Shown here one piece after another: positions 1 through 64,000 of a DNA stretch of 64,000 nt. How positions within the stretch are numbered: position 1 is the stretch's first letter; each line of letters begins with the position of its first letter. Origin of the DNA: Catenulispora sp. EB89 (lineage in GTDB: Bacteria > Actinomycetota > Actinomycetes > Streptomycetales > Catenulisporaceae); NCBI RefSeq assembly GCF_041261445.1, contig NZ_JBGCCU010000001.1, positions 1 through 64,000 of the forward strand. The letters are read 5' to 3'. Both the position numbers and the translations under genes were made by a program. The notes beneath the pieces were generated by a model. That model searched no databases, was not told where the DNA came from, and was given only the letters and a program-made list of their open reading frames with translations.

Positions 1-80
1 AAAGCGGTTCACCGTTCGACTTGCATGTGTTAAGCACGCCGCCAGCGTTCGTCCTGAGCCAGGATCAAACTCTCCATTGA
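1..80 (-). rRNA. 16S ribosomal RNA, 5' end (partial)
   Basis: Read on the minus strand, positions 80 to 1 give the conserved 16S start: GAGAGTTTGATCCTGGCTC, then the GACGAACGCTGGCGGCGTGC block and ACACATGCAAGTCGAACG. The gene continues past the left edge, so only about the first 80 nt are present. The precise 5' end cannot be fixed from sequence alone. The bases are of actinobacterial type. Confidence 0.97.
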
Positions 81-263
81 TGATTATCACCAGCCGACCG
101 GAATAAGGTCGGCATGAGGTGTCAGAAGAGTCACCTGGCAAGTAGACCGACAACCCGACGGGGGTCGGGAAGCGTCTACCAACCATGTGTTCAATGACGC
201 TCGGACCATCGCTCACGAGGAGCGCAGGACCGAGGTCGCATGGCATCGAAATTAATCGGCACA

Positions 264-285
264 CTGTTGAGTTCTCAAGAAACAG
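264..285 (-). promoter_or_regulatory. boxA-like / processing stem of the rRNA leader
   Basis: The palindrome TTGAGTTCTCAA (267-278) is nested between CTGTT and AACAG. Similar TTGAGAACTCAACAG elements are, from memory, common in actinobacterial rRNA leaders and spacers, where they are linked to antitermination and RNase III processing. The match is seen; the role is inferred. Confidence 0.6.
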
Positions 286-390
286 ACGCCCGAACCACTC
301 GTCCCGGAACTTCCGTTCCGATCGGCTGCGACCCGGCGTTGTCAGGTCTTGCTGTTCTTCTTTTGTTCTTTCTTGCCTTGCTTCGCTTTA

Positions 391-484
391 GATCTTAGCA
401 GATCCGCTGCGCTTTCGCAATTTCTTGCGATTTTCGCTTCCGGCTGGTTTCTTTCGCCTTCCGCATTTCCGATCTTAGCAGATC
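391..484. repeat. Two copies of GATCTTAGCAGATC in the rRNA leader
   Basis: The 14-mer GATCTTAGCAGATC occurs at 391-404 and 471-484, 80 bp apart. Each copy has GATCT/AGATC inverted arms and supplies a TAAGAT -10 on the minus strand. The copy at 471-484 lacks a good -35, so it is a weak or regulated promoter at best. Confidence 0.7.
392..420 (-). promoter_or_regulatory. rRNA promoter nearest the 16S (TTGCGA-N17-TAAGAT)
   Basis: On the minus strand the -35 TTGCGA (420-415) is followed by exactly 17 nt and the -10 TAAGAT (397-392). This fits the actinobacterial housekeeping consensus TTGACA-N17-TANNNT. It is about 310 nt upstream of the 16S start. Confidence 0.65.
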
Positions 485-556
485 GTTTCTGCGTCTTGCG
501 CTTCCACCTGGCCTTCGGTCCGCTTCGGAACTCGCGTTCCGCTGCGGTGCTCCAGA

Positions 557-585
557 ACTGTATCGGTACTTGTTTCCCGCTCCAA
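557..585 (-). promoter_or_regulatory. rRNA promoter, middle (TTGGAG-N17-TACAGT)
   Basis: On the minus strand the -35 TTGGAG (585-580) is followed by 17 nt and the -10 TACAGT (562-557). The -35 is weaker than in the outermost promoter. Confidence 0.5.
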
Positions 586-777
586 ATCGGCCGTTCACCG
601 ATCGATCGGAGAAGAAATATCCGCACACCGACACCAAGAGACCACGACACGGCCGGCGCCATGAAGCCCGATAAAAGGCTGAAGGCGACGACTGGACGTT
701 CGAATGGGCTCCTGCTGAAGATCACCCCGGGTGATCGCCCGCTCGCGCGGCGCGTCCCGAAGGGGCAACGTCGTGAA

Positions 778-806
778 AACTTAGTCGTTGTCCGGGCCGG
801 TGTCAA
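778..806 (-). promoter_or_regulatory. rRNA promoter, outermost (TTGACA-N17-TAAGTT)
   Basis: On the minus strand a perfect -35 TTGACA (806-801) and a -10 TAAGTT (783-778) are separated by 17 nt. This is the best consensus promoter of the leader, about 700 nt upstream of the 16S. Confidence 0.75.
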
Positions 807-860
807 GCTCCCTGATCCCGGGCCGATGAAGTGTCGATCCAGGAGCTGCCGGTTGCTTCG

Positions 861-1049
861 TCAGTCCTCGTAGTGCGGCGGCCGGTCCGCCATCAGCTCC
901 ATCAGCCGGGCGGTGTCGCCGGCTCCGGAGGTCGAGGACGGGTCTCGGTCGCCGAGGTCGTCCATGGTCTGCTCGGGCAGCACTTCCCCGAACAGCTCGT
1001 CCCAGTCCACGACGCGCTCGTCGGCGTCCCAGCCCGAGTTCTCACTCAT
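861..1049 (-). CDS. Small acidic protein of unknown function
   Basis: This 62-residue protein starts at the ATG of MSENSGWDAD; the longer frame upstream is Arg-rich and unlikely. It is acidic (DADERVVDWDELFGE) and ends in RPPHYED. There is no signal peptide, membrane segment or recognisable domain. It lies between the rRNA promoters and a divergent regulator operon. Small acidic proteins of this kind are widespread in actinomycetes. I do not know its function. Confidence 0.6.
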   Translation of the reverse strand: MSENSGWDADERVVDWDELFGEVLPEQTMDDLGDRDPSSTSGAGDTARLMELMADRPPHYED

Positions 1050-1115
1050 GCCGTCCAGTGTAGAGCAGAGCCGCTGTCTGGGGCGGCTACCCGAACACTT
1101 GACAGTCTCAGCAAC

Positions 1116-1141
1116 CACCTGTCAGTCTCGGCTTACAGGTG
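1116..1141 (+). promoter_or_regulatory. Inverted repeat over the start of the regulator gene
   Basis: CACCTGT (1116-1122) and ACAGGTG (1135-1141) are perfect inverted arms separated by 12 nt, and the right arm contains the GTG start codon (1139). A TTGACA sits just upstream at 1099-1104. A dimeric winged-helix protein made from this gene could bind here and repress itself; that is inference. Confidence 0.45.
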
Positions 1142-1510
1142 ATAGCGAACGAGGAGGACGCCCTGAACACCGAGGAACTGCTCGCGAAGCTGGGCGCCGT
1201 GGGCCACGCCCAGCGGCTGCGCATCGTCGCTGAGCTGTACCGCTCGGCTCAGGAAGGGGAGCGCCTGCACGTCAGCGAGCTCGCTCGCCGGCTGGGGCTG
1301 TCCCGGGCGCTGCTCTACATGCATCTGGAACGGCTCGAGACGGCCGGCATGGTGGCCGGCCAGCTCGAGCTCTCCGACGACGGCAAGGCCATGAAGTACT
1401 TCGAGCTCCAGCCGTTCACGCTGACGCTCGACGCGGAGACGATCGCCGAGACGGTGGCCCGGGACGCGGAACCCGCGCCGGACGCGAACACGAAGGGTGG
1501 AAAGGGATGA
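1139..1510 (+). CDS. Winged-helix transcriptional regulator (ArsR/MarR-like fold)
   Basis: This 123-residue protein has a helix-turn-helix at about residues 35-72 (LHVSELARRLGLSRALLYMH), a recognition helix and a wing (LELSDDGKAMKYFEL), then an acidic tail. No metal-binding cysteine pair of classic ArsR proteins is present. The GTG start overlaps an inverted repeat. The stop overlaps the next start (ATGA), so it heads a three-gene operon with a small membrane protein and a sensor-domain membrane protein. It probably regulates that operon; the signal is unknown. Confidence 0.75.
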   Translation: MIANEEDALNTEELLAKLGAVGHAQRLRIVAELYRSAQEGERLHVSELARRLGLSRALLYMHLERLETAGMVAGQLELSDDGKAMKYFELQPFTLTLDAETIAETVARDAEPAPDANTKGGKG

Positions 1511-1779
1511 ACACGGGAGTCGTGCTCGCCAGTGGCGGCGGCGGTTCGAACGGCGGAATCATCGCGGTGGTGATCATCGCGATCATCTTCACGGCGATCG
1601 CGGTGAGCATCGTGTCGTTCTTCCAGTTGCAGAAGCACCGTGCGGACGCCGTGGCGTTCGCCGCCTACCGCAAGCTCGCGGAAGAAGCTGTGGAGAAGCA
1701 GGGCCAGTTGCTCACCGAGCTGCAGGGCCTGGACCTGAAGGTCGGCGAGATCGAGCGGATGCTCAGGAGCGTCGAATGA
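1507..1779 (+). CDS. Small single-pass membrane protein
   Basis: This 90-residue protein has a short Gly/Ser-rich N-terminus, one hydrophobic helix at about residues 17-38 (IIAVVIIAIIFTAIAVSIV) and a charged helical C-terminus (EEAVEKQGQLLTELQGLDLK) that could form a coiled coil. It is translationally coupled on both sides by 4-bp ATGA overlaps, which suggests a fixed stoichiometry with the regulator and the sensor-like protein. No family is recognised. Confidence 0.7.
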   Translation: MNTGVVLASGGGGSNGGIIAVVIIAIIFTAIAVSIVSFFQLQKHRADAVAFAAYRKLAEEAVEKQGQLLTELQGLDLKVGEIERMLRSVE

Positions 1780-2561
1780 ACACCGAAGACATGGCTTCTC
1801 TGTACGGCACTCCTATATGGACGCGCCTACGGATGTACCGCAATCCGATCCGCATGTTGTTCTCAGCGGGAGTCTGGGCGTCGGCCTGGTACCTGCTCAG
1901 CTCGATGATCCTCTGCATCGTCCTGTTCTCCGTCGTCACCAGCATCACCATCACGTCCGCGGCACTGGTGATCATCTGGGCCGGCCTGCCGCTGCTGATC
2001 GGCAGCGCGTACTTCATCCGGGGGTGTGTGGTGATGGAGCGCGGCCGGGCCCGCGCCGTGATCCCCGAAGGACTGCCCGCGATGACTCCGGTGGCGTCCG
2101 CGGAGGGCTTCTTCCCGACGCTGAAGGCGGTGTGGAAGGACCGGATCACGCAGCGGGGTCTGGCGCACTTCACGCTGCTGGCCATCCCGTTGCTCGTCCT
2201 GGACGCGGTCGTCTGGACGATCTGGGTGGCCTTCCTGGGGGCCATCAGCGTCCCGATCTGGTACCGCTACATCCCCCAGACCTTCGACGGTCAGCAGATG
2301 CACGGGCTGGCCTTCGGCTACTTCCCGCACGGCCCGCACCACAAAGGGGCGATCGGCTACTTCGTCGACAGTGACCTGTCCGCGGCTGTTGCAGCAGTCA
2401 TCGGCCTCGTCCTTCTGCTCGCCTGGAACTACGTCCTGGTAGCCACCGCTCGGGTGCACGCGAGCACCGTGCGAAGCGTGGTCGCCGGACGCGACCCGAT
2501 GGCCGCGGCGCGCCGGGTGCTGGACAACCCGGGACCTCTGAGCTCGCCGACCACTATCTGA
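1776..2561 (+). CDS. Sensor-domain-like integral membrane protein
   Basis: This 261-residue protein starts at the ATG overlapping the previous stop; the longer frame upstream is out of context. It has about four membrane helices in two pairs (near 28-75 and 130-155, plus one near 205-225). The pattern of a double hairpin, a cytoplasmic link (ERGRARAVIPEG) and WYRYIP...TFDG resembles the putative sensor domain (Pfam Sensor) found at the N-terminus of some actinobacterial histidine kinases, here without a kinase. It ends the regulator operon. Signal sensing is inferred from the family only. Confidence 0.6.
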   Translation: MNTEDMASLYGTPIWTRLRMYRNPIRMLFSAGVWASAWYLLSSMILCIVLFSVVTSITITSAALVIIWAGLPLLIGSAYFIRGCVVMERGRARAVIPEGLPAMTPVASAEGFFPTLKAVWKDRITQRGLAHFTLLAIPLLVLDAVVWTIWVAFLGAISVPIWYRYIPQTFDGQQMHGLAFGYFPHGPHHKGAIGYFVDSDLSAAVAAVIGLVLLLAWNYVLVATARVHASTVRSVVAGRDPMAAARRVLDNPGPLSSPTTI

Positions 2562-2621
2562 GCGACACGCTATAAGCGGCGCCATCCAGTAGTCAGCCAC
2601 ACATCACCGTTATAGAGAACC

Positions 2622-2670
2622 GCCCGCAAGACAAAGCGGGCCGGGCAGACGTTGCAGCGTCCACCCGGCC
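2622..2670 (+). terminator. Two adjacent hairpins after the sensor operon
   Basis: A 6-bp stem (2622-2627 with 2636-2641) abuts a longer one: 2639-2645 pairs with 2664-2670 and 2648-2651 with 2658-2661, around a 6-nt loop. There is no U-tract, as usual in actinomycetes. The two stems share bases 2639-2641, so they could be alternatives, either a terminator or a structured leader of the next gene. Confidence 0.5.
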
Positions 2671-2741
2671 AGGCAAGACCCGCGCCACCAAGTCACGTCA
2701 GCTCTCACACATCGATGGCTCACCCATGGAGGGGATCTCTC

Positions 2742-4979
2742 ATGTCCACGCTAACAGCACGCCCGCCTGTGGTGGAACGGGTGGCGGGCTGGAGTGCCCG
2801 CCACCGCAAGACGACGGTCTTCGGCTGGTTGATCCTGATCATCGCCGCGGTGGTGATCGGCGGAATGGCCTCCGGCGCTAAGAAGACCGCCTACGACCCC
2901 GGTGAGGCGGGACGCGCAGAGCGTGCCCTCGACGTCTCCGGGATCTCCCAGGAGTCGGAGAGCGTTCTCGTGCAGAGCCGGTCCGGGGCGTCCTTCGCCT
3001 CGGACGCGGACTTCCGCAGCGGAATCGCGGACGTCGCCGCCGCACTCCGCGGGATTCCGGGCTCCGCAGCCGATGTCCGTTCCCCTCTGGACAGCGCCGC
3101 GGAGACCAAGGCTCTGGTCTCCAAGGACGGACGCTCCGCGATGGTGACGTTCGTAATCGCCGGCAAGAAGGACGACGCCGACACCACGGTCGCCAAGCCG
3201 CTGGCGACGGTCGCACAGGTCCAGGCCGCGCACCCCGGGCTCCGGGTCGAGGAGGCCGGCGCGGCATCGGTCGACAAGACGGTCAACGACATCGTCGCCA
3301 CCGGCTTCCAGCGCGCGGAGTTCAGCTCGGTGCCGGTCACCCTGATCCTGCTGCTGATCGTGTTCGGCGCGCTGGTCGCCGCCTCGATCCCGCTGCTGCT
3401 GGCGCTGACGGCGGTGGCCGCGGCGATCAGCCTGATGGCCGTCCCGGGCCGCTGGCTGCCGATCGGGGACAGCACCTCCTCGGTGGTGCTGCTGATCGGC
3501 ATGGCGGTCGGCGTCGACTACTCCCTGTTCTACATCCGCCGCGAACGCGAGGAACGCGCCCTGGGCCGGTCGCCGCGCGAGGCGCTGCGGATCGCGGCCC
3601 GCACCTCGGGCCGGTCCATCGTGGTCTCCGGTCTGACCGTGATGGCCTGCCTCGGCGGCCTGTTCTTCACCCGGATGGACGCCTTCTCCGGCTGGTCGGT
3701 CGGCACCATCCTGGTGGTCGGCATGGCGATGCTGGGCTCGGTCACCGTGGTCCCGGCGATGCTGTCCTGGCTCGGCGACAAGATCGACAAGGGTCGGGTC
3801 CCGATCCTTGGCAAGCGCCGGACCGTGGCCCGCGAGTCGCGGTTCTGGAACTTCCTGGTGCGGCACGTCGTGAAGCGCCCGCTGCTGTGGGGCGTCCCCG
3901 CGCTCCTGGCCCTGCTCGCGCTGGCGGTGCCCGGCGCCGGGCTGAAGGCCAAGGACGCGGGAGCCGTCGACATCACCCACGGCAAGCCGATCAGCCAGAC
4001 GCTGGAGCGCATGCAGACCGCGTTCCCCGGCGGCCCGGCTCCGGCGATCCTCGTGGTGCACGGCGACCCGCAGGTGCTGAAGGGCTCTGAGTTCACCGGC
4101 GCGGTCGCCGCCATGGAGCGCATGCTCCCGAACGGTGCGCAGGTGTCCACGCAGACCAGCGTTGACGGCCACTACCAGGCGCTCTCCATCCCGCTCGCGG
4201 GCGACGGAGCGGACAGCGCCTCGACGGCGGCGTTGAAGCACCTGCGCTCCGATGTGCTGCCGGCCACCCTCGGCCACGTCTCCGGCATCGACTACAACGT
4301 CGGCGGCCAGTCGGCGAGCCAGACCGACTTCGGCGACCAGCTGCACAGCACGACCCCGCTCGTCATCGGCTTCGTGGTGCTGCTCGCCTTCGTACTGATG
4401 GTCGCGGCCTTCCGCTCGCTGGCGATCCCGTTGACCGCGATCACGGTGAACCTGCTGTCGGTCGGCGCGTCCTACGGCGTGGTGAAGTGGATCTTCCAGG
4501 ACGGGCACCTGGAGAAGCAGCTCGGCTTCCAGTCCTACGGCGCCGTGATCTCCTGGCTCCCGCTCTTCATGTTCGTGATCCTGTTCGGGCTCTCGATGGA
4601 CTACCACGAGTTCGTCCTCAGCCGGATCCGCGAACTGCGGATGCGCGGCGTGCCGACCAAGCAGGCCGTGGTCAAGGGCGTCAGCTCGTCCTCGGGCGTG
4701 GTGAGCAGTGCGGCGATGATCATGGTCGCGGTGTTCTCACTGTTCGCCTTCATGCCGTTCGCGCCGATGAAGATGGTCGGCATCGGCATGAGCGTCGCGG
4801 TCGCGATCGACGCCACCCTGGTGCGTGGGCTGCTGGTCCCGGCGGTCATGAGTCTGCTCGGCGAGCGGAACTGGAAGCTGCCGCGCGGGCTGCAGTGGAT
4901 CCCGGGCCTGGCTCTGGAGAAGTCGGAGGCACCGGCGCCGGCCCGGACGTATGGCCGGCACGAAGTGCCGATCGGTTAG
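2742..4979 (+). CDS. MMPL/RND-family membrane transporter
   Basis: This 745-residue protein begins at the ATG of MSTLTARP, preceded by GGAGG 9 nt upstream; earlier in-frame starts have no such site. It has the MMPL layout: one helix near residue 20-40, a large extracellular loop, a block of five helices (about 195-350), a second loop, and a second block of five helices (about 540-700). Conserved charged motifs GMAVGVDYSLFYIRRERE and GLSMDYHEFVLSRIRE match the proton-relay DY pairs of the family. Related proteins export lipids, pigments or drugs; the substrate here cannot be told. It stands alone between hairpins. Confidence 0.9.
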   Translation: MSTLTARPPVVERVAGWSARHRKTTVFGWLILIIAAVVIGGMASGAKKTAYDPGEAGRAERALDVSGISQESESVLVQSRSGASFASDADFRSGIADVAAALRGIPGSAADVRSPLDSAAETKALVSKDGRSAMVTFVIAGKKDDADTTVAKPLATVAQVQAAHPGLRVEEAGAASVDKTVNDIVATGFQRAEFSSVPVTLILLLIVFGALVAASIPLLLALTAVAAAISLMAVPGRWLPIGDSTSSVVLLIGMAVGVDYSLFYIRREREERALGRSPREALRIAARTSGRSIVVSGLTVMACLGGLFFTRMDAFSGWSVGTILVVGMAMLGSVTVVPAMLSWLGDKIDKGRVPILGKRRTVARESRFWNFLVRHVVKRPLLWGVPALLALLALAVPGAGLKAKDAGAVDITHGKPISQTLERMQTAFPGGPAPAILVVHGDPQVLKGSEFTGAVAAMERMLPNGAQVSTQTSVDGHYQALSIPLAGDGADSASTAALKHLRSDVLPATLGHVSGIDYNVGGQSASQTDFGDQLHSTTPLVIGFVVLLAFVLMVAAFRSLAIPLTAITVNLLSVGASYGVVKWIFQDGHLEKQLGFQSYGAVISWLPLFMFVILFGLSMDYHEFVLSRIRELRMRGVPTKQAVVKGVSSSSGVVSSAAMIMVAVFSLFAFMPFAPMKMVGIGMSVAVAIDATLVRGLLVPAVMSLLGERNWKLPRGLQWIPGLALEKSEAPAPARTYGRHEVPIG

Positions 4980-5038
4980 GACTCCACGGCGCGAACGCTC
5001 TAGAGACAACGCTATAGAGAACACGCCACAGAGAGACC

Positions 5039-5073
5039 GCGGCGCCGGAACCCACGGGGGGCTCCGGCGCCGC
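5039..5073. terminator. Bidirectional terminator hairpin
   Basis: A perfect 11-bp stem (5039-5049 with 5063-5073) lies between the convergent MMPL transporter and ECF41 sigma factor genes. It can serve both. Confidence 0.8.
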
Positions 5074-5104
5074 TGCTCATTTGTGCGGTCGCTCCGTGAC
5101 CCGC

Positions 5105-5986
5105 TCAGGCCGCGAGCCGCAGGGCGACCTCGTCGAGCCGCTCGGGGTCGAGGATCACCTGGATCGACGCCACCTTGCCGTCGACCACGGTGAAGGACAT
5201 GAGCGAGATCGGCTTGCCGTCCTTGACGACGAACGCGCCCGGCGTGCCGTTGATGAGCACCCGCTGGACGTACGGCGCCATGGTCCGCGCCAGCTGCGCC
5301 TGCGAGGCGACGGTGTGCGCCCCGGACAGCGTGACGGACTGGCCGGCCCGCAGCACGCCGCCGTCGGCACGGAGCACGACATCGGGATGCAGGACGGCCA
5401 CGAGCGCCTCGAAGTCGCCGTTCCGCGCGGCAGCGAAGAACGCGTCGACGGCCGTGCGCTGTACGGCCAGATCCGGGTCGGGGACCGGCGCCCGGCCCTC
5501 GACGCGCCGGCGGGCGCGGCTGGCGAGTTGGCGGACCGCCGCGGGCGTCTTCTCCAGATCCTCTGCGATGTCCTCGAACGGCACCGCGAACATGTCATGC
5601 AGCACGAACGCAAAGCGCTCAGCAGGCGCGAGAGTGTCCAGCACGATCATCATCGCCAGCCCGACCGAGTCCGCGGTCAGGGCGACGGTCTCGGGATTGC
5701 TGTCGTCCTCCGCACAGACCACGGGGTCGGGGATATGGAGTTCTAGAGAATCCTCTGCGCGCTGCTGCCGCGAGCGGAGCATGTTCAGGCAGACCCGCCC
5801 CACGATCGTGGTCAGCCACGCCTGGAAGTTGCGCACCACGTCGGTGTCGGCGCCACTGGCCCGCAACCAGGCTTCCTGAAGAGCGTCATCGGACTCGCTG
5901 AGGGAACCCAGCATCCGGTAGGCCACGGCCCGCAACCTGGGCCGGTTCTCCTGGAACCGCTCGGCGAGAAGATCCTCGTCGACCAT
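5105..5986 (-). CDS. ECF41-type (SigJ-like) RNA polymerase sigma factor
   Basis: This 293-residue protein carries region 2 (about 8-75, RPRLRAVAYRMLGSLSESDDALQEAWLR), region 4 (about 110-160, LAPAERFAFVLHDMFAVPFEDIA) and a C-terminal SnoaL-like extension (about 175-290). The NGTPGAFV and DPERLDEV segments resemble the conserved GTPGA and NPDKL-like motifs of ECF41 extensions, which act as a fused regulator in place of an anti-sigma factor. ECF41 genes usually sit next to a carboxymuconolactone-decarboxylase, oxidoreductase or epimerase gene that they control; no such gene is adjacent here. Confidence 0.9.
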   Translation of the reverse strand: MVDEDLLAERFQENRPRLRAVAYRMLGSLSESDDALQEAWLRASGADTDVVRNFQAWLTTIVGRVCLNMLRSRQQRAEDSLELHIPDPVVCAEDDSNPETVALTADSVGLAMMIVLDTLAPAERFAFVLHDMFAVPFEDIAEDLEKTPAAVRQLASRARRRVEGRAPVPDPDLAVQRTAVDAFFAAARNGDFEALVAVLHPDVVLRADGGVLRAGQSVTLSGAHTVASQAQLARTMAPYVQRVLINGTPGAFVVKDGKPISLMSFTVVDGKVASIQVILDPERLDEVALRLAA

Positions 5987-6119
5987 CTGTCACACACCCC
6001 TCGTCCGTCACATTGTCTATACGGCGGAGGCTCTCGGGCCAACCGGATTAGAGGCGGGGATTACGCCGCGCTGACGGCGTCGTTGGCAAGATGGGTCCTG
6101 CACTTTGAAGGGAGTCACC

Positions 6120-6791
6120 TTGTCCGCCGCCCGGGTCCGCGTCCTCATGCCGCGGCTACTGCGCAATCCCGCGCTTTGGTACGTGGTGTCGCTGACGGTC
6201 GCCGCCGTGGTCGAGGACAGGATCTCGACCGACCAGCTGCGGCGGCTGATGGACTGGTGCTCGACGAACCTGGCGAACATCCGGCCCGCCGGGCATCCGG
6301 TGGAGGCGTTCGTGGCGTCCGCCTTCATACCGCAGGAGTCGGCGGGGGTGTGGCCGTTCTTCGCGCTGTCGCTGTTCAGCGTGGTCGCCGCGTTGGGCGC
6401 GCGGAGGACCGTCTTCCTGCTGGCCGGCGTGCACATAGGCGTGAGCATGGCGACCGAGGGTCTGGTGTGGCTGCGGATCCATCAGGGGACGCTTCCCGGG
6501 TCCGAGGCTCACATGTGGGACACCGGTCCGTCGTATCTGGTGGTCACCGCTCTGACAGTCGCCATCACCACGGCCCGGCCGCTGTGGCTGCGGGTGGTGT
6601 GGGCCGTCTGCCTGGCCGGGGCGACGCCGAGCCTGCTGCAGGGCATCGACCACGCTGACTACACCGCCATTGGGCACGTGCTGTCGTTCTCTATAGGGGT
6701 CGTCGCAGTGCTGCGTATGCGCCGTGCACACGACGCTGTAGACCTTGAGGTGGTACCGGAGCCGGTCACCGTGCCAGCCACTCCCCAATAG
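6120..6791 (+). CDS. Rhomboid-like integral membrane protein
   Basis: This protein is 223 residues if started at TTG 6120, which has AAGGGAG just upstream; a TTG at 6105 is the alternative. It has about six hydrophobic segments. The motifs DTGPSYLVV and DYTAIGHVLSFSIG match the serine-bearing and histidine-bearing helices of the actinobacterial rhomboid-like family (GxSx and GH), although the canonical GxSG serine context is altered to GPSY. It may be a degenerate or inactive rhomboid. It is a single-gene unit with a hairpin downstream. Function unknown. Confidence 0.55.
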   Translation: MSAARVRVLMPRLLRNPALWYVVSLTVAAVVEDRISTDQLRRLMDWCSTNLANIRPAGHPVEAFVASAFIPQESAGVWPFFALSLFSVVAALGARRTVFLLAGVHIGVSMATEGLVWLRIHQGTLPGSEAHMWDTGPSYLVVTALTVAITTARPLWLRVVWAVCLAGATPSLLQGIDHADYTAIGHVLSFSIGVVAVLRMRRAHDAVDLEVVPEPVTVPATPQ

Positions 6792-6805
6792 GGCTTACGT
6801 ACACA

Positions 6806-6821
6806 CCCTCCTATGGGAGGG
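6806..6821 (+). terminator. Short palindromic hairpin after the rhomboid-like gene
   Basis: CCCTCC (6806-6811), loop TATG and GGAGGG (6816-6821) form a 6-bp stem just after the stop. It could end the upstream transcript or act as an operator for the sigma factor that follows. Confidence 0.4.
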
Positions 6822-6878
6822 GGTGGAATAGACCTTCGGTGGTTACCGGCAGGGGGGTGCAGCGGCGACTCTGAATAT

Positions 6879-7412
6879 ATGACCACGATGGTTCTGTCCG
6901 CCCCGGAATGCCACAACCAAAGCGGCACCATTGATGTCGCCGAACTCTACGCCCGACACCGGCTGCCGCTGACCCGGCTGGCGGTGCTCCTGCTCGGCGA
7001 CACGGCGAGCGCCGAAGACGCCGTGCAAGAGGTGTTCGTCAAGCTCTGGTCCCGCCCCGACCTGCTCAAGAGCGTCGCGGCGCCGTCCTCGTATCTTCGT
7101 ACCGCCGTGGTGAACCGCGCGCGGTCGGTCCAGCGCCGGCGCAAGCTCGAACGCGAATACGCCGTGCTGGACACCGTCGACGTGGAACCCGCCGAGATCA
7201 CGGCGCTGGTGCCGCTGGAGCACCGTGAGGTGATGGAGGCCGTCAAGGCGCTCCCCACGCGTCAGCGGGAGGTACTGGTGCTCCGCTACTGGGGCGACCT
7301 CTCGGAGACGGAGATCGCGCGCACGCTGGGTGTCACCCGCGGAACGGTGAAGTCCACCGCGAGCCGCGGGATGCGCGCGGTCACGGCACGGCTAAGGGCC
7401 GGCAACGCATAG
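6879..7412 (+). CDS. SigE-family ECF RNA polymerase sigma factor
   Basis: This protein is 177 residues from the ATG at 6879; a start at 6888 is possible and no clear ribosome binding site decides. Region 2 (LYARHRLPLTRLAVLLLGDTASAEDAVQEVFVKLW) and region 4 (LPTRQREVLVLRYWGDLSETEIARTLGVTRGTVKS) are typical of SigE-family ECF factors. There is no downstream anti-sigma gene: the next gene is convergent. Regulation must come from elsewhere or from its own promoter. Confidence 0.88.
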   Translation: MTTMVLSAPECHNQSGTIDVAELYARHRLPLTRLAVLLLGDTASAEDAVQEVFVKLWSRPDLLKSVAAPSSYLRTAVVNRARSVQRRRKLEREYAVLDTVDVEPAEITALVPLEHREVMEAVKALPTRQREVLVLRYWGDLSETEIARTLGVTRGTVKSTASRGMRAVTARLRAGNA

Positions 7413-7489
7413 CGTCACCGGCCCTGTCACTCGCTCTATAGCGTTCGTACGCAGAGAGATTGCTACACGGAGATTGCTTCACTCATAGA

Positions 7490-7529
7490 GAGCGGCCGGT
7501 CGCAGAGCTCTGGAAGCGGCCGACCGCTC
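7490..7529. terminator. Bidirectional terminator hairpin
   Basis: Fourteen-base arms (7490-7503 and 7516-7529) pair with two G-U wobbles around a 12-nt loop, between the convergent sigma factor and universal stress protein genes. Confidence 0.7.
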
Positions 7530-7540
7530 GTCCCGACCCA

Positions 7541-8041
7541 TCAGGCGTTGGCGGACTCGCCCTCGGGAGCCTCGCTGCGAGCCTTGGCCAGGTGCGCCGA
7601 GGGGACGACGAGCACCGGGCGCTGCGCGTGCCGCAGGACCTTCGTGGACACGCTGCCGACCAGCAGCGAGTGCAGACCGGTCAGGCCGCGGGAGCCGGTC
7701 ACGATCAGGTCGGCGTCGAGCTCGTCGGCCACGCGCTCGATGGTCTGCCACACCGACTGCGCGCCCTCGGACTCCCAGCGGGCGGTGGCCTTCAGGCCGG
7801 CCTCGGCGGCGAGCTTGGCGCCGCCCTCGGCGACCTGCTCGGCGCTCTGCTCCACGACCTTCTCGTCATCCTCAGTGGCGACCGCCCCGACGAAGGCCTC
7901 GGCGACGCCCAGCTGGGCCATCAGCGGCTCCCAGACGGTCACCACGACGGCCTCGCGGCCGGGGAACGTCCGGGCCGTGTACTCCAGGGCGGTCTTGGCG
8001 TCGGCGGAGCCGTCGTACGCGATGAGAAGGGTGCCGGCCAT
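7541..8041 (-). CDS. Universal stress protein (UspA family)
   Basis: This 166-residue single Usp domain has the N-terminal LLIAYDGSADAKTALEYTA strand-helix and the ATP-binding signature G-x2-G-x9-G-S near the end (GSRGLTGLHSLLVGSVS), so nucleotide binding is expected. The family acts in dormancy, hypoxia and stress responses. The gene is alone and convergent with the sigma factor. The acidic middle (EDDEKVVEQSAEQVAEGGAK) is a surface helix. Nothing in the sequence points to a specific partner. Confidence 0.92.
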   Translation of the reverse strand: MAGTLLIAYDGSADAKTALEYTARTFPGREAVVVTVWEPLMAQLGVAEAFVGAVATEDDEKVVEQSAEQVAEGGAKLAAEAGLKATARWESEGAQSVWQTIERVADELDADLIVTGSRGLTGLHSLLVGSVSTKVLRHAQRPVLVVPSAHLAKARSEAPEGESANA

Positions 8042-8250
8042 GGTGGTTCTCCTTCGGTGAGACCTCGTCGTCGTGTTTCACGTTCATAACACTGACTCGC
8101 TTTAGATCATTCCACCGCACGGCCCCGGAACGGCGGAGCCGGGGGTCCCGAGTGACCCATCTCCCACGCGGTGACGGAACGCATCCTCCTCGCTACTCAA
8201 CCCGTTGATACCGATGGGATCGCCGGATCCCTTCGATACGGGAGGACAGG

Positions 8251-8808
8251 ATGAGGATTCGCTATAGAGGAACCGCCACTGTGGCCCTGGCCGCGCTCAC
8301 AGCCACGGTCGCCACAGGCGTCGCCTTCGCACCGTCCGCCACGGCGGACGCCAGGAGCACACACGCCACGACCGGCCGAGTCTGCATGTTCGACGCACCC
8401 AAAGGTGCACTGTCCCTCGGGCACGTCGGCTGGGCCTTCCGCTGGTCCGACGGCAGCGACACCTGGGACTACGGCGCCACTCTGGCGAACAGCAACTGGG
8501 AGAAGCACGGGACGGAGCAGCAGATGCTCCACGACTTCGCGACGGCGAACGACTCCGGCGGTTACCAGAGCTACCGCTGCAAGGACACGGCCACGGACGA
8601 CCAGAGCATCGCGGAGTCGACGGTCACGGCCGGCTTCGCGCGGTCCTACAACCTGATCAACGACAACTGCCTGACGCGTTCGATCGAGATCTTCAAGGCG
8701 TACGACGGCTCTGGAGGGCTCAACAGCCTGCCCGATGGGAAGTTCGTCTTCCCCAACGCCTACTTCAATTACGACCTGTCCGGCTGGGATGCGTCGAAAT
8801 CGCTATAG
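8251..8808 (+). CDS. Secreted protein with permuted papain-like (NlpC/P60-type) pattern
   Basis: This 185-residue protein has a Sec signal peptide (about 1-32, ending AFAPSATADA). GGAGG lies 5 nt before the ATG. The mature part has GHVGWAF near residue 57 and NDNCLTRS near residue 138, with Cys residues at VCMFDAP and YRCKD. A histidine before a cysteine in HVGWxF...NxNC is the order seen in circularly permuted papain-fold enzymes (LRAT/YiiX type), so a cell-wall or ester-bond hydrolase is possible. I have seen similar proteins in streptomycetes, uncharacterised. It is a single gene with a hairpin after it. Confidence 0.65.
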   Translation: MRIRYRGTATVALAALTATVATGVAFAPSATADARSTHATTGRVCMFDAPKGALSLGHVGWAFRWSDGSDTWDYGATLANSNWEKHGTEQQMLHDFATANDSGGYQSYRCKDTATDDQSIAESTVTAGFARSYNLINDNCLTRSIEIFKAYDGSGGLNSLPDGKFVFPNAYFNYDLSGWDASKSL

Positions 8809-8816
8809 CGTTCCCC

Positions 8817-8843
8817 GCCCCCGGGCTCCTATGTCCCGGGGGC
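8817..8843. terminator. Bidirectional terminator hairpin
   Basis: A perfect 9-bp stem (8817-8825 with 8835-8843) and 9-nt loop lie between the convergent secreted-protein and kinase genes. Confidence 0.75.
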
Positions 8844-8875
8844 TCCGCATAGCCGCCGCATACGCCGCTGCGTGC

Positions 8876-11149
8876 TCAGTCCGCCTTGAACCCGTGCACG
8901 GTGGTGCCGTAGCCGGCGAAGACGTAGGTGTCGTTCGCGACGATCTGCCAGCTGGTGTTCGATCCGGCAGCTGCCGGATCGTGGAACTGCCAGAGGGTCT
9001 TGCCTGTCTTGGCGTCCAGTGCGACCAAGGTGCCGTTCACACGGTCGGCGGCGTAGAGAACTCCCCCGCCGAGCGCCAGCTGGCATTCCAAGCTCGGATC
9101 CAGATAGGACTTCGGCCACGTGGATCGCCATAGAGGTCCTCCGTCGGAGGCCCTATAGGCGGCGATCACACTGTTGCCCAACGTAACGCTCGATGCCGCG
9201 AAGACGGTGTTGTCGTCCGCGATGACCGCGTGGAACGAGCCGCCGTCGCTCTCGGTGACGCCCACCGGCCACAGGGCACGGCCGTTCGCGTCGAAGGCGT
9301 AGAGGCGGTTGGTGGCCCAGTAGATGGACGTGCCATGGCTGGTGATGTCGGTGGCGAACGCGGGATCGGTCGCCGGGGAGGTGTCCTGGGCGGTCCACGC
9401 TTGGGCGCCGGTCTTGGCGTCGTAGGCCGTCAGCTTGCTGTCGTGCGGCTGCGACAACAGGACGAGGCCGGTTCCGGCGCTGTAGTAGGGCACGCGGTCC
9501 ACGGCGCCGATCTGCGTCTGCCACCGCAGCTGGTGCGTCCGCGGGTCGACTCCCCACAGGCCGTCGTTGGCGGGCTGGTTGGCGTCGATGTAGGACCAGC
9601 CCACGACCATGTCCGATGAGGCCCCGATGAGGCCGCGCGTCAACCAGTTGGCCGGTCCGGGCACGCTCCAGGCCGGGCGGCCGTCCGCGACGGTGACCGC
9701 GACCAGGTCGCTGCCGGCGGCCGCGGTCTCGTACGCGGTGTCCGCGGTGGCGGGGAAGACGCCGTCGTTGAGCTGCGCGTAGGTCCCGGTGGGGACGGTC
9801 CAGCGCTGGGTGCCGGCGGCGGTGTCGAAGGCGGTGAGGGTCGTGCCCTGGACCAGAAGGGTGTTTCCGGACAGGGCGAGGAAGTCGGCGTAGACGCCGG
9901 TGTGGGACCACAGGGGGTTCTTCAGGGGGCCGCCGAGGCTGCCGTTGCTGACGGTGGTGGGCAGGCCGGACGGGGGGTTCGAGCCGGGGTCGCTGGTCTC
10001 GGCGCCGGTCGTCTTGGCGTCGCCGTGGGGCATTTTGGCGACACCGGCGCTGAACGCGGCTACCGCTGCGCCCGCCAGGCCGAAGTAGAGAAACTTTCGG
10101 CGGGTCGGGGTGTTCTTGGCAGCGTCGCGGTCCTTGCGGTCCTTAGCGTTCTTCGCACCTTTGCCCGGCTGGGCGCGCATGAGGGTCGTCGGCGTGGTCG
10201 CGATCTCAGCGTTCTGGGTGCCCGACGACGCGGCCAGGAGGAGGTCGTCCAGCTCCCGGGTATTGGTCTTCGTCTTTGTCTTTGTCTTGCTCTCTGTCTT
10301 CGCGGGGCGCTTGGTCTGCGCCGTGCGCTTCTCGTCCTTCCCGTTCCCGTTCCCGCCCAGGAGCTCTAGGAGAGAGTCCGTAGTAGGGCGGGCCGTAGGG
10401 AGCGTGTCCAGACAACGGGACACGACGTCGCGCAGCCCTTCGGGAACCCCTGAGATGTCGCGCTCCCCGGACGCCTGGCGGAGCAGCACTCCCGGCGTCG
10501 GGCCGTCGCCGAACGGTCCGTGCCCGGTCGCCGCGTAGGTCAGGACGGCGCCGAGCGCGTAGATGTCGGCCGCCGCGTCCGCGGCACCGCCGGCCGCCTG
10601 CTCGGGCGCCATGAAGCCGGCGCTGCCGAGCACGTAGCCGGTCTCGGTGAGGCCCTCGCCGTCCTCCGCGCGGATGATGCCGAAGTCGATCAGGCGCGGC
10701 CCGTCCGCCGCCAACAGGACGTTGCCGGGCTTCAGGTCGCGGTGCACCAGCCCGACGCGGTGGATGTCGCGCAGCGCCTCCGCCAGCCCCGCACCCAGAG
10801 CCCGCGTCTCCTGCGCACCCAACGGCCCGCCATCGGCGACCCGGGAGAGCAACGACGGCCCGTCGATGTACGCGGTCGCCAGCCAGGGACGCTCGGCATC
10901 GGGATCGGCATCCAGTACGGCCGCCGTATAGGCACCGCTCACCGACCGCGCGGCAGCCACCTCCCGCCGGAACCGCTCCCGGAACCGCGGATCATCGGCC
11001 AGCAGATCCCGCACCACCTTCACGGCCGCCAACCGCCCGCCCGGCGACCGTCCGAGGAACACGTCGCCCATGCCCCCGCCCCCGATCCGTCCGGTCAGCT
11101 CATAGGGGCCAATACGCGCGGGATCGGTGGAACGCAAAGGACGCGTCAT
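8876..11149 (-). CDS. Transmembrane Ser/Thr protein kinase with PQQ-type beta-propeller sensor
   Basis: This protein is 757 residues from the ATG of MTRPLRSTDP; a GTG 21 nt earlier is possible. The kinase domain (about 13-265) is complete: GGGGMG loop, Lys44, HRDLKPGN with Asp138, DFG 155-157, APE. A charged linker follows with a run of Lys-Thr dipeptides, then a single membrane helix (about 350-375, preceded by RRKF). The outer part holds repeated W-x2-G-like blades (LVALDAKTGKTLWQF) of a PQQ-type propeller. It is a receptor kinase of PknD-like layout; ligand and targets are unknown. A tRNA gene lies upstream on the same strand. Confidence 0.93.
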   Translation of the reverse strand: MTRPLRSTDPARIGPYELTGRIGGGGMGDVFLGRSPGGRLAAVKVVRDLLADDPRFRERFRREVAAARSVSGAYTAAVLDADPDAERPWLATAYIDGPSLLSRVADGGPLGAQETRALGAGLAEALRDIHRVGLVHRDLKPGNVLLAADGPRLIDFGIIRAEDGEGLTETGYVLGSAGFMAPEQAAGGAADAAADIYALGAVLTYAATGHGPFGDGPTPGVLLRQASGERDISGVPEGLRDVVSRCLDTLPTARPTTDSLLELLGGNGNGKDEKRTAQTKRPAKTESKTKTKTKTNTRELDDLLLAASSGTQNAEIATTPTTLMRAQPGKGAKNAKDRKDRDAAKNTPTRRKFLYFGLAGAAVAAFSAGVAKMPHGDAKTTGAETSDPGSNPPSGLPTTVSNGSLGGPLKNPLWSHTGVYADFLALSGNTLLVQGTTLTAFDTAAGTQRWTVPTGTYAQLNDGVFPATADTAYETAAAGSDLVAVTVADGRPAWSVPGPANWLTRGLIGASSDMVVGWSYIDANQPANDGLWGVDPRTHQLRWQTQIGAVDRVPYYSAGTGLVLLSQPHDSKLTAYDAKTGAQAWTAQDTSPATDPAFATDITSHGTSIYWATNRLYAFDANGRALWPVGVTESDGGSFHAVIADDNTVFAASSVTLGNSVIAAYRASDGGPLWRSTWPKSYLDPSLECQLALGGGVLYAADRVNGTLVALDAKTGKTLWQFHDPAAAGSNTSWQIVANDTYVFAGYGTTVHGFKAD
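10264..10302 (-). repeat. Lys-Thr dipeptide microsatellite in the kinase linker
   Basis: On the minus strand a near-perfect AAGACA/AAGACC hexamer array encodes TESKTKTKTKTNT. It lies between the kinase domain and the membrane helix. Length change by slippage would alter the juxtamembrane linker without a frameshift. Confidence 0.7.
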
Positions 11150-11282
11150 GAGATGAGCATACTTACTCACCCACCGGACAACGCCAGGAGCCGCTCACCC
11201 GCCGAAGCCACCGCCTCGACCGCAGCCATCAAGCAACGTTCAGGAACCAGTGTTCAGGACCATCGCCTGACACCACCGCGAG

Positions 11283-11355
11283 TGCCCCCGGTTGGATTCG
11301 AACCAACGGCCCCCCGCTTAGGAGGCGGGTGCTCTATCCCCTGAGCTACGAGGGC
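11283..11355 (-). tRNA. tRNA-Arg (anticodon CCU)
   Basis: On the minus strand this 73-nt sequence folds as a cloverleaf: acceptor GCCCTCG/CGGGGGC, D-arm with GCTCAGGGGATAGAGC, anticodon stem CCCGC/GCGGG around CTCCTAA, T-arm GTTGG-TTCGAAT-CCAAC. The anticodon is CCT. The 3' CCA is not encoded. It reads AGG codons, which are rare in this DNA. Confidence 0.96.
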
Positions 11356-11646
11356 GGGACGGGCATGGCCACGGGTTCAGGAGATCGGTGCGGCTCCCGG
11401 GCCCGAGGACAGGCTGTGGGTAGCTTACAGGCTGGCGTTTGCGCCGCGAACCGTATTGCGGGGTGGACGGCATGCCCGCCGGGACGGCCGGCTCGACCGG
11501 GCCGTCAGCTGGTTCCGTGCCCTCCCATCACGTCGGACGTCGCACCATCCGGGGCGCGTGTTATCCGTGTGGTGCGGGGCGCGGTGGTCGTGGGAGGCTG
11601 GCTGGGACAGCTCTTCCGTCACATCGCACAGCATCAGGAGGCCGGT
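11356..11646. other. Intergenic region, nothing recognised
   Basis: About 290 bases lie between the tRNA gene and the DUF5302 gene. I see no gene with codon bias, no strong hairpin and no consensus promoter. It must hold the tRNA promoter (minus strand) and that of the next gene. Confidence 0.5.
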
Positions 11647-11874
11647 ATGGACGCCACCGCGGCAGGATCGCAGTCGGAGCCCGGCGAGCCGGGGGGCGGG
11701 CCGGAGGTCGCTCCGGACGCCGACGAGCAGAAGCGGCGTTTTCTGGAGGCGTTGGAGGCCAAGCGGGGCAATGGGGCCCGCGGGGCCGGGAGTGGGCCGG
11801 GGGACTCGAAGATCCACTCCGCGCATGGGCGGGCCGGGGCCAAGCGGCAGTTCCGTCGCAAGAGCGGCGGGTGA
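11647..11874 (+). CDS. DUF5302-like small protein
   Basis: This 75-residue protein starts at an ATG with GGAGG 4 nt upstream. An acidic/Gly-rich start leads to [17 protein letters not shown], a linker, and the C-terminal [21 protein letters not shown]. This charged-helix plus HGxxxxKRxFRRKSG ending is typical of the DUF5302 family common in streptomycetes and relatives. The function is unknown; the basic tail could bind nucleic acid. Confidence 0.8.
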
Positions 11875-11985
11875 CCGGTCGGCGCTATATACGGCGGTGC
11901 CTATGTGACTCTCATGGAGAGGTGCGCATAGGGGTGCCGCGCAGAGCCGCTGAGGGACGTGACTGTGGGACTGCGGTCACGTCCT

Positions 11986-13371
11986 TCAGCCTTGCTGGGG
12001 CGGCAGTCCCGGTTCCTGCTGCCCCGCCGCGTCGCGGCGGAAGCGCCAGACCAGCTCCTTGGTGCCCCTCATCCGAGTGAAGATGCGCGCCAGCTCGCCG
12101 CCGAGGCTCACGCCGGCGCCGATGGCCAGGCCCAGGGAGATGGCGTCCTCCAGGGAGTTGATGCCGCGGTGGCTGTCGCCGCTGGTGATCTCCAGCATGG
12201 CGAAGTACACCGCGGAGCCGGGAAGCAGGGGCCCTACGGCGGGAATCACATAGGGCAGCGCCGAAGTGCGGAAGCGGAGCGCGACGAGGTAGCCGATCAG
12301 GCCGACGATCATCGCGGCCAGTCCGGTCGCGATCACCGGGGACAGGCCCCACTGGACCGGATACGTGGCGGCGGCCCAGCTGAACGCCGCGCCGACGGCG
12401 GCGAACGGCAGTATGCGCCGCGGAGTGTGCACCGCTACCGCGAACGACACTCCCAGGGCCGCCGCGACGAGGGCGATCAGGGGCTCGGCGCGGACCGGCG
12501 CCAGGTGCTCGTCCACGATGAAGCTCGCGCCGACCTGGCGGCCCACCTTGAGCACCAGCGTGATGCCGGTGACCAGGGCACCGACCAGGAACACCACCTC
12601 CAGCAGCCGTGCGGAGGCGGTGATGTAGAAGCCTGTCAGCCCGTCCTGGATCGCCGCGACCAGCGCCCGCCCCGGCAACACCGTGAACACCCCGCCGACC
12701 ACCACCGCGGAGCTGTTGATGCGGACCCCGAGCCGGTCCAGGATGATCGCCGCGATCGCCCCCGGGACCGCCGCCACCGCCAACAGGTAGAAGGACGGCA
12801 GGCCGGTCTTCGCCAGCTGTCTGTAGAGCCAGTCCCCGAGGATGGCGCAGCCGAAGGCCACCAGGCTGGCCAGGTACCCGCCGCCGACCAGCAGGGCCGC
12901 GGTCGCAGCGATCGCCCCGAGGCTGCCGACGATCACCCACGGCGGATACGGGTACTTGTTCCGGCGGATCGCCGCCAGCCGCCGGTACGCCTCCTCCAGC
13001 GTCATCCCGTCCGTGCTGATGTCCACGGCGAGCCGGTGCAGCTCGGCCAGGCTCGTGTAGTCCACGGTCCGCCGCCGCACCACCCGCTCCAGCGAGAGCG
13101 GCGTGTCGGTGAGGCTCAGCTGGTAGGACAGCGTGACGACGGTGAAGGTGACGTTGGTCTCGCACCCCGAGAGCCCGTACGCCTCGGTGATGCCGACCAT
13201 CGCGACCTCGACGTCCTCGCTGCCCTCCCCGCTGGCCAGCAGCAGCTCGCCGATCCGCAGGCCCAGGTCGATGACGCGCGCCGCCGAGGACGGCTCGACG
13301 GCGCGTTCCTCCAGGCCGGGGGCGCCGGGCGCGCCGGCGCGGATCCGGGTGCGGTGCTCGTGGGATTGCAC
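11986..13371 (-). CDS. Threonine/serine exporter family protein (ThrE-like)
   Basis: This 461-residue protein has a soluble N-terminal ThrE domain (about 25-260, beginning RVIDLGLRIGELLLASGEGSEDVE, with the GCETNVTFTVV and RVVRRRTVDYTSLAEL motifs) followed by about ten hydrophobic helices. Both halves of the fused ThrE architecture (PF06738 and PF12821) are present, so the length is normal. It would export threonine/serine or small peptides. The GTG start lacks a strong ribosome binding site. It is transcribed alone, divergent from the deacetylase gene. Confidence 0.9.
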   Translation of the reverse strand: MQSHEHRTRIRAGAPGAPGLEERAVEPSSAARVIDLGLRIGELLLASGEGSEDVEVAMVGITEAYGLSGCETNVTFTVVTLSYQLSLTDTPLSLERVVRRRTVDYTSLAELHRLAVDISTDGMTLEEAYRRLAAIRRNKYPYPPWVIVGSLGAIAATAALLVGGGYLASLVAFGCAILGDWLYRQLAKTGLPSFYLLAVAAVPGAIAAIILDRLGVRINSSAVVVGGVFTVLPGRALVAAIQDGLTGFYITASARLLEVVFLVGALVTGITLVLKVGRQVGASFIVDEHLAPVRAEPLIALVAAALGVSFAVAVHTPRRILPFAAVGAAFSWAAATYPVQWGLSPVIATGLAAMIVGLIGYLVALRFRTSALPYVIPAVGPLLPGSAVYFAMLEITSGDSHRGINSLEDAISLGLAIGAGVSLGGELARIFTRMRGTKELVWRFRRDAAGQQEPGLPPQQG

Positions 13372-13477
13372 GCACGAAAGATATCGAATCGATGCGTATC
13401 CACTCGATCACGCGTGGTGATGCCCTGATTCACCCGGCTGCCCTGACCAGTGCGGTTATGGAACATCCGGACCAACA

Positions 13478-14560
13478 GTGAATGATTGTCCGATGATTCG
13501 CCCGCTCTTGTCCCGCTTCCCCGCCCGCAAGCAGGCCCTCGCCGCCCTCGCCGTCATCGGCGCGGTCGGCATCGCCGCGACGGCGTGTGCGAGTAGCGGC
13601 TCCGGCGGACGGAGCACGACGGCATCCGGCGCGAGACCCGCGCCGACGCGGACCAGTCCGGACCCCGGTCCCGACGGCCAGAACGGGTCACCGGGCCCGT
13701 CCGGATCGCCCGGATCCTCGGGAACCGCGAGCACCGCCACGACCGGACCGGGCTCGGACGGCGGCTCGACGTCCCCGTCGCAGCAGCAGTCGCAGTCTCA
13801 GTCGCACAACGGCGGGTCCAGCCCCGGCGGCTCCAGCAACCCGAACACCCCGAACACCTCTGGCACGACGCCGATCCCCCCGAACACCACCCCCGGCTAC
13901 CGCCCGCCGACCACGCCGCGCACCAACGCGAACGTCGACTGCGCGGTCGCCAAGTGCATCGCCCTCACCTTCGACGACGGCCCCGGCCCGGACACCGGCC
14001 GACTGCTGGACCTGCTGAAGGCGCAGAACGTCCCGGCCACCTTCTTCGTCCTCGGCAACCAGGCCGTCAAGTACCCGGCCGTGGTCAACCGCGAGTACGC
14101 GGAGGGCAACGAGGTCGGCAACCACACCTGGGACCACAAGGACCTCTCGACCCTGTCCGCCGCCGCGGTCCAGAACGAGATCAACCGCGCCGCCGACGCG
14201 ATAGCCGCGACCGGCATACCACGCCCGACCCTGGTCCGGCCGCCCTACGGCGCCGTCAACGACACGGTACGCACGGTCGCCGGCTTCCCGTTCATCATGT
14301 GGCGCGTCGACCCGGAGGACTGGAAGTACCCGGACCCGACCCGCGTCGCGGACCAGATCGTCGGCCACGCCAAGCCGGGCCGCATCGTGCTGTCCCACGA
14401 CACCCACAAGACCACGGTCGATGCGATGCCCGCGGTGATCCAGCGGCTCAAGCAGCAGGGGTACACGTTCGTGACGGTCAGCACCCTGATGAAGGGCACG
14501 GCGTTGCAGAACGGGACGTCGTACTTCAACCGGCCGGCAGCGACCACCGCGCAGCACTGA
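13478..14560 (+). CDS. Polysaccharide deacetylase (NodB domain) lipoprotein
   Basis: This protein is 360 residues from GTG (MNDCPMIRP; the ATG five codons later is an alternative). A signal segment ends in a lipobox-like IAATAC with Cys37, then a Gly/Ser/Pro/Thr-rich linker of about 110 residues spans to the wall. The NodB domain (about 155-345) keeps the catalytic and metal residues: TFDDGPG (Asp166, Asp167), HTWDH (His216, His220), RPPYG and the C-terminal LSHDTHK. It probably deacetylates peptidoglycan or another wall polymer from the outer membrane face. It is followed by a strong terminator. Confidence 0.92.
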   Translation: MNDCPMIRPLLSRFPARKQALAALAVIGAVGIAATACASSGSGGRSTTASGARPAPTRTSPDPGPDGQNGSPGPSGSPGSSGTASTATTGPGSDGGSTSPSQQQSQSQSHNGGSSPGGSSNPNTPNTSGTTPIPPNTTPGYRPPTTPRTNANVDCAVAKCIALTFDDGPGPDTGRLLDLLKAQNVPATFFVLGNQAVKYPAVVNREYAEGNEVGNHTWDHKDLSTLSAAAVQNEINRAADAIAATGIPRPTLVRPPYGAVNDTVRTVAGFPFIMWRVDPEDWKYPDPTRVADQIVGHAKPGRIVLSHDTHKTTVDAMPAVIQRLKQQGYTFVTVSTLMKGTALQNGTSYFNRPAATTAQH

Positions 14561-14582
14561 GCGGTCCCTCAGATCAAAAACC

Positions 14583-14614
14583 GCTGGCCCGCCGGAAGAT
14601 TCCGGCGGGCCAGC
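14583..14614. terminator. Bidirectional terminator hairpin
   Basis: A perfect 14-bp stem (14583-14596 with 14601-14614) with an AGAT loop lies between the convergent deacetylase and CWB2 genes. Confidence 0.85.
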
Positions 14615-14675
14615 TGAGCTCTAGCTGTTCAGTTGTCGGACGCTCGCGAAAGCGCCCGGTACCACGAGCAGGTTC

Positions 14676-16451
14676 TTAGAACTTGCCGATGGTGGTGACC
14701 TTCAGCAGGCCGGCGATCTCCTTGGCCACGGCCGGCGAGATCGCCACGTTGCCGCCGAAGATGTTGATCTCCTGGGTGGAGAACCCGGCCACGGCGGCCG
14801 CGGAGGAAGCCGGCAGCACCTTCGGGTCGGTCAGCAGCAGCGGGCCGCCGACGGTGGCCTGGTACGCGCCACCGGTCAGGGCGTCCGCGAAGACCGTGCC
14901 GGTCGCGAAACCGACCTCGGCGTTCTTGCCGTTCGGCAGGAAGTGCGATGCCACCGCAGCGGCGGTCTCGTAGCGGGTCGCGCCGAACGCCGCGGAGTAG
15001 GTGCCGGCCGAGCCCTTGATGGTCGTCATCGCCGTGGCGGCCTGGCCGCCGATGGCCGCCACGTTCACCTGGCCGGCGTGCAGCTTGCTCTGCACGTAGG
15101 CCTCGGTCGCCGGGTCGAAGGTCTTGAAGTTGCTCAGGACCACGGCCGAGTTGCCGCCACCGAACACGTTGGCCGCGTAAGAGCCAGCCGCCAGGGCGTC
15201 GGCGAAACCGTCGCCGTTGGTGCCCTCGTCACCGCGCGCCACGATGACGTGCGACGGGTTGCCCATACCCCGCTGGGCCACGTCCAGCGCGGTGCCGAAG
15301 CGGTCCGCGCCGGCCAGACGCTCGGTGGTGTAGCCGAGCTTCTGCAGCTGGGTCTCGATGCCGCCGTTGAGCGCGACGGTGCCGCCCAGCAGGTAGATGG
15401 TGGTGCCCTTGGTCGGCAGCACCCGCTGGATCTCGGCCAGCACCTTGTCGTTGGTCGTGGTCGCCATGCCGTCGGTCAGCAGCAGCGGACCCTGGACCTT
15501 CTTGGCCAGCGGCACCGCGACCAGCGCGTCGGCGAAGTCCCGGCCGGTGGCCAGCACGACGGCCTTGGCCTGGGTGCGGGAGTCGGTGGTGACGCCGGTG
15601 CTCGCCCACTGGTGCTGCGAGATCTGGACGCCGGTGTCGTAGCGGGTGTCGCCGGCGGCCTGCAGGACCTGGGGGCCGGCGGTGTCGCTGACCTTCACGG
15701 TGAAGGTCTTGGTCTGCACCGAGGTCTTGGTCTTCAGGCCGTCGTCCAGTGTCACCGTGACGGTGTAGGTGCCGTTGGCGGCGAAGGTGTGCCACAGGTT
15801 CGTGTCGGTGGTCTTGATCAGCGCCGGGTCACCGGGGATGGTCGCGACGGGGGTCTTGTCGCCCCAGCTGATCGTGGTCACGGCGGTCTTGGCGACCGAC
15901 TTGTCGACCGACGAGCCGGTCAGGTCCAGGCTCACGGCCTTGCTCTTGGTGGCCGAGGTCGCCGACAGCGACGCGACGAGCGTCTCGTCGGTCACCGTGA
16001 CGGTGGTGGTCTTCGTGACCGGCGCGTTGGTGCCGTCGTTCACGGTCACCGTGACGGTGTACGTGCCGGGAGCCGTGTAGGTGTTGGTGAGCACCGTGGA
16101 CTTGCTCGGCAGACCGGTGGCCGAGTCGAACGTGATCGGCGTGGTCACCGAGCTCTTCGCGCTGTCCCACGAGATGGTGCCCGTGGCAGCGCTGGCGAAG
16201 CTCGGGTCCACCGAGGTGCCGGCCAGGCTGGCGGTCGCGGTCAGGCTGCTCGAACCGGTGCCCGCGGTGACCGCGACGGCCGCCAGCGGAGCAGCGGTCT
16301 GCGGGTTGCTCTGGCCGTGCGCCTGCGGCGCGGTCGCGGCGTTAGCCGCACCGGTGCCGACGACGCCAACGCCGACGGCGGCCAGCGTGGTGGTGATGGC
16401 CAGCGTCGAAAGGCGCTTGCGGGCCACAGAGTGGTTGTTCTGGTTTCCCAT
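14676..16451 (-). CDS. Secreted surface protein with PKD-like and cell-wall-binding (CWB2) repeats
   Basis: This 591-residue protein has a long signal peptide (about 1-39, ending GAANA). Two PKD/Ig-like domains follow (about 55-155 and 160-260, each with YTVTVTVNDG or YTVTVTLDDG). Three CWB2 repeats (PF04122) then run from about 265 to the end: RYDTGVQIS, RLAGADRFGTALDVA and ATRYETAAAVA, each with FADAL and a VxxIGG/IYLLGG strand. CWB2 modules anchor proteins to wall glycans. No catalytic domain is visible, so it may be structural or adhesive. A paralogue lies directly upstream on the same strand. Confidence 0.9.
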   Translation of the reverse strand: MGNQNNHSVARKRLSTLAITTTLAAVGVGVVGTGAANAATAPQAHGQSNPQTAAPLAAVAVTAGTGSSSLTATASLAGTSVDPSFASAATGTISWDSAKSSVTTPITFDSATGLPSKSTVLTNTYTAPGTYTVTVTVNDGTNAPVTKTTTVTVTDETLVASLSATSATKSKAVSLDLTGSSVDKSVAKTAVTTISWGDKTPVATIPGDPALIKTTDTNLWHTFAANGTYTVTVTLDDGLKTKTSVQTKTFTVKVSDTAGPQVLQAAGDTRYDTGVQISQHQWASTGVTTDSRTQAKAVVLATGRDFADALVAVPLAKKVQGPLLLTDGMATTTNDKVLAEIQRVLPTKGTTIYLLGGTVALNGGIETQLQKLGYTTERLAGADRFGTALDVAQRGMGNPSHVIVARGDEGTNGDGFADALAAGSYAANVFGGGNSAVVLSNFKTFDPATEAYVQSKLHAGQVNVAAIGGQAATAMTTIKGSAGTYSAAFGATRYETAAAVASHFLPNGKNAEVGFATGTVFADALTGGAYQATVGGPLLLTDPKVLPASSAAAVAGFSTQEINIFGGNVAISPAVAKEIAGLLKVTTIGKF

Positions 16452-16634
16452 TATTGGGGGGACCTCCGGAATGGGCCGGGTGCCTGGGACGGGCTTCTCC
16501 GGCGTTTCTCGTCTGCAATCTTCAGTTGTGTGGTGCCCCGGTCGCCTTGCGGTGCCGGGGCCTGGTCGCGGGTCGGTGGCGGGCCTCGTGGGTCCGTCGC
16601 CCGGCCGCGGCCAAGCTTTGGGGGTGCTGGCCGG

Positions 16635-18287
16635 TCAGGCCATGTGGCCGTGTACTGCGTCGGTCACGGCTTGGACCGTGGTGGTGCTGACCGCCACCGG
16701 GCCGCCGAAGATCTCGACGGTGCCGGAGGCGCCGACCGAGGCTTCGATGCCCTGGAGGGCGGCCCAGGTCGCGGGGGCGAGCAGGTGGGTCGGGGTGAGG
16801 ACCAGGGGGCCGCCGGCCTGGGCCAGGTACGCCGCGCCGGTGAGGGCGTCGGCGAAGTTCTCGCCGGTGGCGACGCCCGCGGTCTTCTCGCCCTTGAAGG
16901 TCGCGGCGACCATCGCCGCGGTGAAGTAGCGGTCGATGCCGGCCAGGCTCGCGCCGGGGGCCAGCGTGACGTGCGCGCTGCGGGCCGCGGTGACCGCCTG
17001 GCCGCCAACCGCCGCCACGGCGTGCGCCTTGGCCAGGTAGGCCTGCACCTCGGGCGGCAGCTGCGTGCCGTCGGTCAGCAGGATCGCCGCCGGGTGCGCG
17101 GCGTCGGCGTCGAAGACGTCCGAGGCGTACGGGCCGGCCGCCAGCGCGTCAGCGTAGTCCGCGCCGGTCGCCAGCACCACCTTGGCCGGGTCGCCGAGCT
17201 GGTCGGCGATCTTCAGCGCGGTCTGGTAGCGGTCGGCGCCGCCGATGCGGGTCACGTGTACCGAACCCAGCGCGGCGACCACCGACTGCGAGACGGCGCT
17301 GGTGCCGCCGAGTACGTACACCGTGCCGCCGGGCTTCAGGACCCGCTTGATCTCGGCGGTGACCGCGGCGTTCGGGCCGGCGGTCGGGGTCAGCAGCAGC
17401 GGGCCGCCGACCTGCTTCGCCAGCGGCACGCCGGCCAGCGCGTCCGGGAAGGTGTCGCCGGTGGCCAGCACGACGGCCGGCGCGGAACCCGCGGCGAGCT
17501 TCGAGGAGATGGCGATCGCGGTCTGGTAGCGGTCGGCGCCGGCGATCCGCGAGACCGTGGTCCCGCCGGACGCCGGAGGGCCGCCGGTCGTCGGAGTGCC
17601 GACGGTGATCTTCTGGGTCGAGCTGGCCGTCGCCTTGTCCTGGTCGGCGACCGTGGTCGAGACCGAGTAGACACCGGCGGCGGGATAAGTGTGGGGGACC
17701 GGAGTCGTCAGGTCCTGCGCGGTCGGGTTCTCGATCACCAGGGTTGATCCGTCACCCCAGGTGAGAGTGAGCCTGGCGATGGTCTGCCCGGGGACCGGAG
17801 CGCACTTGGACAAGTCCGCGGAGACCGCCAGGGAACCGGACGTGGCCGTGACCGTGGTCTGCGTCGACGGGGGCACCACGGTGTACGACTGCGTCGAGTC
17901 CGCCGAGTCCGTACCGTCGGAGACGGTCAGCTTCACGGGATAGGTGCCGGCGGCCTTATACGTATAGAGGACCGTCACTTCACCGGAGTGGCCCGTCACC
18001 GGACCGCCGACCGGTTTCGAATTGTCTCCGAAATCCAGGGTGTAGGTCAGATTCGCACCAGGGTCGGTGTCGCCGGCGTGGATCGTGAACGCGGTCGCCA
18101 GCGGATTCGTGCTGCTCGAATCGTGGCTGATCTGCAGAGCGGCCGATATCAGACCGAGGGACGCCGGAGCCTGAGCGGATGCCGGAGCCGGTGCTGCCGC
18201 CGCGAACGAAGGCGCCGCCACTCCCATGCTGACCGCGGACGCGGCTATGGCGGTGACAGCCAGCCGGGCCTTGGTCGTGACATGCAT
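16635..18287 (-). CDS. Secreted surface protein with PKD-like and CWB2 repeats (paralogue)
   Basis: This protein is 550 residues from the ATG of MHVTTKARL, with GGAGGA just upstream; the longer frame is Arg/Pro junk. Signal peptide about 1-30 (ending APSFAAA). Two PKD-like domains (LTYTLDFGDNS and VTVTWGDGS-type strands) precede three CWB2 repeats: RIAGADRYQTAIAIS, RIGGADRYQTALKIA and LAGIDRYFTAAMVA. The layout equals that of the downstream neighbour but the sequence is clearly diverged, indicating an old tandem duplication. About 180 nt separate the two, so separate transcripts are possible. Confidence 0.9.
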   Translation of the reverse strand: MHVTTKARLAVTAIAASAVSMGVAAPSFAAAAPAPASAQAPASLGLISAALQISHDSSSTNPLATAFTIHAGDTDPGANLTYTLDFGDNSKPVGGPVTGHSGEVTVLYTYKAAGTYPVKLTVSDGTDSADSTQSYTVVPPSTQTTVTATSGSLAVSADLSKCAPVPGQTIARLTLTWGDGSTLVIENPTAQDLTTPVPHTYPAAGVYSVSTTVADQDKATASSTQKITVGTPTTGGPPASGGTTVSRIAGADRYQTAIAISSKLAAGSAPAVVLATGDTFPDALAGVPLAKQVGGPLLLTPTAGPNAAVTAEIKRVLKPGGTVYVLGGTSAVSQSVVAALGSVHVTRIGGADRYQTALKIADQLGDPAKVVLATGADYADALAAGPYASDVFDADAAHPAAILLTDGTQLPPEVQAYLAKAHAVAAVGGQAVTAARSAHVTLAPGASLAGIDRYFTAAMVAATFKGEKTAGVATGENFADALTGAAYLAQAGGPLVLTPTHLLAPATWAALQGIEASVGASGTVEIFGGPVAVSTTTVQAVTDAVHGHMA

Positions 18288-18389
18288 GCGGTTCCTCCGT
18301 GGGCGGGGCGCGGGGCGGCAATATCCGATCCGCCCACGCAACCCTCCCCAGAGCCAGGAATCTGCGCATCCTGCGATCTGCGTAGAAAG

Positions 18390-18419
18390 CCATGGGACTA
18401 CATACGTAGCAGTCCATGG
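18390..18419. promoter_or_regulatory. Imperfect palindrome upstream of the CWB2 gene
   Basis: CCATG...CATGG arms enclose GACT/AGTC with one bulge and a 7-9-nt loop. It lies about 100 nt upstream of the start codon and could be a leader hairpin or an operator. No known riboswitch core is evident. Confidence 0.35.
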
Positions 18420-18500
18420 TTGCCCCCGCGCAGGTAAAGTCTTCGAAACAGCTTTGTGACAATCACCGGACGAAGGTCCGATCCGGCGCGGTCAGCGGGG

Positions 18501-19628
18501 TCATTCCGTCCAGCGGCCGGTCGCGAGCGCCACGCGCAATTGCTCGCTGTACGGTGCCAGATCGAGCCCTTGCTCAGCTAGCCACGCATCCGATTTATAC
18601 GTGTTCCGATACCGATCGCCGCCATCGCACAACAACGTCACGATGGATCCCCGGCCGCCGACCGCGCGCAGCTCGCACATCAGCTTCACGACGCCCCAGA
18701 AGTTGGTGCCGGTCGACCCGCCGGCGTCCCGGCCGGAGAGCTCCGACACCAACCGCATCCCGGCGATCGACGCGGCGTCGGGGACCCGGATCATCCGGTC
18801 GACGACGTCGGGCTGGAACGAGGGCTCCACCCGGGGCCGCCCGATCCCCTCGATCCGCGAGCCCTTGCCGGTGACATAAGAGGGGTCGTGGCTGCGCCAG
18901 CCCTCGAAGAACGCCGAGTTCTCCGGGTCCACCACGCACAGCTGCGTGGCGTGCCGCTGATAGCGCAGATACCGGCCGATGGTCGCCGACGTGCCGCCGG
19001 TCCCGGCGCCGACCACGATCCAGCACGGGCAGGGCTGCCGCTCCTGGCTCATCTGCTCGAAGATCGACTCCGCGATGTTGTTGTTGCCGCGCCAGTCGGT
19101 GGCCCGCTCGGCGTAGGTGAACTGGTCCATGTAGTGCCCGCCGCCGGACTCCTCCGGGGCCGACGCGGCGACCCGCCGCGCCTCCTCGTACAGCGCGCCG
19201 GGATCGTCGACGAAGTGGCAGCGCCCGCCCTGGAACTCGATGAGCTCGCACTTCTCCTTGGACGTCGAGCGCGGCATCACCGCCACGAACGGCAGGCCCA
19301 GCATCCGCGCGAAGTAGGCCTCGGAGACGGCCGTGGACCCGCTGGACGCCTCGACGATCGTCGTGCCCTCGCGGATCCAGCCGTTGCAGAGCCCGTAGAG
19401 GAACAGCGAGCGGGCCAGCCGGTGCTTGAGCGAGCCGGTCGGATGCGTGGACTCGTCCTTGAGATACACGTCGATCCCCCACTCGGGCCACGGATCCGGG
19501 AGCCGGAGCGGGATCAGGTGCGTGTCCGCGGAGCGGTTGGCGTCCGCCGAGACGCGCCGGATCGCCTCGTCCACCCAGGCGCGGCCGGACTGACAGAGGG
19601 GGTCGGAGACATCCGTGCTTTGCTGCAT
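18501..19628 (-). CDS. PLP-dependent cysteine-synthase-fold enzyme (Cds1-like)
   Basis: This 375-residue fold-type II PLP enzyme has the Schiff-base lysine in PTGSLKHR (Lys68), the substrate loop [15 protein letters not shown], and the phosphate-binding [10 protein letters not shown]. The long C-terminus ([27 protein letters not shown]) and length match the actinobacterial group of M. tuberculosis Cds1 (Rv3684), an L-cysteine desulfhydrase giving H2S, pyruvate and ammonia, rather than CysK/CysM. The exact reaction is inferred from resemblance. A strong hairpin upstream separates it from the next gene on the same strand. Confidence 0.85.
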
Positions 19629-19702
19629 GGCCTCATGCTAGATCGTCGTGCTGACAGGAAACGCCCAGAACGGGGTATAACGCTCGGCCGAAGATCGGGA
19701 AA

Positions 19703-19741
19703 GGCGGAGCTGCGGCAGCCCTGATCTGCCACAGCTCCGCC
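19703..19741 (-). terminator. Terminator hairpin
   Basis: A 10-bp outer stem (19703-19712 with 19732-19741) and a 5-bp inner stem (19714-19718 with 19726-19730) are separated by one C-A mismatch. It ends the M24-EphD-hydrolase operon before the Cds1-like gene. Confidence 0.75.
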
Positions 19742-19777
19742 GTCTGAGGGGAGCGCCGGGTACGCCGGGTACGACGC

Positions 19778-20743
19778 TCAGCCGGTGCTGTCCACGCCGC
19801 CCTTGCGGGCCGCGGCCAACTCCGCCGCGTAGACGGCGGCCGGCGACACCGCCAGGTAGTCGAGCGCCGACTGCGTCGACCCGTGGAAGGACGGGTGGTA
19901 CGACGGCTTGAGGTACTTCGGCACCTCCGCGACCAGGCTGCCCAGCGAGGGCAGCCGCCCGCGCCGCGCGGCGTCGCGGAACCGCCCCAGGAACTCGCGC
20001 TCGGTCATCCGGCTCGGCCGGCCCGGGCGCAGCCCGTGCGGATCGTGGGCGACCATGTACTTCGCGCCGCGGCCCCAGATCCAGGCGAACGCCACGGAGG
20101 TCACCAGCATCGCGCGGGTGCGCCGGGCGTAGGAGCCGTCCAGGTGCATGAACACGTCGTACGCCACCGAGCGGTGCTCCACCTCCTCGGCGCCGTGCCA
20201 GCGCAGCAGGTCCAGCATCACCGGGTCGGCGCCGGCCGCGTCCAGGCCGCGGGAGTCCACGATCCACTTGCCCAGTACCGCGGTGAAGTGTTCGATCGCC
20301 GCGATGATCGCCAGCCGCTCGCGCAGCCACTTCCTGCGCGCGAACGGCGGCATCGTGCTGTCCCCGAGCAGCTGCTCGAAGAGCCACTCGATCTGCTCCA
20401 CGAACGGATCCGGGTCCAGGCCCTGCACCTTCATGTGGTGCAGCACGTTCTGGTGCGCGACCGCGTGCGTGCCCTCCTGCCCCATGAAGCCCTTGACCTC
20501 GGCCTTGAGCTGCTCGTCGCGGATGTAGGGCAGGATCTGCTTGTAGACGTGCACGAACCAGCGCTCGCCGGCCGGCAGCAGCAGGTGCAGCACGTTGATG
20601 ATGTGGGTCGCGTACGGATCCTCCGGGATCCAGTGCAGCGGCGTGTTCTCCCAGTCGAACTTCACGCGCCGCGGCTTGAGATCCGGGTGCCGGTCGATGT
20701 CCGGAGAGGTCGCCGAGTCCGCGACCACTGGGGTGTCAGCCAT
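19778..20743 (-). CDS. Predicted metal-dependent hydrolase (PF10118-like)
   Basis: This protein is 321 residues from the ATG of MADTPVVADS. It is mostly helical with E-x-x-H type metal clusters: QEGTHAVAHQNVL, AIEHFTAVLG and HGAEEVEHRSVAYDVF. These resemble the carboxylate/histidine ligands of ferritin-like di-iron proteins and match the family annotated as predicted metal-dependent hydrolase. It starts 13 nt after the EphD-like gene stop and so belongs to the same operon, probably acting on the same lipid-like substrate. A true reaction is not known. Confidence 0.8.
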   Translation of the reverse strand: MADTPVVADSATSPDIDRHPDLKPRRVKFDWENTPLHWIPEDPYATHIINVLHLLLPAGERWFVHVYKQILPYIRDEQLKAEVKGFMGQEGTHAVAHQNVLHHMKVQGLDPDPFVEQIEWLFEQLLGDSTMPPFARRKWLRERLAIIAAIEHFTAVLGKWIVDSRGLDAAGADPVMLDLLRWHGAEEVEHRSVAYDVFMHLDGSYARRTRAMLVTSVAFAWIWGRGAKYMVAHDPHGLRPGRPSRMTEREFLGRFRDAARRGRLPSLGSLVAEVPKYLKPSYHPSFHGSTQSALDYLAVSPAAVYAAELAAARKGGVDSTG

Positions 20744-20756
20744 GGGGATCAGCTCC

Positions 20757-22529
20757 TCAGCCAGTCGGGTCGATCTTCGCCATCCGGCGCGCCAGCGCCG
20801 GGGACAGCCGGGAAATGGCCCTGCTCGCCCGGGCCTCCAGCGCGACCGGTACCACCGGCTTGTCGCGCCGCACGGCATCGACGATGCGCTCGGCCACCTT
20901 GTCGGGCCCGAAGTTCCGCCTCCGGTAGAGCCCGGTGACGCGCTGCCGGGTGCGCTCCTGTTGCTCCGCGCTCTGCCCGACGAACTTCGTGGTCCGGGTG
21001 ATGTTGGTGGCGATGAAGCCGGGGCAGATCGCCGAGACGCCGATGCCGTGGCGCGCGAACTCCGCGCGCAGGCACTCGGAGAGCATGAGGACCGCGGCCT
21101 TGGACGTCGAGTAGGCGGAGAGTGTGCGGGACGGCGTATAGGCCGCGGCCGACGCGAGGTTCACGATGTGCCCGCCCTCGCCGCGCTCCCGCATCATCTC
21201 GCCGAAGCAGCGCGCGCCGTGGATGACGCCCCAGACGTTGACGCCGAGGATCTTCTCCCAGTCCTTCACCTCTGTGGCGAGGAACGGACCGGACATCCCG
21301 ATGCCCGCGTTGTTGACGACGACGTCGGGAACCCCGGCCGTCTCCTTCACCTCGTCCGCGAACTTCTCCATGGCCTCGCCGGAGGAGACGTCCACAGTGA
21401 AGGGGTAGGCCCGCGCACCGAGCAGTTCCACGAGCTCGACCGTGCGCGCCGCGGCGACGCTGTCGATGTCCGCGACGACGATGTCGGCGCCCTTCTCGGC
21501 GAACGCCAACGCGGTGGCCCGTCCGATCCCGGAGCCGGCGCCGGTGATGACGACCAGCTTGTCCTCGAACTCACGCCGGTCTTTGGTGCCCTGGCTAGCT
21601 TCGGCACGCAATAGGGAACGCACAGGCTCGGGTCCTCCCGGAGTCGCGATGCTGGACTGGACGAACTCGCGAATCCGCTCGGCGATCAGTGCGGGCTTCT
21701 TGACGACGATCCAGTGGCCGCCATGGACCTTGCGCACATAGAGCCGTTCCGTCCACGGAGCCGGTGCCTGCGCGGCGAGAGCCGGGGTGACGAACCTGTC
21801 GCCGGTCGGTGTGAGCACCTGGACCGGAACAGAAGTCGGCCGCTCCTCGGGATGCCGCATCTTGGGCAGCATGTTGGCGCGGTAATAGAGGACACCGCGC
21901 GAGCCGTCTCTATGGAGAGTCGGAGAGGGGTCGAGTCTGGTCCCCTCTATGGCCTTGATGATCCGCGGCCACTGCTTCGCCAGGCCGAGCCGCCAGGCCA
22001 CCCGCGGCCCCACCGGCAGGTGGAACACGACGATGTACCAGGACGCGAGCGCCTGCTTCAGCGAACGCGCGGCAGCCTGGGGCGTCGGCTTGCGGATGCC
22101 GGAACGCGTCCACATCGCCGCGTGGTCCAGGCAGGGGCCCGAGATCGACGTATAGGAGAGGAAACGCTGTGCGGAGTCCGCGCGAGTGACCGCTTCCCAA
22201 GCCTGGATGGAACCCCAGTCGTGGCCGACCAGGTGGACCGGCCGATCGGGAGCCACTACGTCCGCGACCGCGTAAAGGTCGTTCGCAAGGTGCTCCAACG
22301 TATAGCCGTGCTTGAACAGCGGCCCTTTGGAGGCGCCGATGCCGCGAGTGTCGTAGGTGACGACGTAGAAGTCCTCGACGAGTTCGGAGACGACGCCGTC
22401 CCACACCGCCTGAGTATCGGGATAGCCGTGGACCAACAGGACGGTCGGCTTGGAAGGGTCGCCGTAGGTGCGGACGGAGAGCTTGCCGCCCTCCACGGTG
22501 ACCGCGAGCGTGCGGACGTCTTGAGTCAT
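20757..22529 (-). CDS. EphD-like fusion: alpha/beta hydrolase (epoxide hydrolase) plus short-chain dehydrogenase
   Basis: This 590-residue protein has two enzymes in one chain. Residues about 5-290 are an alpha/beta hydrolase with oxyanion motif HGYPD, an aspartate nucleophile in VGHDWG (Asp104) as in epoxide hydrolases, and a late VHGGHW histidine. Residues about 315-590 are an SDR with TGAGSGIG, NNAG and AYSTSK (Tyr/Lys). The order and length match EphD of M. tuberculosis (Rv2214c), linked to lipid epoxide metabolism. The ATG overlaps the stop of the M24 gene (ATGA). An epoxide opened to a diol could be oxidised by the second domain. Confidence 0.9.
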   Translation of the reverse strand: MTQDVRTLAVTVEGGKLSVRTYGDPSKPTVLLVHGYPDTQAVWDGVVSELVEDFYVVTYDTRGIGASKGPLFKHGYTLEHLANDLYAVADVVAPDRPVHLVGHDWGSIQAWEAVTRADSAQRFLSYTSISGPCLDHAAMWTRSGIRKPTPQAAARSLKQALASWYIVVFHLPVGPRVAWRLGLAKQWPRIIKAIEGTRLDPSPTLHRDGSRGVLYYRANMLPKMRHPEERPTSVPVQVLTPTGDRFVTPALAAQAPAPWTERLYVRKVHGGHWIVVKKPALIAERIREFVQSSIATPGGPEPVRSLLRAEASQGTKDRREFEDKLVVITGAGSGIGRATALAFAEKGADIVVADIDSVAAARTVELVELLGARAYPFTVDVSSGEAMEKFADEVKETAGVPDVVVNNAGIGMSGPFLATEVKDWEKILGVNVWGVIHGARCFGEMMRERGEGGHIVNLASAAAYTPSRTLSAYSTSKAAVLMLSECLRAEFARHGIGVSAICPGFIATNITRTTKFVGQSAEQQERTRQRVTGLYRRRNFGPDKVAERIVDAVRRDKPVVPVALEARASRAISRLSPALARRMAKIDPTG

Positions 22530-23395
22530 ACGAGTGCGCCTTCCTTGACCCGAGCCTGCTCCTGCCAGCGCCGCACGTGCGGCAGGTCGTCGTCGAGCCA
22601 GAAGGCGTCGTCCTCGGTGACGACCAGCAGCTCCTCGAACTTCACTCCGACGCTGCGAAAACCGATGTGCGGCTCGACCGCCCACAGCCCCGGCGCGGGA
22701 GCGTGGTGGGAGGCGCGGCCTCCGGCCCACAGCGGGGAGCGGCCCTTGATGCCCTCGGTGACGATCTCGCGGCCCAGGGTCTCCAGCGTGCGCAGGCCGA
22801 ACCCGAAGGCGTAGCGGCCCATGTTTCGGCGTTGGCTCATGTGGCCGACCTGGTGGCCGATGACGCGGCCCGGGTAGACCTTGTGCCGGGACTCGTAGCC
22901 CTGCCGCGCGATCAGCGCGTCGACCGCCGCGTAGACCTCCGAGAGTGTGTCCCCGGCCTTGATCCGTTGCAGGATCAGCGTCCTGTACTCCGCGAGGTCC
23001 CGCATGAGCGCGTCGAAGATGCGGTTGCTGCCGGGTTCGCCGAGGACACCGGCGTACCCGATGTCGGAGACGTAACCGTCGACCACCGGCGAGCAGTCGA
23101 GGATGTAGGACATCCCCTCTTCCAGCCGCTTGGTGGTCGGGAAGAAGTGCAGCGGAGTCCACGGGCCCTTCAGCGAGCGGAACGCTGTGCGCTCGCCGAA
23201 CCAGGCGAAGGGGATGTGGAAGAAGTCCTCGACGCCGTTCTCGCGCAGGTAGGCGCGCATCCGCCGGGCGGCTTCACGTTCGGTGACGCCGGCTTCCAGT
23301 CCCGCGCCGACCGTCTCGGCGCAGCGGTAGGCCAGCGCCTGGGCGTCGCGGTGACGCTGCAGGGCATCGGGGGTGGGGCCGGTGTTATTGGACAC
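22526..23395 (-). CDS. M24-family metallopeptidase-like (Xaa-Pro aminopeptidase fold)
   Basis: This protein is 289 residues from the GTG of MSNNTGPTPD; a longer frame upstream would run through the regulatory region. The pita-bread fold ligands are visible: Asp in ILDCSPVVDGY, Asp in VSDIGYAG, His in HQVGH, Glu in WAVEPHIGF and Glu in FEELLVV. Such proteins cleave Xaa-Pro or amide bonds, but this acidic-linker subgroup is uncharacterised. It is first in an operon with the EphD-like and metal-hydrolase genes, divergent from a TetR gene. Confidence 0.85.
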   Translation of the reverse strand: MSNNTGPTPDALQRHRDAQALAYRCAETVGAGLEAGVTEREAARRMRAYLRENGVEDFFHIPFAWFGERTAFRSLKGPWTPLHFFPTTKRLEEGMSYILDCSPVVDGYVSDIGYAGVLGEPGSNRIFDALMRDLAEYRTLILQRIKAGDTLSEVYAAVDALIARQGYESRHKVYPGRVIGHQVGHMSQRRNMGRYAFGFGLRTLETLGREIVTEGIKGRSPLWAGGRASHHAPAPGLWAVEPHIGFRSVGVKFEELLVVTEDDAFWLDDDLPHVRRWQEQARVKEGALV

Positions 23396-23435
23396 AGCGT
23401 CTAATGTAAGCGCCGAGTGTCCAACCGACAAGACC

Positions 23436-23450
23436 CCGTTTCCGAAACGG
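23436..23450. promoter_or_regulatory. Palindrome CCGTTTC-C-GAAACGG, candidate TetR operator
   Basis: This perfect 7-1-7 palindrome lies in the divergent region between the M24 operon (start 41 nt away) and the TetR gene. GGACAC/GTGTCC hexamers at 23390, 23418 and 23449 flank it. It is the natural site for the adjacent TetR protein. Confidence 0.6.
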
Positions 23451-23525
23451 ACACCAAGAGGCGCCAAAGAGGCGCCAGGAGACGCCGCCAAGAGACACCG
23501 ACAGACACCCGACTGACACCACCGG
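23449..23525. repeat. Degenerate short repeats (GGCGCC and GACACC units)
   Basis: The stretch holds AAGAGGCGCC twice in a row, a related GGAGACGCC, and then four GACACC/GACACCC units. It is low-complexity intergenic DNA between the palindrome and the TetR start. Confidence 0.5.
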
Positions 23526-23674
23526 ATGCCGCCGAGCGCCGACGGATGCCGGGCGGACAGCGAGTGGATAGCTGGTGCTCTTCAGGCAGATCCGGGCACA
23601 CCGAAGCAGATTCGAGAATGGTCGCGACACGCTTGCCGATTCGTTCCCGGCGCCGGACGTGGCAGCATGGCGAT

Positions 23675-24325
23675 GTGCAGTCCGAGTCCCGCAGCTCCCA
23701 GCCCGTCCGCTCGACCCCGCGCACGGCACCCCGCCGCCGGCTGTCGGTGGACCGCCGCCGCGACGAGCTCATCGAGGCGGCGCTGGACCTGCTCTCCAAG
23801 CGCGGTCCCGACGACGTCTCCGTCGACGACGTGGCGCAGGCCGCCGGCGCCTCGCGCGCGCTGGTCTACCACTACTTCGGCACCAAGCAGGAGCTCTACG
23901 CCGCCGCCCTGTCCAAGGCCGCGGCCGAGCTCACCCGGCGGCTCGCGCAGGTCGAACCCGGCGACACCCCGTTGCAGCGGCTGGACCGCGCGGTGCGGGC
24001 GTTCGTGGAGTTCGCCGAGGCGCACTCCGCCGGATTCGTCGCGCTGCTCGGCGGTTCGGCGGCGTACGGCTCCGGCGCGGAGTCGGCGGCGTTGGTGCAC
24101 TCCGTGGAGGACACCGTCTATGAGCTCCTGGTGGAAGGACTCAGCGAGCCGACTCCGGTGGATCCGCTCGTCCGGATGACGCTCAAGTGCTGGGTGGCGG
24201 CCGCCGAGACCGCGGTCCTGGACTGGCTCAAGCACCAGGACCTGGCCCGCTCCGACATCGAGCAGCAGCTGATCGTGCAGCTCGGCGCGCTGCTGATGGC
24301 GATCGGCCATGAGGTCCCGGTCTAA
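23675..24325 (+). CDS. TetR-family transcriptional regulator
   Basis: This protein is about 216 residues if it starts at GTG 23675; the upstream frame is Arg-rich and improbable, but the start is uncertain. The helix-turn-helix is at about residues 28-75 (RRDELIEAALDLLSKRGPDDVSVDDVAQAAGASRALVYHYFGTKQELY). The C-terminal ligand domain contains GGSAAYGSGAES. It is divergent from the M24-EphD-hydrolase operon and most likely represses it via the nearby 15-bp palindrome. The ligand is probably a lipid-like substrate. Confidence 0.85.
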   Translation: MQSESRSSQPVRSTPRTAPRRRLSVDRRRDELIEAALDLLSKRGPDDVSVDDVAQAAGASRALVYHYFGTKQELYAAALSKAAAELTRRLAQVEPGDTPLQRLDRAVRAFVEFAEAHSAGFVALLGGSAAYGSGAESAALVHSVEDTVYELLVEGLSEPTPVDPLVRMTLKCWVAAAETAVLDWLKHQDLARSDIEQQLIVQLGALLMAIGHEVPV

Positions 24326-24408
24326 GTCCCGGTCCAGGGCGTTCACAGGAAACGGAGAAACCCGGTCCCTGTTCCAACCACACGGACCGTCCTCCGGTCA
24401 TACCTGAT

Positions 24409-24942
24409 GTGAGGAAACTCAAGAGCCCGCTGGCGCATGGCGGTTCGGCTGACGCCCGCGAACAGTTCCGTGAGTACGCCGTGGGGGCTCAGCCCCATCT
24501 GCGCCGTAGCGCGTACCTGTTGTGCGGGGACTGGCACACCGCCGAGGACCTCGTCCAGACGACCTTCGGTCGGCTGTTCCGGTCCTGGCCGAGGGTGATG
24601 CGCGCCGACTCGGTCGACGCGTACGCCCGAACGGTGCTGTACCGCGCCTTCCTGGACCTCAAGCAGAAGGACCGCGCGACCGTCGCGCTCGACGGCATCC
24701 CCGAACCGGCCTCCCCGGCCGACGACGCCGCTCTGCGGCTCGCGGTGCGCAGCGCACTCGACACGCTGCCGCCCCGGGCCCGGGCGGTCGTCGTCCTGCG
24801 GTTCTGGGAGGACCTCTCCGTCGACCAGACGGCCGAGGCGCTGGGGGTCTCCCCCGGGACGGTCAAGAGCCAGACGTCCCGGGCGATCGCCATCCTGCGC
24901 CAGCGGCTCGGTGCGGCCGTCAGCGAGCTCATCCATGACTAG
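24409..24942 (+). CDS. SigE-family ECF RNA polymerase sigma factor
   Basis: This protein is 177 residues from GTG. Region 2 (FREYAVGAQPHLRRSAYLLCGDWHTAEDLVQTTFGRLFRSW) and region 4 (LPPRARAVVVLRFWEDLSVDQTAEALGVSPGTVKSQTSRAI) are classic for the SigE family. No ribosome binding site precedes the GTG, so a leaderless message is possible. The next gene encodes a membrane protein that is likely its partner. Confidence 0.9.
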   Translation: MRKLKSPLAHGGSADAREQFREYAVGAQPHLRRSAYLLCGDWHTAEDLVQTTFGRLFRSWPRVMRADSVDAYARTVLYRAFLDLKQKDRATVALDGIPEPASPADDAALRLAVRSALDTLPPRARAVVVLRFWEDLSVDQTAEALGVSPGTVKSQTSRAIAILRQRLGAAVSELIHD

Positions 24943-24958
24943 CTGGGAGAAGAGAACT

Positions 24959-26062
24959 GTGAAGGACATGCGTGAGCTGTTGTCCGGCGCCCTCCCCGAG
25001 CCGCAGGACGAGCCGCCGCAGCGGGACGTCGTCGACGCCGCGATGGAGTGGGGCGCGCGCCGGCGGCGCCGGGACTGGACGCTGACCGGAGCGGCGGCGC
25101 TGGCGGTGGTCGCGGTGGCGACCGGGGTCGCCGCGGTGAGCGGCGGGGGCGGGGGCGGCGGGTCCGCCGCCGGGCAGGCACCGACAGGCGTCTCGACGCA
25201 CCGCTCGATCGGGGGCGTCCCGTCGCAGCCGGAGGGTACGTGGTGGACGCCGTACTGCTCGTACTCGGGAACCCTCAAGGGAAATCTCGCGGACTACTGC
25301 AAGATCTACATCGAACAGCAGGACTTCAACGTCACCTTCGCCAAGGGTTCGGTGCCGTTCATCCAGGCGGCGCTGCCCCCGGGATTCAGCGTGAAGGTGA
25401 CGAGTTCCTGGGTGCTCGTCCTCACCGGCCCCGACGGCACTACGAACTATCTGTTCCCCTCGACGGAGCCGGCCTCGACGCTGGACGGGCATCCGCTGAG
25501 TTGCGGCACGCCGGCCCCGCCGGGATGCGTCCAGACCAGCACCGCGGGCGGGAGCGTGGTCGTGAACAGCGCGCCTTCGGGCCAGCAGAGTGCCGGCTAT
25601 GTCGGGGACGGCCTGAAGGACCCGCGCGTCGACATCCTGGTCGGCACCTCTGCGGGTGGCGGGATGAACGGCATCGCGCCGCCCACCGCCACGGTATCGC
25701 TGCTGAGCGACGCCCAGCTGGCGAAGATCATGAGCGATTCGAAGCTGCTCGAGTACGCGAAGGCACAGCTCAACTACCTCAACGCCCTCACCCGGCAGCT
25801 GGCGGCCATGGCGCCGCCGAGCGCGAGCGGATCCTCGTTCCCCCCGGCGCCGCCGGTGAGCTCGTCGGATCCCGGGCTGCCGTCGGGCTGGACGTCGTCG
25901 AGCGGGACGACCGGTTCGTCGAGTCCGCCCTCGGGATCGCAGTCGTCGAGCGGATTGCCGCCGGGAGAGTCGAATTCCACGGACCCCGCGGGGAGTCCGC
26001 ATTCGGGGCAGAGCTCCTCGCACAGCCAGCCTTCCGGAAGCCAGACATCGGCTGGCTCGTGA
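24959..26062 (+). CDS. Single-pass membrane protein, likely sigma-factor partner
   Basis: This protein is about 367 residues from GTG 24959, which has GGAGAAG upstream; an ATG overlapping the sigma stop at 24935 is possible. A short cytoplasmic N-terminus (MRELLSGALPEP...RDVVDAAMEWGARRRRRD) is followed by one membrane helix (about 37-58) and an outer domain with Cys residues (WWTPYCSY, YCKI, SCGTPAPPGC). The tail is Ser/Gly/Pro-rich. This topology and position fit an unconventional membrane anti-sigma factor, but no zinc-binding ASD motif is present. It ends in a terminator. Confidence 0.6.
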   Translation: MKDMRELLSGALPEPQDEPPQRDVVDAAMEWGARRRRRDWTLTGAAALAVVAVATGVAAVSGGGGGGGSAAGQAPTGVSTHRSIGGVPSQPEGTWWTPYCSYSGTLKGNLADYCKIYIEQQDFNVTFAKGSVPFIQAALPPGFSVKVTSSWVLVLTGPDGTTNYLFPSTEPASTLDGHPLSCGTPAPPGCVQTSTAGGSVVVNSAPSGQQSAGYVGDGLKDPRVDILVGTSAGGGMNGIAPPTATVSLLSDAQLAKIMSDSKLLEYAKAQLNYLNALTRQLAAMAPPSASGSSFPPAPPVSSSDPGLPSGWTSSSGTTGSSSPPSGSQSSSGLPPGESNSTDPAGSPHSGQSSSHSQPSGSQTSAGS

Positions 26063-26077
26063 CGCGGTGAGACGAGA

Positions 26078-26107
26078 CCCTGAGAAGCGCCATGAGCCTT
26101 CTCAGGG
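26078..26107. terminator. Bidirectional terminator hairpin
   Basis: A perfect 10-bp stem (26078-26087 with 26098-26107) lies between the convergent membrane-protein and PurU genes. Confidence 0.8.
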
Positions 26108-26126
26108 CCTTCTGCCTTCCGCCGAC

Positions 26127-27011
26127 TCAGGCGAAGATGACCGTCCGGTTCCCGTTCAGCAGCACCCGGTGCTCGGCGTGCCACTTCACGGCCCGCGCCA
26201 GCACCTGGCACTCGACGTCCCGGCCGACCGCGACCAGCTGCTCCGGGGTGACGCCGTGGCCGACGCGCGCCACCTCCTGCTCGATGATCGGGCCCTCGTC
26301 GAGGTCGGCGGTGACGTAGTGCGCGGTGGCGCCGATCAGCTTCACGCCGCGGGCGTGCGCCTGGTGGTAGGGCTTGGCGCCCTTGAAGCTCGGCAGGAAG
26401 GAGTGGTGGATGTTGATCATCCGGCCCTCCAGCGCCTTGCACACGTCGTCGCTCAGCACCTGCATGTAGCGCGCCAGCACGACCAGCTCCACGCCCTGGC
26501 TCTCGACCACGTCCAGCAGCGCCGCCTCGGCCTTCGCCTTGGCCTCGGCGTCGCCGGCGGCGACCGGCAGGTGGACGAAGTCCACGCCGTAGGAGCGGGT
26601 CAGGTCCTCGAAGTCGCCGTGGTTGGACACCACCGCCGCGATCCGCACCGGCAGCGCCCCGGTGCTGGCCCGGAACAGCAGGTCGTTCAGGCAGTGCCCG
26701 AACTTGCTCACCATCAGCACCACCGGCATCAGCTCGTTGGCGTCGTGGATCCGCCAGGCCATCCGGAACGTCGCGCCGACCGCCGCGAAGCTGCTGTTGA
26801 GCTGCTCCAGCGTCACCTCGTCGTGCACCCGCTCGAAGCTGACCCGCATGAAGAACAGGCCCGAGTCCGGGTCGCCGTACTGCTGGCTGTCCAGAATCGT
26901 GCAGCCCGTCATGAGGAGGTAGTTGGCGACGCCGTGCACGACACCGGGGGTGTCCGGACACGACAGGGTGAGGACCCACTGCTGCTTCTTCGGATCGGCC
27001 ATGCCCGTCAT
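26127..27011 (-). CDS. purU: Formyltetrahydrofolate deformylase
   Basis: This protein is 294 residues. An N-terminal ACT domain (about 10-90, LTLSCPDTPGVVHGVANYLL) precedes a formyltransferase domain with NIHHSFLPSF, the AHARGVKLIGATAHYVT segment and the catalytic Asp in DLDEGPII. It hydrolyses 10-formyl-THF to formate and THF, balancing one-carbon pools and feeding formate to PurT-type reactions. Length and motifs are normal. Either Met1 or Met4 could start. It is a single-gene unit. Confidence 0.95.
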   Translation of the reverse strand: MTGMADPKKQQWVLTLSCPDTPGVVHGVANYLLMTGCTILDSQQYGDPDSGLFFMRVSFERVHDEVTLEQLNSSFAAVGATFRMAWRIHDANELMPVVLMVSKFGHCLNDLLFRASTGALPVRIAAVVSNHGDFEDLTRSYGVDFVHLPVAAGDAEAKAKAEAALLDVVESQGVELVVLARYMQVLSDDVCKALEGRMINIHHSFLPSFKGAKPYHQAHARGVKLIGATAHYVTADLDEGPIIEQEVARVGHGVTPEQLVAVGRDVECQVLARAVKWHAEHRVLLNGNRTVIFA

Positions 27012-27080
27012 TGTCGCTGATCGCGGGCGTTCGTCCCAGTAACCGTCCGGCTGGCGACACCGGAAGCCGCCGAACAGCGC

Positions 27081-28262
27081 CTACCCGTCGATGACGTGCG
27101 GCACGAACCGCGCGTACGTGTCCGTGACCAGACCGTCCGACTCCCGGATCCCCAGCCCGGCCGGCTCGCCGTCGACCAGCCAGGAACCGAGCACCGCGCG
27201 CCCGCCGCCGTCGCTGCCGGGGAACGCCGGAAGCGCGGAGAACTCCTGGTAGACGTACCCCTCCTGGCCGTAGTGCCCCGGCTGCTCGAAGTGTTCGCCG
27301 CCGGTGACGATGCGGATCGAGGCACCCTCGCGGCCCAGCAGCGGCTTCGCGACGTAGTCCTTCATGCCGCGGGGACCGTCGAGATAGGCGGGCAGCAGGT
27401 TCGGGTGGCCCGGGTAGAGCTCCCAGAGGATGGCCAGCAGCGCCTTGTTGGACAGCAGCATCTTCCAGATCGGCTCGATCCACTGCGTCCGGTCCAGGGC
27501 GGCCAGCGCCGGCGGCCCGAAGTCCTCGGCGACCAGCCACTCCCACGGGTAGAGCTTGAACACCGTGCGCATGCGGGTCTGCTCGAGGTCGACGAACCAC
27601 CCCGACGCCGAGTGCCAGCCGATCTTCTCCACCGGCAGCACCACCGGCGTCAGCCCGGCCTGCTCGGCGGTCTCGGCGACGTAGGTGGAGGTCATGTAGT
27701 CCTCGCCGCTCTCGTCGCACTCGGCGTAGACGAAGTGCACCGGCCCGTGCGACAGCCGGACGCGCGTCTTCTTCCAGGCCTCGACCAGGCGCTCGTGCAG
27801 CGAGTTCCACTGGTCCAGGTCCGGACGCGTGTCCTGGAGCCAGTACCACTGGCAGATCGCGGACTCCAGCAGCATCGTCGGGGTGTCCGCGTTGTACTCC
27901 AGCAGCTTCGCGGTGGTGCCGTCGTCGCCGTCGTAGCGCAGGTCGAACCGGGAGTACAGGGACGGCGGCTGCGCCGACCACGACTCGCGGACCGCCCGGA
28001 CCACCGCCGGCTCGGTGATGCCCAGGTCGGCGAAGCGGTCGCGGGACACGATGTGCTCGGCCGCGGCCAGGCACATGGCGTGCAGCTCCGCGGTGGTGTC
28101 CTCCAGCGCGTCGACCTCGGCCATGGTCAGGGTGTAGTGCGCGGACTCGTACCAGTACGGGACGACGCGGCCGTCGTCCATGGTCGTGACCGGGAAGACC
28201 AGGCCCTGCGACTCGACCGCCTGCTGCCAGCCGTCGCGCGGGCGGCTCTGGACTCTGCGCAT
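27081..28262 (-). CDS. Glutathionylspermidine-synthase-like ATP-grasp enzyme
   Basis: This protein is 393 residues from the ATG of MRRVQSRPRD. It has the GSP_synth fold: SRFDLRYDGDD, KLLEYNADTPT, an ATP-grasp core (HFVYAECDESGEDYMTSTYVAETAE) and the metal/phosphate loop in AKPLLGREGASI, ending YARFVPHVIDG. The amidase half of E. coli Gss is absent, as in YgiC/YjfC. It would join a carboxyl to an amine with ATP; the peptide and amine are unknown. The ATG overlaps the stop of the lipoprotein gene (TGATG), a tight pair. Confidence 0.85.
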   Translation of the reverse strand: MRRVQSRPRDGWQQAVESQGLVFPVTTMDDGRVVPYWYESAHYTLTMAEVDALEDTTAELHAMCLAAAEHIVSRDRFADLGITEPAVVRAVRESWSAQPPSLYSRFDLRYDGDDGTTAKLLEYNADTPTMLLESAICQWYWLQDTRPDLDQWNSLHERLVEAWKKTRVRLSHGPVHFVYAECDESGEDYMTSTYVAETAEQAGLTPVVLPVEKIGWHSASGWFVDLEQTRMRTVFKLYPWEWLVAEDFGPPALAALDRTQWIEPIWKMLLSNKALLAILWELYPGHPNLLPAYLDGPRGMKDYVAKPLLGREGASIRIVTGGEHFEQPGHYGQEGYVYQEFSALPAFPGSDGGGRAVLGSWLVDGEPAGLGIRESDGLVTDTYARFVPHVIDG

Positions 28263-28603
28263 CAGCCGCCGTGCCCGCCTTCGCCGCCGCCGTGGCCGCC
28301 CTCGTCCCCGGAACCGCCGTGGCCGCCGAAGCCGCCGCGGGCCACACCGTGCTCGCCGACCTCGCCGCCGGAGACGCGCTGGCCCATCTTCAGGCCGCTG
28401 CCGCCGCGGTACCAGTGCGCGTAGGTGTAGTTCGCGGTCGTGTCCCCGCAGTACTGGTCCGGGATCACAGTGTTGTTGCGGGTGTCGACGCACCGCTGGT
28501 GATCGTCGTGGCTGCACCCCGCGACGCCCCAGCCGATCACCGCCGCGGACATCATCCCGCCGACGATCAGTTTCGCGCGCTGTCGTTTGACCTCTTCACG
28601 CAT
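28262..28603 (-). CDS. Small Gly-rich lipoprotein paired with the ATP-grasp gene
   Basis: This protein is 113 residues from ATG with GGGGGAG upstream. A signal segment (AKLIVGGMMSAAVIGWGVAGC) ends in a lipobox-like VAGC. The body has conserved-looking Cys and aromatic positions (QRCVDTRNNTVIPDQYCGD, YAHWYRGGSG) and a Gly/His-rich tail. It is translationally coupled to the glutathionylspermidine-synthase-like gene. The E. coli ygiB-ygiC pair shows the same logic of a small exported protein plus a GSP-synthase homologue, though sequence similarity to YgiB is not clear. Function unknown. Confidence 0.7.
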   Translation of the reverse strand: MREEVKRQRAKLIVGGMMSAAVIGWGVAGCSHDDHQRCVDTRNNTVIPDQYCGDTTANYTYAHWYRGGSGLKMGQRVSGGEVGEHGVARGGFGGHGGSGDEGGHGGGEGGHGG

Positions 28604-28758
28604 GGTTCTCCCCCGATTCCGAGCCCCCGATGCCAAGCGAACCGCAGCTTACTCCCTTGTTACAAACAGGAACGGCTGCCGAAACACCGTCGAAGCGACC
28701 GGGAAACGTCGGTCGGCCATCGTGGGGGCATCGCGTCGCCGACCGAAGGGATCCCACG

Positions 28759-29790
28759 ATGACCAGGAAGATCGTCGTCGTCGGCTGGGGCCTGGCGGCC
28801 CACCGCCTCGTCACCGGCCTGCTGGCCGCCGACGCCGACGTGGACGTCACCGTCTACGCCGGCGAGGGCGCCACCGCGTACGACCGCTCCGCGCTGCCCG
28901 GCACGCTGGCCGGGGCCGACGCCGCGCTGGCCGCTCCGGCCGACGCCCGGCTGAACCTGCGGGTCGGGGTCCGGGCGGTGGCCGTGGACCGGATGCACCG
29001 CCTCGTGCACGGCTCCGACCAGTGGGTGCAGCCGTACGACACCCTGGTCCTGGCCACCGGCGCCAACCCGGTGCTGCCGCCGATCAAGGGCCTGCGCACC
29101 GCCGACGGCGAGGACCTGCTCCCGGGCGTCCACTCGGCCCACAACGCCGCCGACTTCCGGCGCCTGGCCGAGGCGGCGGGCCCGGCCACGCACGCTGTCG
29201 TCATCGGCGGCAGCACCACCGGCCTGGACACGGCCGCGGCGCTGCGCACGATGCGCGCCGAGGACCCGCTGCACGTCGAGCTCATCGACCAGACGCCGGC
29301 CCGGCCCGAGATAACGCCGACCGACGCCTACCTGACGCTGCGCCGCAGCGGGGTCATCGCCTACCAGGACTGCCGGGTCCGGGCCCTGACACCCGGCCCC
29401 GACGGCGCGCTCGAGGCCGTCCTGCTGGCCGACGGCCACCGGCTCTCCTGCGACCTGGCGGTCATCGCCTGCGGCACCGCGCCGAACACCGCGCTGGCCT
29501 GGACCTCCGGCCTGGCGGTGGCCCGCGGCATCGTCGTCGACGACACGCTGCGCAGCGTCTCCGACCCGCACATCCACGCGCTCGGGGCGTGCGCCGAGCA
29601 CCGGCGCAGCCTGTCGGGGCGGCGCGAGACGGTGCTGGCGCAGGCCGACGTGCTCGCCGCGCGGCTGTCCGGGGCCGATCCGCAGCGCACCTACCGCGGG
29701 CCCGTCGCGCCGCCCGCGGCGAACGCCGCGCCGAGCACCGCCACCGTCGTGGCGGAGGCCGAAGCACTTCTCAGGGCCGCAGCAGCCTGA
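28759..29790 (+). CDS. NirB-like FAD/NAD(P)-dependent oxidoreductase
   Basis: This protein is 343 residues from the ATG of MTRKIVVVGWGLAAHR. Two Rossmann units are seen: the FAD-binding VVVGWGLAAHRLV with an AYDRSALPGT segment as in NirB/ferredoxin reductases, and the NAD(P)-binding HAVVIGGSTTGLDTAAAL. CGTAPNTALAW and IHALGACAEH close the FAD site. The domains that follow in nitrite reductase (BFD-like [2Fe-2S], siroheme) are missing, so it is a stand-alone reductase for an unknown electron acceptor. It is divergent from the lipoprotein gene. Confidence 0.82.
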   Translation: MTRKIVVVGWGLAAHRLVTGLLAADADVDVTVYAGEGATAYDRSALPGTLAGADAALAAPADARLNLRVGVRAVAVDRMHRLVHGSDQWVQPYDTLVLATGANPVLPPIKGLRTADGEDLLPGVHSAHNAADFRRLAEAAGPATHAVVIGGSTTGLDTAAALRTMRAEDPLHVELIDQTPARPEITPTDAYLTLRRSGVIAYQDCRVRALTPGPDGALEAVLLADGHRLSCDLAVIACGTAPNTALAWTSGLAVARGIVVDDTLRSVSDPHIHALGACAEHRRSLSGRRETVLAQADVLAARLSGADPQRTYRGPVAPPAANAAPSTATVVAEAEALLRAAAA

Positions 29791-29821
29791 GAACGGGGTC
29801 GATCAACGACGCCCGACCCAT

Positions 29822-29858
29822 GGTGGCGGTACCAGTACACCCCGCTGGTACCGCCACC
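29822..29858. terminator. Bidirectional terminator hairpin
   Basis: A perfect 14-bp stem (29822-29835 with 29845-29858) and 9-nt loop lie between the convergent FAD reductase and CoA-ligase genes. Confidence 0.85.
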
Positions 29859-29863
29859 TCGAA

Positions 29864-31462
29864 CTAGTCCCGGAACCGGGCCACCAGATCGCGCTTGACG
29901 ACCTTCCCGGTCGGGTTGCGCGGCAGGCCGTCCACCACTTCCAGCTGCTCCGGCAGCTTGTGCGTGGTCAGCCCGGCGGCCTTGAGGAACGCGACCATCT
30001 CGGCGAACCCCAGCGGCGCCGTGTCGTCGGCGCCCTCAGCTCCCTCAGGGCCCTGAGCTCTCTCAGCGCCTTCCGCGACGACCACCACCGCGCACACCCG
30101 CTCCCCGCGCTCGGCGTCCGGCAGTCCGATCACGGCCGCCTCGGCCACCCGGGGATGGGTGAAGAGCAGATCCTCGATCTCCTTGGCGGAGATGTTCTCG
30201 CCCTTGCGGATGATGATGTCCTTGAGCCGTCCGGTGATCCGCACGAAGCCCTCGGCGTCGACCGTCCCCAGGTCGCCGGTGCGGAAGTAGCCGTCCGCGT
30301 CGAACGCGTCGGCGTCCAGCGCCGCGTCCACGTATCCGAGCATCAGCTGCGGCGCCTTGGCCCGCAGCTCCCCCTCCTCGCCGGGCTCGGCGAGCTTGCC
30401 CTCCAGCGTCACCACCCGCAGCTCCACGCCGGGCATCGCGCGCCCCTCGGAGTCGTCGAGCGCCGACTGCGGGTCGTGGACGGTGGACATGGTGAGGATC
30501 GGCGCCTCGGTCAGGCCCCAGCCCGCGATCACGCCCAGGCCGCCGACCTCGTCGCGGATCTGCGCGTGCAGTGTCGGCGGCCGTGGCGCCCCGCCGCCGT
30601 TGCACAGCCGGAAGGACGGGAACGCGCGCTCTCCCGGCCGGGTCTTCGCGAACTCCCGCTGGGCTTTGAGGTAGGCCAGGTGGAACGGTGTGCCCGAGCC
30701 GCCGAGCGTCACCTTCTCCCGGCCGAACAGGTCGACGGCGGCGGCTGGGTCGAACCGGTCCAGCAGGACGTTCGAGAGTCCGGCCATCAGCGACGAGGCG
30801 AGCCAGATGGGGCCGGCGACGTGCGTCAGCGGGAACGCCATGCCGTTGATGTCCTCGGCGGTCAGCTCCAGGCAGGCGTGCATGCCGCGGGCCGCCGCGA
30901 GGATCGCGGTGTCGGTGTGCCGGGCGCCCTTGGGGTCGGCGGTCGTCCCCGAGCTGTAGAAGTACCAGCGCAGCTCGCGCTCCGCAGGGGCCTGATAGTC
31001 GGGAAGCACCGCCGGATCGCCTTCGGGCAGCGTGCGGTCCGCCGCCAGGTGCCGCGTCGCGGTGCCCTCGGTCAGCCGCGCGATCATCGCCGCGAAGTCG
31101 AAGCCGCCGAACTCCGAGGGCGTGATCACCACTTCCGGCGCGATCTGCCGGATGATGAAGCCGACCTCGCGGTCGCGGTAGATGGGGATGATCGGGTTCT
31201 GGACCGCGCCGAGCCGGCTCAACGCGGCCATCAGCACGTAGCCCGCGTTCCAGGTCGGCAGCTGCCAGGACACGACGGTCCCGGCGCGTACCCCGAGGTC
31301 GTGGAGCCCGGCAGCGGTGCGCAGCGCGGCGTCCCGGTACTCGCGGTTCGTCATCCGCGAGCCGCCGGAGTCCACCAGCAGCTCGCGCTCCGGGTCGGCC
31401 TCGGCGCGGCGCTCGATCAGCTGCCACAGACTCTCGGCGTCCAGACTCTCGGCGTCCAGCAT
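29864..31462 (-). CDS. Acyl-CoA synthetase (AMP-forming), first ligase of the catabolic region
   Basis: This 532-residue adenylate-forming enzyme has the P-loop YFYSSGTTADPKGARHT, the GWGLTEAP motif, the hinge YFRTGDLGTVDAEGFVRITGRLKDIIIRKGENIS and the catalytic lysine in NPTGKVVKRDL. It activates a carboxylic acid to its CoA ester. The N-terminus has a small duplication (LDAES twice), so a slightly later start is possible. A Pro/Glu/Ala-rich insert lies near residue 470. It is divergent from the LLM monooxygenase with a regulon palindrome 23 nt upstream of the start. Substrate unknown; see the regulon finding. Confidence 0.92.
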   Translation of the reverse strand: MLDAESLDAESLWQLIERRAEADPERELLVDSGGSRMTNREYRDAALRTAAGLHDLGVRAGTVVSWQLPTWNAGYVLMAALSRLGAVQNPIIPIYRDREVGFIIRQIAPEVVITPSEFGGFDFAAMIARLTEGTATRHLAADRTLPEGDPAVLPDYQAPAERELRWYFYSSGTTADPKGARHTDTAILAAARGMHACLELTAEDINGMAFPLTHVAGPIWLASSLMAGLSNVLLDRFDPAAAVDLFGREKVTLGGSGTPFHLAYLKAQREFAKTRPGERAFPSFRLCNGGGAPRPPTLHAQIRDEVGGLGVIAGWGLTEAPILTMSTVHDPQSALDDSEGRAMPGVELRVVTLEGKLAEPGEEGELRAKAPQLMLGYVDAALDADAFDADGYFRTGDLGTVDAEGFVRITGRLKDIIIRKGENISAKEIEDLLFTHPRVAEAAVIGLPDAERGERVCAVVVVAEGAERAQGPEGAEGADDTAPLGFAEMVAFLKAAGLTTHKLPEQLEVVDGLPRNPTGKVVKRDLVARFRD

Positions 31463-31484
31463 CTCCGCGTCCTCCAGCTCAGAT

Positions 31485-31499
31485 CTGACGGTGAGTCAG
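31485..31499. promoter_or_regulatory. Regulon operator 1 (CTGAC-GGTGA-GTCAG)
   Basis: Inverted CTGAC/GTCAG arms lie 23 nt upstream of the minus-strand CoA-ligase start. First of ten related sites. Confidence 0.7.
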
Positions 31500-31567
31500 T
31501 CTTACTCCGGCCCGCGATCAGGGGGAAGAGCCGTGCCTCTTGCGACCGCAAAGCCGATCAGTACGAT

Positions 31568-31586
31568 ATCTGACGGTGCGTCAGAT
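31568..31586. promoter_or_regulatory. Regulon operator 2 (ATCTGACG-GTG-CGTCAGAT)
   Basis: This perfect 8-3-8 palindrome lies 33 nt upstream of the LLM monooxygenase start. It is one of the two best copies. Confidence 0.8.
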
Positions 31587-31618
31587 GGCGCCGACCGACC
31601 GACGAGTAGGAGCACACC

Positions 31619-32737
31619 GTGGAGTTCGGCCTCTTCAACAGCCTCTACGTACCGCGGAACCACCCCGACATCACGGAGGCCAGCCGGCTCCGTGACGAGA
31701 TCGAGCTGGTCAAGGCGGCCGACCGGTCCGGCTTCAAGTACACCTGGGCCACCGAGCACCACTTCCTCGACGAGTACTCGCACCTGTCCGCCAACGAGGC
31801 CTTCCTCGGCTACCTCGCCGCCGCCACCGAGCGCATCCACGTCGGCTCCGGCATCTTCAACATCACCCCGCCGGTCAGCCACCCGGCCCGCGTCGCCGAG
31901 AAGGTGGCGGTCCTGGACCACCTGTCCGGCGGCCGCTTCGAGTTCGGCGTCGGCCGCGGCTCCTCGACCACCGAGACCAAGGGCTTCGGCATCGAGGACT
32001 CGGACCTGACGCGTGAGATGGTCGACGAGACACTGCCGCAGATCGTGCGGATGTGGAAGGAGACGGACTACTCGTTCCAGGGCCGCTTCTTCTCGATGCC
32101 GCAGCGCAACGTCCTGCCCAAGCCCCTGACCGACCCGCACCCCCCGCTGTGGGTCGCGGCGGGATCCCCGGGCACGTTCAAGAAGGCGGCCGAGATGGGC
32201 ATCGGCGTCCTCTGCTTCGCCCAGGCCTCGATGGACGACCTCGCCAAGCTGATCGCCATCTACAAGGAGGAGATCGAGCGCTGCGAGAACCCGGTCGGCG
32301 GCTACATCAACAACAACGTCATGGTCACCTCCCAGCTGGTGTGCCTGGAGGACGGCCAGCGGGCCCGCGAGGTCGCCGCCGCGATGGGCTCGGGCTACCA
32401 CCAGTCGCTGCTGTGGAAGTACCTGGACACCTTCCCGCGCCCGCAGTGGGTGAACGACCTCGGCGGCCGGATCCCGGAAATGGACCGCGCGACCATCGAC
32501 GCGGTGATCGAGGCCAAGCAGATGTGCATCGGCACCCCGGAGGAAGTCGCCGGCGCGGTCGCGGCGGTGGCGGCGATCGGCGCGGACCAGCTGGTGTTCG
32601 GGATGCTGTCCACGGCGATGCCGATCGACGTGGCGATCGAGTCGGTGGAGACCTTCGGCCGGGAGGTGCTGCCGCGCTTCGACACCGATCCGGTGCACTC
32701 GACGACGCGGCAGCGGGAGGCTCAGCTGGGGAGCTGA
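31619..32737 (+). CDS. LLM-class (luciferase-like) flavin-dependent monooxygenase
   Basis: This protein is 372 residues from GTG with AGGAG upstream. The bacterial-luciferase TIM barrel is clear: YTWATEHHFLDEYS, VGSGIFNITPPVSHPARVAEKVAVLDHLSGGRFEFGVGRG, and PPLWVAAGSPGTFKKAAEMG. Such enzymes use FMNH2 (or F420) and oxygen to hydroxylate or insert oxygen into a ketone. A flavin reductase at 47916-48545, under the same palindrome type, could supply FMNH2. The operator upstream is regulon site 2. The last 15 codons are duplicated downstream as noncoding DNA. Confidence 0.9.
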   Translation: MEFGLFNSLYVPRNHPDITEASRLRDEIELVKAADRSGFKYTWATEHHFLDEYSHLSANEAFLGYLAAATERIHVGSGIFNITPPVSHPARVAEKVAVLDHLSGGRFEFGVGRGSSTTETKGFGIEDSDLTREMVDETLPQIVRMWKETDYSFQGRFFSMPQRNVLPKPLTDPHPPLWVAAGSPGTFKKAAEMGIGVLCFAQASMDDLAKLIAIYKEEIERCENPVGGYINNNVMVTSQLVCLEDGQRAREVAAAMGSGYHQSLLWKYLDTFPRPQWVNDLGGRIPEMDRATIDAVIEAKQMCIGTPEEVAGAVAAVAAIGADQLVFGMLSTAMPIDVAIESVETFGREVLPRFDTDPVHSTTRQREAQLGS

Positions 32738-32900
32738 GAGCGGGGGCAACGCTGGAGCCGGGGAGTTCCGGCGGGCAGGCGCGGCGGCCGAGGGGGTGCA
32801 CTCGACGGCGCAGCGGCAGGAGGCTCAGCTGGGGAGCTGAGGGCGGGGCTGGGCTGGAGCCGGGGGTCTTGGCGGGCAGGCGCGGCGGCCGAGCCGGTGC
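32691..32900 (+). repeat. Tandem repeat, 103-bp period, duplicating the 3' end of the LLM gene
   Basis: From GGTGCACTCGAC onward, positions 32692-32794 are repeated as 32795-32897 with scattered mismatches, including the stop codon (TGA at 32735 and again at 32838). A third copy starts near 32896 and breaks off. The second copy lies outside the gene and fills the gap before the isochorismatase-like gene. Confidence 0.85.
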
Positions 32901-32913
32901 GGCGCCGCCCGCC

Positions 32914-33546
32914 TCACCGCCCCCAAGCCGCGGCGAGCGCCCCGCTGCTCGTCACCACGGCCAGCACCGCGAGCGTGTTCTCGATCATCGCCTCGGCGTA
33001 CGCCGCCGGCACGCCGGCCACCGCGTCGCGCGGCAGTACGACGTCGAAGCCGGCGTTCACCGCGTCCATCACCAGGTTCGTGATGGCGACGTTCACCGAC
33101 AGGCCGACCGGGATCAGGGTTCTGGCTCCGAGGTTGCGCAGGACCGCGGCGAGGCCGGAGTCGTACATCGGGCCCAGGCCGTGGTAGCGGGGCAGTTCGA
33201 TGTCGGTGTCCAGCAGGCCGATCTCGTCGATCACCGCTGCCGCCTTCGAGCCCGGCAGGAGGTCCTCGACGTCGTCGCGGCGGGCGGACTTCAGTGCTGC
33301 GGCGAACAGGCGGGCGTTGGTGTTCGCGCCTCGGGTGTCGGGGCGGCGGTAGACCGTGGCGTGGATGACCGGGACGCCGGCCGCGCGGGCCGCGTCCACC
33401 ACCCGGACCATGGCCGGGACGTGGGGGCGCGCGGCGGCGGCGAGGTCCGGGAACAGGGCCGCCGGGCCCAGGACGCCGTTCTGCACCTCGGAGGTGACCA
33501 CGGCGCAGCGGGACGGCTCCAGCATCGCTTTCAGATCGACCGGCAT
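32914..33546 (-). CDS. Isochorismatase-like protein lacking the catalytic cysteine
   Basis: This protein is 210 residues from the ATG of MPVDLKAML. The cysteine-hydrolase fold is recognisable (RCAVVTSEVQNGVLG; VVDAARAAGVPVIHATV; NAGFDVVLPRDAVAGVP). The usual nucleophile segment G-x-x-x-x-x-C-V is here GLSVNVAITN, with Ala where Cys is expected, and the usual catalytic Asp-x-Gln is Glu-Val-Gln. An amidase mechanism of the classic type is therefore unlikely. Similar Cys-less members occur in actinomycetes. It shares a regulon operator with the divergent acyl-CoA dehydrogenase operon. Confidence 0.82.
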   Translation of the reverse strand: MPVDLKAMLEPSRCAVVTSEVQNGVLGPAALFPDLAAAARPHVPAMVRVVDAARAAGVPVIHATVYRRPDTRGANTNARLFAAALKSARRDDVEDLLPGSKAAAVIDEIGLLDTDIELPRYHGLGPMYDSGLAAVLRNLGARTLIPVGLSVNVAITNLVMDAVNAGFDVVLPRDAVAGVPAAYAEAMIENTLAVLAVVTSSGALAAAWGR

Positions 33547-33621
33547 GCCGGGCACGGTAGCTGACGCGGCATCAGAAGGGGAGCGGGTCTTGTCGCCTGC
33601 GATCTCTGGCAATACGCTCAC

Positions 33622-33636
33622 CTGACGGGCCGTCAG
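33622..33636. promoter_or_regulatory. Regulon operator 3 (CTGACG-GGC-CGTCAG)
   Basis: This perfect 6-3-6 palindrome lies between the divergent isochorismatase-like gene (76 nt) and the acyl-CoA dehydrogenase gene (61 nt). Confidence 0.78.
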
Positions 33637-33696
33637 ATTTGCTCGCCCCGCTGTTCGCCTCCAGATCCAGATCTCGGATATCGCCAGGAGCCCGCC

Positions 33697-34923
33697 GTGC
33701 AACTGCGTGACACCCCGGACCAACTGCGGTTCCGCGAAGACCTGCGCGCCTGGCTCCGTACCGTCCTGCCGACCCTGGACCCGCAGCCCTCCCAGGACGA
33801 CTGGCAGGCCCGCCGCACCTACGACTCGCACTGGCAGGCCCTGCTCCACCAAGCCGGCTACGCCGGCCTGAACTGGCCCGCCGAGTACGGCGGCCGCGGC
33901 GCGACCCCGACCGAGCACCTGATCTTCCTGGAGGAGTCCGAGCTGGCCGGCGCCCCGTACGTCGGCGTCAACTTCGTCGGCCTGCTGCACGCCGGCCCCA
34001 CGCTCATCGCCGAGGCCGCTCCGGAGCAGCGCGAGCGCCACATCCCGGCGATCCTGCGCGGCGACGAGATCTGGTGCCAGGGCTTCTCCGAGCCGGACGC
34101 CGGGTCGGACCTGGCCGCGCTGCGGACGCGCGCGGTGCGCGACGGCGACCACTACGTCGTCGACGGCCGCAAGATCTGGACCTCGCACGCCGAGGTCGCA
34201 GACTTCTGCGAACTGCTGGTGCGCACCGGTCCGGCGGACGGCCCGAAGCACCAGGGCATCACCTGGCTGATCATGCCGATGGACGCCCCCGGCGTCACGC
34301 TGCGCCCGCTGATGACCGCCGGCGGCTCGACCGAGTTCTCCGAGATGATCCTGGAGGACGTGCGGATCCCGGTGGCGAACCGGGTCGGCGCCGAGGGCGA
34401 CGGCTGGCGGATCGCGATGGTGACGTTCGCCTTCGAGCGCGGCACCGGGTTCGTCGCCGAGGTGGTGTGGGCGCGCCGGCGGCTGGCCGAGATCGCCGCG
34501 CTGGCCCGGGAGAACACCGCCTGGGAGGACTCCGAGACCCGCCGCCGCATCGCCCGGCTGGCGGCCGAGTTCGACGCCTTGTGGGCGCTGGTGAAGCGGA
34601 ACGTCTCAGAGGCGGAACATTCCGCGGCCGGCATCCCGGGCCCCGGTTCCTCAGTTTTCAAGTTGAGGTTTTCCGAGGCCCGACAACACCTTGACGATCT
34701 CCACGCCGATGTCCGCGGCCGGGACGCACTGGCGTTCGACGACGACCTGTGCACCTACGACGGCGAGCCGGGCTACGAACGTCTCAGATCCCTGGCATAC
34801 ACGATCGCCGCCGGGACTTCGCAGGTCCAGCGCAACATCATCGGCGAGCGGATCCTGGGCCTGCCCAAGGAGCCCTCGGCAACGGCACCGGCGGCCGGGG
34901 CCGCGAAAGGCGGCGCGCGCTAA
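33697..34923 (+). CDS. Acyl-CoA dehydrogenase, large subunit type
   Basis: This protein is 408 residues from GTG with AGGAG upstream. ACAD domains are in order: an N-terminal helical part (ALLHQAGYAGLNWPAEYGGRG), a middle beta part with WCQGFSEPDAGSDLAALRTRA, and a C-terminal helical part ending YTIAAGTSQVQRNIIGERILGLPKE. It removes two hydrogens alpha-beta to the CoA thioester using FAD. The stop overlaps the next ACAD start (TAATG), so the two are made together and probably form a heteromer as in steroid-type FadE pairs. Controlled from operator 3. Confidence 0.92.
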   Translation: MQLRDTPDQLRFREDLRAWLRTVLPTLDPQPSQDDWQARRTYDSHWQALLHQAGYAGLNWPAEYGGRGATPTEHLIFLEESELAGAPYVGVNFVGLLHAGPTLIAEAAPEQRERHIPAILRGDEIWCQGFSEPDAGSDLAALRTRAVRDGDHYVVDGRKIWTSHAEVADFCELLVRTGPADGPKHQGITWLIMPMDAPGVTLRPLMTAGGSTEFSEMILEDVRIPVANRVGAEGDGWRIAMVTFAFERGTGFVAEVVWARRRLAEIAALARENTAWEDSETRRRIARLAAEFDALWALVKRNVSEAEHSAAGIPGPGSSVFKLRFSEARQHLDDLHADVRGRDALAFDDDLCTYDGEPGYERLRSLAYTIAAGTSQVQRNIIGERILGLPKEPSATAPAAGAAKGGAR

Positions 34924-35969
34924 TGGACTTCCGGCCGACCCAGGACCAGCGGGCACTCGCCGGCGCGGTACGCGACGTGCTGGCCAAGCATCCCGCGCCG
35001 GGCACGCCGGGCCGGGAGGCGGAAAAGGGGCCCGATCCCGGCATCGGCGGCGTGGACGTCGCCCTGTGGCGCGACCTCGCCGAGCTCGGCATCTTCGGCG
35101 TCCGGGTGGCGGAGGCGGACGGCGGCCTGGGCCTGGGCCACCCCGAATCAGTGCACGTCTTCGAAGAGCTGGGCCGCGCGCTGGCGACCGGCCCGTTCAC
35201 CGCGACCGCGCTGGCCGCGGCGCTGCTGCCGGAGTACGCCGGCGGCCGGCACCGCGTCGGGCTCGGCGACCTGACCTGCGGCAATCAGCAGACACAGATC
35301 CTGGAGCACCTGGACGCCCTGGACGCGCTGCTGGTCATCGAGATCGTCGACGGCGAGACCCCCGGGGTCGCCGGGCACAGCCAGGTCCTGCGCGTGGAGC
35401 CGATCGAGCTGCGCGCCGATCCGGTCCCGCACCCCGTGGATCCCCGCGTCCCGCTGCACCGGCTGCGCCAGAAGCCGCTGCGCGGCGAGATCGTCGGCGA
35501 CGCCGGCACCGCCGACGCGCTGCTGCGCGAGGGCGCGCTGCTCACCGCCGCCTACCAGGTGGGCATCGCCGCGGTGCTGACCGAACGCGCCGTCGCCTAC
35601 GCCAAGCAACGCACGCAGTTCGGCCGTGCCATCGGCTCGTTCCAGGCGGTCAAGCACCTGTGCGCGGACATGTTCGCGCGCGCCGAGCTGGCCCGCGCCG
35701 CCGTACACTCGGCCGCGGTACTGCTCTGCGACGAGGCGGCCGGCCACGACGGCGCCGACCTGCCGACCGCCGCGGCCGCGGTGTCCACGGCCAAGCTGCT
35801 CGCCGACGAGGCGGCGGTGGCGAATGCGAGGTCTGCGATCCAGGTGCACGGCGGCATGGGCTGCACGTGGGAGATGGGTCTGCACTTCTTCCTCAAGCGG
35901 GCCTGGGCGCTGTCCCTGGCGTACGGCCGCGCCGCGGACCACGCGGACCTGATTTCCGAATCCCTGTAA
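34923..35969 (+). CDS. Acyl-CoA dehydrogenase, small partner subunit
   Basis: This protein is 348 residues. Its start overlaps the previous stop by one base. It keeps RTQFGRAIGSFQAVKHLCADMF and AIQVHGGMGCTWEMGLHFFLKRA, which contribute FAD contacts in ACADs, but the middle domain is short and poorly conserved (residues about 110-190) compared with canonical 380-400-residue enzymes. Heteromeric ACADs of the cholesterol pathway pair a full-length catalytic subunit with such a reduced partner. I infer an alpha2beta2 complex with the preceding protein. Confidence 0.88.
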   Translation: MDFRPTQDQRALAGAVRDVLAKHPAPGTPGREAEKGPDPGIGGVDVALWRDLAELGIFGVRVAEADGGLGLGHPESVHVFEELGRALATGPFTATALAAALLPEYAGGRHRVGLGDLTCGNQQTQILEHLDALDALLVIEIVDGETPGVAGHSQVLRVEPIELRADPVPHPVDPRVPLHRLRQKPLRGEIVGDAGTADALLREGALLTAAYQVGIAAVLTERAVAYAKQRTQFGRAIGSFQAVKHLCADMFARAELARAAVHSAAVLLCDEAAGHDGADLPTAAAAVSTAKLLADEAAVANARSAIQVHGGMGCTWEMGLHFFLKRAWALSLAYGRAADHADLISESL

Positions 35970-36069
35970 GGGAAATCCCGCGCCGGACACGCGTCGCGGC
36001 GCGCCGCCGCACGCCTGCGACAAGCACCGGTCATCACCCCCACACTCAGGCGTTGATTGATGGCGAATA

Positions 36070-36098
36070 TTGACACTCTGGGACGCGGCGCCTATACA
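36070..36098 (+). promoter_or_regulatory. Strong promoter TTGACA-N17-TATACA
   Basis: The -35 TTGACA (36070-36075) is perfect and the -10 TATACA (36093-36098) near-perfect, with an exact 17-bp spacer. It reads toward the TadZ-TadA-LysM/BTAD genes, whose first start codon is at 36541. Confidence 0.75.
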
Positions 36099-36127
36099 GG
36101 GTTCTCTGGCGCAATCACAGAGAACCC
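36099..36127 (+). promoter_or_regulatory. Inverted repeat at the transcription start
   Basis: GGGTTCTCTG (36099-36108) and CAGAGAACCC (36118-36127) are perfect 10-bp arms around 9 nt. It begins right after the -10, so it is either an operator or a 5' hairpin of the message. Confidence 0.65.
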
Positions 36128-36280
36128 CCAGCTCAGCACCTCACCGGCGGTCCGACGGACCGCGGATCGGAGCAGGTGAGACCCTGCTCGCCCGGCGCGA
36201 CAGGGCCCTGCGACACCGGTGGCGAACCCCGACCAATCCACAGGACTACATCGGTCGCGACTGGTTACAACTGAATCAGA

Positions 36281-36304
36281 GTTCTCATTGGTTTCAGCGA
36301 GAAC
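36281..36304 (+). promoter_or_regulatory. Second GTTCTC...GAGAAC inverted repeat in the leader
   Basis: GTTCTC (36281-36286) and GAGAAC (36299-36304) are spaced by 12 nt; the repeat at the promoter has the same half-sites spaced by 13. The shared half-sites suggest one DNA-binding protein using both. Confidence 0.45.
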
Positions 36305-36540
36305 CCGACAGCGCCGAAACGATCAGAACAAGTCCGCGCAATGCCACACAGCACCACCGCGCTACCGAACAACCGGGAAAGAGCTCAGCCGATGTGTACC
36401 GCACCCGCCCCACCGCCCGCCGGCGGCGGCGTCAGCCCGAGCGCGCCGTCCGTCCCGCCGACGGCGGCCGCAGCGGCGGACCGCCGCCCGGTCCGACGTC
36501 CGGTCCGACGACCGCGGGGACCCGCGACCCCGGGTGTGCC

Positions 36541-37389
36541 ATGGCGATGATCTGCCTGGTGTCGGCCAAGAACTCGCCCGGAGTGACCACCACCGCGGTG
36601 GCGCTGGCCGAGGCGTGGCCGCGTCCGGTGCTGCTGGCCGAATGCGACCCGCGGTACGGCGACATCGTGGCCGGCTACCAGCAGGGCGGCGGGGACGTGG
36701 CCAAGGGGCTGCTCGGACTGGCCGCGATCCACCAGCACACCGACATCCGGCAGGAGATCTTCCGCTACGTCCAGCCGCTGAGCCCGAGCTCCCCGGCCCG
36801 GTTCCTGGCCGGAGTCCAGGTGCCGGCGCAGGCCGCGGCCGTGTCAGTGCTCTGGGAGCCGCTGTCCCGGGTGCTGCCCGCGCTGGTCGTGAAGCGGCGC
36901 ACGGTGGACGTGCTCGTGGACTGCGGGCCGCTGCACGCCGCGCACGCGCCGCTGCCCCTGATCCAGCACGCCGACCTGGTGCTGATGGTGACCGGCGACC
37001 ACCTGGAGCAGATCCGCGCGGCGCACGACGCGGTCGGGACGATCGCCGAGCGGCTGGCCGCCGCCCGGCCGCACGCCGACCCGCGCTGGTGCCTGGCCGG
37101 CGTGGTGATCCCGCCCGGCGCGCGGCGCCACAACGAGCGCGCGGCGATCGAGCAGGCGCTGGAGATCGACGTGATCGCCGAGGTCCGGCACGACCTGAAA
37201 GTCGGCGCGGAGCTGCTGGGCCGCCGGAACCTCCCGAACGGTTATTCACGCTCGGGATACATGAGGGACATCCGGGAGTTGCAAGCTGCTATCGACCGCC
37301 AGTTGAACCGCCCGGCTCCGCCGGCGCGCACCGTCGCCTCGAACCGCCGGCTGACGGTGGTACCCGGGGAGGCCGCCCATGCCGGGTGA
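36541..37389 (+). CDS. TadZ/CpaE-like ATPase with degenerate P-loop
   Basis: This protein is 282 residues from the ATG of MAMICLVSAK; a later ATG (36547) is possible and no strong ribosome site decides. It has the ParA/MinD fold: a deviant Walker A as KNSPGVTTTAVAL (residues about 10-22, lacking the second lysine), LLAECDPRYGDIVAG, and DVLVDCGPL as Walker B. TadZ proteins place Tad/Flp pilus machinery at the cell pole. The gene overlaps the TadA/CpaF gene by 11 nt. Actinobacterial TadZ-like proteins often show this SPGVTTT loop, so nucleotide turnover is doubtful. Confidence 0.85.
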   Translation: MAMICLVSAKNSPGVTTTAVALAEAWPRPVLLAECDPRYGDIVAGYQQGGGDVAKGLLGLAAIHQHTDIRQEIFRYVQPLSPSSPARFLAGVQVPAQAAAVSVLWEPLSRVLPALVVKRRTVDVLVDCGPLHAAHAPLPLIQHADLVLMVTGDHLEQIRAAHDAVGTIAERLAAARPHADPRWCLAGVVIPPGARRHNERAAIEQALEIDVIAEVRHDLKVGAELLGRRNLPNGYSRSGYMRDIRELQAAIDRQLNRPAPPARTVASNRRLTVVPGEAAHAG

Positions 37390-39394
37390 CAAGTTCGACC
37401 CGAGACACGCGCAGGGCGGCGGGCCGGGCCGGTCGCGCGGCAGCGGCCGCAGCGACCAGGTCTCGGAGCTGCGCGACGCGATCGCCTTCCTGAACCGGGA
37501 GAGCGTCGCGCTCCCGGATCCCGGGACCCCGCCGTGGGAGGACCACCCGCAGGCCGATCCGTCGCGCCCCACCACCGGTGGACAGAAGCCGCCGCTGGCA
37601 CCGGTCCGCGAACTCGGGCCGGCGCAGGGCCGACCTGCCGCCCACGCCCTGCCTCCCGCGCCGCCCCCGCTTGTGGAGAACGCCTTGCACTTCCAAGGAG
37701 CGCAGAGCGCCAACCGCCGCCAGCTCCCGCCGCCGCCGTCGTCCCAGCCGCTGCCCCAGTCCTTGTCCCAGCCCCCGGCGCCGGCCCCGGCCCCGCCCCT
37801 GGACGAAGGCACGAACCGCTCGCGCCACGAGCTCGCGCTCCGCTTCGGCGGCGGCTCGGAGTACCCGCCGGATCCCAAGCCCGCGCAGGGGATCCACGCC
37901 TTCTCGGCGGTCGACTGGCCCGGCGTCGACGTCATCCGCAAGCAGGTGCGCGAACGGATCACCGAGCAGTTCCCGCGCCCCGACTCCGGCACCGACGAGC
38001 AGCGCCGAGCCTTCGGCATGGCGGTCATCGAGGAGGCGGTGAACTCCTGGTCGGCCCGGGCCGCGGCGCGCGGGCAGGCGGTCGACGACGCGCGCCAGGA
38101 CGCGATGCGCCGGGCCGCGGGCGCCTGCGTCTTCGGCATGGGCGGCCTGGCCCCGATGCTGGACCACCCCGACGTGGAGACCATCGAATACCGGGGCTGC
38201 GACGACGGCCACGTCGTCTACACGGACGGCCGGGTGGAGAAGGCGCCGCGGATCGCCTCGTCGGACGAGTCGCTGCTGGCCGACATGCGGACCTGGGCCG
38301 CCCGGCGGCACCGGATCCTGACCCCGGCCGAGCCGCTGCTCGACCTGACCGTGGACGGCGGCGCGCGGCTGACCGCGACCATCGGCGTGTCCCGGCGGCC
38401 GACGCTGGTCGTGCGCCGGCACCGGGTCGTGAAGGTGACGCTGGACGACCTGGTGGTGCGCGGCATGGTGTCGCCGGCGATCGCGGCGTTCCTGCGCAGC
38501 GCGGTGCTGGCCGGGCAGACGATCGTGGTCACCGGGCCGCTCGACGCCGGCAAGACGACGCTGCTGCGCGCGCTGGCCGCGGAGATCCCGGTGATGGAGC
38601 GGTACGCGACGGTCGAGGCGGAGTTCGAACTCAACCTGGACGAGATCGGCCGGCATCCGCGGATGGTGGCGTACCAGTCGTGGCCGGGGACCGCCGAGCG
38701 CGGCCCGGACGGCCGCCGGATCGGCGAGGTCACGCTGTCCGACGTCATCGAGGTGGCGCTGCGGATGAACGTGGCGCGACTGGTCGTCGGCGAGGTGCGC
38801 GGGCCGGAGGCGGCCACGCTGCTGGAGGCGGTGTCGACCGGCGGCCGGGCGGCGCTGTGCGCGATCCACTCCGGGTCCACGCGGGAGGCGTTCAACAAGT
38901 TCGTCATGCTGTGCATGCGGACCACGATGAACCGGGACTCGGCGGTCCAGCTGGCCGCCGAGACCCTGCACTACATCGTCGACATCCGGATGGACACCGA
39001 GCCCGCGACCGACATGCGGGAGCCGCGCGCCACCGCGCGCTACGTGGACCGGGTGGTCGAGGTCAACGGGCTCGGCGAGCGGCTGGCGCCGGTCGTCACC
39101 GAGATCTTCGCCCCGGGGCCGGACGGCCGGGCGGTGTTCGCGCAGCGGCCGGAGCGGCTGGCGACGTTGCAGCGCGCGGGGTTCGACCCCAAGTGGTTCC
39201 TCTACGGGAACGACCAGTGGTACGTCGCCCCGACGCCGGCCGCGCAGAACGTGTCGCGGCCCGCGCCGCACCAGCAGCGCGAGGGCGGTCGTGGCTTCCA
39301 GAACATGACGCCGGTGCCGAAGCCGTCCCTCACCGAACAGGACGTCTTCGACCGGCAGTACCTGCACGAGCGGCGGCGGCTGGACCAGGAGTGA
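37379..39394 (+). CDS. TadA/CpaF-type secretion ATPase
   Basis: This protein is 671 residues. The first 170 or so are Pro/Gln-rich and disordered. The type II/IV secretion ATPase core follows: the N-terminal domain (IRKQVRERITEQF...), Walker A GPLDAGKTTLL (about 385-395), an Asp box (EFELNLDEIGRHPRM), Walker B LVVGEVRGPEA, and the histidine motif CAIHSGS. It powers assembly of Flp pili or pseudopili. The usual TadB/TadC membrane proteins and TadE/F pilins that should follow are absent; instead a LysM-BTAD gene starts one base after its stop. Confidence 0.92.
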   Translation: MPGDKFDPRHAQGGGPGRSRGSGRSDQVSELRDAIAFLNRESVALPDPGTPPWEDHPQADPSRPTTGGQKPPLAPVRELGPAQGRPAAHALPPAPPPLVENALHFQGAQSANRRQLPPPPSSQPLPQSLSQPPAPAPAPPLDEGTNRSRHELALRFGGGSEYPPDPKPAQGIHAFSAVDWPGVDVIRKQVRERITEQFPRPDSGTDEQRRAFGMAVIEEAVNSWSARAAARGQAVDDARQDAMRRAAGACVFGMGGLAPMLDHPDVETIEYRGCDDGHVVYTDGRVEKAPRIASSDESLLADMRTWAARRHRILTPAEPLLDLTVDGGARLTATIGVSRRPTLVVRRHRVVKVTLDDLVVRGMVSPAIAAFLRSAVLAGQTIVVTGPLDAGKTTLLRALAAEIPVMERYATVEAEFELNLDEIGRHPRMVAYQSWPGTAERGPDGRRIGEVTLSDVIEVALRMNVARLVVGEVRGPEAATLLEAVSTGGRAALCAIHSGSTREAFNKFVMLCMRTTMNRDSAVQLAAETLHYIVDIRMDTEPATDMREPRATARYVDRVVEVNGLGERLAPVVTEIFAPGPDGRAVFAQRPERLATLQRAGFDPKWFLYGNDQWYVAPTPAAQNVSRPAPHQQREGGRGFQNMTPVPKPSLTEQDVFDRQYLHERRRLDQE

Positions 39395-39395
39395 C

Positions 39396-42335
39396 ATGGC
39401 GGACGACGGGGGCGTCGCGCAGGCGAGGCCGCGATCGGGTGCGGTTTCGGTATCGGCTTCGGGGCAGGAGGCCCCGGAGTATCAGACGTATGTCGTGCGC
39501 AAGGGCGACTCGCTGTGGCGGATCGCCGAGGAGCAGTTGGGCGATCCGAACCGCTTCGCGGACATCGCCGAGCTGAACGACGGCCGGCGGATGCCGGACG
39601 GGACGGTGTTCAGCTACGTCGAGTTCCTGCAGTCGGGATGGGTCCTGATCATGCCGCCGGACATGGGGCGGCACCGGCCGCCGGCGGCGGCCGGCGAGCG
39701 CGGGCGGTTGGCGCTGGAGGCGGGGCCCGGTTCCGGCGGTTCCGGTGCTACCGGCGCTACCGGGACCGAGGGCGGTGCCGCCGGTGGCGCGGCGGCGGCC
39801 GACGACCCCCGGCGGCAGTCCACGTTCGCCACGACGCGCAACGACTCCGGCAAGACGGTCGCGGCGACCGGCGGCCTCCTGGCCGCCGGCGTGTTGAGCA
39901 CGCTGGGGGACCGGCGGCTGCGCAAGGTCATGCGGCGCCGCCCCGGCGAGCGGATCTCGATGCGGCAGCCGGGGGAGTGGGAGCTGGAGCTGAGTCGCGT
40001 CGACAACCCGACCGGCCAGGTGCTCATCGACGCCGCTCTCAGGACCCTGAGCGCCCGGCTCACCAAGGCCGACCGGGGGCTGCCGGACATCACCACGACG
40101 GTGCTCAAGTCGCACGGCCTGGAGCTGCACCTGGCGCGCCCGCAGCCGCCGGTCGCGCCGTTCTACGCGGACCCGCAGCGTCCCGGGGTGTGGATCTGCC
40201 CGCTGGGGGCGCAGGTCGGTACGCATCCGGGGCACGCGCCGGCGCCGTACCCGGCCCTCGTCTCGCTGGGCTTCGACGGGGACGACGACACGGTCCTGGT
40301 CGACCTGGAGGCGACCGGCGGGGTCTCGCTGCTGGCCCCTGAGGCGGAGGCGGTGTCGGTGCTGCGGGCGATGGCCGTGGAGCTGGCGACCGGGATGGCG
40401 GCCGAGCAGGTCGAGGTGACGCTCGTCGGGTTCGGGGCGGAGCTGCCGTCGCTGTTCGCGCCGGGGACGCTGAACCACACCGAGGATCTGGTGCGCGCCG
40501 TGGAGGCGCTGGCGCGCTGGTCGGCCGGCGTCGAGGCGGTGCTGGACCGGCGCGGCGTGACCGTGCGCAAGGCGCGCACGCACCCGGACGACGAGCTGGC
40601 CCCGATCACGAAGACGCACGTGCTGCTCTCGGCGGTGGCGCCGGACCTGCGGCTGACGCACCGGCTGCGGCACCTGCTGTCGGGGCGGCAGCGGACCTCG
40701 ATCGCGGTGGTGGCGGTGGCCGACGACCGGGAGCAGCTGCTGTCGCCGTGGACGATCGGCGCGCCGGCGTTCCACACGCCGCGCTCGCAGGCCGGGGTGC
40801 CCGGGCTCGCGCTGCGGGTGCAGGCGCTGCGGGAGGAGCGGTACGCCGCGGTCGTGCGCGAGCTGTCGGCGGCGGATTCGGATCAGGAGAAGCCGGCGCC
40901 GCGCGGCGACGGGGCTTTCAACCTGCCGTCGGTCCCGGCGGTCGAGGCGGAGAGCCCGGGGAGTCCGGGGACGAAGACGCCGTTGCCGAAGCGGAAGCCC
41001 GCACATCCGCGGCGGCATGTCGCGGGGCGGGGGGCCGGTGCGAGTGCCGGTGCCGGTGGTTCGGGCGGCTCAGGCGGCGACGCCGGCGGTCGGGGGAGAG
41101 CCGGGTCGTCGCACTCCGAGACGCATCCGGCGGAGCGCGTCGAGCTGATCGCGACACCGGATCCGGTACAGCCCAACCGTTTCCGCGTGCCTGTCGACGA
41201 CCTGTTCCGAGTGGACGCGCTGCTGCCGACCGCGCTGCCGACGACCACCGCGCCGTTGCCGGGGCCGGGGACGGCGAAGCAGGTCCGGCTGGCACTGAAG
41301 CCGGCGAACCTGCCGCAGTTCGATCCGGCCGCCGACGGGGAGGAGGAGCCCCCGCCGCCCCGCGCGGAGGATCGGTTGGTGGGGATCGAGGCGGACCTGC
41401 CGGGCCAGCACGGACGCGCCGCGTTGGCTGCGCCGGGTGCTCAGAGCCCTCACCCCCCGACAGGTACGCGACCGAATCGGCCGGCGCTGCCGTCCTCATC
41501 GCTGGCGCTGCCCGAGCCCGCTCGCATGGCGGCGCCTCGGAAGCCGGGGCAGTGGCAGGGTGCGTATTGGAGTCAGCGCAGGGCGGCTGCGGCGGGGATG
41601 CCGAACCGCGCCGAGACGCCGGACGAGTCCGTCGTGCTCGGTCCGTCCTACGCGATCGACATCCTGGGCCCGATCGTGCTGGCCGGTGCGACCGACGACG
41701 CGCCGGAGCTCGCCGAGATCGCGGCGTACGTGATCCTGCACCCGGGATGCTCGATGGACCAGCTGGCCGCGGACCTGTGGCCGGCCCGCGCCGGCGCGCT
41801 GAGCATCGTCGACGCGCAGGTGATCCAGCTGCGCGAAGTCCTCGGCACGGACGCCAACGGCGAGCAGCTGCTCCGGATCGCGCCGGAGAGCGTGACGCTG
41901 GCCCCCTCACTGTCCTGCGACTGGCTGGAGTTCGTGCACCGCACCCAGAACGGCGAACTGGTCGGCGCGCTCAGCCTGCTCCGAGGCCGGCCCTTCGAAG
42001 ACGGCCCGCTCCGCCGCTACGGCTGGGCCGAAACGCTGCGCCACGAAATGGCGGCGCTGGCGATAGACACGGCGCACTACGTCGCCGAGGCATGCCTGCA
42101 CGAACAGAGCCCCCGCAGCGCCCGCAAGGCGGCCCTGCGTGGTCTGGCGGCCGCCCCGGAATCAGAACTCTTGTACCGCGACCTCCTGTCCGCCCTGGCC
42201 GCCCTCGGCGACCTCCCCGCGGCCCGCCGCCACGCCGACGCACTCCTGGGCTACGCCGAGCGCGAAGGGCTGCCGCTGCAACCGGAGACGGCCGCGATGC
42301 TGCGGGACGTAGCGCAGGCAGCCGCGCGAAGCTGA
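39396..42335 (+). CDS. LysM and BTAD domain protein of the Tad module
   Basis: This protein is 979 residues. A LysM domain is at the N-terminus (about 30-88, YVVRKGDSLWRIAEEQLGDPNRF). One possible membrane helix is near 152-170, then a mixed domain (about 190-490) and a long Pro/Gly/Ala-rich linker. The end is a winged-helix plus bacterial transcriptional activator domain (about 745-975, SYAIDILGPIVLAG, LAADLWP, CDWLEFVHR, PESELLYRDLLSALAALGD). Related proteins accompany actinobacterial Tad loci and usually carry N-terminal membrane helices before LysM; they are missing here. A wall sensor linked to a SARP-like regulator is one reading. Confidence 0.85.
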   Translation: MADDGGVAQARPRSGAVSVSASGQEAPEYQTYVVRKGDSLWRIAEEQLGDPNRFADIAELNDGRRMPDGTVFSYVEFLQSGWVLIMPPDMGRHRPPAAAGERGRLALEAGPGSGGSGATGATGTEGGAAGGAAAADDPRRQSTFATTRNDSGKTVAATGGLLAAGVLSTLGDRRLRKVMRRRPGERISMRQPGEWELELSRVDNPTGQVLIDAALRTLSARLTKADRGLPDITTTVLKSHGLELHLARPQPPVAPFYADPQRPGVWICPLGAQVGTHPGHAPAPYPALVSLGFDGDDDTVLVDLEATGGVSLLAPEAEAVSVLRAMAVELATGMAAEQVEVTLVGFGAELPSLFAPGTLNHTEDLVRAVEALARWSAGVEAVLDRRGVTVRKARTHPDDELAPITKTHVLLSAVAPDLRLTHRLRHLLSGRQRTSIAVVAVADDREQLLSPWTIGAPAFHTPRSQAGVPGLALRVQALREERYAAVVRELSAADSDQEKPAPRGDGAFNLPSVPAVEAESPGSPGTKTPLPKRKPAHPRRHVAGRGAGASAGAGGSGGSGGDAGGRGRAGSSHSETHPAERVELIATPDPVQPNRFRVPVDDLFRVDALLPTALPTTTAPLPGPGTAKQVRLALKPANLPQFDPAADGEEEPPPPRAEDRLVGIEADLPGQHGRAALAAPGAQSPHPPTGTRPNRPALPSSSLALPEPARMAAPRKPGQWQGAYWSQRRAAAAGMPNRAETPDESVVLGPSYAIDILGPIVLAGATDDAPELAEIAAYVILHPGCSMDQLAADLWPARAGALSIVDAQVIQLREVLGTDANGEQLLRIAPESVTLAPSLSCDWLEFVHRTQNGELVGALSLLRGRPFEDGPLRRYGWAETLRHEMAALAIDTAHYVAEACLHEQSPRSARKAALRGLAAAPESELLYRDLLSALAALGDLPAARRHADALLGYAEREGLPLQPETAAMLRDVAQAAARS

Positions 42336-42397
42336 CCAACACCCGACGGCCGCCGACAGCGACACCGACACCGACAGCGACCAGGTCCAGCGCTGTC

Positions 42398-42730
42398 TCA
42401 GCCGTGGAAGTCGACGCGGTCGATCAGCCCGTCGCGCACCCGGTACGCGACCAGCACGCGGACCGGATCGTCGGCCAGACCATGGGCGACTTCGTGGTCG
42501 ACCACCCAGTCGCCTTCGCTGAGCCGCGCCAGGATCTCCGCCCGGCAGCGGCCTTCGACGAACTGTCCGGCGTACTTGTCGCGCAGCGCCTGGCGTCCCT
42601 CCAGCCGGCTGCCGTCGCTCCGGTTGACGACGACGTCCTCGGCATAGGTGGCGACGAAGGCGTCGATGTCGTGGCTGTTGTATGCGGCAAGCTGCTGCTC
42701 GACGACTTCGCGGGGATCGATCATGTACAT
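42398..42730 (-). CDS. SnoaL-like / NTF2-fold small protein
   Basis: This protein is about 110 residues; starts at 42736, 42730 or 42724 are all ATG and 42730 has the better spacing from a GGA. The sequence VVEQQLAAYNSHDIDAFVATYAEDVVV...GRQALRDKY is the NTF2/SnoaL cone-barrel signature. Members include ketosteroid-isomerase-like and polyketide cyclase enzymes. It lies 20 nt after the cyclase-family gene on the same strand and so is probably in its operon, under regulon operator 4. Confidence 0.8.
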   Translation of the reverse strand: MYMIDPREVVEQQLAAYNSHDIDAFVATYAEDVVVNRSDGSRLEGRQALRDKYAGQFVEGRCRAEILARLSEGDWVVDHEVAHGLADDPVRVLVAYRVRDGLIDRVDFHG

Positions 42731-42750
42731 GATCATTCCACGCCGCGCCG

Positions 42751-43686
42751 CTACTTCACCGCCACCGGGATCACCGGTGCCCCGACCGCGCGCGTGAAGG
42801 GCTCCGGGGAAGCGGTCAGGAAGAACTCGTACACGCCGTCCTGCGCGCAGTCCTCCGCCAGCGGCTCCAGATCCCAGTTCTGCCCCTGCAACATCCCCAT
42901 CTCGACCAGGTGCAGCAGGTGCACCGGGAGCTGCGCGTCCTCGCGCTCCGGCGGGTACACCTCGAAGGCCACGTTGTCCGTCGCCACCGCCGCCACGTCG
43001 TGCGCGTGGAACCATGGCACCGTCTGCATCGACGGCCCCGACGTCGGGTAGCTGTACGCCAGCTTGTCCCCCGCCTTCAGCGCCGTCATCGCGCCGGTGC
43101 GCAGCAGCACGATGTCGCCCGGGCGGATCCGCACCTTCCCGAACTCCGCCGCCGCGTCCAGGTCCTCCGGTGTCAGGGCGTGTCCGTGGGCTGCGTCGCC
43201 CAGGCGGGGGACGCCCAGGGCGCGCGCCACGTCCAGCAGCACGCCGCGTCCGACGATCGGCCCGACCTTGTCGATGCCGCAGTGCGCCGCGCCCGCCGCG
43301 GTGATCTCCGAGGCGTCGAAGCCGTTGTAGAGCCGTCCCTCGTACGACACGTGCGCCAGGGCGTCCCAGTGCGTGCACGCCTGGAGTCCCATCTCCACGC
43401 GGTCGTCCGACGTGCGGAACGCGTGCTGCTCCCCCATCACCGGCGCGTTCACCATGATCATGGTGCGCTTCGGGTTGTCGCGCCCCTCGATCATGCCGAT
43501 CTGCGGGCCGTCCTCGTCCAGGGGCACCGCGAGGCTGAAGCGGCGGCCGGCGCGGATCAGCGACGCCGCCGCCACCACTCGCTCGGGCGTGATCAGGTTC
43601 AGGGTCCCGCGTTCGTCGTCCGGGCCCCAGCGGCCCCAGTTCGTGACGCGGCGTGCGAGGTCGGTGAACTGCTCGGGCAGCGGCAT
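42751..43686 (-). CDS. Cyclase-family (kynurenine-formamidase-like) metal hydrolase
   Basis: This protein is 311 residues from the ATG of MPLPEQFTDL. The cyclase motif H-x-G-T-H-x-D-x-x-x-H appears as QACTHWDALAH (residues 102-112), with Gln at the first His. NWGRWGPDDERGTLNLITPE at the start and LLRTGAMTALKAGDK, GMLQGQNWDLE later are typical of the larger, actinobacterial cyclase family. It likely hydrolyses an amide, lactone or ring intermediate. Two exact GTGCTCCCAG units upstream put a duplicated GGGAG site before the start, and regulon operator 4 follows. Confidence 0.88.
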   Translation of the reverse strand: MPLPEQFTDLARRVTNWGRWGPDDERGTLNLITPERVVAAASLIRAGRRFSLAVPLDEDGPQIGMIEGRDNPKRTMIMVNAPVMGEQHAFRTSDDRVEMGLQACTHWDALAHVSYEGRLYNGFDASEITAAGAAHCGIDKVGPIVGRGVLLDVARALGVPRLGDAAHGHALTPEDLDAAAEFGKVRIRPGDIVLLRTGAMTALKAGDKLAYSYPTSGPSMQTVPWFHAHDVAAVATDNVAFEVYPPEREDAQLPVHLLHLVEMGMLQGQNWDLEPLAEDCAQDGVYEFFLTASPEPFTRAVGAPVIPVAVK

Positions 43687-43690
43687 CGCG

Positions 43691-43710
43691 GTGCTCCCAG
43701 GTGCTCCCAG
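43691..43710 (-). repeat. Exact 10-bp tandem repeat carrying the ribosome binding site
   Basis: GTGCTCCCAG is repeated twice without change (43691-43700, 43701-43710). On the minus strand each gives GGGAG ahead of the cyclase start codon at 43686. Confidence 0.8.
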
Positions 43711-43716
43711 TGATAT

Positions 43717-43731
43717 CTGACACAGCGTCAG
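43717..43731. promoter_or_regulatory. Regulon operator 4 (CTGAC-ACAGC-GTCAG)
   Basis: Five-base perfect arms lie 31 nt upstream of the cyclase-family start, in the divergent region with the SDR gene. Confidence 0.7.
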
Positions 43732-43760
43732 TTGATGCTGTCCACTGTCGCGAACCTTAG

Positions 43761-43791
43761 CTAACATGCCGTCAGATTCGTACCGTCAGAT
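43761..43791. promoter_or_regulatory. Regulon operator 5 (degenerate, with direct repeat)
   Basis: CTAAC-ATGCC-GTCAG (43761-43775) has one mismatch. The half-site CCGTCAGAT is then repeated 14 bp later (43769 and 43783), just before the SDR ribosome binding site. Confidence 0.55.
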
Positions 43792-43811
43792 CTCTTCGAG
43801 GAGCGAGCAAG

Positions 43812-44756
43812 GTGGCCGACTTCCTGGCAGGCAAGGTCATCGTGGTGACCGGCGCGGGCCGCGGCATCGGGCGCGCCGTGGCCCTCGGCTGCGCCGCCGA
43901 GGGCGCCTCGGTGGTGGTCAACGACTACGGCGTCTCCGTCGACGGCAGCGAGCCGTCCAGCGAGGTCGCCGAGGCGGTGGCGCGCGAGATCCGGGACGCC
44001 GGCGGGCAGGCGGTCCCCTGCGCCGACTCCGTCACCACGATGGCCGGCGGGCACCGCATCGTGCAGACCGCGCTGGACACCTACGGCCGGCTCGACGGCG
44101 TGGTGTGCGTGGCCGGGATCCTGCGCGAGCGGATGCTGTTCAACATGGCCGAGGAGGAGTGGGACCCGGTCATCGAGACCCACCTGAAGGGGACGTTCAC
44201 CGTCTTCCGCGCCGCCAGCGCCGTGATGCGCAAGGCCGGCGGCGGCGCGCTGGTCGGCTTCACCTCGGGCAACCACGCCGGCAGCGTCTCGCAGGCCAAC
44301 TACAGCGCGGCCAAGGGCGGCATCGTCAGCCTGGTCCGCAGCGCGGCTCTGGGCCTGGGCAGGTACGGCATCACCGCGAACGCCGTGGCTCCGGTCGCGC
44401 GCACCCGGATGAGCGCCAACGTCCCGTTCGACATGGCCGAGATGGGCGAGCCGGAGGACGTCGCCCCGCTGGTCGCCTACCTGCTGTCGGAGGCCGCGCG
44501 CGACGTCACCGGCCAGATCTACACGGTCGCGGGCCGCCGGATCGCGGTCTGGAACCAACCGCAGGAGATCCGCTCGATGTACGGCGAGGAGCCCTGGACC
44601 GCCGAGTCGATCGCGAAACGGCTGCCGGAGGCGGTCGGCGTCGAGACGATGCCGATGATCGCCAAGATGGCCGCCTACGCGAAGGCGACCGAGGAACGCA
44701 AAGCCACCGAGGAAAGCAAGGCATCCGAGCCGGGACAGGAAGGCGCAACCTCATGA
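43812..44756 (+). CDS. Short-chain dehydrogenase, multifunctional-enzyme-type
   Basis: This protein is 314 residues from GTG with GAGGAG upstream. The nucleotide loop is TGAGRGIG (13-20), and the catalytic set is Ser152, Tyr164 and Lys168 in TSGNHAGSVSQANYSAAKGG. NDYGVSVDG and the AxxVAxEIRDAGGxAV segment are typical of the 3-hydroxyacyl-CoA dehydrogenase domain of peroxisomal-type MFE-2 proteins. It probably oxidises a 3-hydroxyacyl-CoA. A Lys/Glu-rich tail ends in a stop overlapping the next start (ATGA). Confidence 0.9.
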   Translation: MADFLAGKVIVVTGAGRGIGRAVALGCAAEGASVVVNDYGVSVDGSEPSSEVAEAVAREIRDAGGQAVPCADSVTTMAGGHRIVQTALDTYGRLDGVVCVAGILRERMLFNMAEEEWDPVIETHLKGTFTVFRAASAVMRKAGGGALVGFTSGNHAGSVSQANYSAAKGGIVSLVRSAALGLGRYGITANAVAPVARTRMSANVPFDMAEMGEPEDVAPLVAYLLSEAARDVTGQIYTVAGRRIAVWNQPQEIRSMYGEEPWTAESIAKRLPEAVGVETMPMIAKMAAYAKATEERKATEESKASEPGQEGATS

Positions 44757-45832
44757 GAGCCGCGGTCTTCGAAGGCGGCAAGCTGGAAGTCGTCGACGGT
44801 ATAGAGGTACGCGGCCCGCGCACCGACGAGATCGTCGTCCGCGTCGGCGCCGCCGGCCTGTGCCACTCCGACCTCAGCGTCGTCAACGGCACCATCCCGT
44901 TCCCCGGCCCGGCCGTCCTCGGCCACGAGGGGGCCGGCGTGGTCGAGGAGGTCGGCGCGGCGGTGACGCGGGTGAAAACCGGCGACCACGTCTGCCTCAC
45001 CACGATCAACCACTGCGGCGTCTGCCCGGCCTGCAGCAACGGCCACCCGACGATGTGCCGCGCGACGTTCGGCAAGATCAGCAAGCCGTTCACGCGCGAA
45101 GCGGCCGACGGCTCGGCCGAGAAGCTGTTCTCCTTCGCCAACACCTCGGTGTTCACCGAACGGGTCGTGGTGAAGGAGGTCCAGGCCGTCCCGATCCCCG
45201 AGGACGTGCCGATGGCCTCGGCGGCGCTGGTCGGCTGCGGCGTCCTGACCGGCGTCGGCGCGGTCCTGAACCGGGCGAAAGTGGGCATCGGCGAGACGGT
45301 CGTGGTGATCGGGGTCGGCGGCATCGGCCTCAACGCGATCCAGGGCGCGCGCATCGCCCGCGCCGGCCGGATCGTCGCGATCGACACCAACCCGCGCAAG
45401 GAGGAGGCGGCGCGGCGGTTCGGCGCGACCGACTTCGTGGACCCGAGCGGCCAGGACGTGGTCCAACTGGTCAAGGACCTGCTCCCGCGCGGCGCGGACT
45501 ACGTCTTCGAGTGCGTCGGGCATCCGGCGCTGATCCGCGCCGCGACCGACATGCTGGCCTGGTCCGGAGCCGCGGTGCTGCTCGGCGTGCCGCGCAGCGA
45601 CGCCGAGGGGACGTTCCTCGTGTCCGGGATGTACATGGACAAAACGATTATGGGCTGCCGATACGGAACCTCCCACCCCCAGTTCGACGTCGAAAGGTAT
45701 GTCGACCTCTATCGGAAGGGTGAGCTACTCCTGGACGAACTGGTCACAAAGACCTACCCTCTGGAGCACATCCACGAGGCGATCCACGACCTGGAGAACG
45801 GCTCATTGGCAAGAGGTGTCCTCTTGCTCTGA
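44753..45832 (+). CDS. Zinc-dependent alcohol dehydrogenase (class III-like)
   Basis: This protein is 359 residues, coupled to the SDR by ATGA. The catalytic zinc site is GLCHSDLS (Cys37) with LGHEGAG (His58, Glu59). A structural zinc lobe has Cys88, 91, 94 and 102. The Rossmann loop is VVVIGVGGIGLNAIQGA. It oxidises an alcohol to an aldehyde or ketone with NAD or a related cofactor. In this operon it may act on a side-chain or ring alcohol before CoA activation. Confidence 0.92.
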   Translation: MRAAVFEGGKLEVVDGIEVRGPRTDEIVVRVGAAGLCHSDLSVVNGTIPFPGPAVLGHEGAGVVEEVGAAVTRVKTGDHVCLTTINHCGVCPACSNGHPTMCRATFGKISKPFTREAADGSAEKLFSFANTSVFTERVVVKEVQAVPIPEDVPMASAALVGCGVLTGVGAVLNRAKVGIGETVVVIGVGGIGLNAIQGARIARAGRIVAIDTNPRKEEAARRFGATDFVDPSGQDVVQLVKDLLPRGADYVFECVGHPALIRAATDMLAWSGAAVLLGVPRSDAEGTFLVSGMYMDKTIMGCRYGTSHPQFDVERYVDLYRKGELLLDELVTKTYPLEHIHEAIHDLENGSLARGVLLL

Positions 45833-45856
45833 GACCTACGAGGGGAAGCTAAGGCC

Positions 45857-47911
45857 GTGACGGAGAGCCCGAGCGGGCAGGGCGCACCGGAGCACGACAG
45901 CGAAGCCGCACTGCTCACGGAACCCTCCACGCCCTCGCATCCTTCCGTCCCGGGACAACCGACGCGCGACGACGTCGAGACCGACAGCGTCGAAGCGGCG
46001 GTTACTGGGGACGTCGCGGTCGACACGGACACCGACGACGATCCGGATACCGCCGCCGGCCACGCCGACGACACCGAAGAAGCCGACGAAACTTCCACGC
46101 CGCACGGCTTCCCGATCGACTCGACCCATCCCCTGGCCCGGGCCGCGAACCGGGTCGTCGAGGAACTCCTCAATCCCAGCACCGGCCTGCTGCTCTCGCT
46201 CTGTTACATCGTCGTCGCCGGCTTCCTCACCTGGAAGCTGCTGTTCCACCCGGTGGCCAGCGTCCTGGCCGGCAACCCCTACGACCAGTTCTACTTCGAG
46301 TGGCAGCTGACCGCGGTCGAGCACGCGCTGACCCACTTCCAGAACCCGCTGTTCACGCACACGATGAACGCCCCCGACGGCATGAACCTCGCGGGCAACC
46401 CCCAGATCATCGGTCCGGCGGCGGTCCTGACCCCGGTCACCTACCTGTTCGGCGCGCCGGTCTCGTTCGCCCTGCTGACCACCTTCAACCTCGCGGCGAC
46501 CGCGATCACCTGGCGCTGGTTCCTGCGCCGGCACGTGGTCCGCACCGAGCCCGCGGCCTTCGTCGGCGGCCTGTTCATGGGCTTCTCGCCGTCGATGATG
46601 TCGCACTCGCTGGCGCACCCGAACCTGGCCGGGCAGTGGCTGGTGCCGTTGATCCTGGCCGGGGTGCTGCGGCTGCGCGAGCCGGAGCACCGGGTGCGCA
46701 ACGGAATCGTTCTCGGCGTGCTGATCGCGGCGCAGGTGTTCGTCGGCGAGGAGCTGCTGTTCCTGACCGCGATGGGCGTCGTGCTGTTCTTCGTGGCCTA
46801 CATCGCGCAGCGGCCGCGGCAGTCCTGGGCCGAGGCCGCGACCTTCCTGCGCGGCGCCGGAGTGGCGATCCTCACGGCCGGAGCGCTGCTGGCCTACCCG
46901 CTGTCGTTCCAGTTCTTCGGGCCGATGTCGTTCAAGGGCATCCCGTTCGACATCGCCTACTACTCGGCGGATCTGAAGTCCTACGCGGTGTATCCGAACC
47001 TGGAGCTGTGGGGCGACCCGGCCAAGCTGGACCCGCTGGCGCCGGGCAACACCGAGCAGGCCGCGCTGGTCGGCTGGGCGCTGCTGCTGGTGGTGGCGCT
47101 GCTGACGGTGTGGCTGATCCGGAACGCGGCCGTGCGGGCGCTCCTGATCGCCGCGCTGGTCCTGGTGGTGCTGTCCATCGGCCCGACGCCGGTGTTCGAC
47201 CACAGCTCCATCTCCTGGTGGTGGTGGCCGCTGCCGTCGGACGGGGTGTGGGCGCACATCCAGAACCTGCCGCTGTTCTCCTCCAGCCTGCCGATCCGCA
47301 GCGCGCTGGCGGTGAGCTGGATCATCGGCATCCTGCTGGCCCTCGGCCTGGACAAGGCGGTGCTGCACCCGCGGCAGGTGCTGCGCGGCGTGGTGTTCGG
47401 CAGCGTCGCGGCCGCGCTGATCCCGCTGATCCCGCGGGTGTTCGACACGTCGCCGCGCACGCCGATCCCGGAGTACTTCACCTCGGACGCCTGGAAGGAA
47501 TGCGTCTCGCCGGGGCACGACACGATCGTCGGCGTCCCGCTGTCCGACGGCGGCGACCGCACCAACCAGACCTGGTCGACGGCCGCGGACACCGGCTTCG
47601 CCATCCCGCAGGGCCCGGTGATGGCGCCGACGTCCCCCACCGACAAGCAGGTCGCCTGGGGCAAGAACAATGTGCTGTGGACCGCGCAGTGGCTGTCGTA
47701 CATCTTCAAGAACGGCGGCGGCGCCACCCCGACCATCACCCCGTCGATCAAGAACCGGGTGAAGCTGGACCTGGCCACGTGGCAGGCGAACTGCGTCGTC
47801 ATGGCCGATGGCACGCAGAACCTGGCCGCCGTCAAGAACTTCCTGGACCAGGCGATCGCCCCCGGCACGATGGAGGGCGGCGTGGTCGTGTGGAAGGAGC
47901 CCGCCGGCTGA
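45857..47911 (+). CDS. Polytopic membrane protein, possible GT-C glycosyltransferase fold
   Basis: This protein is 684 residues from GTG with AGGGGAAG upstream. A long acidic, disordered N-terminus (about 1-100) precedes about ten to twelve membrane helices. The first loop NPYDQFYFEWQLTAVEHAL holds acidic residues where GT-C enzymes have their catalytic Asp, and MNAPDGMNLAGNP follows. The C-terminus (about 545-684) is extracytoplasmic. It could transfer lipid-linked sugars, but no family is certain. It follows the ADH gene by 24 nt, yet its function looks unrelated. Confidence 0.6.
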   Translation: MTESPSGQGAPEHDSEAALLTEPSTPSHPSVPGQPTRDDVETDSVEAAVTGDVAVDTDTDDDPDTAAGHADDTEEADETSTPHGFPIDSTHPLARAANRVVEELLNPSTGLLLSLCYIVVAGFLTWKLLFHPVASVLAGNPYDQFYFEWQLTAVEHALTHFQNPLFTHTMNAPDGMNLAGNPQIIGPAAVLTPVTYLFGAPVSFALLTTFNLAATAITWRWFLRRHVVRTEPAAFVGGLFMGFSPSMMSHSLAHPNLAGQWLVPLILAGVLRLREPEHRVRNGIVLGVLIAAQVFVGEELLFLTAMGVVLFFVAYIAQRPRQSWAEAATFLRGAGVAILTAGALLAYPLSFQFFGPMSFKGIPFDIAYYSADLKSYAVYPNLELWGDPAKLDPLAPGNTEQAALVGWALLLVVALLTVWLIRNAAVRALLIAALVLVVLSIGPTPVFDHSSISWWWWPLPSDGVWAHIQNLPLFSSSLPIRSALAVSWIIGILLALGLDKAVLHPRQVLRGVVFGSVAAALIPLIPRVFDTSPRTPIPEYFTSDAWKECVSPGHDTIVGVPLSDGGDRTNQTWSTAADTGFAIPQGPVMAPTSPTDKQVAWGKNNVLWTAQWLSYIFKNGGGATPTITPSIKNRVKLDLATWQANCVVMADGTQNLAAVKNFLDQAIAPGTMEGGVVVWKEPAG

Positions 47912-47915
47912 GGCG

Positions 47916-48545
47916 TCAGCCGAACGCCCCCTTGTGGAAGATCAGCGGCAGCGACTCGTTGTCCGCGTCCAGGCCGTGCACGCGCCCGACCACGATCGCG
48001 TGGTCGCCGCCGGGATACGTGGCCTCGATCGTGCAGTCCACCCAGCCGTGCGCGCCGGCCAGGATCGGGGAGCCGAGCTCGGAGTGGCTCCACTCGACGC
48101 CGGCGAACTTGTCGCCGCCGCTGACCGCGAAGGCGCGGCACAGCTGCTCGTGGTCGGCGGCGAGGAAGTTCACGCAGAAGCGGCCGGTGGCCTCTATGCG
48201 CGGCCACGTGGTGGACGTGTGGCCGACGGAGAACAACACGAGCGGCGGGTCCAGGGACAAGGCGGAGAACGCTTGGCACGCGAAGCCCACGGGCCCGTCG
48301 GCGTCCTCCGACGCGACGACGGTCACCCCGGAGGGGAAGTGGCCGAGGACGCGGCGGTAGTCGGCGACGGCGACGGCGGTGCCGTCCGCGGTCGTGCTTC
48401 CGGTCCCGTCCGCGGTCCCGTCTACGGTCCCGTCGGCGCGGGTGTCCGCGGCGTCGTTCGCGGCCTTGTCGGCGTCGGCGTGAGCGACGTCGGCGACGTC
48501 GGCGGCACGCCCGGCGTGCTCGCGTGCGGTGGCCTGTGCAGGCAT
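47916..48545 (-). CDS. Flavin reductase (FMN-binding split barrel)
   Basis: This protein is 209 residues. The first 55 or so are Ala/Asp/Thr-rich and simple (repeated DGT and ADK/ADV units) and probably disordered. The split-barrel domain is complete: YRRVLGHFPSGVTVVAS, GFACQAFSALSLDPPLVLFSV, RFCVNFLAADHEQLCRAFA, and DHAIVVGRVHGL. It reduces FMN or FAD with NAD(P)H for a partner monooxygenase; the LLM enzyme at 31619-32737 is the best candidate in this window. Operator 6 overlaps its predicted promoter. Confidence 0.9.
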   Translation of the reverse strand: MPAQATAREHAGRAADVADVAHADADKAANDAADTRADGTVDGTADGTGSTTADGTAVAVADYRRVLGHFPSGVTVVASEDADGPVGFACQAFSALSLDPPLVLFSVGHTSTTWPRIEATGRFCVNFLAADHEQLCRAFAVSGGDKFAGVEWSHSELGSPILAGAHGWVDCTIEATYPGGDHAIVVGRVHGLDADNESLPLIFHKGAFG

Positions 48546-48650
48546 GGTCCCAGCCCCTAGGTGTCACGCTGTGTGCGGCTGCGTGGTGCTCCAGCTCGTT
48601 CGCTATATCAAAAGTGCAGCTCGACCCAGCATACGTGGACGGACATCGCC

Positions 48651-48679
48651 AATATGGAGGGGAACTGACGACCCGTCAA
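48651..48679 (-). promoter_or_regulatory. Promoter of the flavin reductase with regulon operator 6 over the -35
   Basis: On the minus strand -35 TTGACG (48679-48674), 17 nt, then -10 CATATT (48656-48651). The near-perfect palindrome CTGACG-ACC-CGTCAA occupies 48665-48679 and so covers the -35 and part of the spacer. Binding there would block polymerase. Confidence 0.6.
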
Positions 48680-48751
48680 GAGAGATGGCGTTTGACATAC
48701 CGAACGCTCCTCGGACATCACAGAACCCTGTGGTAGCAGGGGTAACAACGA

Positions 48752-49570
48752 TCAGCGCCCGGTGAATTCCGGCGCCCGGCGCTCCACGAAGGCCTGCACG
48801 CCCTCCTGGCCGTCGTGCGTGGCCATGTTCAGCTCCACGGCGTCGGCCTCCTCACGGAAGGCCGTGGCACGGTCCACTTCCAGCGCGCGGTTCACGAGGT
48901 TCTTCGTGAGCGCGAAGGCCCGCGTCGGCCCCACCGCCAGCCGCTCGGCCCACTCCCGCGCGGCCTTCTCCAGCTCGGCGTCCGGCACCACCCGGTTCAC
49001 CAGCCCCAGCGCCAGCGCCTCGGCGGCCGGCACGTCGTCGGCGAAGAACATCAGCTCCTTGGCTTTGTGCACCCCGACCAGCCGGGTCAGCAGATGCGCA
49101 CCGCCGCCGTCGGGCACCAACCCGCGCCGCGCGAAGATCTCGATGAACTTCGCCGACTCCGCCGCGACCACCAGATCGCAGGCCAGCGCCAGATGCGCAC
49201 CGATGCCGGCGGCGATGCCGTTCACCGCGCCGATCACCGGCTTCTCGCAGTCCAGCACCGCGGCGATGAGGGCCTGCGCGCCGTCCCGGATGGTGCGGGC
49301 GACGTCGCCGGGCTGCGGTCTCGCCGGCGAGACGCCCGGCTGCGGCCGCAGATCGGCGCCGGTGCAGAAGCCGCGTCCGGTGGCGGTGAGGACCACGACG
49401 CGGGTCTGCGGATCGGCGGAAGCCTGGCGCAGCAACGCGATCAGGCGGTCGCGCTGGCCGGCGGTGATCGCGTTCAGGGCTTCGGGGCGGTCGAGGGTGA
49501 TCCAGCTGACGCCGCCGGACAGGGACTGCCGGACGGTTTCTTCCAGCGAGGGATCTTGTACCTCGGACAT
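48752..49570 (-). CDS. Enoyl-CoA hydratase/isomerase family protein
   Basis: This protein is 272 residues from the ATG of MSEVQDPSLE with GGGAG upstream; an ATG four codons earlier is less well placed. The crotonase fold is clear: WITLDRPEALNAI, the oxyanion segments GRGFCTGADLR and NGIAAGIGAHLALACD, and a Glu-bearing RRGLVPDGGGAHLL. The DGGG context suggests hydratase/isomerase of the PaaG/PaaB type. It follows the ADP-forming CoA ligase gene by 100 nt with a hairpin between. Confidence 0.9.
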   Translation of the reverse strand: MSEVQDPSLEETVRQSLSGGVSWITLDRPEALNAITAGQRDRLIALLRQASADPQTRVVVLTATGRGFCTGADLRPQPGVSPARPQPGDVARTIRDGAQALIAAVLDCEKPVIGAVNGIAAGIGAHLALACDLVVAAESAKFIEIFARRGLVPDGGGAHLLTRLVGVHKAKELMFFADDVPAAEALALGLVNRVVPDAELEKAAREWAERLAVGPTRAFALTKNLVNRALEVDRATAFREEADAVELNMATHDGQEGVQAFVERRAPEFTGR

Positions 49571-49593
49571 GGGGTCTCCCATCGAATGAGTCA

Positions 49594-49637
49594 GCGCCGG
49601 ACCGCGGTCGCGCAGTAGCGCGACAGCGTTCCGGCGC
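49594..49637 (-). terminator. Hairpin between CoA-ligase and hydratase genes
   Basis: An outer 8-bp stem (49594-49601 with 49630-49637) and an inner 7-bp stem (49607-49613 with 49618-49624) are separated by small bulges. It may terminate or attenuate read-through. Confidence 0.5.
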
Positions 49638-49670
49638 CGGACCGGTCTATGTCTCCTTTATCGGTGCGGC

Positions 49671-51326
49671 TCAGTGCACGATCAAGCGCGCCGAGGCGTC
49701 CAGCGCCACCGTCCCGCCCCCACGCCCCAGCACCCGCAGCGGCGCGATGTCGAAGCTCTCCAGTACATCGCCGAGGTCCAGTGCCATGCGCTGCACCCGC
49801 AGGATGGTGTCGGCCAGCGCCTCCAGGTCGGCGCCGGCGGTGGTGAGCAGCGGCAGGCAGTGCAGCTCGTCGAGCATGCGGTGCGCCTGGTGCGCGTCGA
49901 AGGGGGCGACGCGGATCGCCACGTCGCCGAGGGTCTCGGCGTAGGCGCCGCCGACGCCGACCAGCACGGCCGGGCCGAAGCGGTCGTCGCGCCGGATGCC
50001 GACCATCGTGTCCACGCCGCCGGTGATCTGCTGGCCGATCAGGACGCCGTCCAGCGTCCCGTAGCCCTGGCGGCCGGCCGAGTCCATCAGGTCCTTGAAG
50101 TTCTCCCGGACCTGCGAGGCCGAGGTGATGTTCGTGCGGGTGAGGCCGGCCGCCGAGGCCGAGGGCAGCCCGGCCACCGACGCCTTCATCACCACCGGGT
50201 AGCCGATGGTGGCGGCGGCGCGCACGGCCCAGGCCGCGCTGGTGACCAGCTGTTCCCGGGGAGTGCGGATGCCGTAGGCGCGCAGGAGTTGGTGGGTCTG
50301 CGACTCCGACAGGCCCTTCGCGGGGTCGGTGTCCCGCTTGCGGACCGTGCCCGGGGCGCCGCCGGAGGTCAGGATCTGGCGCGCCTTCACGCCGGCCATC
50401 GCGTTGTCCTCGACCAGCGAGGGGATCCGGAACCGGTGGTCGCAGTGGTCGTAGTAGGCCTTGGCCGCGGCGACCGCGTTGGTGAGCGTGCGGAACGTCG
50501 CGATCTCCGGCGAGCGCTGCAGGATCAGGCGGTAGCCGGTCTCGGTGCCGCCGGAGGAGCACCAGACCACGCCGATCGGGGTGTCGCTCTCGCGCGCGGC
50601 CTCGACCAGCGCGGCGGCCGTCCACTCGCCGGAGGACCCGGTCTCGGTGACCGCGTACAGCAGCATCCCGGCGCCGGGGCGCGCGGCGAGTTCGGTGATG
50701 TCCGGCGCGTGGCCGGCGTCCTCGACGTCGAGACCGGAGCGACGGGCCAGATCGGCCAGGAGCGTGGCGGCGCCGCCGGAGTCGGCGGCGATCCGGACCG
50801 GACCGGGACGCTGCGCCGGACGCGGGAACCGCGCCAGCGTGGCGGCGCAGTCCAGCAGCTGGTCGAATCCCTCGACCCGGACCACCCCGGCCTGCCGCAG
50901 CACCGCGTCGATCACCCGGTCGGCGCCGGTGGCCAGCACGACCAGCGGACGCCCCGCCCCGGACGCCGCCTCGGCGGCCCGCATCAGCGCCCTGCCGTCC
51001 AGATCGGTGCCGATCGCGTCCACGCACGCGGCGATCGCCCCGACGCCGTCCGCCTGAGCGAACGCCTCGACCGCTTCCGCAAACGTCGGACCGTCTTCAC
51101 CGGGGCCGCAGTAGGTCCAGCCGGCCACCGGAACGCCCAGCTCGTCGGCGGTCACCAGCGGGCAGCCGGTGTGCGCGCCGGTGGTGATGAGCGCTATGGC
51201 GGGGGCGTGCGGGGCCGGATCAGTATCGAGCGGCCGGGCCGGAACGTGCTGGCGTCGGTCCTCGGAAACCGGCCGATGCCGGGTCACCTTGATCTGCCCG
51301 GTAGTCATGACGCTGGTGGCAGGCAT
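49671..51326 (-). CDS. ADP-forming acyl-CoA synthetase-like protein without the CoA-binding domain
   Basis: This protein is 551 residues. The C-terminal half is an ATP-grasp domain (about 335-550: LLRAYGIRTPREQLVTSAAWAVRAAATIGYPVVMKA, GQQITGGVDTMVGIRRDDRFGPAVLVGVGGAYAE). The first half contains two Rossmann-like succinyl-CoA-ligase domains (about 35-310). The usual N-terminal CoA-binding domain of about 130 residues is missing, as total length (551 versus about 700) shows. It could be an unusual ligase or need a partner. Operator 7 lies upstream, so it belongs to the regulon. Confidence 0.85.
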   Translation of the reverse strand: MPATSVMTTGQIKVTRHRPVSEDRRQHVPARPLDTDPAPHAPAIALITTGAHTGCPLVTADELGVPVAGWTYCGPGEDGPTFAEAVEAFAQADGVGAIAACVDAIGTDLDGRALMRAAEAASGAGRPLVVLATGADRVIDAVLRQAGVVRVEGFDQLLDCAATLARFPRPAQRPGPVRIAADSGGAATLLADLARRSGLDVEDAGHAPDITELAARPGAGMLLYAVTETGSSGEWTAAALVEAARESDTPIGVVWCSSGGTETGYRLILQRSPEIATFRTLTNAVAAAKAYYDHCDHRFRIPSLVEDNAMAGVKARQILTSGGAPGTVRKRDTDPAKGLSESQTHQLLRAYGIRTPREQLVTSAAWAVRAAATIGYPVVMKASVAGLPSASAAGLTRTNITSASQVRENFKDLMDSAGRQGYGTLDGVLIGQQITGGVDTMVGIRRDDRFGPAVLVGVGGAYAETLGDVAIRVAPFDAHQAHRMLDELHCLPLLTTAGADLEALADTILRVQRMALDLGDVLESFDIAPLRVLGRGGGTVALDASARLIVH

Positions 51327-51361
51327 CGCACCGCCCTCTCAGGAGCAAACTGACAAGTAAC

Positions 51362-51376
51362 CTGACGCTGCGTCAG
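51362..51376. promoter_or_regulatory. Regulon operator 7 (CTGACG-CTG-CGTCAG)
   Basis: This perfect 6-3-6 palindrome lies 36 nt upstream of the ADP-forming ligase start, with an extra half-site AACTGAC just downstream. Confidence 0.78.
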
Positions 51377-51446
51377 TTTAGGACGGCGATGCGAATTAGC
51401 ACAGAGGAAACAAGCAAGAGATCTTGTGTTCACACGGATTTGTTCG

Positions 51447-52955
51447 TCATGAGCCGACCCGCTTTCGCAATGCCGAACGATCCACCTTCTGTCCGGCGGT
51501 CAACGGCAGGCTCGGGACGGCCCGCACCTCCTCCGGCAGCTTGTGCCTGGCCAGCCGGGACCCGGCGAACAGCCGCAGCTCCTCGACGGTCGGCGGCGCG
51601 TCCGGATCGCGCGGCACCACGAACGCCACGCCGACCTGTCCCATCACCGCGTCCGGGCGCGGGACCACGGCGACCTCGCGGACCCCGGCGTGCTCCTGGA
51701 GGACGGCCTCCACTTCCTGCGGGTGCACGTTGTAGCCGCCGCGGATGAACATGTCGTCGCGGCGTCCGGCCAGGCGCAGGCAGCCGGTGTCGTCGAGCAG
51801 GCCCACGTCGCCGGTGCGCAGCCAGCCGTCCGGCGTGAGCGCGGCACGCGTGGCGGCGGGGTCGTGCCAGTACTCGGACATCACCGAGGCCGAGCGGATC
51901 CAGACCTCGCCGGTCTCCCCGGCCGGGAGCTCCTTGCCCTCCTCGTCGCGCGTCGAGACCTCGGTGCCCGCGCGGGGACGGCCGACGGTGTTGAAGAGCT
52001 CTTCGTCGGGCGCGTCGAAGGCGGTCAACGTCCCGAGCCCGCCGGATTCCGTGGAGGAGTAACGGATCGAGTAGGCCGCGCCGAACGACTCGCGGGCCCG
52101 CCGGACCAGCTCCGCCGGGGACGGGCCGCCGCCGATGATCAGGGCTTTGACGGCGTCGGTGCGGTAGTCGCGAAGCCCGGGGACCCGGAGCAGCAGGGCC
52201 ACCTGGGCGGCCACGCCGCCTATCACCGGCACGCCCTCGTCGCAGATCAGGCCCAGCGCCTCCTGGGCCCGCCAGCGCGGCAGGATGTGCAGCCGGTTGC
52301 CGGCCAGCAGGTGCCCGGCGAGCTTGGTCATGAAGCCGACGTGGTTCAGGCCGGTGGCGACCAGCAGGGGCATCGGCGCGGACTGCGCACGGTTGTCCAT
52401 CTCCGATATCGCAGCGATCTGCTTGCCGCCGAACAGCGCGCCCTTCGGCAGGCCCGACGTCCCCGAGGTGAAGACGATGGTCTCGGAGTCGTTGTGGGAG
52501 CGCGGGCCGGGGAAGGTCCGCCGCCGTTCGCGGCCCAACATCGGCAGTCCGGCCGCGAACTCCCGCCGGTCCTCGGCCTGCCGGACCGGGATGATCTGCG
52601 CGTCGGGCAGCCGGCCGGTCAGCAGCTCCTCGGTCCCGATCACCACATCGGGCCGGACCCGGTCGAGCATCGCCTGCCGTTCGGACGGCGAATAGTGCGC
52701 GCCGACGCCGGCGGTGACAGCGCCGACCTTCGCCAGCGCGCAGTAGGCGACGACGTAGTCCAGGGAGGCGGGCAGCAGCAGCGCGGCCACCTGGCCCTGG
52801 CCGACGCCCCGCACCGCGAGCCGCGCCGCCATGGCCTCGGAGGCCGCGTTGAGCTGCTGGAAGGTCAAGGAGAGCGGGCCGCGGCCGGCCACCAGCGCGG
52901 TGGCGGCTCCGTGGTCCCGGGCGGCTTTGCGGACGGCGAGGGCGAGGAACGTCAT
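51447..52955 (-). CDS. Acyl-CoA synthetase (AMP-forming), second ligase
   Basis: This protein is 502 residues. Adenylation motifs: TIVFTSGTSGLPKGALFGG, RYSSTESGG in place of the common YGxTE, GWLRTGDVGLLDDTGCLRLAGRRDDMFIRGGYNV, and catalytic Lys in LTAGQKVDRSAL. It activates an acid to CoA thioester. Its residues differ enough from the other two AMP-forming ligases here to suggest another substrate or pathway step. Operator 8 lies 29 nt before its start. Confidence 0.92.
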   Translation of the reverse strand: MTFLALAVRKAARDHGAATALVAGRGPLSLTFQQLNAASEAMAARLAVRGVGQGQVAALLLPASLDYVVAYCALAKVGAVTAGVGAHYSPSERQAMLDRVRPDVVIGTEELLTGRLPDAQIIPVRQAEDRREFAAGLPMLGRERRRTFPGPRSHNDSETIVFTSGTSGLPKGALFGGKQIAAISEMDNRAQSAPMPLLVATGLNHVGFMTKLAGHLLAGNRLHILPRWRAQEALGLICDEGVPVIGGVAAQVALLLRVPGLRDYRTDAVKALIIGGGPSPAELVRRARESFGAAYSIRYSSTESGGLGTLTAFDAPDEELFNTVGRPRAGTEVSTRDEEGKELPAGETGEVWIRSASVMSEYWHDPAATRAALTPDGWLRTGDVGLLDDTGCLRLAGRRDDMFIRGGYNVHPQEVEAVLQEHAGVREVAVVPRPDAVMGQVGVAFVVPRDPDAPPTVEELRLFAGSRLARHKLPEEVRAVPSLPLTAGQKVDRSALRKRVGS

Positions 52956-52983
52956 CGGAGCTCCCTGAGGGATGGGTACCGAT

Positions 52984-52998
52984 CTGACTCGGGGTCAG
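52984..52998. promoter_or_regulatory. Regulon operator 8 (CTGAC-TCGGG-GTCAG)
   Basis: Perfect five-base arms lie between the TetR gene and the CoA ligase, 29 nt upstream of the ligase start. Confidence 0.65.
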
Positions 52999-53043
52999 GG
53001 TTTCCCCTTCCTCCGGGAGCTAATCCGAAGGCGAGCCGCGGCG

Positions 53044-53697
53044 CTAGACCGCGACCGGCTTCTTCTGCGTGATCCCCATGAAGACCAGCCCGATCATCGC
53101 CGCGCGCAGCTCGGCCAGCTTGATGCTCCAGGCCTCGAAGACGCGCTGGTGCGCCGAGATCGAGGCCAGCATCGCCACCAGCGCGCCGGCGGTCGCGGTC
53201 GGCGGCATCACGGCGTCGGCCTTGCCGGCGGTCTGCAGCTCGGTGATCGCGTCGGCCAGCGAGATGGTGACGTTGTTCAGGATCTTCATGCGGATCTTGT
53301 GGAAGCGCTTGTCGCCCTCGGCGGTGGCCAGGTCCACCACGCGCAAGATCGCCTCGTGCTCGTTCCAGAACTCCAGGAACCCGTCGACCAGCGCCTCGGC
53401 GGCCTGCATGCCGGCCCGGCCGGACCAGATCCGGCCGTCCGCGAGCTCCTTCAGGTGCGCGCCGTCCTTGGCCATGTCGTTGGCGATCTCGATGATCGCC
53501 GACTCGATGTCCGGGAAGTACTGGTAGAACGTGGCCGGGGAGGTACCGGCCAGCCGGGCCACGTCGATCACCGTGATCGAGCGGTACGGCTGCCCGACGA
53601 GCATCTCGCCGAGGCACTCCAGCAGCCGGGCCCGGGTGGCCTGGCCGCGCTTGCCCGCGATCCGCCCGTCGACGGTGCGCACTTGCTGAGCTGTCAT
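53044..53697 (-). CDS. TetR-family regulator, probable master repressor of the catabolic regulon
   Basis: This protein is 217 residues. The N-terminal DNA-binding domain (about 17-65) has RGQATRARLLECLGEMLVGQPYRSITVIDVARLAGTSPATFYQYFPDIESAI. The remainder is a helical ligand domain. It sits at the centre of the ligase/hydratase/SDR genes, and an operator of the regulon type overlaps its own start codon. By analogy with KstR and other TetR repressors of acyl-CoA regulons, an acyl-CoA intermediate would release it from DNA. Which protein binds the sites has not been shown. Confidence 0.85.
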   Translation of the reverse strand: MTAQQVRTVDGRIAGKRGQATRARLLECLGEMLVGQPYRSITVIDVARLAGTSPATFYQYFPDIESAIIEIANDMAKDGAHLKELADGRIWSGRAGMQAAEALVDGFLEFWNEHEAILRVVDLATAEGDKRFHKIRMKILNNVTISLADAITELQTAGKADAVMPPTATAGALVAMLASISAHQRVFEAWSIKLAELRAAMIGLVFMGITQKKPVAV

Positions 53698-53705
53698 GTC
53701 GTCAG
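53691..53705. promoter_or_regulatory. Regulon operator 9, over the TetR start codon
   Basis: CTGTC-ATGTC-GTCAG (one mismatch) covers the TetR ATG (53697-53695). A TAAACT -10-like box a few bases upstream suggests a leaderless message that would be self-repressed. Confidence 0.55.
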
Positions 53706-53779
53706 TTTATGCGGTCGGAACCCCTTACCTCGTGCAGACCTGGGTGATCGTCCATGATCGGGATTCGTTATCATGCTCG

Positions 53780-54550
53780 TCACTTCCCTGCTGTCGCGAT
53801 CCCGTGGCCCGCCGCCCCGGACCCGCGGTTGAAGCGCGGTGCCTCGCCGCCGCCGTGCACCAGCAGTTCCGCGCCGGAAACCTGGCCGGCCTCGTCGGAG
53901 GCCAGGTAGAGGCAGGCCCCGGCGATGTCCGCGGGCTCGGCCATCCGCCCCATCGGCAGTCCCTGGCCGACCAGCGCCGCGGCCTCCGGACCGCCGTAGT
54001 AGGCGGTCAGCGACTCGGTGAGCACCGGCCCGGGCAGCACGCAGTTCACCCGCACCCGGGGCGCCCACTCCAGCGCCAGACTCTTGGTGAGCGAGGCCAG
54101 CGCGGCCTTGGCGGCGCCGTAGACGGCCGTGCCGGGGCTGGGCCGGGTCCCGGCCACCGAGCCGATGTTCACGATGGAGGCGCCGCCGTGCTCGGGCGTC
54201 AGCGGGTACATGCACTGCGCGGCGTGCAGGACTCCCAGCACGTTGAGGTCGAACGCGGCGCGGGCCGCGTCCTCGGGGTAGTCCAGCGCCCGGCCCGGCC
54301 GCGCGCCGCCGGCGTTGTTGACGAGCACGTCGACGCGCCCGAACTCGTCCTCGATGGCCGCGAACGCGGCCCGGATGTCCGCCGGCGAGCCCAGATCGGC
54401 GGCGATGAAGCGGCCGACGGCCTGCGCCGGCTCTGTGCGCGCGAGCGTCACCACGGTGGCTCCGGCGGCTTCGAAGCGCGCCGCGACCGCCCGTCCGATG
54501 CCCTTGGTCCCGCCGGTGACGACGGCGACCCTTCCGGTGAACGACGTCAC
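53780..54550 (-). CDS. Short-chain dehydrogenase/reductase (FabG-like)
   Basis: This protein is 256 residues from GTG (MTSFTGRVAVVTGG). NAD(P) loop TGGTKGIG (12-19), NNAGG, Ser in IVNIGSVAGT, and Tyr/Lys in VYGAAKAAL are all present, and the C-terminal YLASDEAGQVSGAELLVHGG is standard. It oxidises or reduces a hydroxyacyl or ring alcohol. It lies just upstream of the TetR gene on the same strand with about 80 nt between. No operator is seen in front of it. Confidence 0.9.
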   Translation of the reverse strand: MTSFTGRVAVVTGGTKGIGRAVAARFEAAGATVVTLARTEPAQAVGRFIAADLGSPADIRAAFAAIEDEFGRVDVLVNNAGGARPGRALDYPEDAARAAFDLNVLGVLHAAQCMYPLTPEHGGASIVNIGSVAGTRPSPGTAVYGAAKAALASLTKSLALEWAPRVRVNCVLPGPVLTESLTAYYGGPEAAALVGQGLPMGRMAEPADIAGACLYLASDEAGQVSGAELLVHGGGEAPRFNRGSGAAGHGIATAGK

Positions 54551-54727
54551 ACCCCCGTGTGTATCAGAGGCGGCCTTTACTCGGAAGCAATTCGAGTTCA
54601 CCTGCCCACCCGTCTCCCACCACCGCCCGTTACGGAGACGCTCCGCGTCACAGTTCACCCTTATGGCCGATTGACCGTGACCGATGTGCGTTGTCGACTC
54701 TTGCACAGTCCGGAGGAGATGACGACG

Positions 54728-55246
54728 ATGGGCGAATCCGCCGCAGTACCGCAGATCGACCCCGCCGGCGGCGGGGACGACGAACCCTTTTTAGGCCTGG
54801 CGTGGGCCGAGGCCATCGAGGCCACGGAGCTCTTGCGCTCCGCCCTGGCGGCCCTCGGGCTGGCCGGGGAGATCCCGCGCTTGCGGGGTGACGTGAACGT
54901 GTACGGACGGCCGATGGTGACCGTGGGCCGCATCAGCCCGACGGCCGCCCGGCGGCTGGCCGCGGCCCTGAGCCGGGCCGCGCAGCACCAGCCCCGGATC
55001 TACGGCCAGGCGCAGCCGGCGGACGGTGAGACGGCGAGCTGCGGGCTGCCCGGGCCGAACGGCTCCGGGACCGCCGGCGAGCCGCACCGGAGCCTGCGGC
55101 CGCCGCGGACCGCGACGCCGCTGAACCTGCCGGTGGCGGTTCCGATGGCGACGGTGCTGCCGGCCACGGTCCCGGCTCCGACGGGGGCACCGGTAGCCGC
55201 GGTGCCGGGGGCCTCGCCCGCCGACTCCATGCGGCTGCCCGCCTGA
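54728..55246 (+). CDS. Protein of unknown function with disordered C-terminus
   Basis: This protein is about 172 residues from ATG 54728, 11 nt after GGAGG; an ATG at 54719 is too close to that site. A compact N-terminal part (about 20-85: AWAEAIEATELLRSALAALGLAGEIPRLRGDVNVYGRPMVTVGRISPTAARRLAAAL) is followed by a Pro/Ala/Thr-rich tail. There is no signal peptide or membrane helix. It is divergent from the SDR gene and ends near a cluster of hairpins. I do not recognise it. Confidence 0.65.
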   Translation: MGESAAVPQIDPAGGGDDEPFLGLAWAEAIEATELLRSALAALGLAGEIPRLRGDVNVYGRPMVTVGRISPTAARRLAAALSRAAQHQPRIYGQAQPADGETASCGLPGPNGSGTAGEPHRSLRPPRTATPLNLPVAVPMATVLPATVPAPTGAPVAAVPGASPADSMRLPA

Positions 55247-55440
55247 TCCCACGCCGCTCGAGAACGATGACGGCCGGGTCGGCGGGATGACTCGGCCGCC
55301 ATCGTGCGTCGAAAGTAGCGCGTCCTCGGGATCTTGACCATGGTTTGCGCTCAACACCGAAGACAAATGTCAGCCATGGTCACCGGTTGCGGTTTGTCAG
55401 TAGCCGAATGCCGACAACCGACGCGTGGAAGCACGCGGAA

Positions 55441-55470
55441 GCGGCTGGAGCCCGACACGGCTCCAGCCGC
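55441..55470. terminator. Terminator hairpin
   Basis: A perfect 12-bp stem (55441-55452 with 55459-55470) with loop CGACAC ends the upstream plus-strand gene. Confidence 0.8.
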
Positions 55471-55473
55471 GAT

Positions 55474-55504
55474 CCCGGCTGACCCGGGGGGATCGTCAGC
55501 CGGG
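55474..55504. terminator. Second terminator-like hairpin
   Basis: A perfect 10-bp stem (55474-55483 with 55495-55504) with an 11-nt loop follows directly. Confidence 0.7.
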
Positions 55505-55579
55505 TGGTGGGTGCCGATCCCGCGGCCACCCACGCCCTTGACTGCGACACGCAGATTACGAGTCAGGGCTCGAACCCGG

Positions 55580-55610
55580 CCAGCGTTTCGCCCCAGCGGC
55601 GAAAGGCTGG
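55580..55610. terminator. Third hairpin, next to the hydratase stop
   Basis: Outer 5-bp (55580-55584 with 55606-55610) and inner 7-bp (55586-55592 with 55598-55604) stems are separated by one G-G mismatch. It is 19 nt past the minus-strand hydratase stop and would terminate that operon. Confidence 0.65.
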
Positions 55611-55628
55611 CGACCCGCCGCCGGCGCC

Positions 55629-56420
55629 TCAGCGGGGCCGCCAGCCGCCGCCTTTGGCCCTTGCCGCGAACAGCTCCGTCTGCCGCTCGGCGCTGAGATT
55701 GCCCAGCTGCACCAGATGCGGCGCCAGCCCCAGCGCCTGCCCCTTCGCCATCTCGCGCGCCGCCCAGACCGCGCGCACCGTGCCCTCGACCGCGGACGGT
55801 TCGGATTCCGCGATGGTCCGTGCGGCCCGCTCCGCCGCCGCCAGGAGCGCCGCGTTGTCCGGCACCACCTCGCTGACGAAACCGATCTCGTACGCGCGCC
55901 GCGCGGTCATGCGCTCGGCCGTGCCCATCAGCGCCAGGCGCGCCAGCTCGCCGTGCGGCATGCGCTGCGCGAGGTGCACGGCCTCGTACGCCATCACCAT
56001 GCCGTAGGTGACGTGCGGGTCGAAGAACGTGGCGTGCTCGGCGGCGATCAGGAACTCGCACTCGCCGAGCAGGTAGAACGCCCCGCCGCAGGCCATCCCG
56101 TTGACCGCCGCGATGACCGGCTTCCACAGGTCGGCGGTCTTCGGCCCCAGCGCCACACCGGGGTCGTCGACCATGAACGGCGACGACGGCTGCGGCACCG
56201 CCGCGTCCCGGTCGATCCCGGTGCAGAAGGCCTTGTCACCGCTGCCGGTCAGCACCACGCAGCGCACGGAGTCGCGGTGCCGCAGGGTTTTCCACAGCCT
56301 GTGGAAATCGTCGGCCATCGCCAGATCGAAGGCGTTGTGGCGCTCCGGGCGGTTCAGCGTCACCCACGCGACGCCGTCCCGCTCCTCGTAGAGGAGCGTA
56401 CTGAAGATGAGATCACTCAT
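55629..56420 (-). CDS. Enoyl-CoA hydratase/isomerase family protein
   Basis: This protein is 263 residues. The crotonase fold shows VAWVTLNRPERHNAFDLAM, SGDKAFCTGIDRDAAV, NGMACGGAFYLLGECEFLIA and HATFFDPHVTYGMVMAYE. The usual catalytic Glu pair is not obvious, so hydratase, isomerase or hydrolase activity cannot be decided. Its start overlaps the DUF35 stop by 8 nt, making it the third gene of the Ltp-DUF35-hydratase operon under operator 10. Confidence 0.88.
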   Translation of the reverse strand: MSDLIFSTLLYEERDGVAWVTLNRPERHNAFDLAMADDFHRLWKTLRHRDSVRCVVLTGSGDKAFCTGIDRDAAVPQPSSPFMVDDPGVALGPKTADLWKPVIAAVNGMACGGAFYLLGECEFLIAAEHATFFDPHVTYGMVMAYEAVHLAQRMPHGELARLALMGTAERMTARRAYEIGFVSEVVPDNAALLAAAERAARTIAESEPSAVEGTVRAVWAAREMAKGQALGLAPHLVQLGNLSAERQTELFAARAKGGGWRPR

Positions 56421-56835
56421 CCGGTGTCCAGGCCGCCACGAAAAGTCCTTCGATCTCCTGGAACACCGCGCGCACCGGCTGCCCGATCTCGATCGTCGCC
56501 GGATCCACCGAGTCGATCGCGGCTCCCTCGGCCGCGACCAGGTTCCCGACCAGCCGCAGCCGCCGGTCCTCCGCCAGCTCCACGACCACCACCGGGTACG
56601 GCGCCAGCGCCGCGTAGTCCGGCAGCAGCGGCGGACGCGGCACCGCGAAGGACCAGACGTGCCCGCGGCCGGACATCAGCTTCCACTCGAACTCGATGCC
56701 CTGGCATCGCGGGCACATCGGCCGCGGCGGGAACAGCACCTCGCCGCAGTTCGCGCAGGTCTGCATGCGCAGTTCGCCCTTGGCGGCGTACTCGAAGTAC
56801 GGCGCGCCGTCGGCGTCGACGAGCGGTTTGAGCAT
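56413..56835 (-). CDS. DUF35 OB-fold zinc-ribbon protein, partner of the Ltp-type thiolase
   Basis: This protein is 140 residues. A rubredoxin-like zinc ribbon has Cys27, Cys30, Cys41 and Cys44 (CANC...CPRC), followed by an OB fold (about 50-135). DUF35 proteins bind beside thiolase-fold Ltp proteins; in steroid degraders the DUF35 domain of ChsH2 binds Ltp2 to form an aldolase. It lies 31 nt after the thiolase-like gene and overlaps the hydratase gene, so the three form one operon. Confidence 0.92.
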   Translation of the reverse strand: MLKPLVDADGAPYFEYAAKGELRMQTCANCGEVLFPPRPMCPRCQGIEFEWKLMSGRGHVWSFAVPRPPLLPDYAALAPYPVVVVELAEDRRLRLVGNLVAAEGAAIDSVDPATIEIGQPVRAVFQEIEGLFVAAWTPDE

Positions 56836-56866
56836 CGTGGGTGACCCTCCGTTCGGTGGTGTGCGG

Positions 56867-58024
56867 TCAGCCCCGGCGCAGCAGGACGGCCGACGTCGGT
56901 ACAGCCTCGCCCGCGGTGACCAGGCATGTCGAGGCCCCGGCGACCTGGTTCGTGGAGGTGCCCCGCAGTTGCCGGACGCCCTCGTTGATCAGGTTGAAGC
57001 CGTGCACGTAGGCCTCGGACAGGCCGCCGCCGGAGGTGTTGACCGGCAGCCGCCCGGACAGTTCGAGGCCGCCGTCGTCGGCGAAGGCCGCGCCCTCGCC
57101 CTTGCCGCAGAAGCCGTAGCCCTCCAAGGACAGCGGGATCAGCGGTGTGAAGGCGTCGTAGATCTGCGCCACGTCCACGTCGGCGGGGCCGAAGTCGGCG
57201 TGTTTCCACAGCTGCTTCGCCGCGGTCCACGACGGTCCGGCCAGCGGGTCGTCGTTCCAGTAGTTGACCATGCCGTGATGCTGGGCCGGCAGACCCTGAC
57301 CGAAGGCGTGGACGTAGACCGGCTCGCCGCGGCAGTCCCGGGCCCGTTCGGCGGAGACCATGACGACGGCCAGCGCGCCGTCGGTCTCCAGGCAGTTGTC
57401 GAACAGGCACAACGGATCCGAGATCATGCGGGCACTGAGATAGTCGTCCATGGTCAGCGGGCGCTCGTACATGATCGCCGCCGGATTGGCGTTGGCCCGG
57501 TTGCGGCAGGCGATGGCCACCGCGCCCAGCTGTTCGCGGGTCATGCCGTACTCGTGCATGTACCGGCGAGTCAGGACCGCGATCTCGTCGACCGGCCGCA
57601 GCAGCCCGAAGGGCCGGGTCCACTGCGCCGGCGTGGCGAGCTGGTTCACGGTGTCGGTCCACGGCCGCGGGCCGCTGCCGCGCTTGCGGGAGCGCCACGC
57701 GACGCCCACGCTCGCCTGGCCGGTGGCGATCGCCATCGCCAGATGGCCGATCGTGGCGCACGATCCGCCGCCGCCGAAGCCCACGCGGGAGAAGAAGGTG
57801 ACGTCTCCGGCGCCGACCGCCTTGGCGATCTCGACCTCGTCGGTGGCCTCCATCGTGTACGCGGCGAAGGCGTCCACCTCGTGGGCGGCGATGCCGGCGT
57901 CGTCCAGCGCCATGGCTATGGCTCGGCAGGCGAGCGCTTTCTCTGACGGCTCAAGGTGTTTGGCGAACTCGGTCTGGCCGATGCCGACGATGGCGGCCCG
58001 GTCCTTCAAGGGCGTCGGATTCAT
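56867..58024 (-). CDS. Thiolase-fold lipid-transfer-type protein (Ltp; candidate retro-aldolase)
   Basis: This protein is 385 residues from the ATG of MNPTPLKDRAAIVGIG, with GGAAGG upstream. Thiolase-like halves are visible (VGFGGGGSCATIGHLAMAIATGQ; AQIYDAFTPLIPLSLEGYGFCGKGEGA; PVNTSGGGLSEAYVHGFNLINEGVRQLRG). It is of the Ltp/SCP-x type, where Cys/His of true thiolases are partly replaced. With the DUF35 partner next door, a retro-aldol cleavage of a 17-hydroxy-type or other tertiary hydroxyacyl-CoA is plausible. It is directly under operator 10. Confidence 0.9.
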   Translation of the reverse strand: MNPTPLKDRAAIVGIGQTEFAKHLEPSEKALACRAIAMALDDAGIAAHEVDAFAAYTMEATDEVEIAKAVGAGDVTFFSRVGFGGGGSCATIGHLAMAIATGQASVGVAWRSRKRGSGPRPWTDTVNQLATPAQWTRPFGLLRPVDEIAVLTRRYMHEYGMTREQLGAVAIACRNRANANPAAIMYERPLTMDDYLSARMISDPLCLFDNCLETDGALAVVMVSAERARDCRGEPVYVHAFGQGLPAQHHGMVNYWNDDPLAGPSWTAAKQLWKHADFGPADVDVAQIYDAFTPLIPLSLEGYGFCGKGEGAAFADDGGLELSGRLPVNTSGGGLSEAYVHGFNLINEGVRQLRGTSTNQVAGASTCLVTAGEAVPTSAVLLRRG

Positions 58025-58034
58025 GCACCTTCCC

Positions 58035-58053
58035 ATCTGACGCTGCGTCAGAT
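58035..58053. promoter_or_regulatory. Regulon operator 10 (ATCTGACG-CTG-CGTCAGAT)
   Basis: This perfect 8-3-8 palindrome lies 11 nt upstream of the Ltp start and 88 nt upstream of the divergent CoA ligase. Same outer bases as operator 2. Confidence 0.82.
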
Positions 58054-58140
58054 ATCTGCCTATCATGGGCCCCGGCACGGTGCCAGAGCCAAGTTCCTTG
58101 TGCGTTCCTCTGCGTTCCTCTGTGCGAAAGGCCGCTGACG

Positions 58141-59679
58141 ATGACGGTGCAGCTCGGCACGACGACGATCCCGGACCTGGTGGCGCGAGCCGCCGCCGAC
58201 CACGGCGAGCGGGAGGCGGTGGTCGACGGCGAGCAACGCCTCACGTTCGCCGACCTCGCATCCCGGGTGAAGCAGGCGGGCCGGGCGATGATCGCCTGGG
58301 GCGTGGCGCCCGGCGACCGCGTGGCGATCTGGGCCCCGAACTCGGCGGAGTGGATCGTCACGGCGCTCGGCGCGGTGTCGGTCGGCGCCGTCCTGGTGCC
58401 GCTGAACACCCGGCTGAAGGCCGCCGAGGTCGGCCACATCCTGGAGAAGTCGCGGACGAAGCTGGTCGCGGTGTCCGGGGAGTTCCTGGGCGTGGACTAC
58501 GTGGGGCAGCTGGCCTCGATCCGGGACGGGCTGCCGGACCTGGAGGTCATGACCGCGTTCACCGACGGCGGGCTGCCGCCGGTGGTGTCGCGCCGGCAGT
58601 TCCGGGCGCCGGGGATGAAGGTCCCGGCGTCGGTGTTCGACGCGGCGGCGGCGTCGCTGACCCCTGATTCGCCCGGCGACCTGTTCTTCACCTCCGGGAC
58701 CACCGGCGCCCCGAAGGGCGTGCAGACCACGCACGGGCAGACGACGCGCGCGTTCCATCAGTGGTCGGAGATCGTGGGACTGCGCGCCGGGGACCGCTAC
58801 CTGATCGCGAACCCGTTCTCGCACACGTTCGGCTACAAGGCCGGGATCCTGGCCTGCCTGACCCGTGGCGCGACGATGGTCCCGCTGGCCTCGTTCGACG
58901 CCGAGGCGCTGTTCGCGACGATCGAGCGCGAGCAGATCACGGTGTTCCCGGCGGCCCCGGCGGTGTACCAGATGCTGCTGGCGCACCCGGACCTGGCGAA
59001 GCACGATCTCAGCTCCCTGCGCGCGGCGGCGACCGGCGCGGCGGTGATCCCGGTGGAGCTGATCGAGCGGATGCGGGACACCCTGGGCCTGTCGACGGTG
59101 ATCACCGCCTACGGCCTGACCGAGGCGACCGGCGTGGTGACCATGTCCCGCGACGGAGACGACCCGGAGGTCGTCGCGCGCACCTCGGGCCGCGCCATCG
59201 ACGGGGTCGAGGTGCGCACCGCCGAGGACACCGGCGAGATCCTGGTCCGCGGCTACAACGTGATGCGCGGCTACTTCGAGGACGAGGCGGCCACCGCCGA
59301 GGCGATCGACGCCGACGGCTGGCTGCGCACCGGGGACGTCGGGGAGCTGGACGCGGCGGGAAACCTGCGGATCACCGACCGGATCAAGGACATGTTCATC
59401 TGCGGCGGCTTCAACGCCTACCCGGCGGAGATCGAGCAGGTGCTGCTGACGTTCCCGGGCGTCCAGGAGGCGGCGGTGGTCGGCGTGCCGGACGCGCGGC
59501 TCGGGGAGGTGGGGAAGGCCTTCGTGATCGCGGTGCCGGGCCGGCGCATCGAGCCGGACGCGCTGCTCGCGCACGCCGGAGAACGCCTCGCCAACTACAA
59601 GGTGCCGCGGCACGTCGAGGTGGTCGAGGCGTTCCCGCGCAGCTCGCTGGGGAAGGTACTCAAGCGCGAGCTGCGGTGA
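58141..59679 (+). CDS. Acyl-CoA synthetase (AMP-forming), FadD3-like
   Basis: This protein is 512 residues. Motifs: LFFTSGTTGAPKGVQTTHGQ, AYGLTEATG, GWLRTGDVGELDAAGNLRITDRIKDMFICGGFNAYPAEIEQ and catalytic Lys in SSLGKVLKREL. Size and overall pattern resemble FadD3 of mycobacteria, which activates the steroid CD-ring propanoate (HIP); that assignment is by resemblance only. It is divergent from the Ltp-DUF35-hydratase operon and shares operator 10, so both are likely induced together. Confidence 0.9.
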   Translation: MTVQLGTTTIPDLVARAAADHGEREAVVDGEQRLTFADLASRVKQAGRAMIAWGVAPGDRVAIWAPNSAEWIVTALGAVSVGAVLVPLNTRLKAAEVGHILEKSRTKLVAVSGEFLGVDYVGQLASIRDGLPDLEVMTAFTDGGLPPVVSRRQFRAPGMKVPASVFDAAAASLTPDSPGDLFFTSGTTGAPKGVQTTHGQTTRAFHQWSEIVGLRAGDRYLIANPFSHTFGYKAGILACLTRGATMVPLASFDAEALFATIEREQITVFPAAPAVYQMLLAHPDLAKHDLSSLRAAATGAAVIPVELIERMRDTLGLSTVITAYGLTEATGVVTMSRDGDDPEVVARTSGRAIDGVEVRTAEDTGEILVRGYNVMRGYFEDEAATAEAIDADGWLRTGDVGELDAAGNLRITDRIKDMFICGGFNAYPAEIEQVLLTFPGVQEAAVVGVPDARLGEVGKAFVIAVPGRRIEPDALLAHAGERLANYKVPRHVEVVEAFPRSSLGKVLKRELR

Positions 59680-59691
59680 GGCCGGCGGCGG

Positions 59692-60459
59692 TCAGAAGCG
59701 CGACTTCATCGCCTCGGGACTGCCCGCCGGGACCGGGACGCACCTGCCCGGCATGCCGGTCAGGATGTCGAGCATCGACATCTGGTGCCCGGCGCCGTGG
59801 CCGTAGTCGAACCGGATAAGCGCGACCACATCCCGGGCCGGCAACTGTCCGGGGCGGAACTCGTACAGGACGGGCGAGCCGCCGCCCTTCGGCAGGCTCT
59901 TGAGAGCCTGGCCCGCGGAGCCGGGACCGGGCGGCACCGGCTGATTATTGTGCGGCACGTTCTCAAGCGCCTCGGTGATCGCCTTCTCGTCCCGCTCGAC
60001 ACCCACGCTCGCCGCACAGTCCACCGGCGTCCTGTTGTCCCAGTCGGCCGGCATGCTCACCTCTTGCACATCGCTCTTGATGCCCGCCTTGGTCAGCGCG
60101 GCCTGGAGCTTGGCGGGGTCGAACACCTCCTGCATCGTCAGGTCGACGACTCCGTCCGCGTGCTTCTGGAGCGTGAAGCCGGCGTCCTGGATGTCGAGGG
60201 TCACGGGGCTCTTGGCCGTCGGTGCGCTCCCGCCTCCCGTCCCCGCCGACGGCGCCAGCACCCCGACCGCCGCGACGAGCGCCGCCGCGCTGGTCCCGAG
60301 GCCGGCGGCCAGGGCGCGGTGCCGGTTGCGGGTGCGGCGGCCGAGGGCCGCCACGTCGGCGGCGCTGGTGGTCAGGGTCGCCCCGGCCACGGAGCGCCGC
60401 AGGCCGGCGAACACCTCCTCGTCGCCAGTCGTGTCGTCGAAGTCTTCTGTGTTGATCAC
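59692..60459 (-). CDS. Single-pass membrane protein, likely sigma-factor partner
   Basis: This protein is 255 residues from GTG, overlapping the sigma stop (GTGA). The cytoplasmic part (about 1-50, EEVFAGLRRSVAGATLTTSAADVAALGRRTRNRHR) is followed by one helix (about 50-70) and an outer domain with Cys residues (VDCAASVG, GRCVPVP). No zinc-binding anti-sigma motif is seen. Operon coupling with the sigma gene argues for a partner or anti-sigma role. It is convergent with the FadD3-like gene, 12 nt apart. Confidence 0.65.
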   Translation of the reverse strand: MINTEDFDDTTGDEEVFAGLRRSVAGATLTTSAADVAALGRRTRNRHRALAAGLGTSAAALVAAVGVLAPSAGTGGGSAPTAKSPVTLDIQDAGFTLQKHADGVVDLTMQEVFDPAKLQAALTKAGIKSDVQEVSMPADWDNRTPVDCAASVGVERDEKAITEALENVPHNNQPVPPGPGSAGQALKSLPKGGGSPVLYEFRPGQLPARDVVALIRFDYGHGAGHQMSMLDILTGMPGRCVPVPAGSPEAMKSRF

Positions 60460-60998
60460 TTCACTTCCTCCCGCTCGGTCTGATCTTCGAGCTCCGTCCG
60501 CAGCGTCTTCATCGCGCGGTGGAGGTGGGTCTGGACGGTGCCGGGGGCGATGCCGAGCGCGGCGGCCGTGCCCCGGGTGTCCAGATCGAGGAAGACCCGC
60601 AGCACCACCACTTCGCGCTGCCGGAGCGGCAGGTTGCGCAGGGCGGCGCGCAGGACGGGCTCAACGGCGGTCGTATCGCCGTCGGGGCCCGGGCCCGCGG
60701 TCGCGCCCACGCGCGCTCCGGCGCCCGGCGCGTCGGGGTGCGCCACCGCGTCCCACGACACCTCGCGGCGGCGTCTTCGCCACCAGGAGATGTGCGTGTT
60801 CAGCGCGGTGCGCACCACCCACGCCGCCGGCGCCGGGTGCTTGCGCACCTTGCGCCAGTGGGCCCATGCCCGGGCGAAGGCTTCAGCCGTCAGCTCCTCG
60901 GCGAGGTGCCGATCGCCGACGCTGACCAGAACCGCCCGGAAGCAGGGGTCCCGGTGGCCTTCGTAGAAGGCTGCGAAATCCTCGGATCCTCTGTCCAC
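60456..60998 (-). CDS. ECF RNA polymerase sigma factor (SigE-like)
   Basis: This protein is 180 residues from GTG with AAGGGA upstream. Region 2 (FAAFYEGHRDPCFRAVLVSVGDRHLAEELTAEAFARAWAHW) and region 4 (LPLRQREVVVLRVFLDLDTRGTAAALGIAPGTVQTHLHRAM) are complete. The next gene, coupled by a 4-bp overlap, encodes a one-helix membrane protein. This mirrors the sigma/membrane pair at 24.4-26.1 kb. Confidence 0.9.
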   Translation of the reverse strand: MDRGSEDFAAFYEGHRDPCFRAVLVSVGDRHLAEELTAEAFARAWAHWRKVRKHPAPAAWVVRTALNTHISWWRRRRREVSWDAVAHPDAPGAGARVGATAGPGPDGDTTAVEPVLRAALRNLPLRQREVVVLRVFLDLDTRGTAAALGIAPGTVQTHLHRAMKTLRTELEDQTEREEVK

Positions 60999-61047
60999 GG
61001 TCCCTTCACGCTTTCGAGTGATGATGCGTTTACCGCGATCCGTGACC

Positions 61048-61061
61048 GAGTACGAATACTC
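61048..61061. promoter_or_regulatory. Small inverted repeat GAGTA-CGAA-TACTC
   Basis: Perfect 5-bp arms around CGAA lie in the divergent region between the sigma factor and the secreted His-rich protein. It is a candidate operator or leader hairpin. Confidence 0.35.
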
Positions 61062-61106
61062 TTAATCCATGGCACAACGGGCAAAACCTGGAATGATCCT
61101 GATCTG

Positions 61107-61727
61107 ATGAGCCTCACACAGTCTCCGCGCCGCCGGCTCGGCGCCCTCGCCACCCTCGCGGCACTGGCCGCCCTGGCGCTGTCCATCGGCTTCTGCGGCG
61201 CGCCGATGGCCGCCGCGGACGAGATCGTGGACGATCCGCCGGTCCTGGCCACGGCCGCCGTCCTGGACGGCAAGCCCGTCGACGGCATCCCGGCCGGCCC
61301 GATGGTCCCCGGCGGCTACCACGTGCACGCGCACCTGACGCTGTACATCGACGGCATGGAGCAGTGGGTCCCGGCCGGCGTGGGCGTGACCCGCCCGGTG
61401 GTTCTGGACCCCACGCGCCCGGACCCGTCGATCACCGAGGCGCACAGCTTCTACTGGCTGCACACGCACGACGAGTCCGGCGTCATCCACGAAGAGGCGC
61501 CGACGCCGCACGACTTCACCCTCGGCCAGTTCTTCGACCTGTGGGGCCAGCCCCTGGACCGGCACGAGGTCGGCCCGGCGCAGGGCGACGTGACGGTGTG
61601 GGTGGACGGCAAGAGCTACGACGGCGACCCGCGCGCCGTGGCCCTGAAGGACCACACGACGGTGCAGCTGAACGTGGGACGGGACGTGCCGTTCGTGCCC
61701 TACGACTTCCCGACCAGGTACAACTGA
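61107..61727 (+). CDS. Secreted His-rich protein of unknown function
   Basis: This protein is 206 residues from the ATG of MSLTQSPRRR, with a signal peptide (about 1-37, ending APMAAADE). The mature part has YHVHAHLTLYIDGMEQWVPAGVG, then YWLHTHDESGVIHEEAP, and FTLGQFFDLWGQPL. The His-x-His-x-His and LHTHD...GVIH motifs recur in an uncharacterised family of exported bacterial and archaeal proteins and look like a metal site. It is divergent from the SigE-like factor and could be one of its targets, which is a guess. Confidence 0.75.
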   Translation: MSLTQSPRRRLGALATLAALAALALSIGFCGAPMAAADEIVDDPPVLATAAVLDGKPVDGIPAGPMVPGGYHVHAHLTLYIDGMEQWVPAGVGVTRPVVLDPTRPDPSITEAHSFYWLHTHDESGVIHEEAPTPHDFTLGQFFDLWGQPLDRHEVGPAQGDVTVWVDGKSYDGDPRAVALKDHTTVQLNVGRDVPFVPYDFPTRYN

Positions 61728-61745
61728 GGCCAGGCGGAACACAAG

Positions 61746-61781
61746 CGGGCCCGCGCAGCTCCGAAGAACAGCGCGGGCCCG
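61746..61781. terminator. Bidirectional terminator hairpin
   Basis: A perfect 11-bp stem (61746-61756 with 61771-61781) lies between the convergent secreted-protein and FO synthase genes. Confidence 0.8.
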
Positions 61782-61813
61782 AAAGCGACAGCCAGCCCGG
61801 CGAGGGCTGATTC

Positions 61814-64000
61814 TTAAGCCAGCGGCAGCATCGTCCGCAGCAACCCCCGCGAGTCCGCCTCGCGCGCCGCCTGGATGCGCTCGGCCGGCACCTCGCCGTA
61901 CAGCGTCGAGCGCTGGCGTGTCGGGCGGCCGAGCGGGGCGCAGATCTCCTCCAGCTCCGCGATGCCCTTCGCCGAGCCGTACTCGGAGCCGGCCATGCGG
62001 GAGATCGTCTCCTCCATGAGCGTGCCGCCCATGTCGTTCACGCCGCCGGCGAGCATGAGCCGGGCGTTGTCGGTGCCGAGCTTGACCCACGAGGTCTGGA
62101 TGTTCTTGATGCGGCCGTGCAGCATGACGCGCGCCATCGCGTGCACGGCGCGGTTGTCGCGCATCGTCGGTCCCGGGCGGGCGATGCCGGCCAGGTACAC
62201 CGGCGCGTTGGAGTGGATGAACGGCAGCGGCACGAACTCCGTGAACCCGCCGGTCTCGTCCTGGATCCGGGCCAGCACCCGCAGGTGCGCGACCCAGTGC
62301 GCCGGGTTGTCGACGTGCCCGTACATCATCGTCGAGGTGGTGGGGATCCCGACCTGGTGCGCGGTGGTGATGACCTCGATCCACTGCGCGGCCGGCAGCT
62401 TGCCCTTGGTCAGCACCCAGCGCACGTCGTCGTCGAGGATCTCGGCGGCGGTCCCCGGCAGCGAGTCGACGCCGGCCTCCTTGGCCGCGGTCAGGAAGTC
62501 GCGGATGGACATGCCGGTCCGGGAGACGCCGTTGATGATCTCCATCGGCGAGTACGAGTGCAGGTGCAGCCCCGGGGTCCGCTTCTTGATCTCGGCGGCC
62601 AGGTCGAAGTACGCGGTGCCGGGCAGGTCCGGGTGGATGCCGCCCTGCATGCAGATCTCGGTCGCCCCGACCTTCCACGCGGCCTCGGCGCGGTCGCCGA
62701 CCTCCGACACGGAGAGGGTGTACGCGTCCGCGTCGGTGCGCCGCTGCGCGAAGGCACAGAAGCGGCAGCCGGTGTAACAGACGTTGGTGAAGTTGATGTT
62801 CCGGTTGACGACGTACGTCACCTCGTCCCCGACCGCGTCCCGCCGCAGCCCGTCGGCCAACGCGGCCAACGCCTCCAGCGCGGGACCGTCGGCGTGGATC
62901 AGCGCGAGCGCGTCGGCGTCCGACAGGTTCCCCGGGTCACGCTCGGCAGCCGCCAGCGCGGTCTTCAGCGCCGCGTCGATGCGCTCCGGAGCGCTGTGGT
63001 CGACCGAGGTCCGGGAGGCGTGCTCGCGGAGCTCGTCCCAGTCCCCGTAGACGTCGGAGAAGTCGGAGCGCCGGTCCTCGCTGCGGCCGTCGGTGTCGAT
63101 GGTGGTGTGCAGGTCGGTACGGCCGCTGGAGGTGTCCCAGCCGCCGTCAGGCTCCTGCCACCGGATCCCGGTGGGGATCCGGCCCTCCACGGCCATCCCG
63201 GTCTCCGGATCGGCCAGCGCCTTCACGTGCGGCATGATCCGCGGGTCCAGCCACGGCTCGCCGTGCAGCACGTACTCGGGGTAGACCGTCAGGCGTTCCT
63301 TCAGCGTGAAGCCCGCGGCGGAGGACTGCTCGGCCAGCTCGTCGATGGCCGGCCAGGGCCGCTCCGGATTGACGTGGTCCGCGGTCAGCGGCGAGACCCC
63401 GCCCCAGTCGTCGATGCCGGCCCGCAGCATCAGCGCGTACTGCGCGTCGACCAGGTTCGGCGGCGCCTGGATCCGGACCGAGGGCCCGAGCACGACGCGC
63501 GCCGTGGCGATCGTCGCCGCGAGTTCTTCCAGGTCCGCGTCGGGGGTGTTCATCATCGCCGTGGCCGGCTTGGCCCGGAAGTTCTGGATGATGATCTCCT
63601 GGATCCCGCGATACGTCCGCGCCACCTTCCGCATCGCGAAGATCGAATCAGCGCGCTCCTCCAGCGTCTCGCCGATCCCGATGAGAATCCCGGTGGTGAA
63701 GGGAACCGAAGAGCGGCCCGCGTCCTCCAATACCCGGAGCCGCACCGCGGGTTCCTTGTCCGGGGACCCGTAGTGCGGCCCGCCAGGCTCCGACCACAGC
63801 CGGGTGGCCGTGGTCTCCAGCATCATGCCCATCGACGGCGCCACCGGCTTGAGCCGCTGGAAGTCGGACCAGGACAGCACGCCCGGGTTCAGGTGGGGGA
63901 GCAGGCCAGTCTCCTCCAGCACCCGGATCGACATGGCCCGCACATAGTCCAGCGTCGAGTCGTAGCCGTGCGCGTCCAGCCATTCCTTCGCCTGCGGCCA
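61814..64000 (-). CDS. fbiC: FO synthase, fused CofG-CofH (partial at the right edge)
   Basis: The frame stays open to the window edge, so the N-terminus is missing; about 728 residues are present. The visible part covers the end of the CofG radical-SAM domain ([46 protein letters not shown]) and the complete CofH domain with its CxxxCxxC cluster motif in [15 protein letters not shown]. The enzyme joins a tyrosine-derived radical with the flavin precursor to give FO, the deazaflavin core of F420. The fused form is typical of actinobacteria. F420 could serve LLM-class oxidoreductases. Confidence 0.95.

Follow-up and report, generated by a model that had tools for sequence, protein, structure and literature searches.

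A short row of tad genes in the window (the whole stretch of 64,000 nucleotides that we analyzed) looks to us like what a complete Tad (Flp) pilus locus has become after losing its platform, a soluble ATPase-regulator module derived from it, a reading that we hold with slightly more confidence than doubt. The reduction itself is evident in gene content, position, monophyly and selection. The module cannot assemble a pilus by itself, and the parts remaining in it are those that are cytoplasmic in a tad machine; since selection nevertheless keeps the three genes, they have probably taken on another job. The features of the locus are:

36070..36098, + strand: promoter-like element TTGACA-N17-TATACA, common to the complete tad locus of relatives
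36243..36284, + strand: conserved leader block of 42 bases, single copy in the genome, from the species alignment
36541..37389, + strand: TadZ-like P-loop protein, 282 aa, with a MinD/ParA-type start (SAKNSPGVTTT)
37379..39394, + strand: TadA/CpaF motor ATPase, 671 aa, with intact catalytic residues
39396..42335, + strand: protein of 979 aa with a LysM domain, an FtsK/EccC-like domain and a SARP-like (wHTH+BTAD) end, without clear membrane helices

The initial annotation had described the three genes as an operon, and their arrangement bears this out: they are co-directional, the tadZ-like gene and tadA overlap by 11 nt, and a single nucleotide separates tadA from the lysM gene. Its start of the module at 36070 has to be moved to the tadZ start at 36541, because the TTG of the open reading frame called there is simply the beginning of TTGACA in the promoter-like element, and the 570 bases 5′ of tadZ (35970-36540) show single-base indels between species and no coding bias. 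The reported absence of TadB, TadC and TadE/F genes at the module holds: no gene for TadB, TadC, TadE, pilins, CpaB or a prepilin peptidase adjoins the three genes, and T2SSF had no match in the window neighborhood or at the other reduced loci examined.

As had also been noted, the module splits a row of CoA genes, sitting between acyl-CoA dehydrogenase genes on its left and a cyclase gene on its right, where SnoaL_2, SDR and ADH genes are found as well. The SnoaL_2 gene (42398-42736, minus strand) occupies the place of TadV in complete relatives. The G+C content across the module (0.70-0.76) is close to that of its surroundings. The palindrome CTGACNNNNNGTCAG has 11 matches in the window with at most one mismatch (31485-58051), against 2.95 expected, distributed across the catabolic genes; none falls between 33.64 and 43.71 kb, and the module is indeed free of this regulon palindrome, whose likely owner is the TetR_C_38 regulator encoded at 53044-53682. 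Positions 1-120 of the window are a contig end that we take to resemble the beginning of a 16S rRNA gene in antisense.

The reduced form is present in seven genomes: that of the window (G000), Catenulispora rubra (G001), C. pinistramenti (G002), G004, G007, C. pinisilvae (G008) and G009, one of which is a single contig of 10,467,782 bases. Gene order around the module is identical in the six relatives, and the flanks are common to all seven. In C. pinisilvae the module is followed by an extra gene for a 432-aa protein, located before the cyclase gene (L067:4565-5860). The same flanking genes enclose parts of a fuller tad locus in G003 (a Catenulispora MAG), G005 and G006, so that tad genes stand at this spot in all ten genus members examined (seven reduced, three complete-type). 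On the left side, all three have a lipoprotein-like gene, followed in G003 by CpaB (SAF), TadZ, TadA and TadB, after which the contig ends. The right side of G006 holds the end of TadC, then Flp, TadE, a TadE/F-like and a TadG-like gene, LysM-BTAD and TadV before the cyclase gene; that of G003 has TadE/F-like, TadG-like, LysM-LysM-BTAD (1304 aa) and TadV, and that of G005 has LysM-LysM-BTAD (1325 aa) and TadV, both again followed by the cyclase gene. The Pfam matches in G003 are SAF (CpaB), T2SSF (TadB) and the A24 peptidase (TadV). These assemblies are drafts of 77-90% completeness in which the complete locus is split over contigs, and we infer from the flanks shared by the three genomes that the left and right ends form one complete locus. 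In four genomes from other genera of the same family (G010-G013), neither acd1 nor the cyclase gene of the flanks has a close copy, and these genomes therefore provide no outgroup for the spot.

A search with TadA across 60 genomes, including that of the window, found orthologues of 88-96% identity in the six other genus members with the module and of 62% in G003; all remaining matches were at 41% or below (matches at 76% and 70% are pieces of the G008 and G009 orthologues). In the TadA tree the seven reduced sequences are monophyletic (100/100) and sister to the G003 TadA, with branches of 0.25 for G003 and 0.40 for the reduced stem. TadB adjoins TadA in 21 of 22 loci in relatives (the single miss is at a contig end), and among 80 loci with a LysM protein, 36 have TadA, TadB and TadC, three (reduced Catenulispora) have TadA alone and 41 have none of these; put otherwise, 36 of the 39 LysM loci with TadA also have TadB and TadC. 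Given the tree, this pairing of TadA with TadB, the shared promoter, the leader matches and the start of the LysM protein, the module fits a reduced form of a complete tad locus that would have arisen by one loss, not by gain.

The promoter and leader tie the two forms together. TTGACA and TATAC are identical in 9/9 aligned species (six reduced, three complete; G008 was left out); a consensus promoter scan, which accepts only a second hexamer ending in T, reported no site. The leader block at 36243-36284, which shows little or no variation across six species, is similar to the segment that separates the lipoprotein gene from cpaB in complete loci and is perhaps a second promoter. Further downstream, positions 36374-36490 match the region 5′ of cpaB in G003 (L068 7048-7159) at 70% over 118 bases. 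A structured leader RNA was considered and rejected (10 of 148 predicted pairs changed on both sides, and many pairs were broken); Rfam gave no match for the leader at E values of up to 1.

Within the reduced group, dN/dS (Nei-Gojobori, our own script; 21 pairs, or 15 for acd2) was 0.153 for TadZ, 0.186 for TadA (0.137 for its core) and 0.295 for the LysM-BTAD protein; in the flanks it was 0.127 for luc, 0.131 for acd1, 0.153 for acd2, 0.116 for the cyclase, 0.136 for SDR and 0.115 for ADH. Between the reduced and complete forms the values were 0.38 for TadZ and 0.48 for TadA (seven pairs each, with G003 only) and 0.51 for LysM-BTAD (21 pairs), versus 0.10-0.22 for the flanks, at similar dS (0.50-0.66 in the module, 0.35-0.74 in the flanks). 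As a control, the complete-locus TadA on C2 gave 96.0/94.5% identity and dN/dS of 0.058/0.080 between G000 and G005/G006 at dS 0.42-0.43; the module TadA, compared between G000 and G003, gave 67.8%, 0.475 and 0.49, respectively. The high ratios between forms and the low ratios within the group indicate that the module proteins diverged rapidly at about the time of the loss and came under constraint afterwards; the G003 branch is also long, and therefore part of that speed belongs to the complete form. Reading frames are open in 7/7 reduced species (tadA of G008 is split over two contigs), and, as judged from the sequences, the three remnant genes are not decaying but retained by selection. The initial suggestion of a decayed pilus locus was thus right as to origin and wrong as to uselessness, the genes being intact and under purifying selection in all seven reduced genomes.

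TadZ is an atypical P-loop ATPase, and TadB and TadC form one platform, according to excerpts of PMC6668835 and PMC11300603. The window TadZ had no Pfam match and no PDB sequence match, and its best NCBIfam match was ParA at 17.5 bits; the name reflects the position of the gene and a 33% identity to the protein encoded at the TadZ position in a complete tad locus.

TadA is identified by PF00437 (70.2 bits against a cut-off of 24.9) and by a CpaF match (4e-24). The residues of the Walker A, Asp, Walker B and His boxes are present in all seven reduced TadAs, as are the CpaF catalytic residues K287, E312, R347, E357, R359, H382 and R223; within the His box, HANS has changed to HSGS or HAGS in five of the seven. 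In CpaF, D208 has been proposed as a platform contact and E331-G334 are also predicted contacts (PMC11300603, in part). Of these, the module TadA keeps E331 and G334 and has D208 replaced by T and G332 by R; position 208 is D in most other TadAs. The change at D208 had suggested itself as a consequence of the loss of TadB, an idea that we dropped because the G003 TadA, which has TadB, also has D208 replaced (by S); G332 is likewise lost there. D220 is G in 7/7 reduced TadAs and D in G003.

In the third protein, the LysM domain is recognized by PF01476 at 21.1 bits (cut-off 20.9). BTAD (PF03704) scored 11.1 bits, below its cut-off of 22.1, and this half of the LysM-BTAD label is carried by orthologues and predicted fold. 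All three complete forms have three membrane helices before LysM; the window protein starts at the methionine after the third of these (AAMADAP), and on this comparison its membrane anchors are lost. No helix in the N-terminal half exceeds the hydropathy threshold of 1.6 in any of the seven reduced forms, with helix 4 at 1.06-1.33 (1.59-1.99 in the three complete forms); two reduced proteins have a marginal window of 1.64-1.65 near residues 737-764, in the C-terminal domain. Constraint is strongest in LysM (dN/dS 0.069) and weakest in the N-terminus and linkers (0.43-0.77). The structure model (mean pLDDT 64.7, 19 sequences) predicts LysM at 30-88, an alpha/beta domain at 150-495, disorder at 497-718 and a wHTH-BTAD end at 750-978. 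The alpha/beta domain is predicted to resemble FtsK (Z 15.4) and EccCb1-D2 (Z 14.6), and the wHTH-BTAD end AfsR (8k60; Z 14.9, rmsd 5.4 over 221 residues) and EmbR (2fez; Z 14.5, rmsd 5.2 over 224 residues). The sequence of the FtsK/EccC-like domain contains no GK[ST] motif, and so this domain is probably not an ATPase. Elsewhere, a cluster at L084:3015-9935 encodes a 1470-aa protein, two short proteins (94 and 99 aa) and a LysM protein; in the latter, the region around 8688-9659 has a 32% match to the window protein in its LysM and middle domain. The cluster looks to us like a type VII secretion locus.

The 11.9-Mb window genome has five T2SSE ATPases, of which four belong to other tad loci, each with one or more T2SSF and one or more TadE genes. 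One of these loci, L023, is a textbook tad locus (CpaB-like, TadZ, TadA, TadB, TadC, Flp-like, TadE, TadE, TadG-like, LysM-BTAD). All 7 T2SSF and 8 TadE matches of this genome fall in these four loci, and no orphan TadB or TadC was found in it. G004, G007 and G009 have six T2SSE matches each; the module ATPase is again without nearby T2SSF, the others have T2SSF nearby except G007:C47, which shows none, and all T2SSF matches over the cut-off adjoin another ATPase (one sub-cut-off match lies at G007:C6). A relocated TadB was also sought and rejected, the best matches in the seven reduced genomes being 31% or less. A streamlined system working with membrane parts encoded elsewhere, as once envisaged, is conceivable but finds no support, either in the TadB/TadC-type genes of the window genome, all of which belong to the four other loci, or in a close copy of the lost TadB, which the seven reduced genomes lack. 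The initial annotation had named two findings that would count against its account, relatives with full tad genes at this spot and a complete second tad locus with its own ATPase; fuller tad genes do occur there in the drafts G003, G005 and G006, and the four other loci have their own ATPases.

On our reading, the common ancestor of seven or more Catenulispora species lost several parts of the locus: the lipoprotein and CpaB genes, the stretch from TadB through TadG together with membrane helices 1-3 of the LysM-BTAD protein, and TadV, the prepilin peptidase. The promoter and three cytoplasmic parts were retained. TadZ, TadA and the LysM protein would now, most likely, form a soluble complex, with TadA as an ATP-driven hexamer and TadZ as its ParA/MinD-like partner. 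We infer that ATP turnover by these two may control the SARP-like end of the LysM-pseudoATPase-SARP protein, which, off the membrane, would be an ATPase-controlled regulator whose LysM domain binds a ligand or partner in the cytoplasm. A bolder version, which we put forward as speculation with the odds against it, is that the pilus machine has become a wholly soluble signaling device in which TadA and the ParA-like TadZ power or gate a LysM-FtsK-like-SARP transcription factor that has no membrane anchor, LysM reading a wall precursor or partner protein in the cytoplasm and not the finished wall.

Other explanations deserve weight according to the same evidence. The four other tad loci and the intact catalytic residues of TadA would suit a module whose TadZ and TadA are an extra or alternative motor for one of those loci, the LysM protein acting as regulator, but each T2SSF over the cut-off adjoins the ATPase of another locus, the module TadA is 32-40% identical to three of the other TadAs of its genome (the fourth falls below the reporting limit), and D208, which is T here, and D220, which is G in 7/7 reduced TadAs, are both replaced; we consider such sharing unlikely. 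A relic awaiting loss is a less probable, disfavored reading: genes clearly were lost, the LysM protein evolves fast in its N-terminus and linkers and the His box has changed in 5/7, but the promoter is retained, the frames are open in 7/7 species (tadA of G008 in two contig pieces), and dN/dS of TadZ and the TadA core is at the low level of the metabolic genes in the flanks, with LysM lower still.

Helix 4 of the LysM protein might still enter the membrane and leave LysM on the outside; the protein could then be a membrane-bound sensor whose LysM faces the wall and whose SARP-like end reports wall state. The strong conservation of LysM and the positively charged stretch after helix 4, which fits a C-in topology, speak for this; we nonetheless find it rather improbable, as there is no signal or N-terminal helix, upstream there are only 29 more open codons without a start codon (979 versus 1008), some 150 residues would need export as an N-tail, and hydropathy stays below threshold in 7/7. 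That a partial tad module was recently inserted into the catabolic regulon, for which the broken row of regulon genes and the missing palindrome would speak, is contradicted and has next to no chance of being correct: tad genes occupy the place in 10/10 genus members, in complete form in three, and both G+C and synonymous divergence resemble the flanks.

With the soluble ATPase-regulator module as our preferred reading, the genus offers two states of a single chromosomal site for comparison, a type IV filament machine and the same machine minus platform, pilins and peptidase, in which the cytoplasmic motor parts stay under selection after the machine is gone. This comparison makes testable the role of TadZ-TadA without a pilus and the purpose of the LysM-BTAD proteins found with many actinobacterial tad loci. 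Among the papers listed in our search of the open-access literature, none dealt with a platform-less tad module, with Catenulispora tad loci or with the function of the LysM-BTAD proteins of tad loci.

Several known systems share parts with the module. The SARP activators AfsR and EmbR share its predicted C-terminal wHTH-BTAD fold (Z 14.4-14.9), but in the window this end is fused to LysM and an FtsK/EccC-like domain, at 18-19% identity and with a sub-cut-off BTAD profile. Caulobacter CpaF (8rkd/8rjf/9e24) and the window TadA have the same seven catalytic residues; unlike CpaF, the window TadA has D208, D220 and G332 replaced, the first and last of these in G003 as well, and its locus is without platform proteins. 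Ssd (Rv3660c) of Mycobacterium tuberculosis, like the window TadZ a TadZ-position protein, is reported in an excerpt of PMC3095998 to affect septation and a stress response; it sits among tadA, tadB, tadC, flp, tadE and tadF, as far as the excerpted text of PMC9531140 describes the locus, whereas the window TadZ sits in a reduced module. The actinobacterial type of tad locus with LysM-BTAD is itself already in print (PMC3666418): the Propionibacterium acnes plasmid locus PAGK_2360-2370, as given in Table 2 of that paper, runs RcpC/CpaB, TadZ, TadA, TadB, TadC, a protein listed as unknown, three TadE and LysM-BTAD. The window parts follow in the same order, without CpaB, TadB, TadC, the unknown protein and the three TadE, and with a LysM-BTAD protein that has no clear membrane helices.
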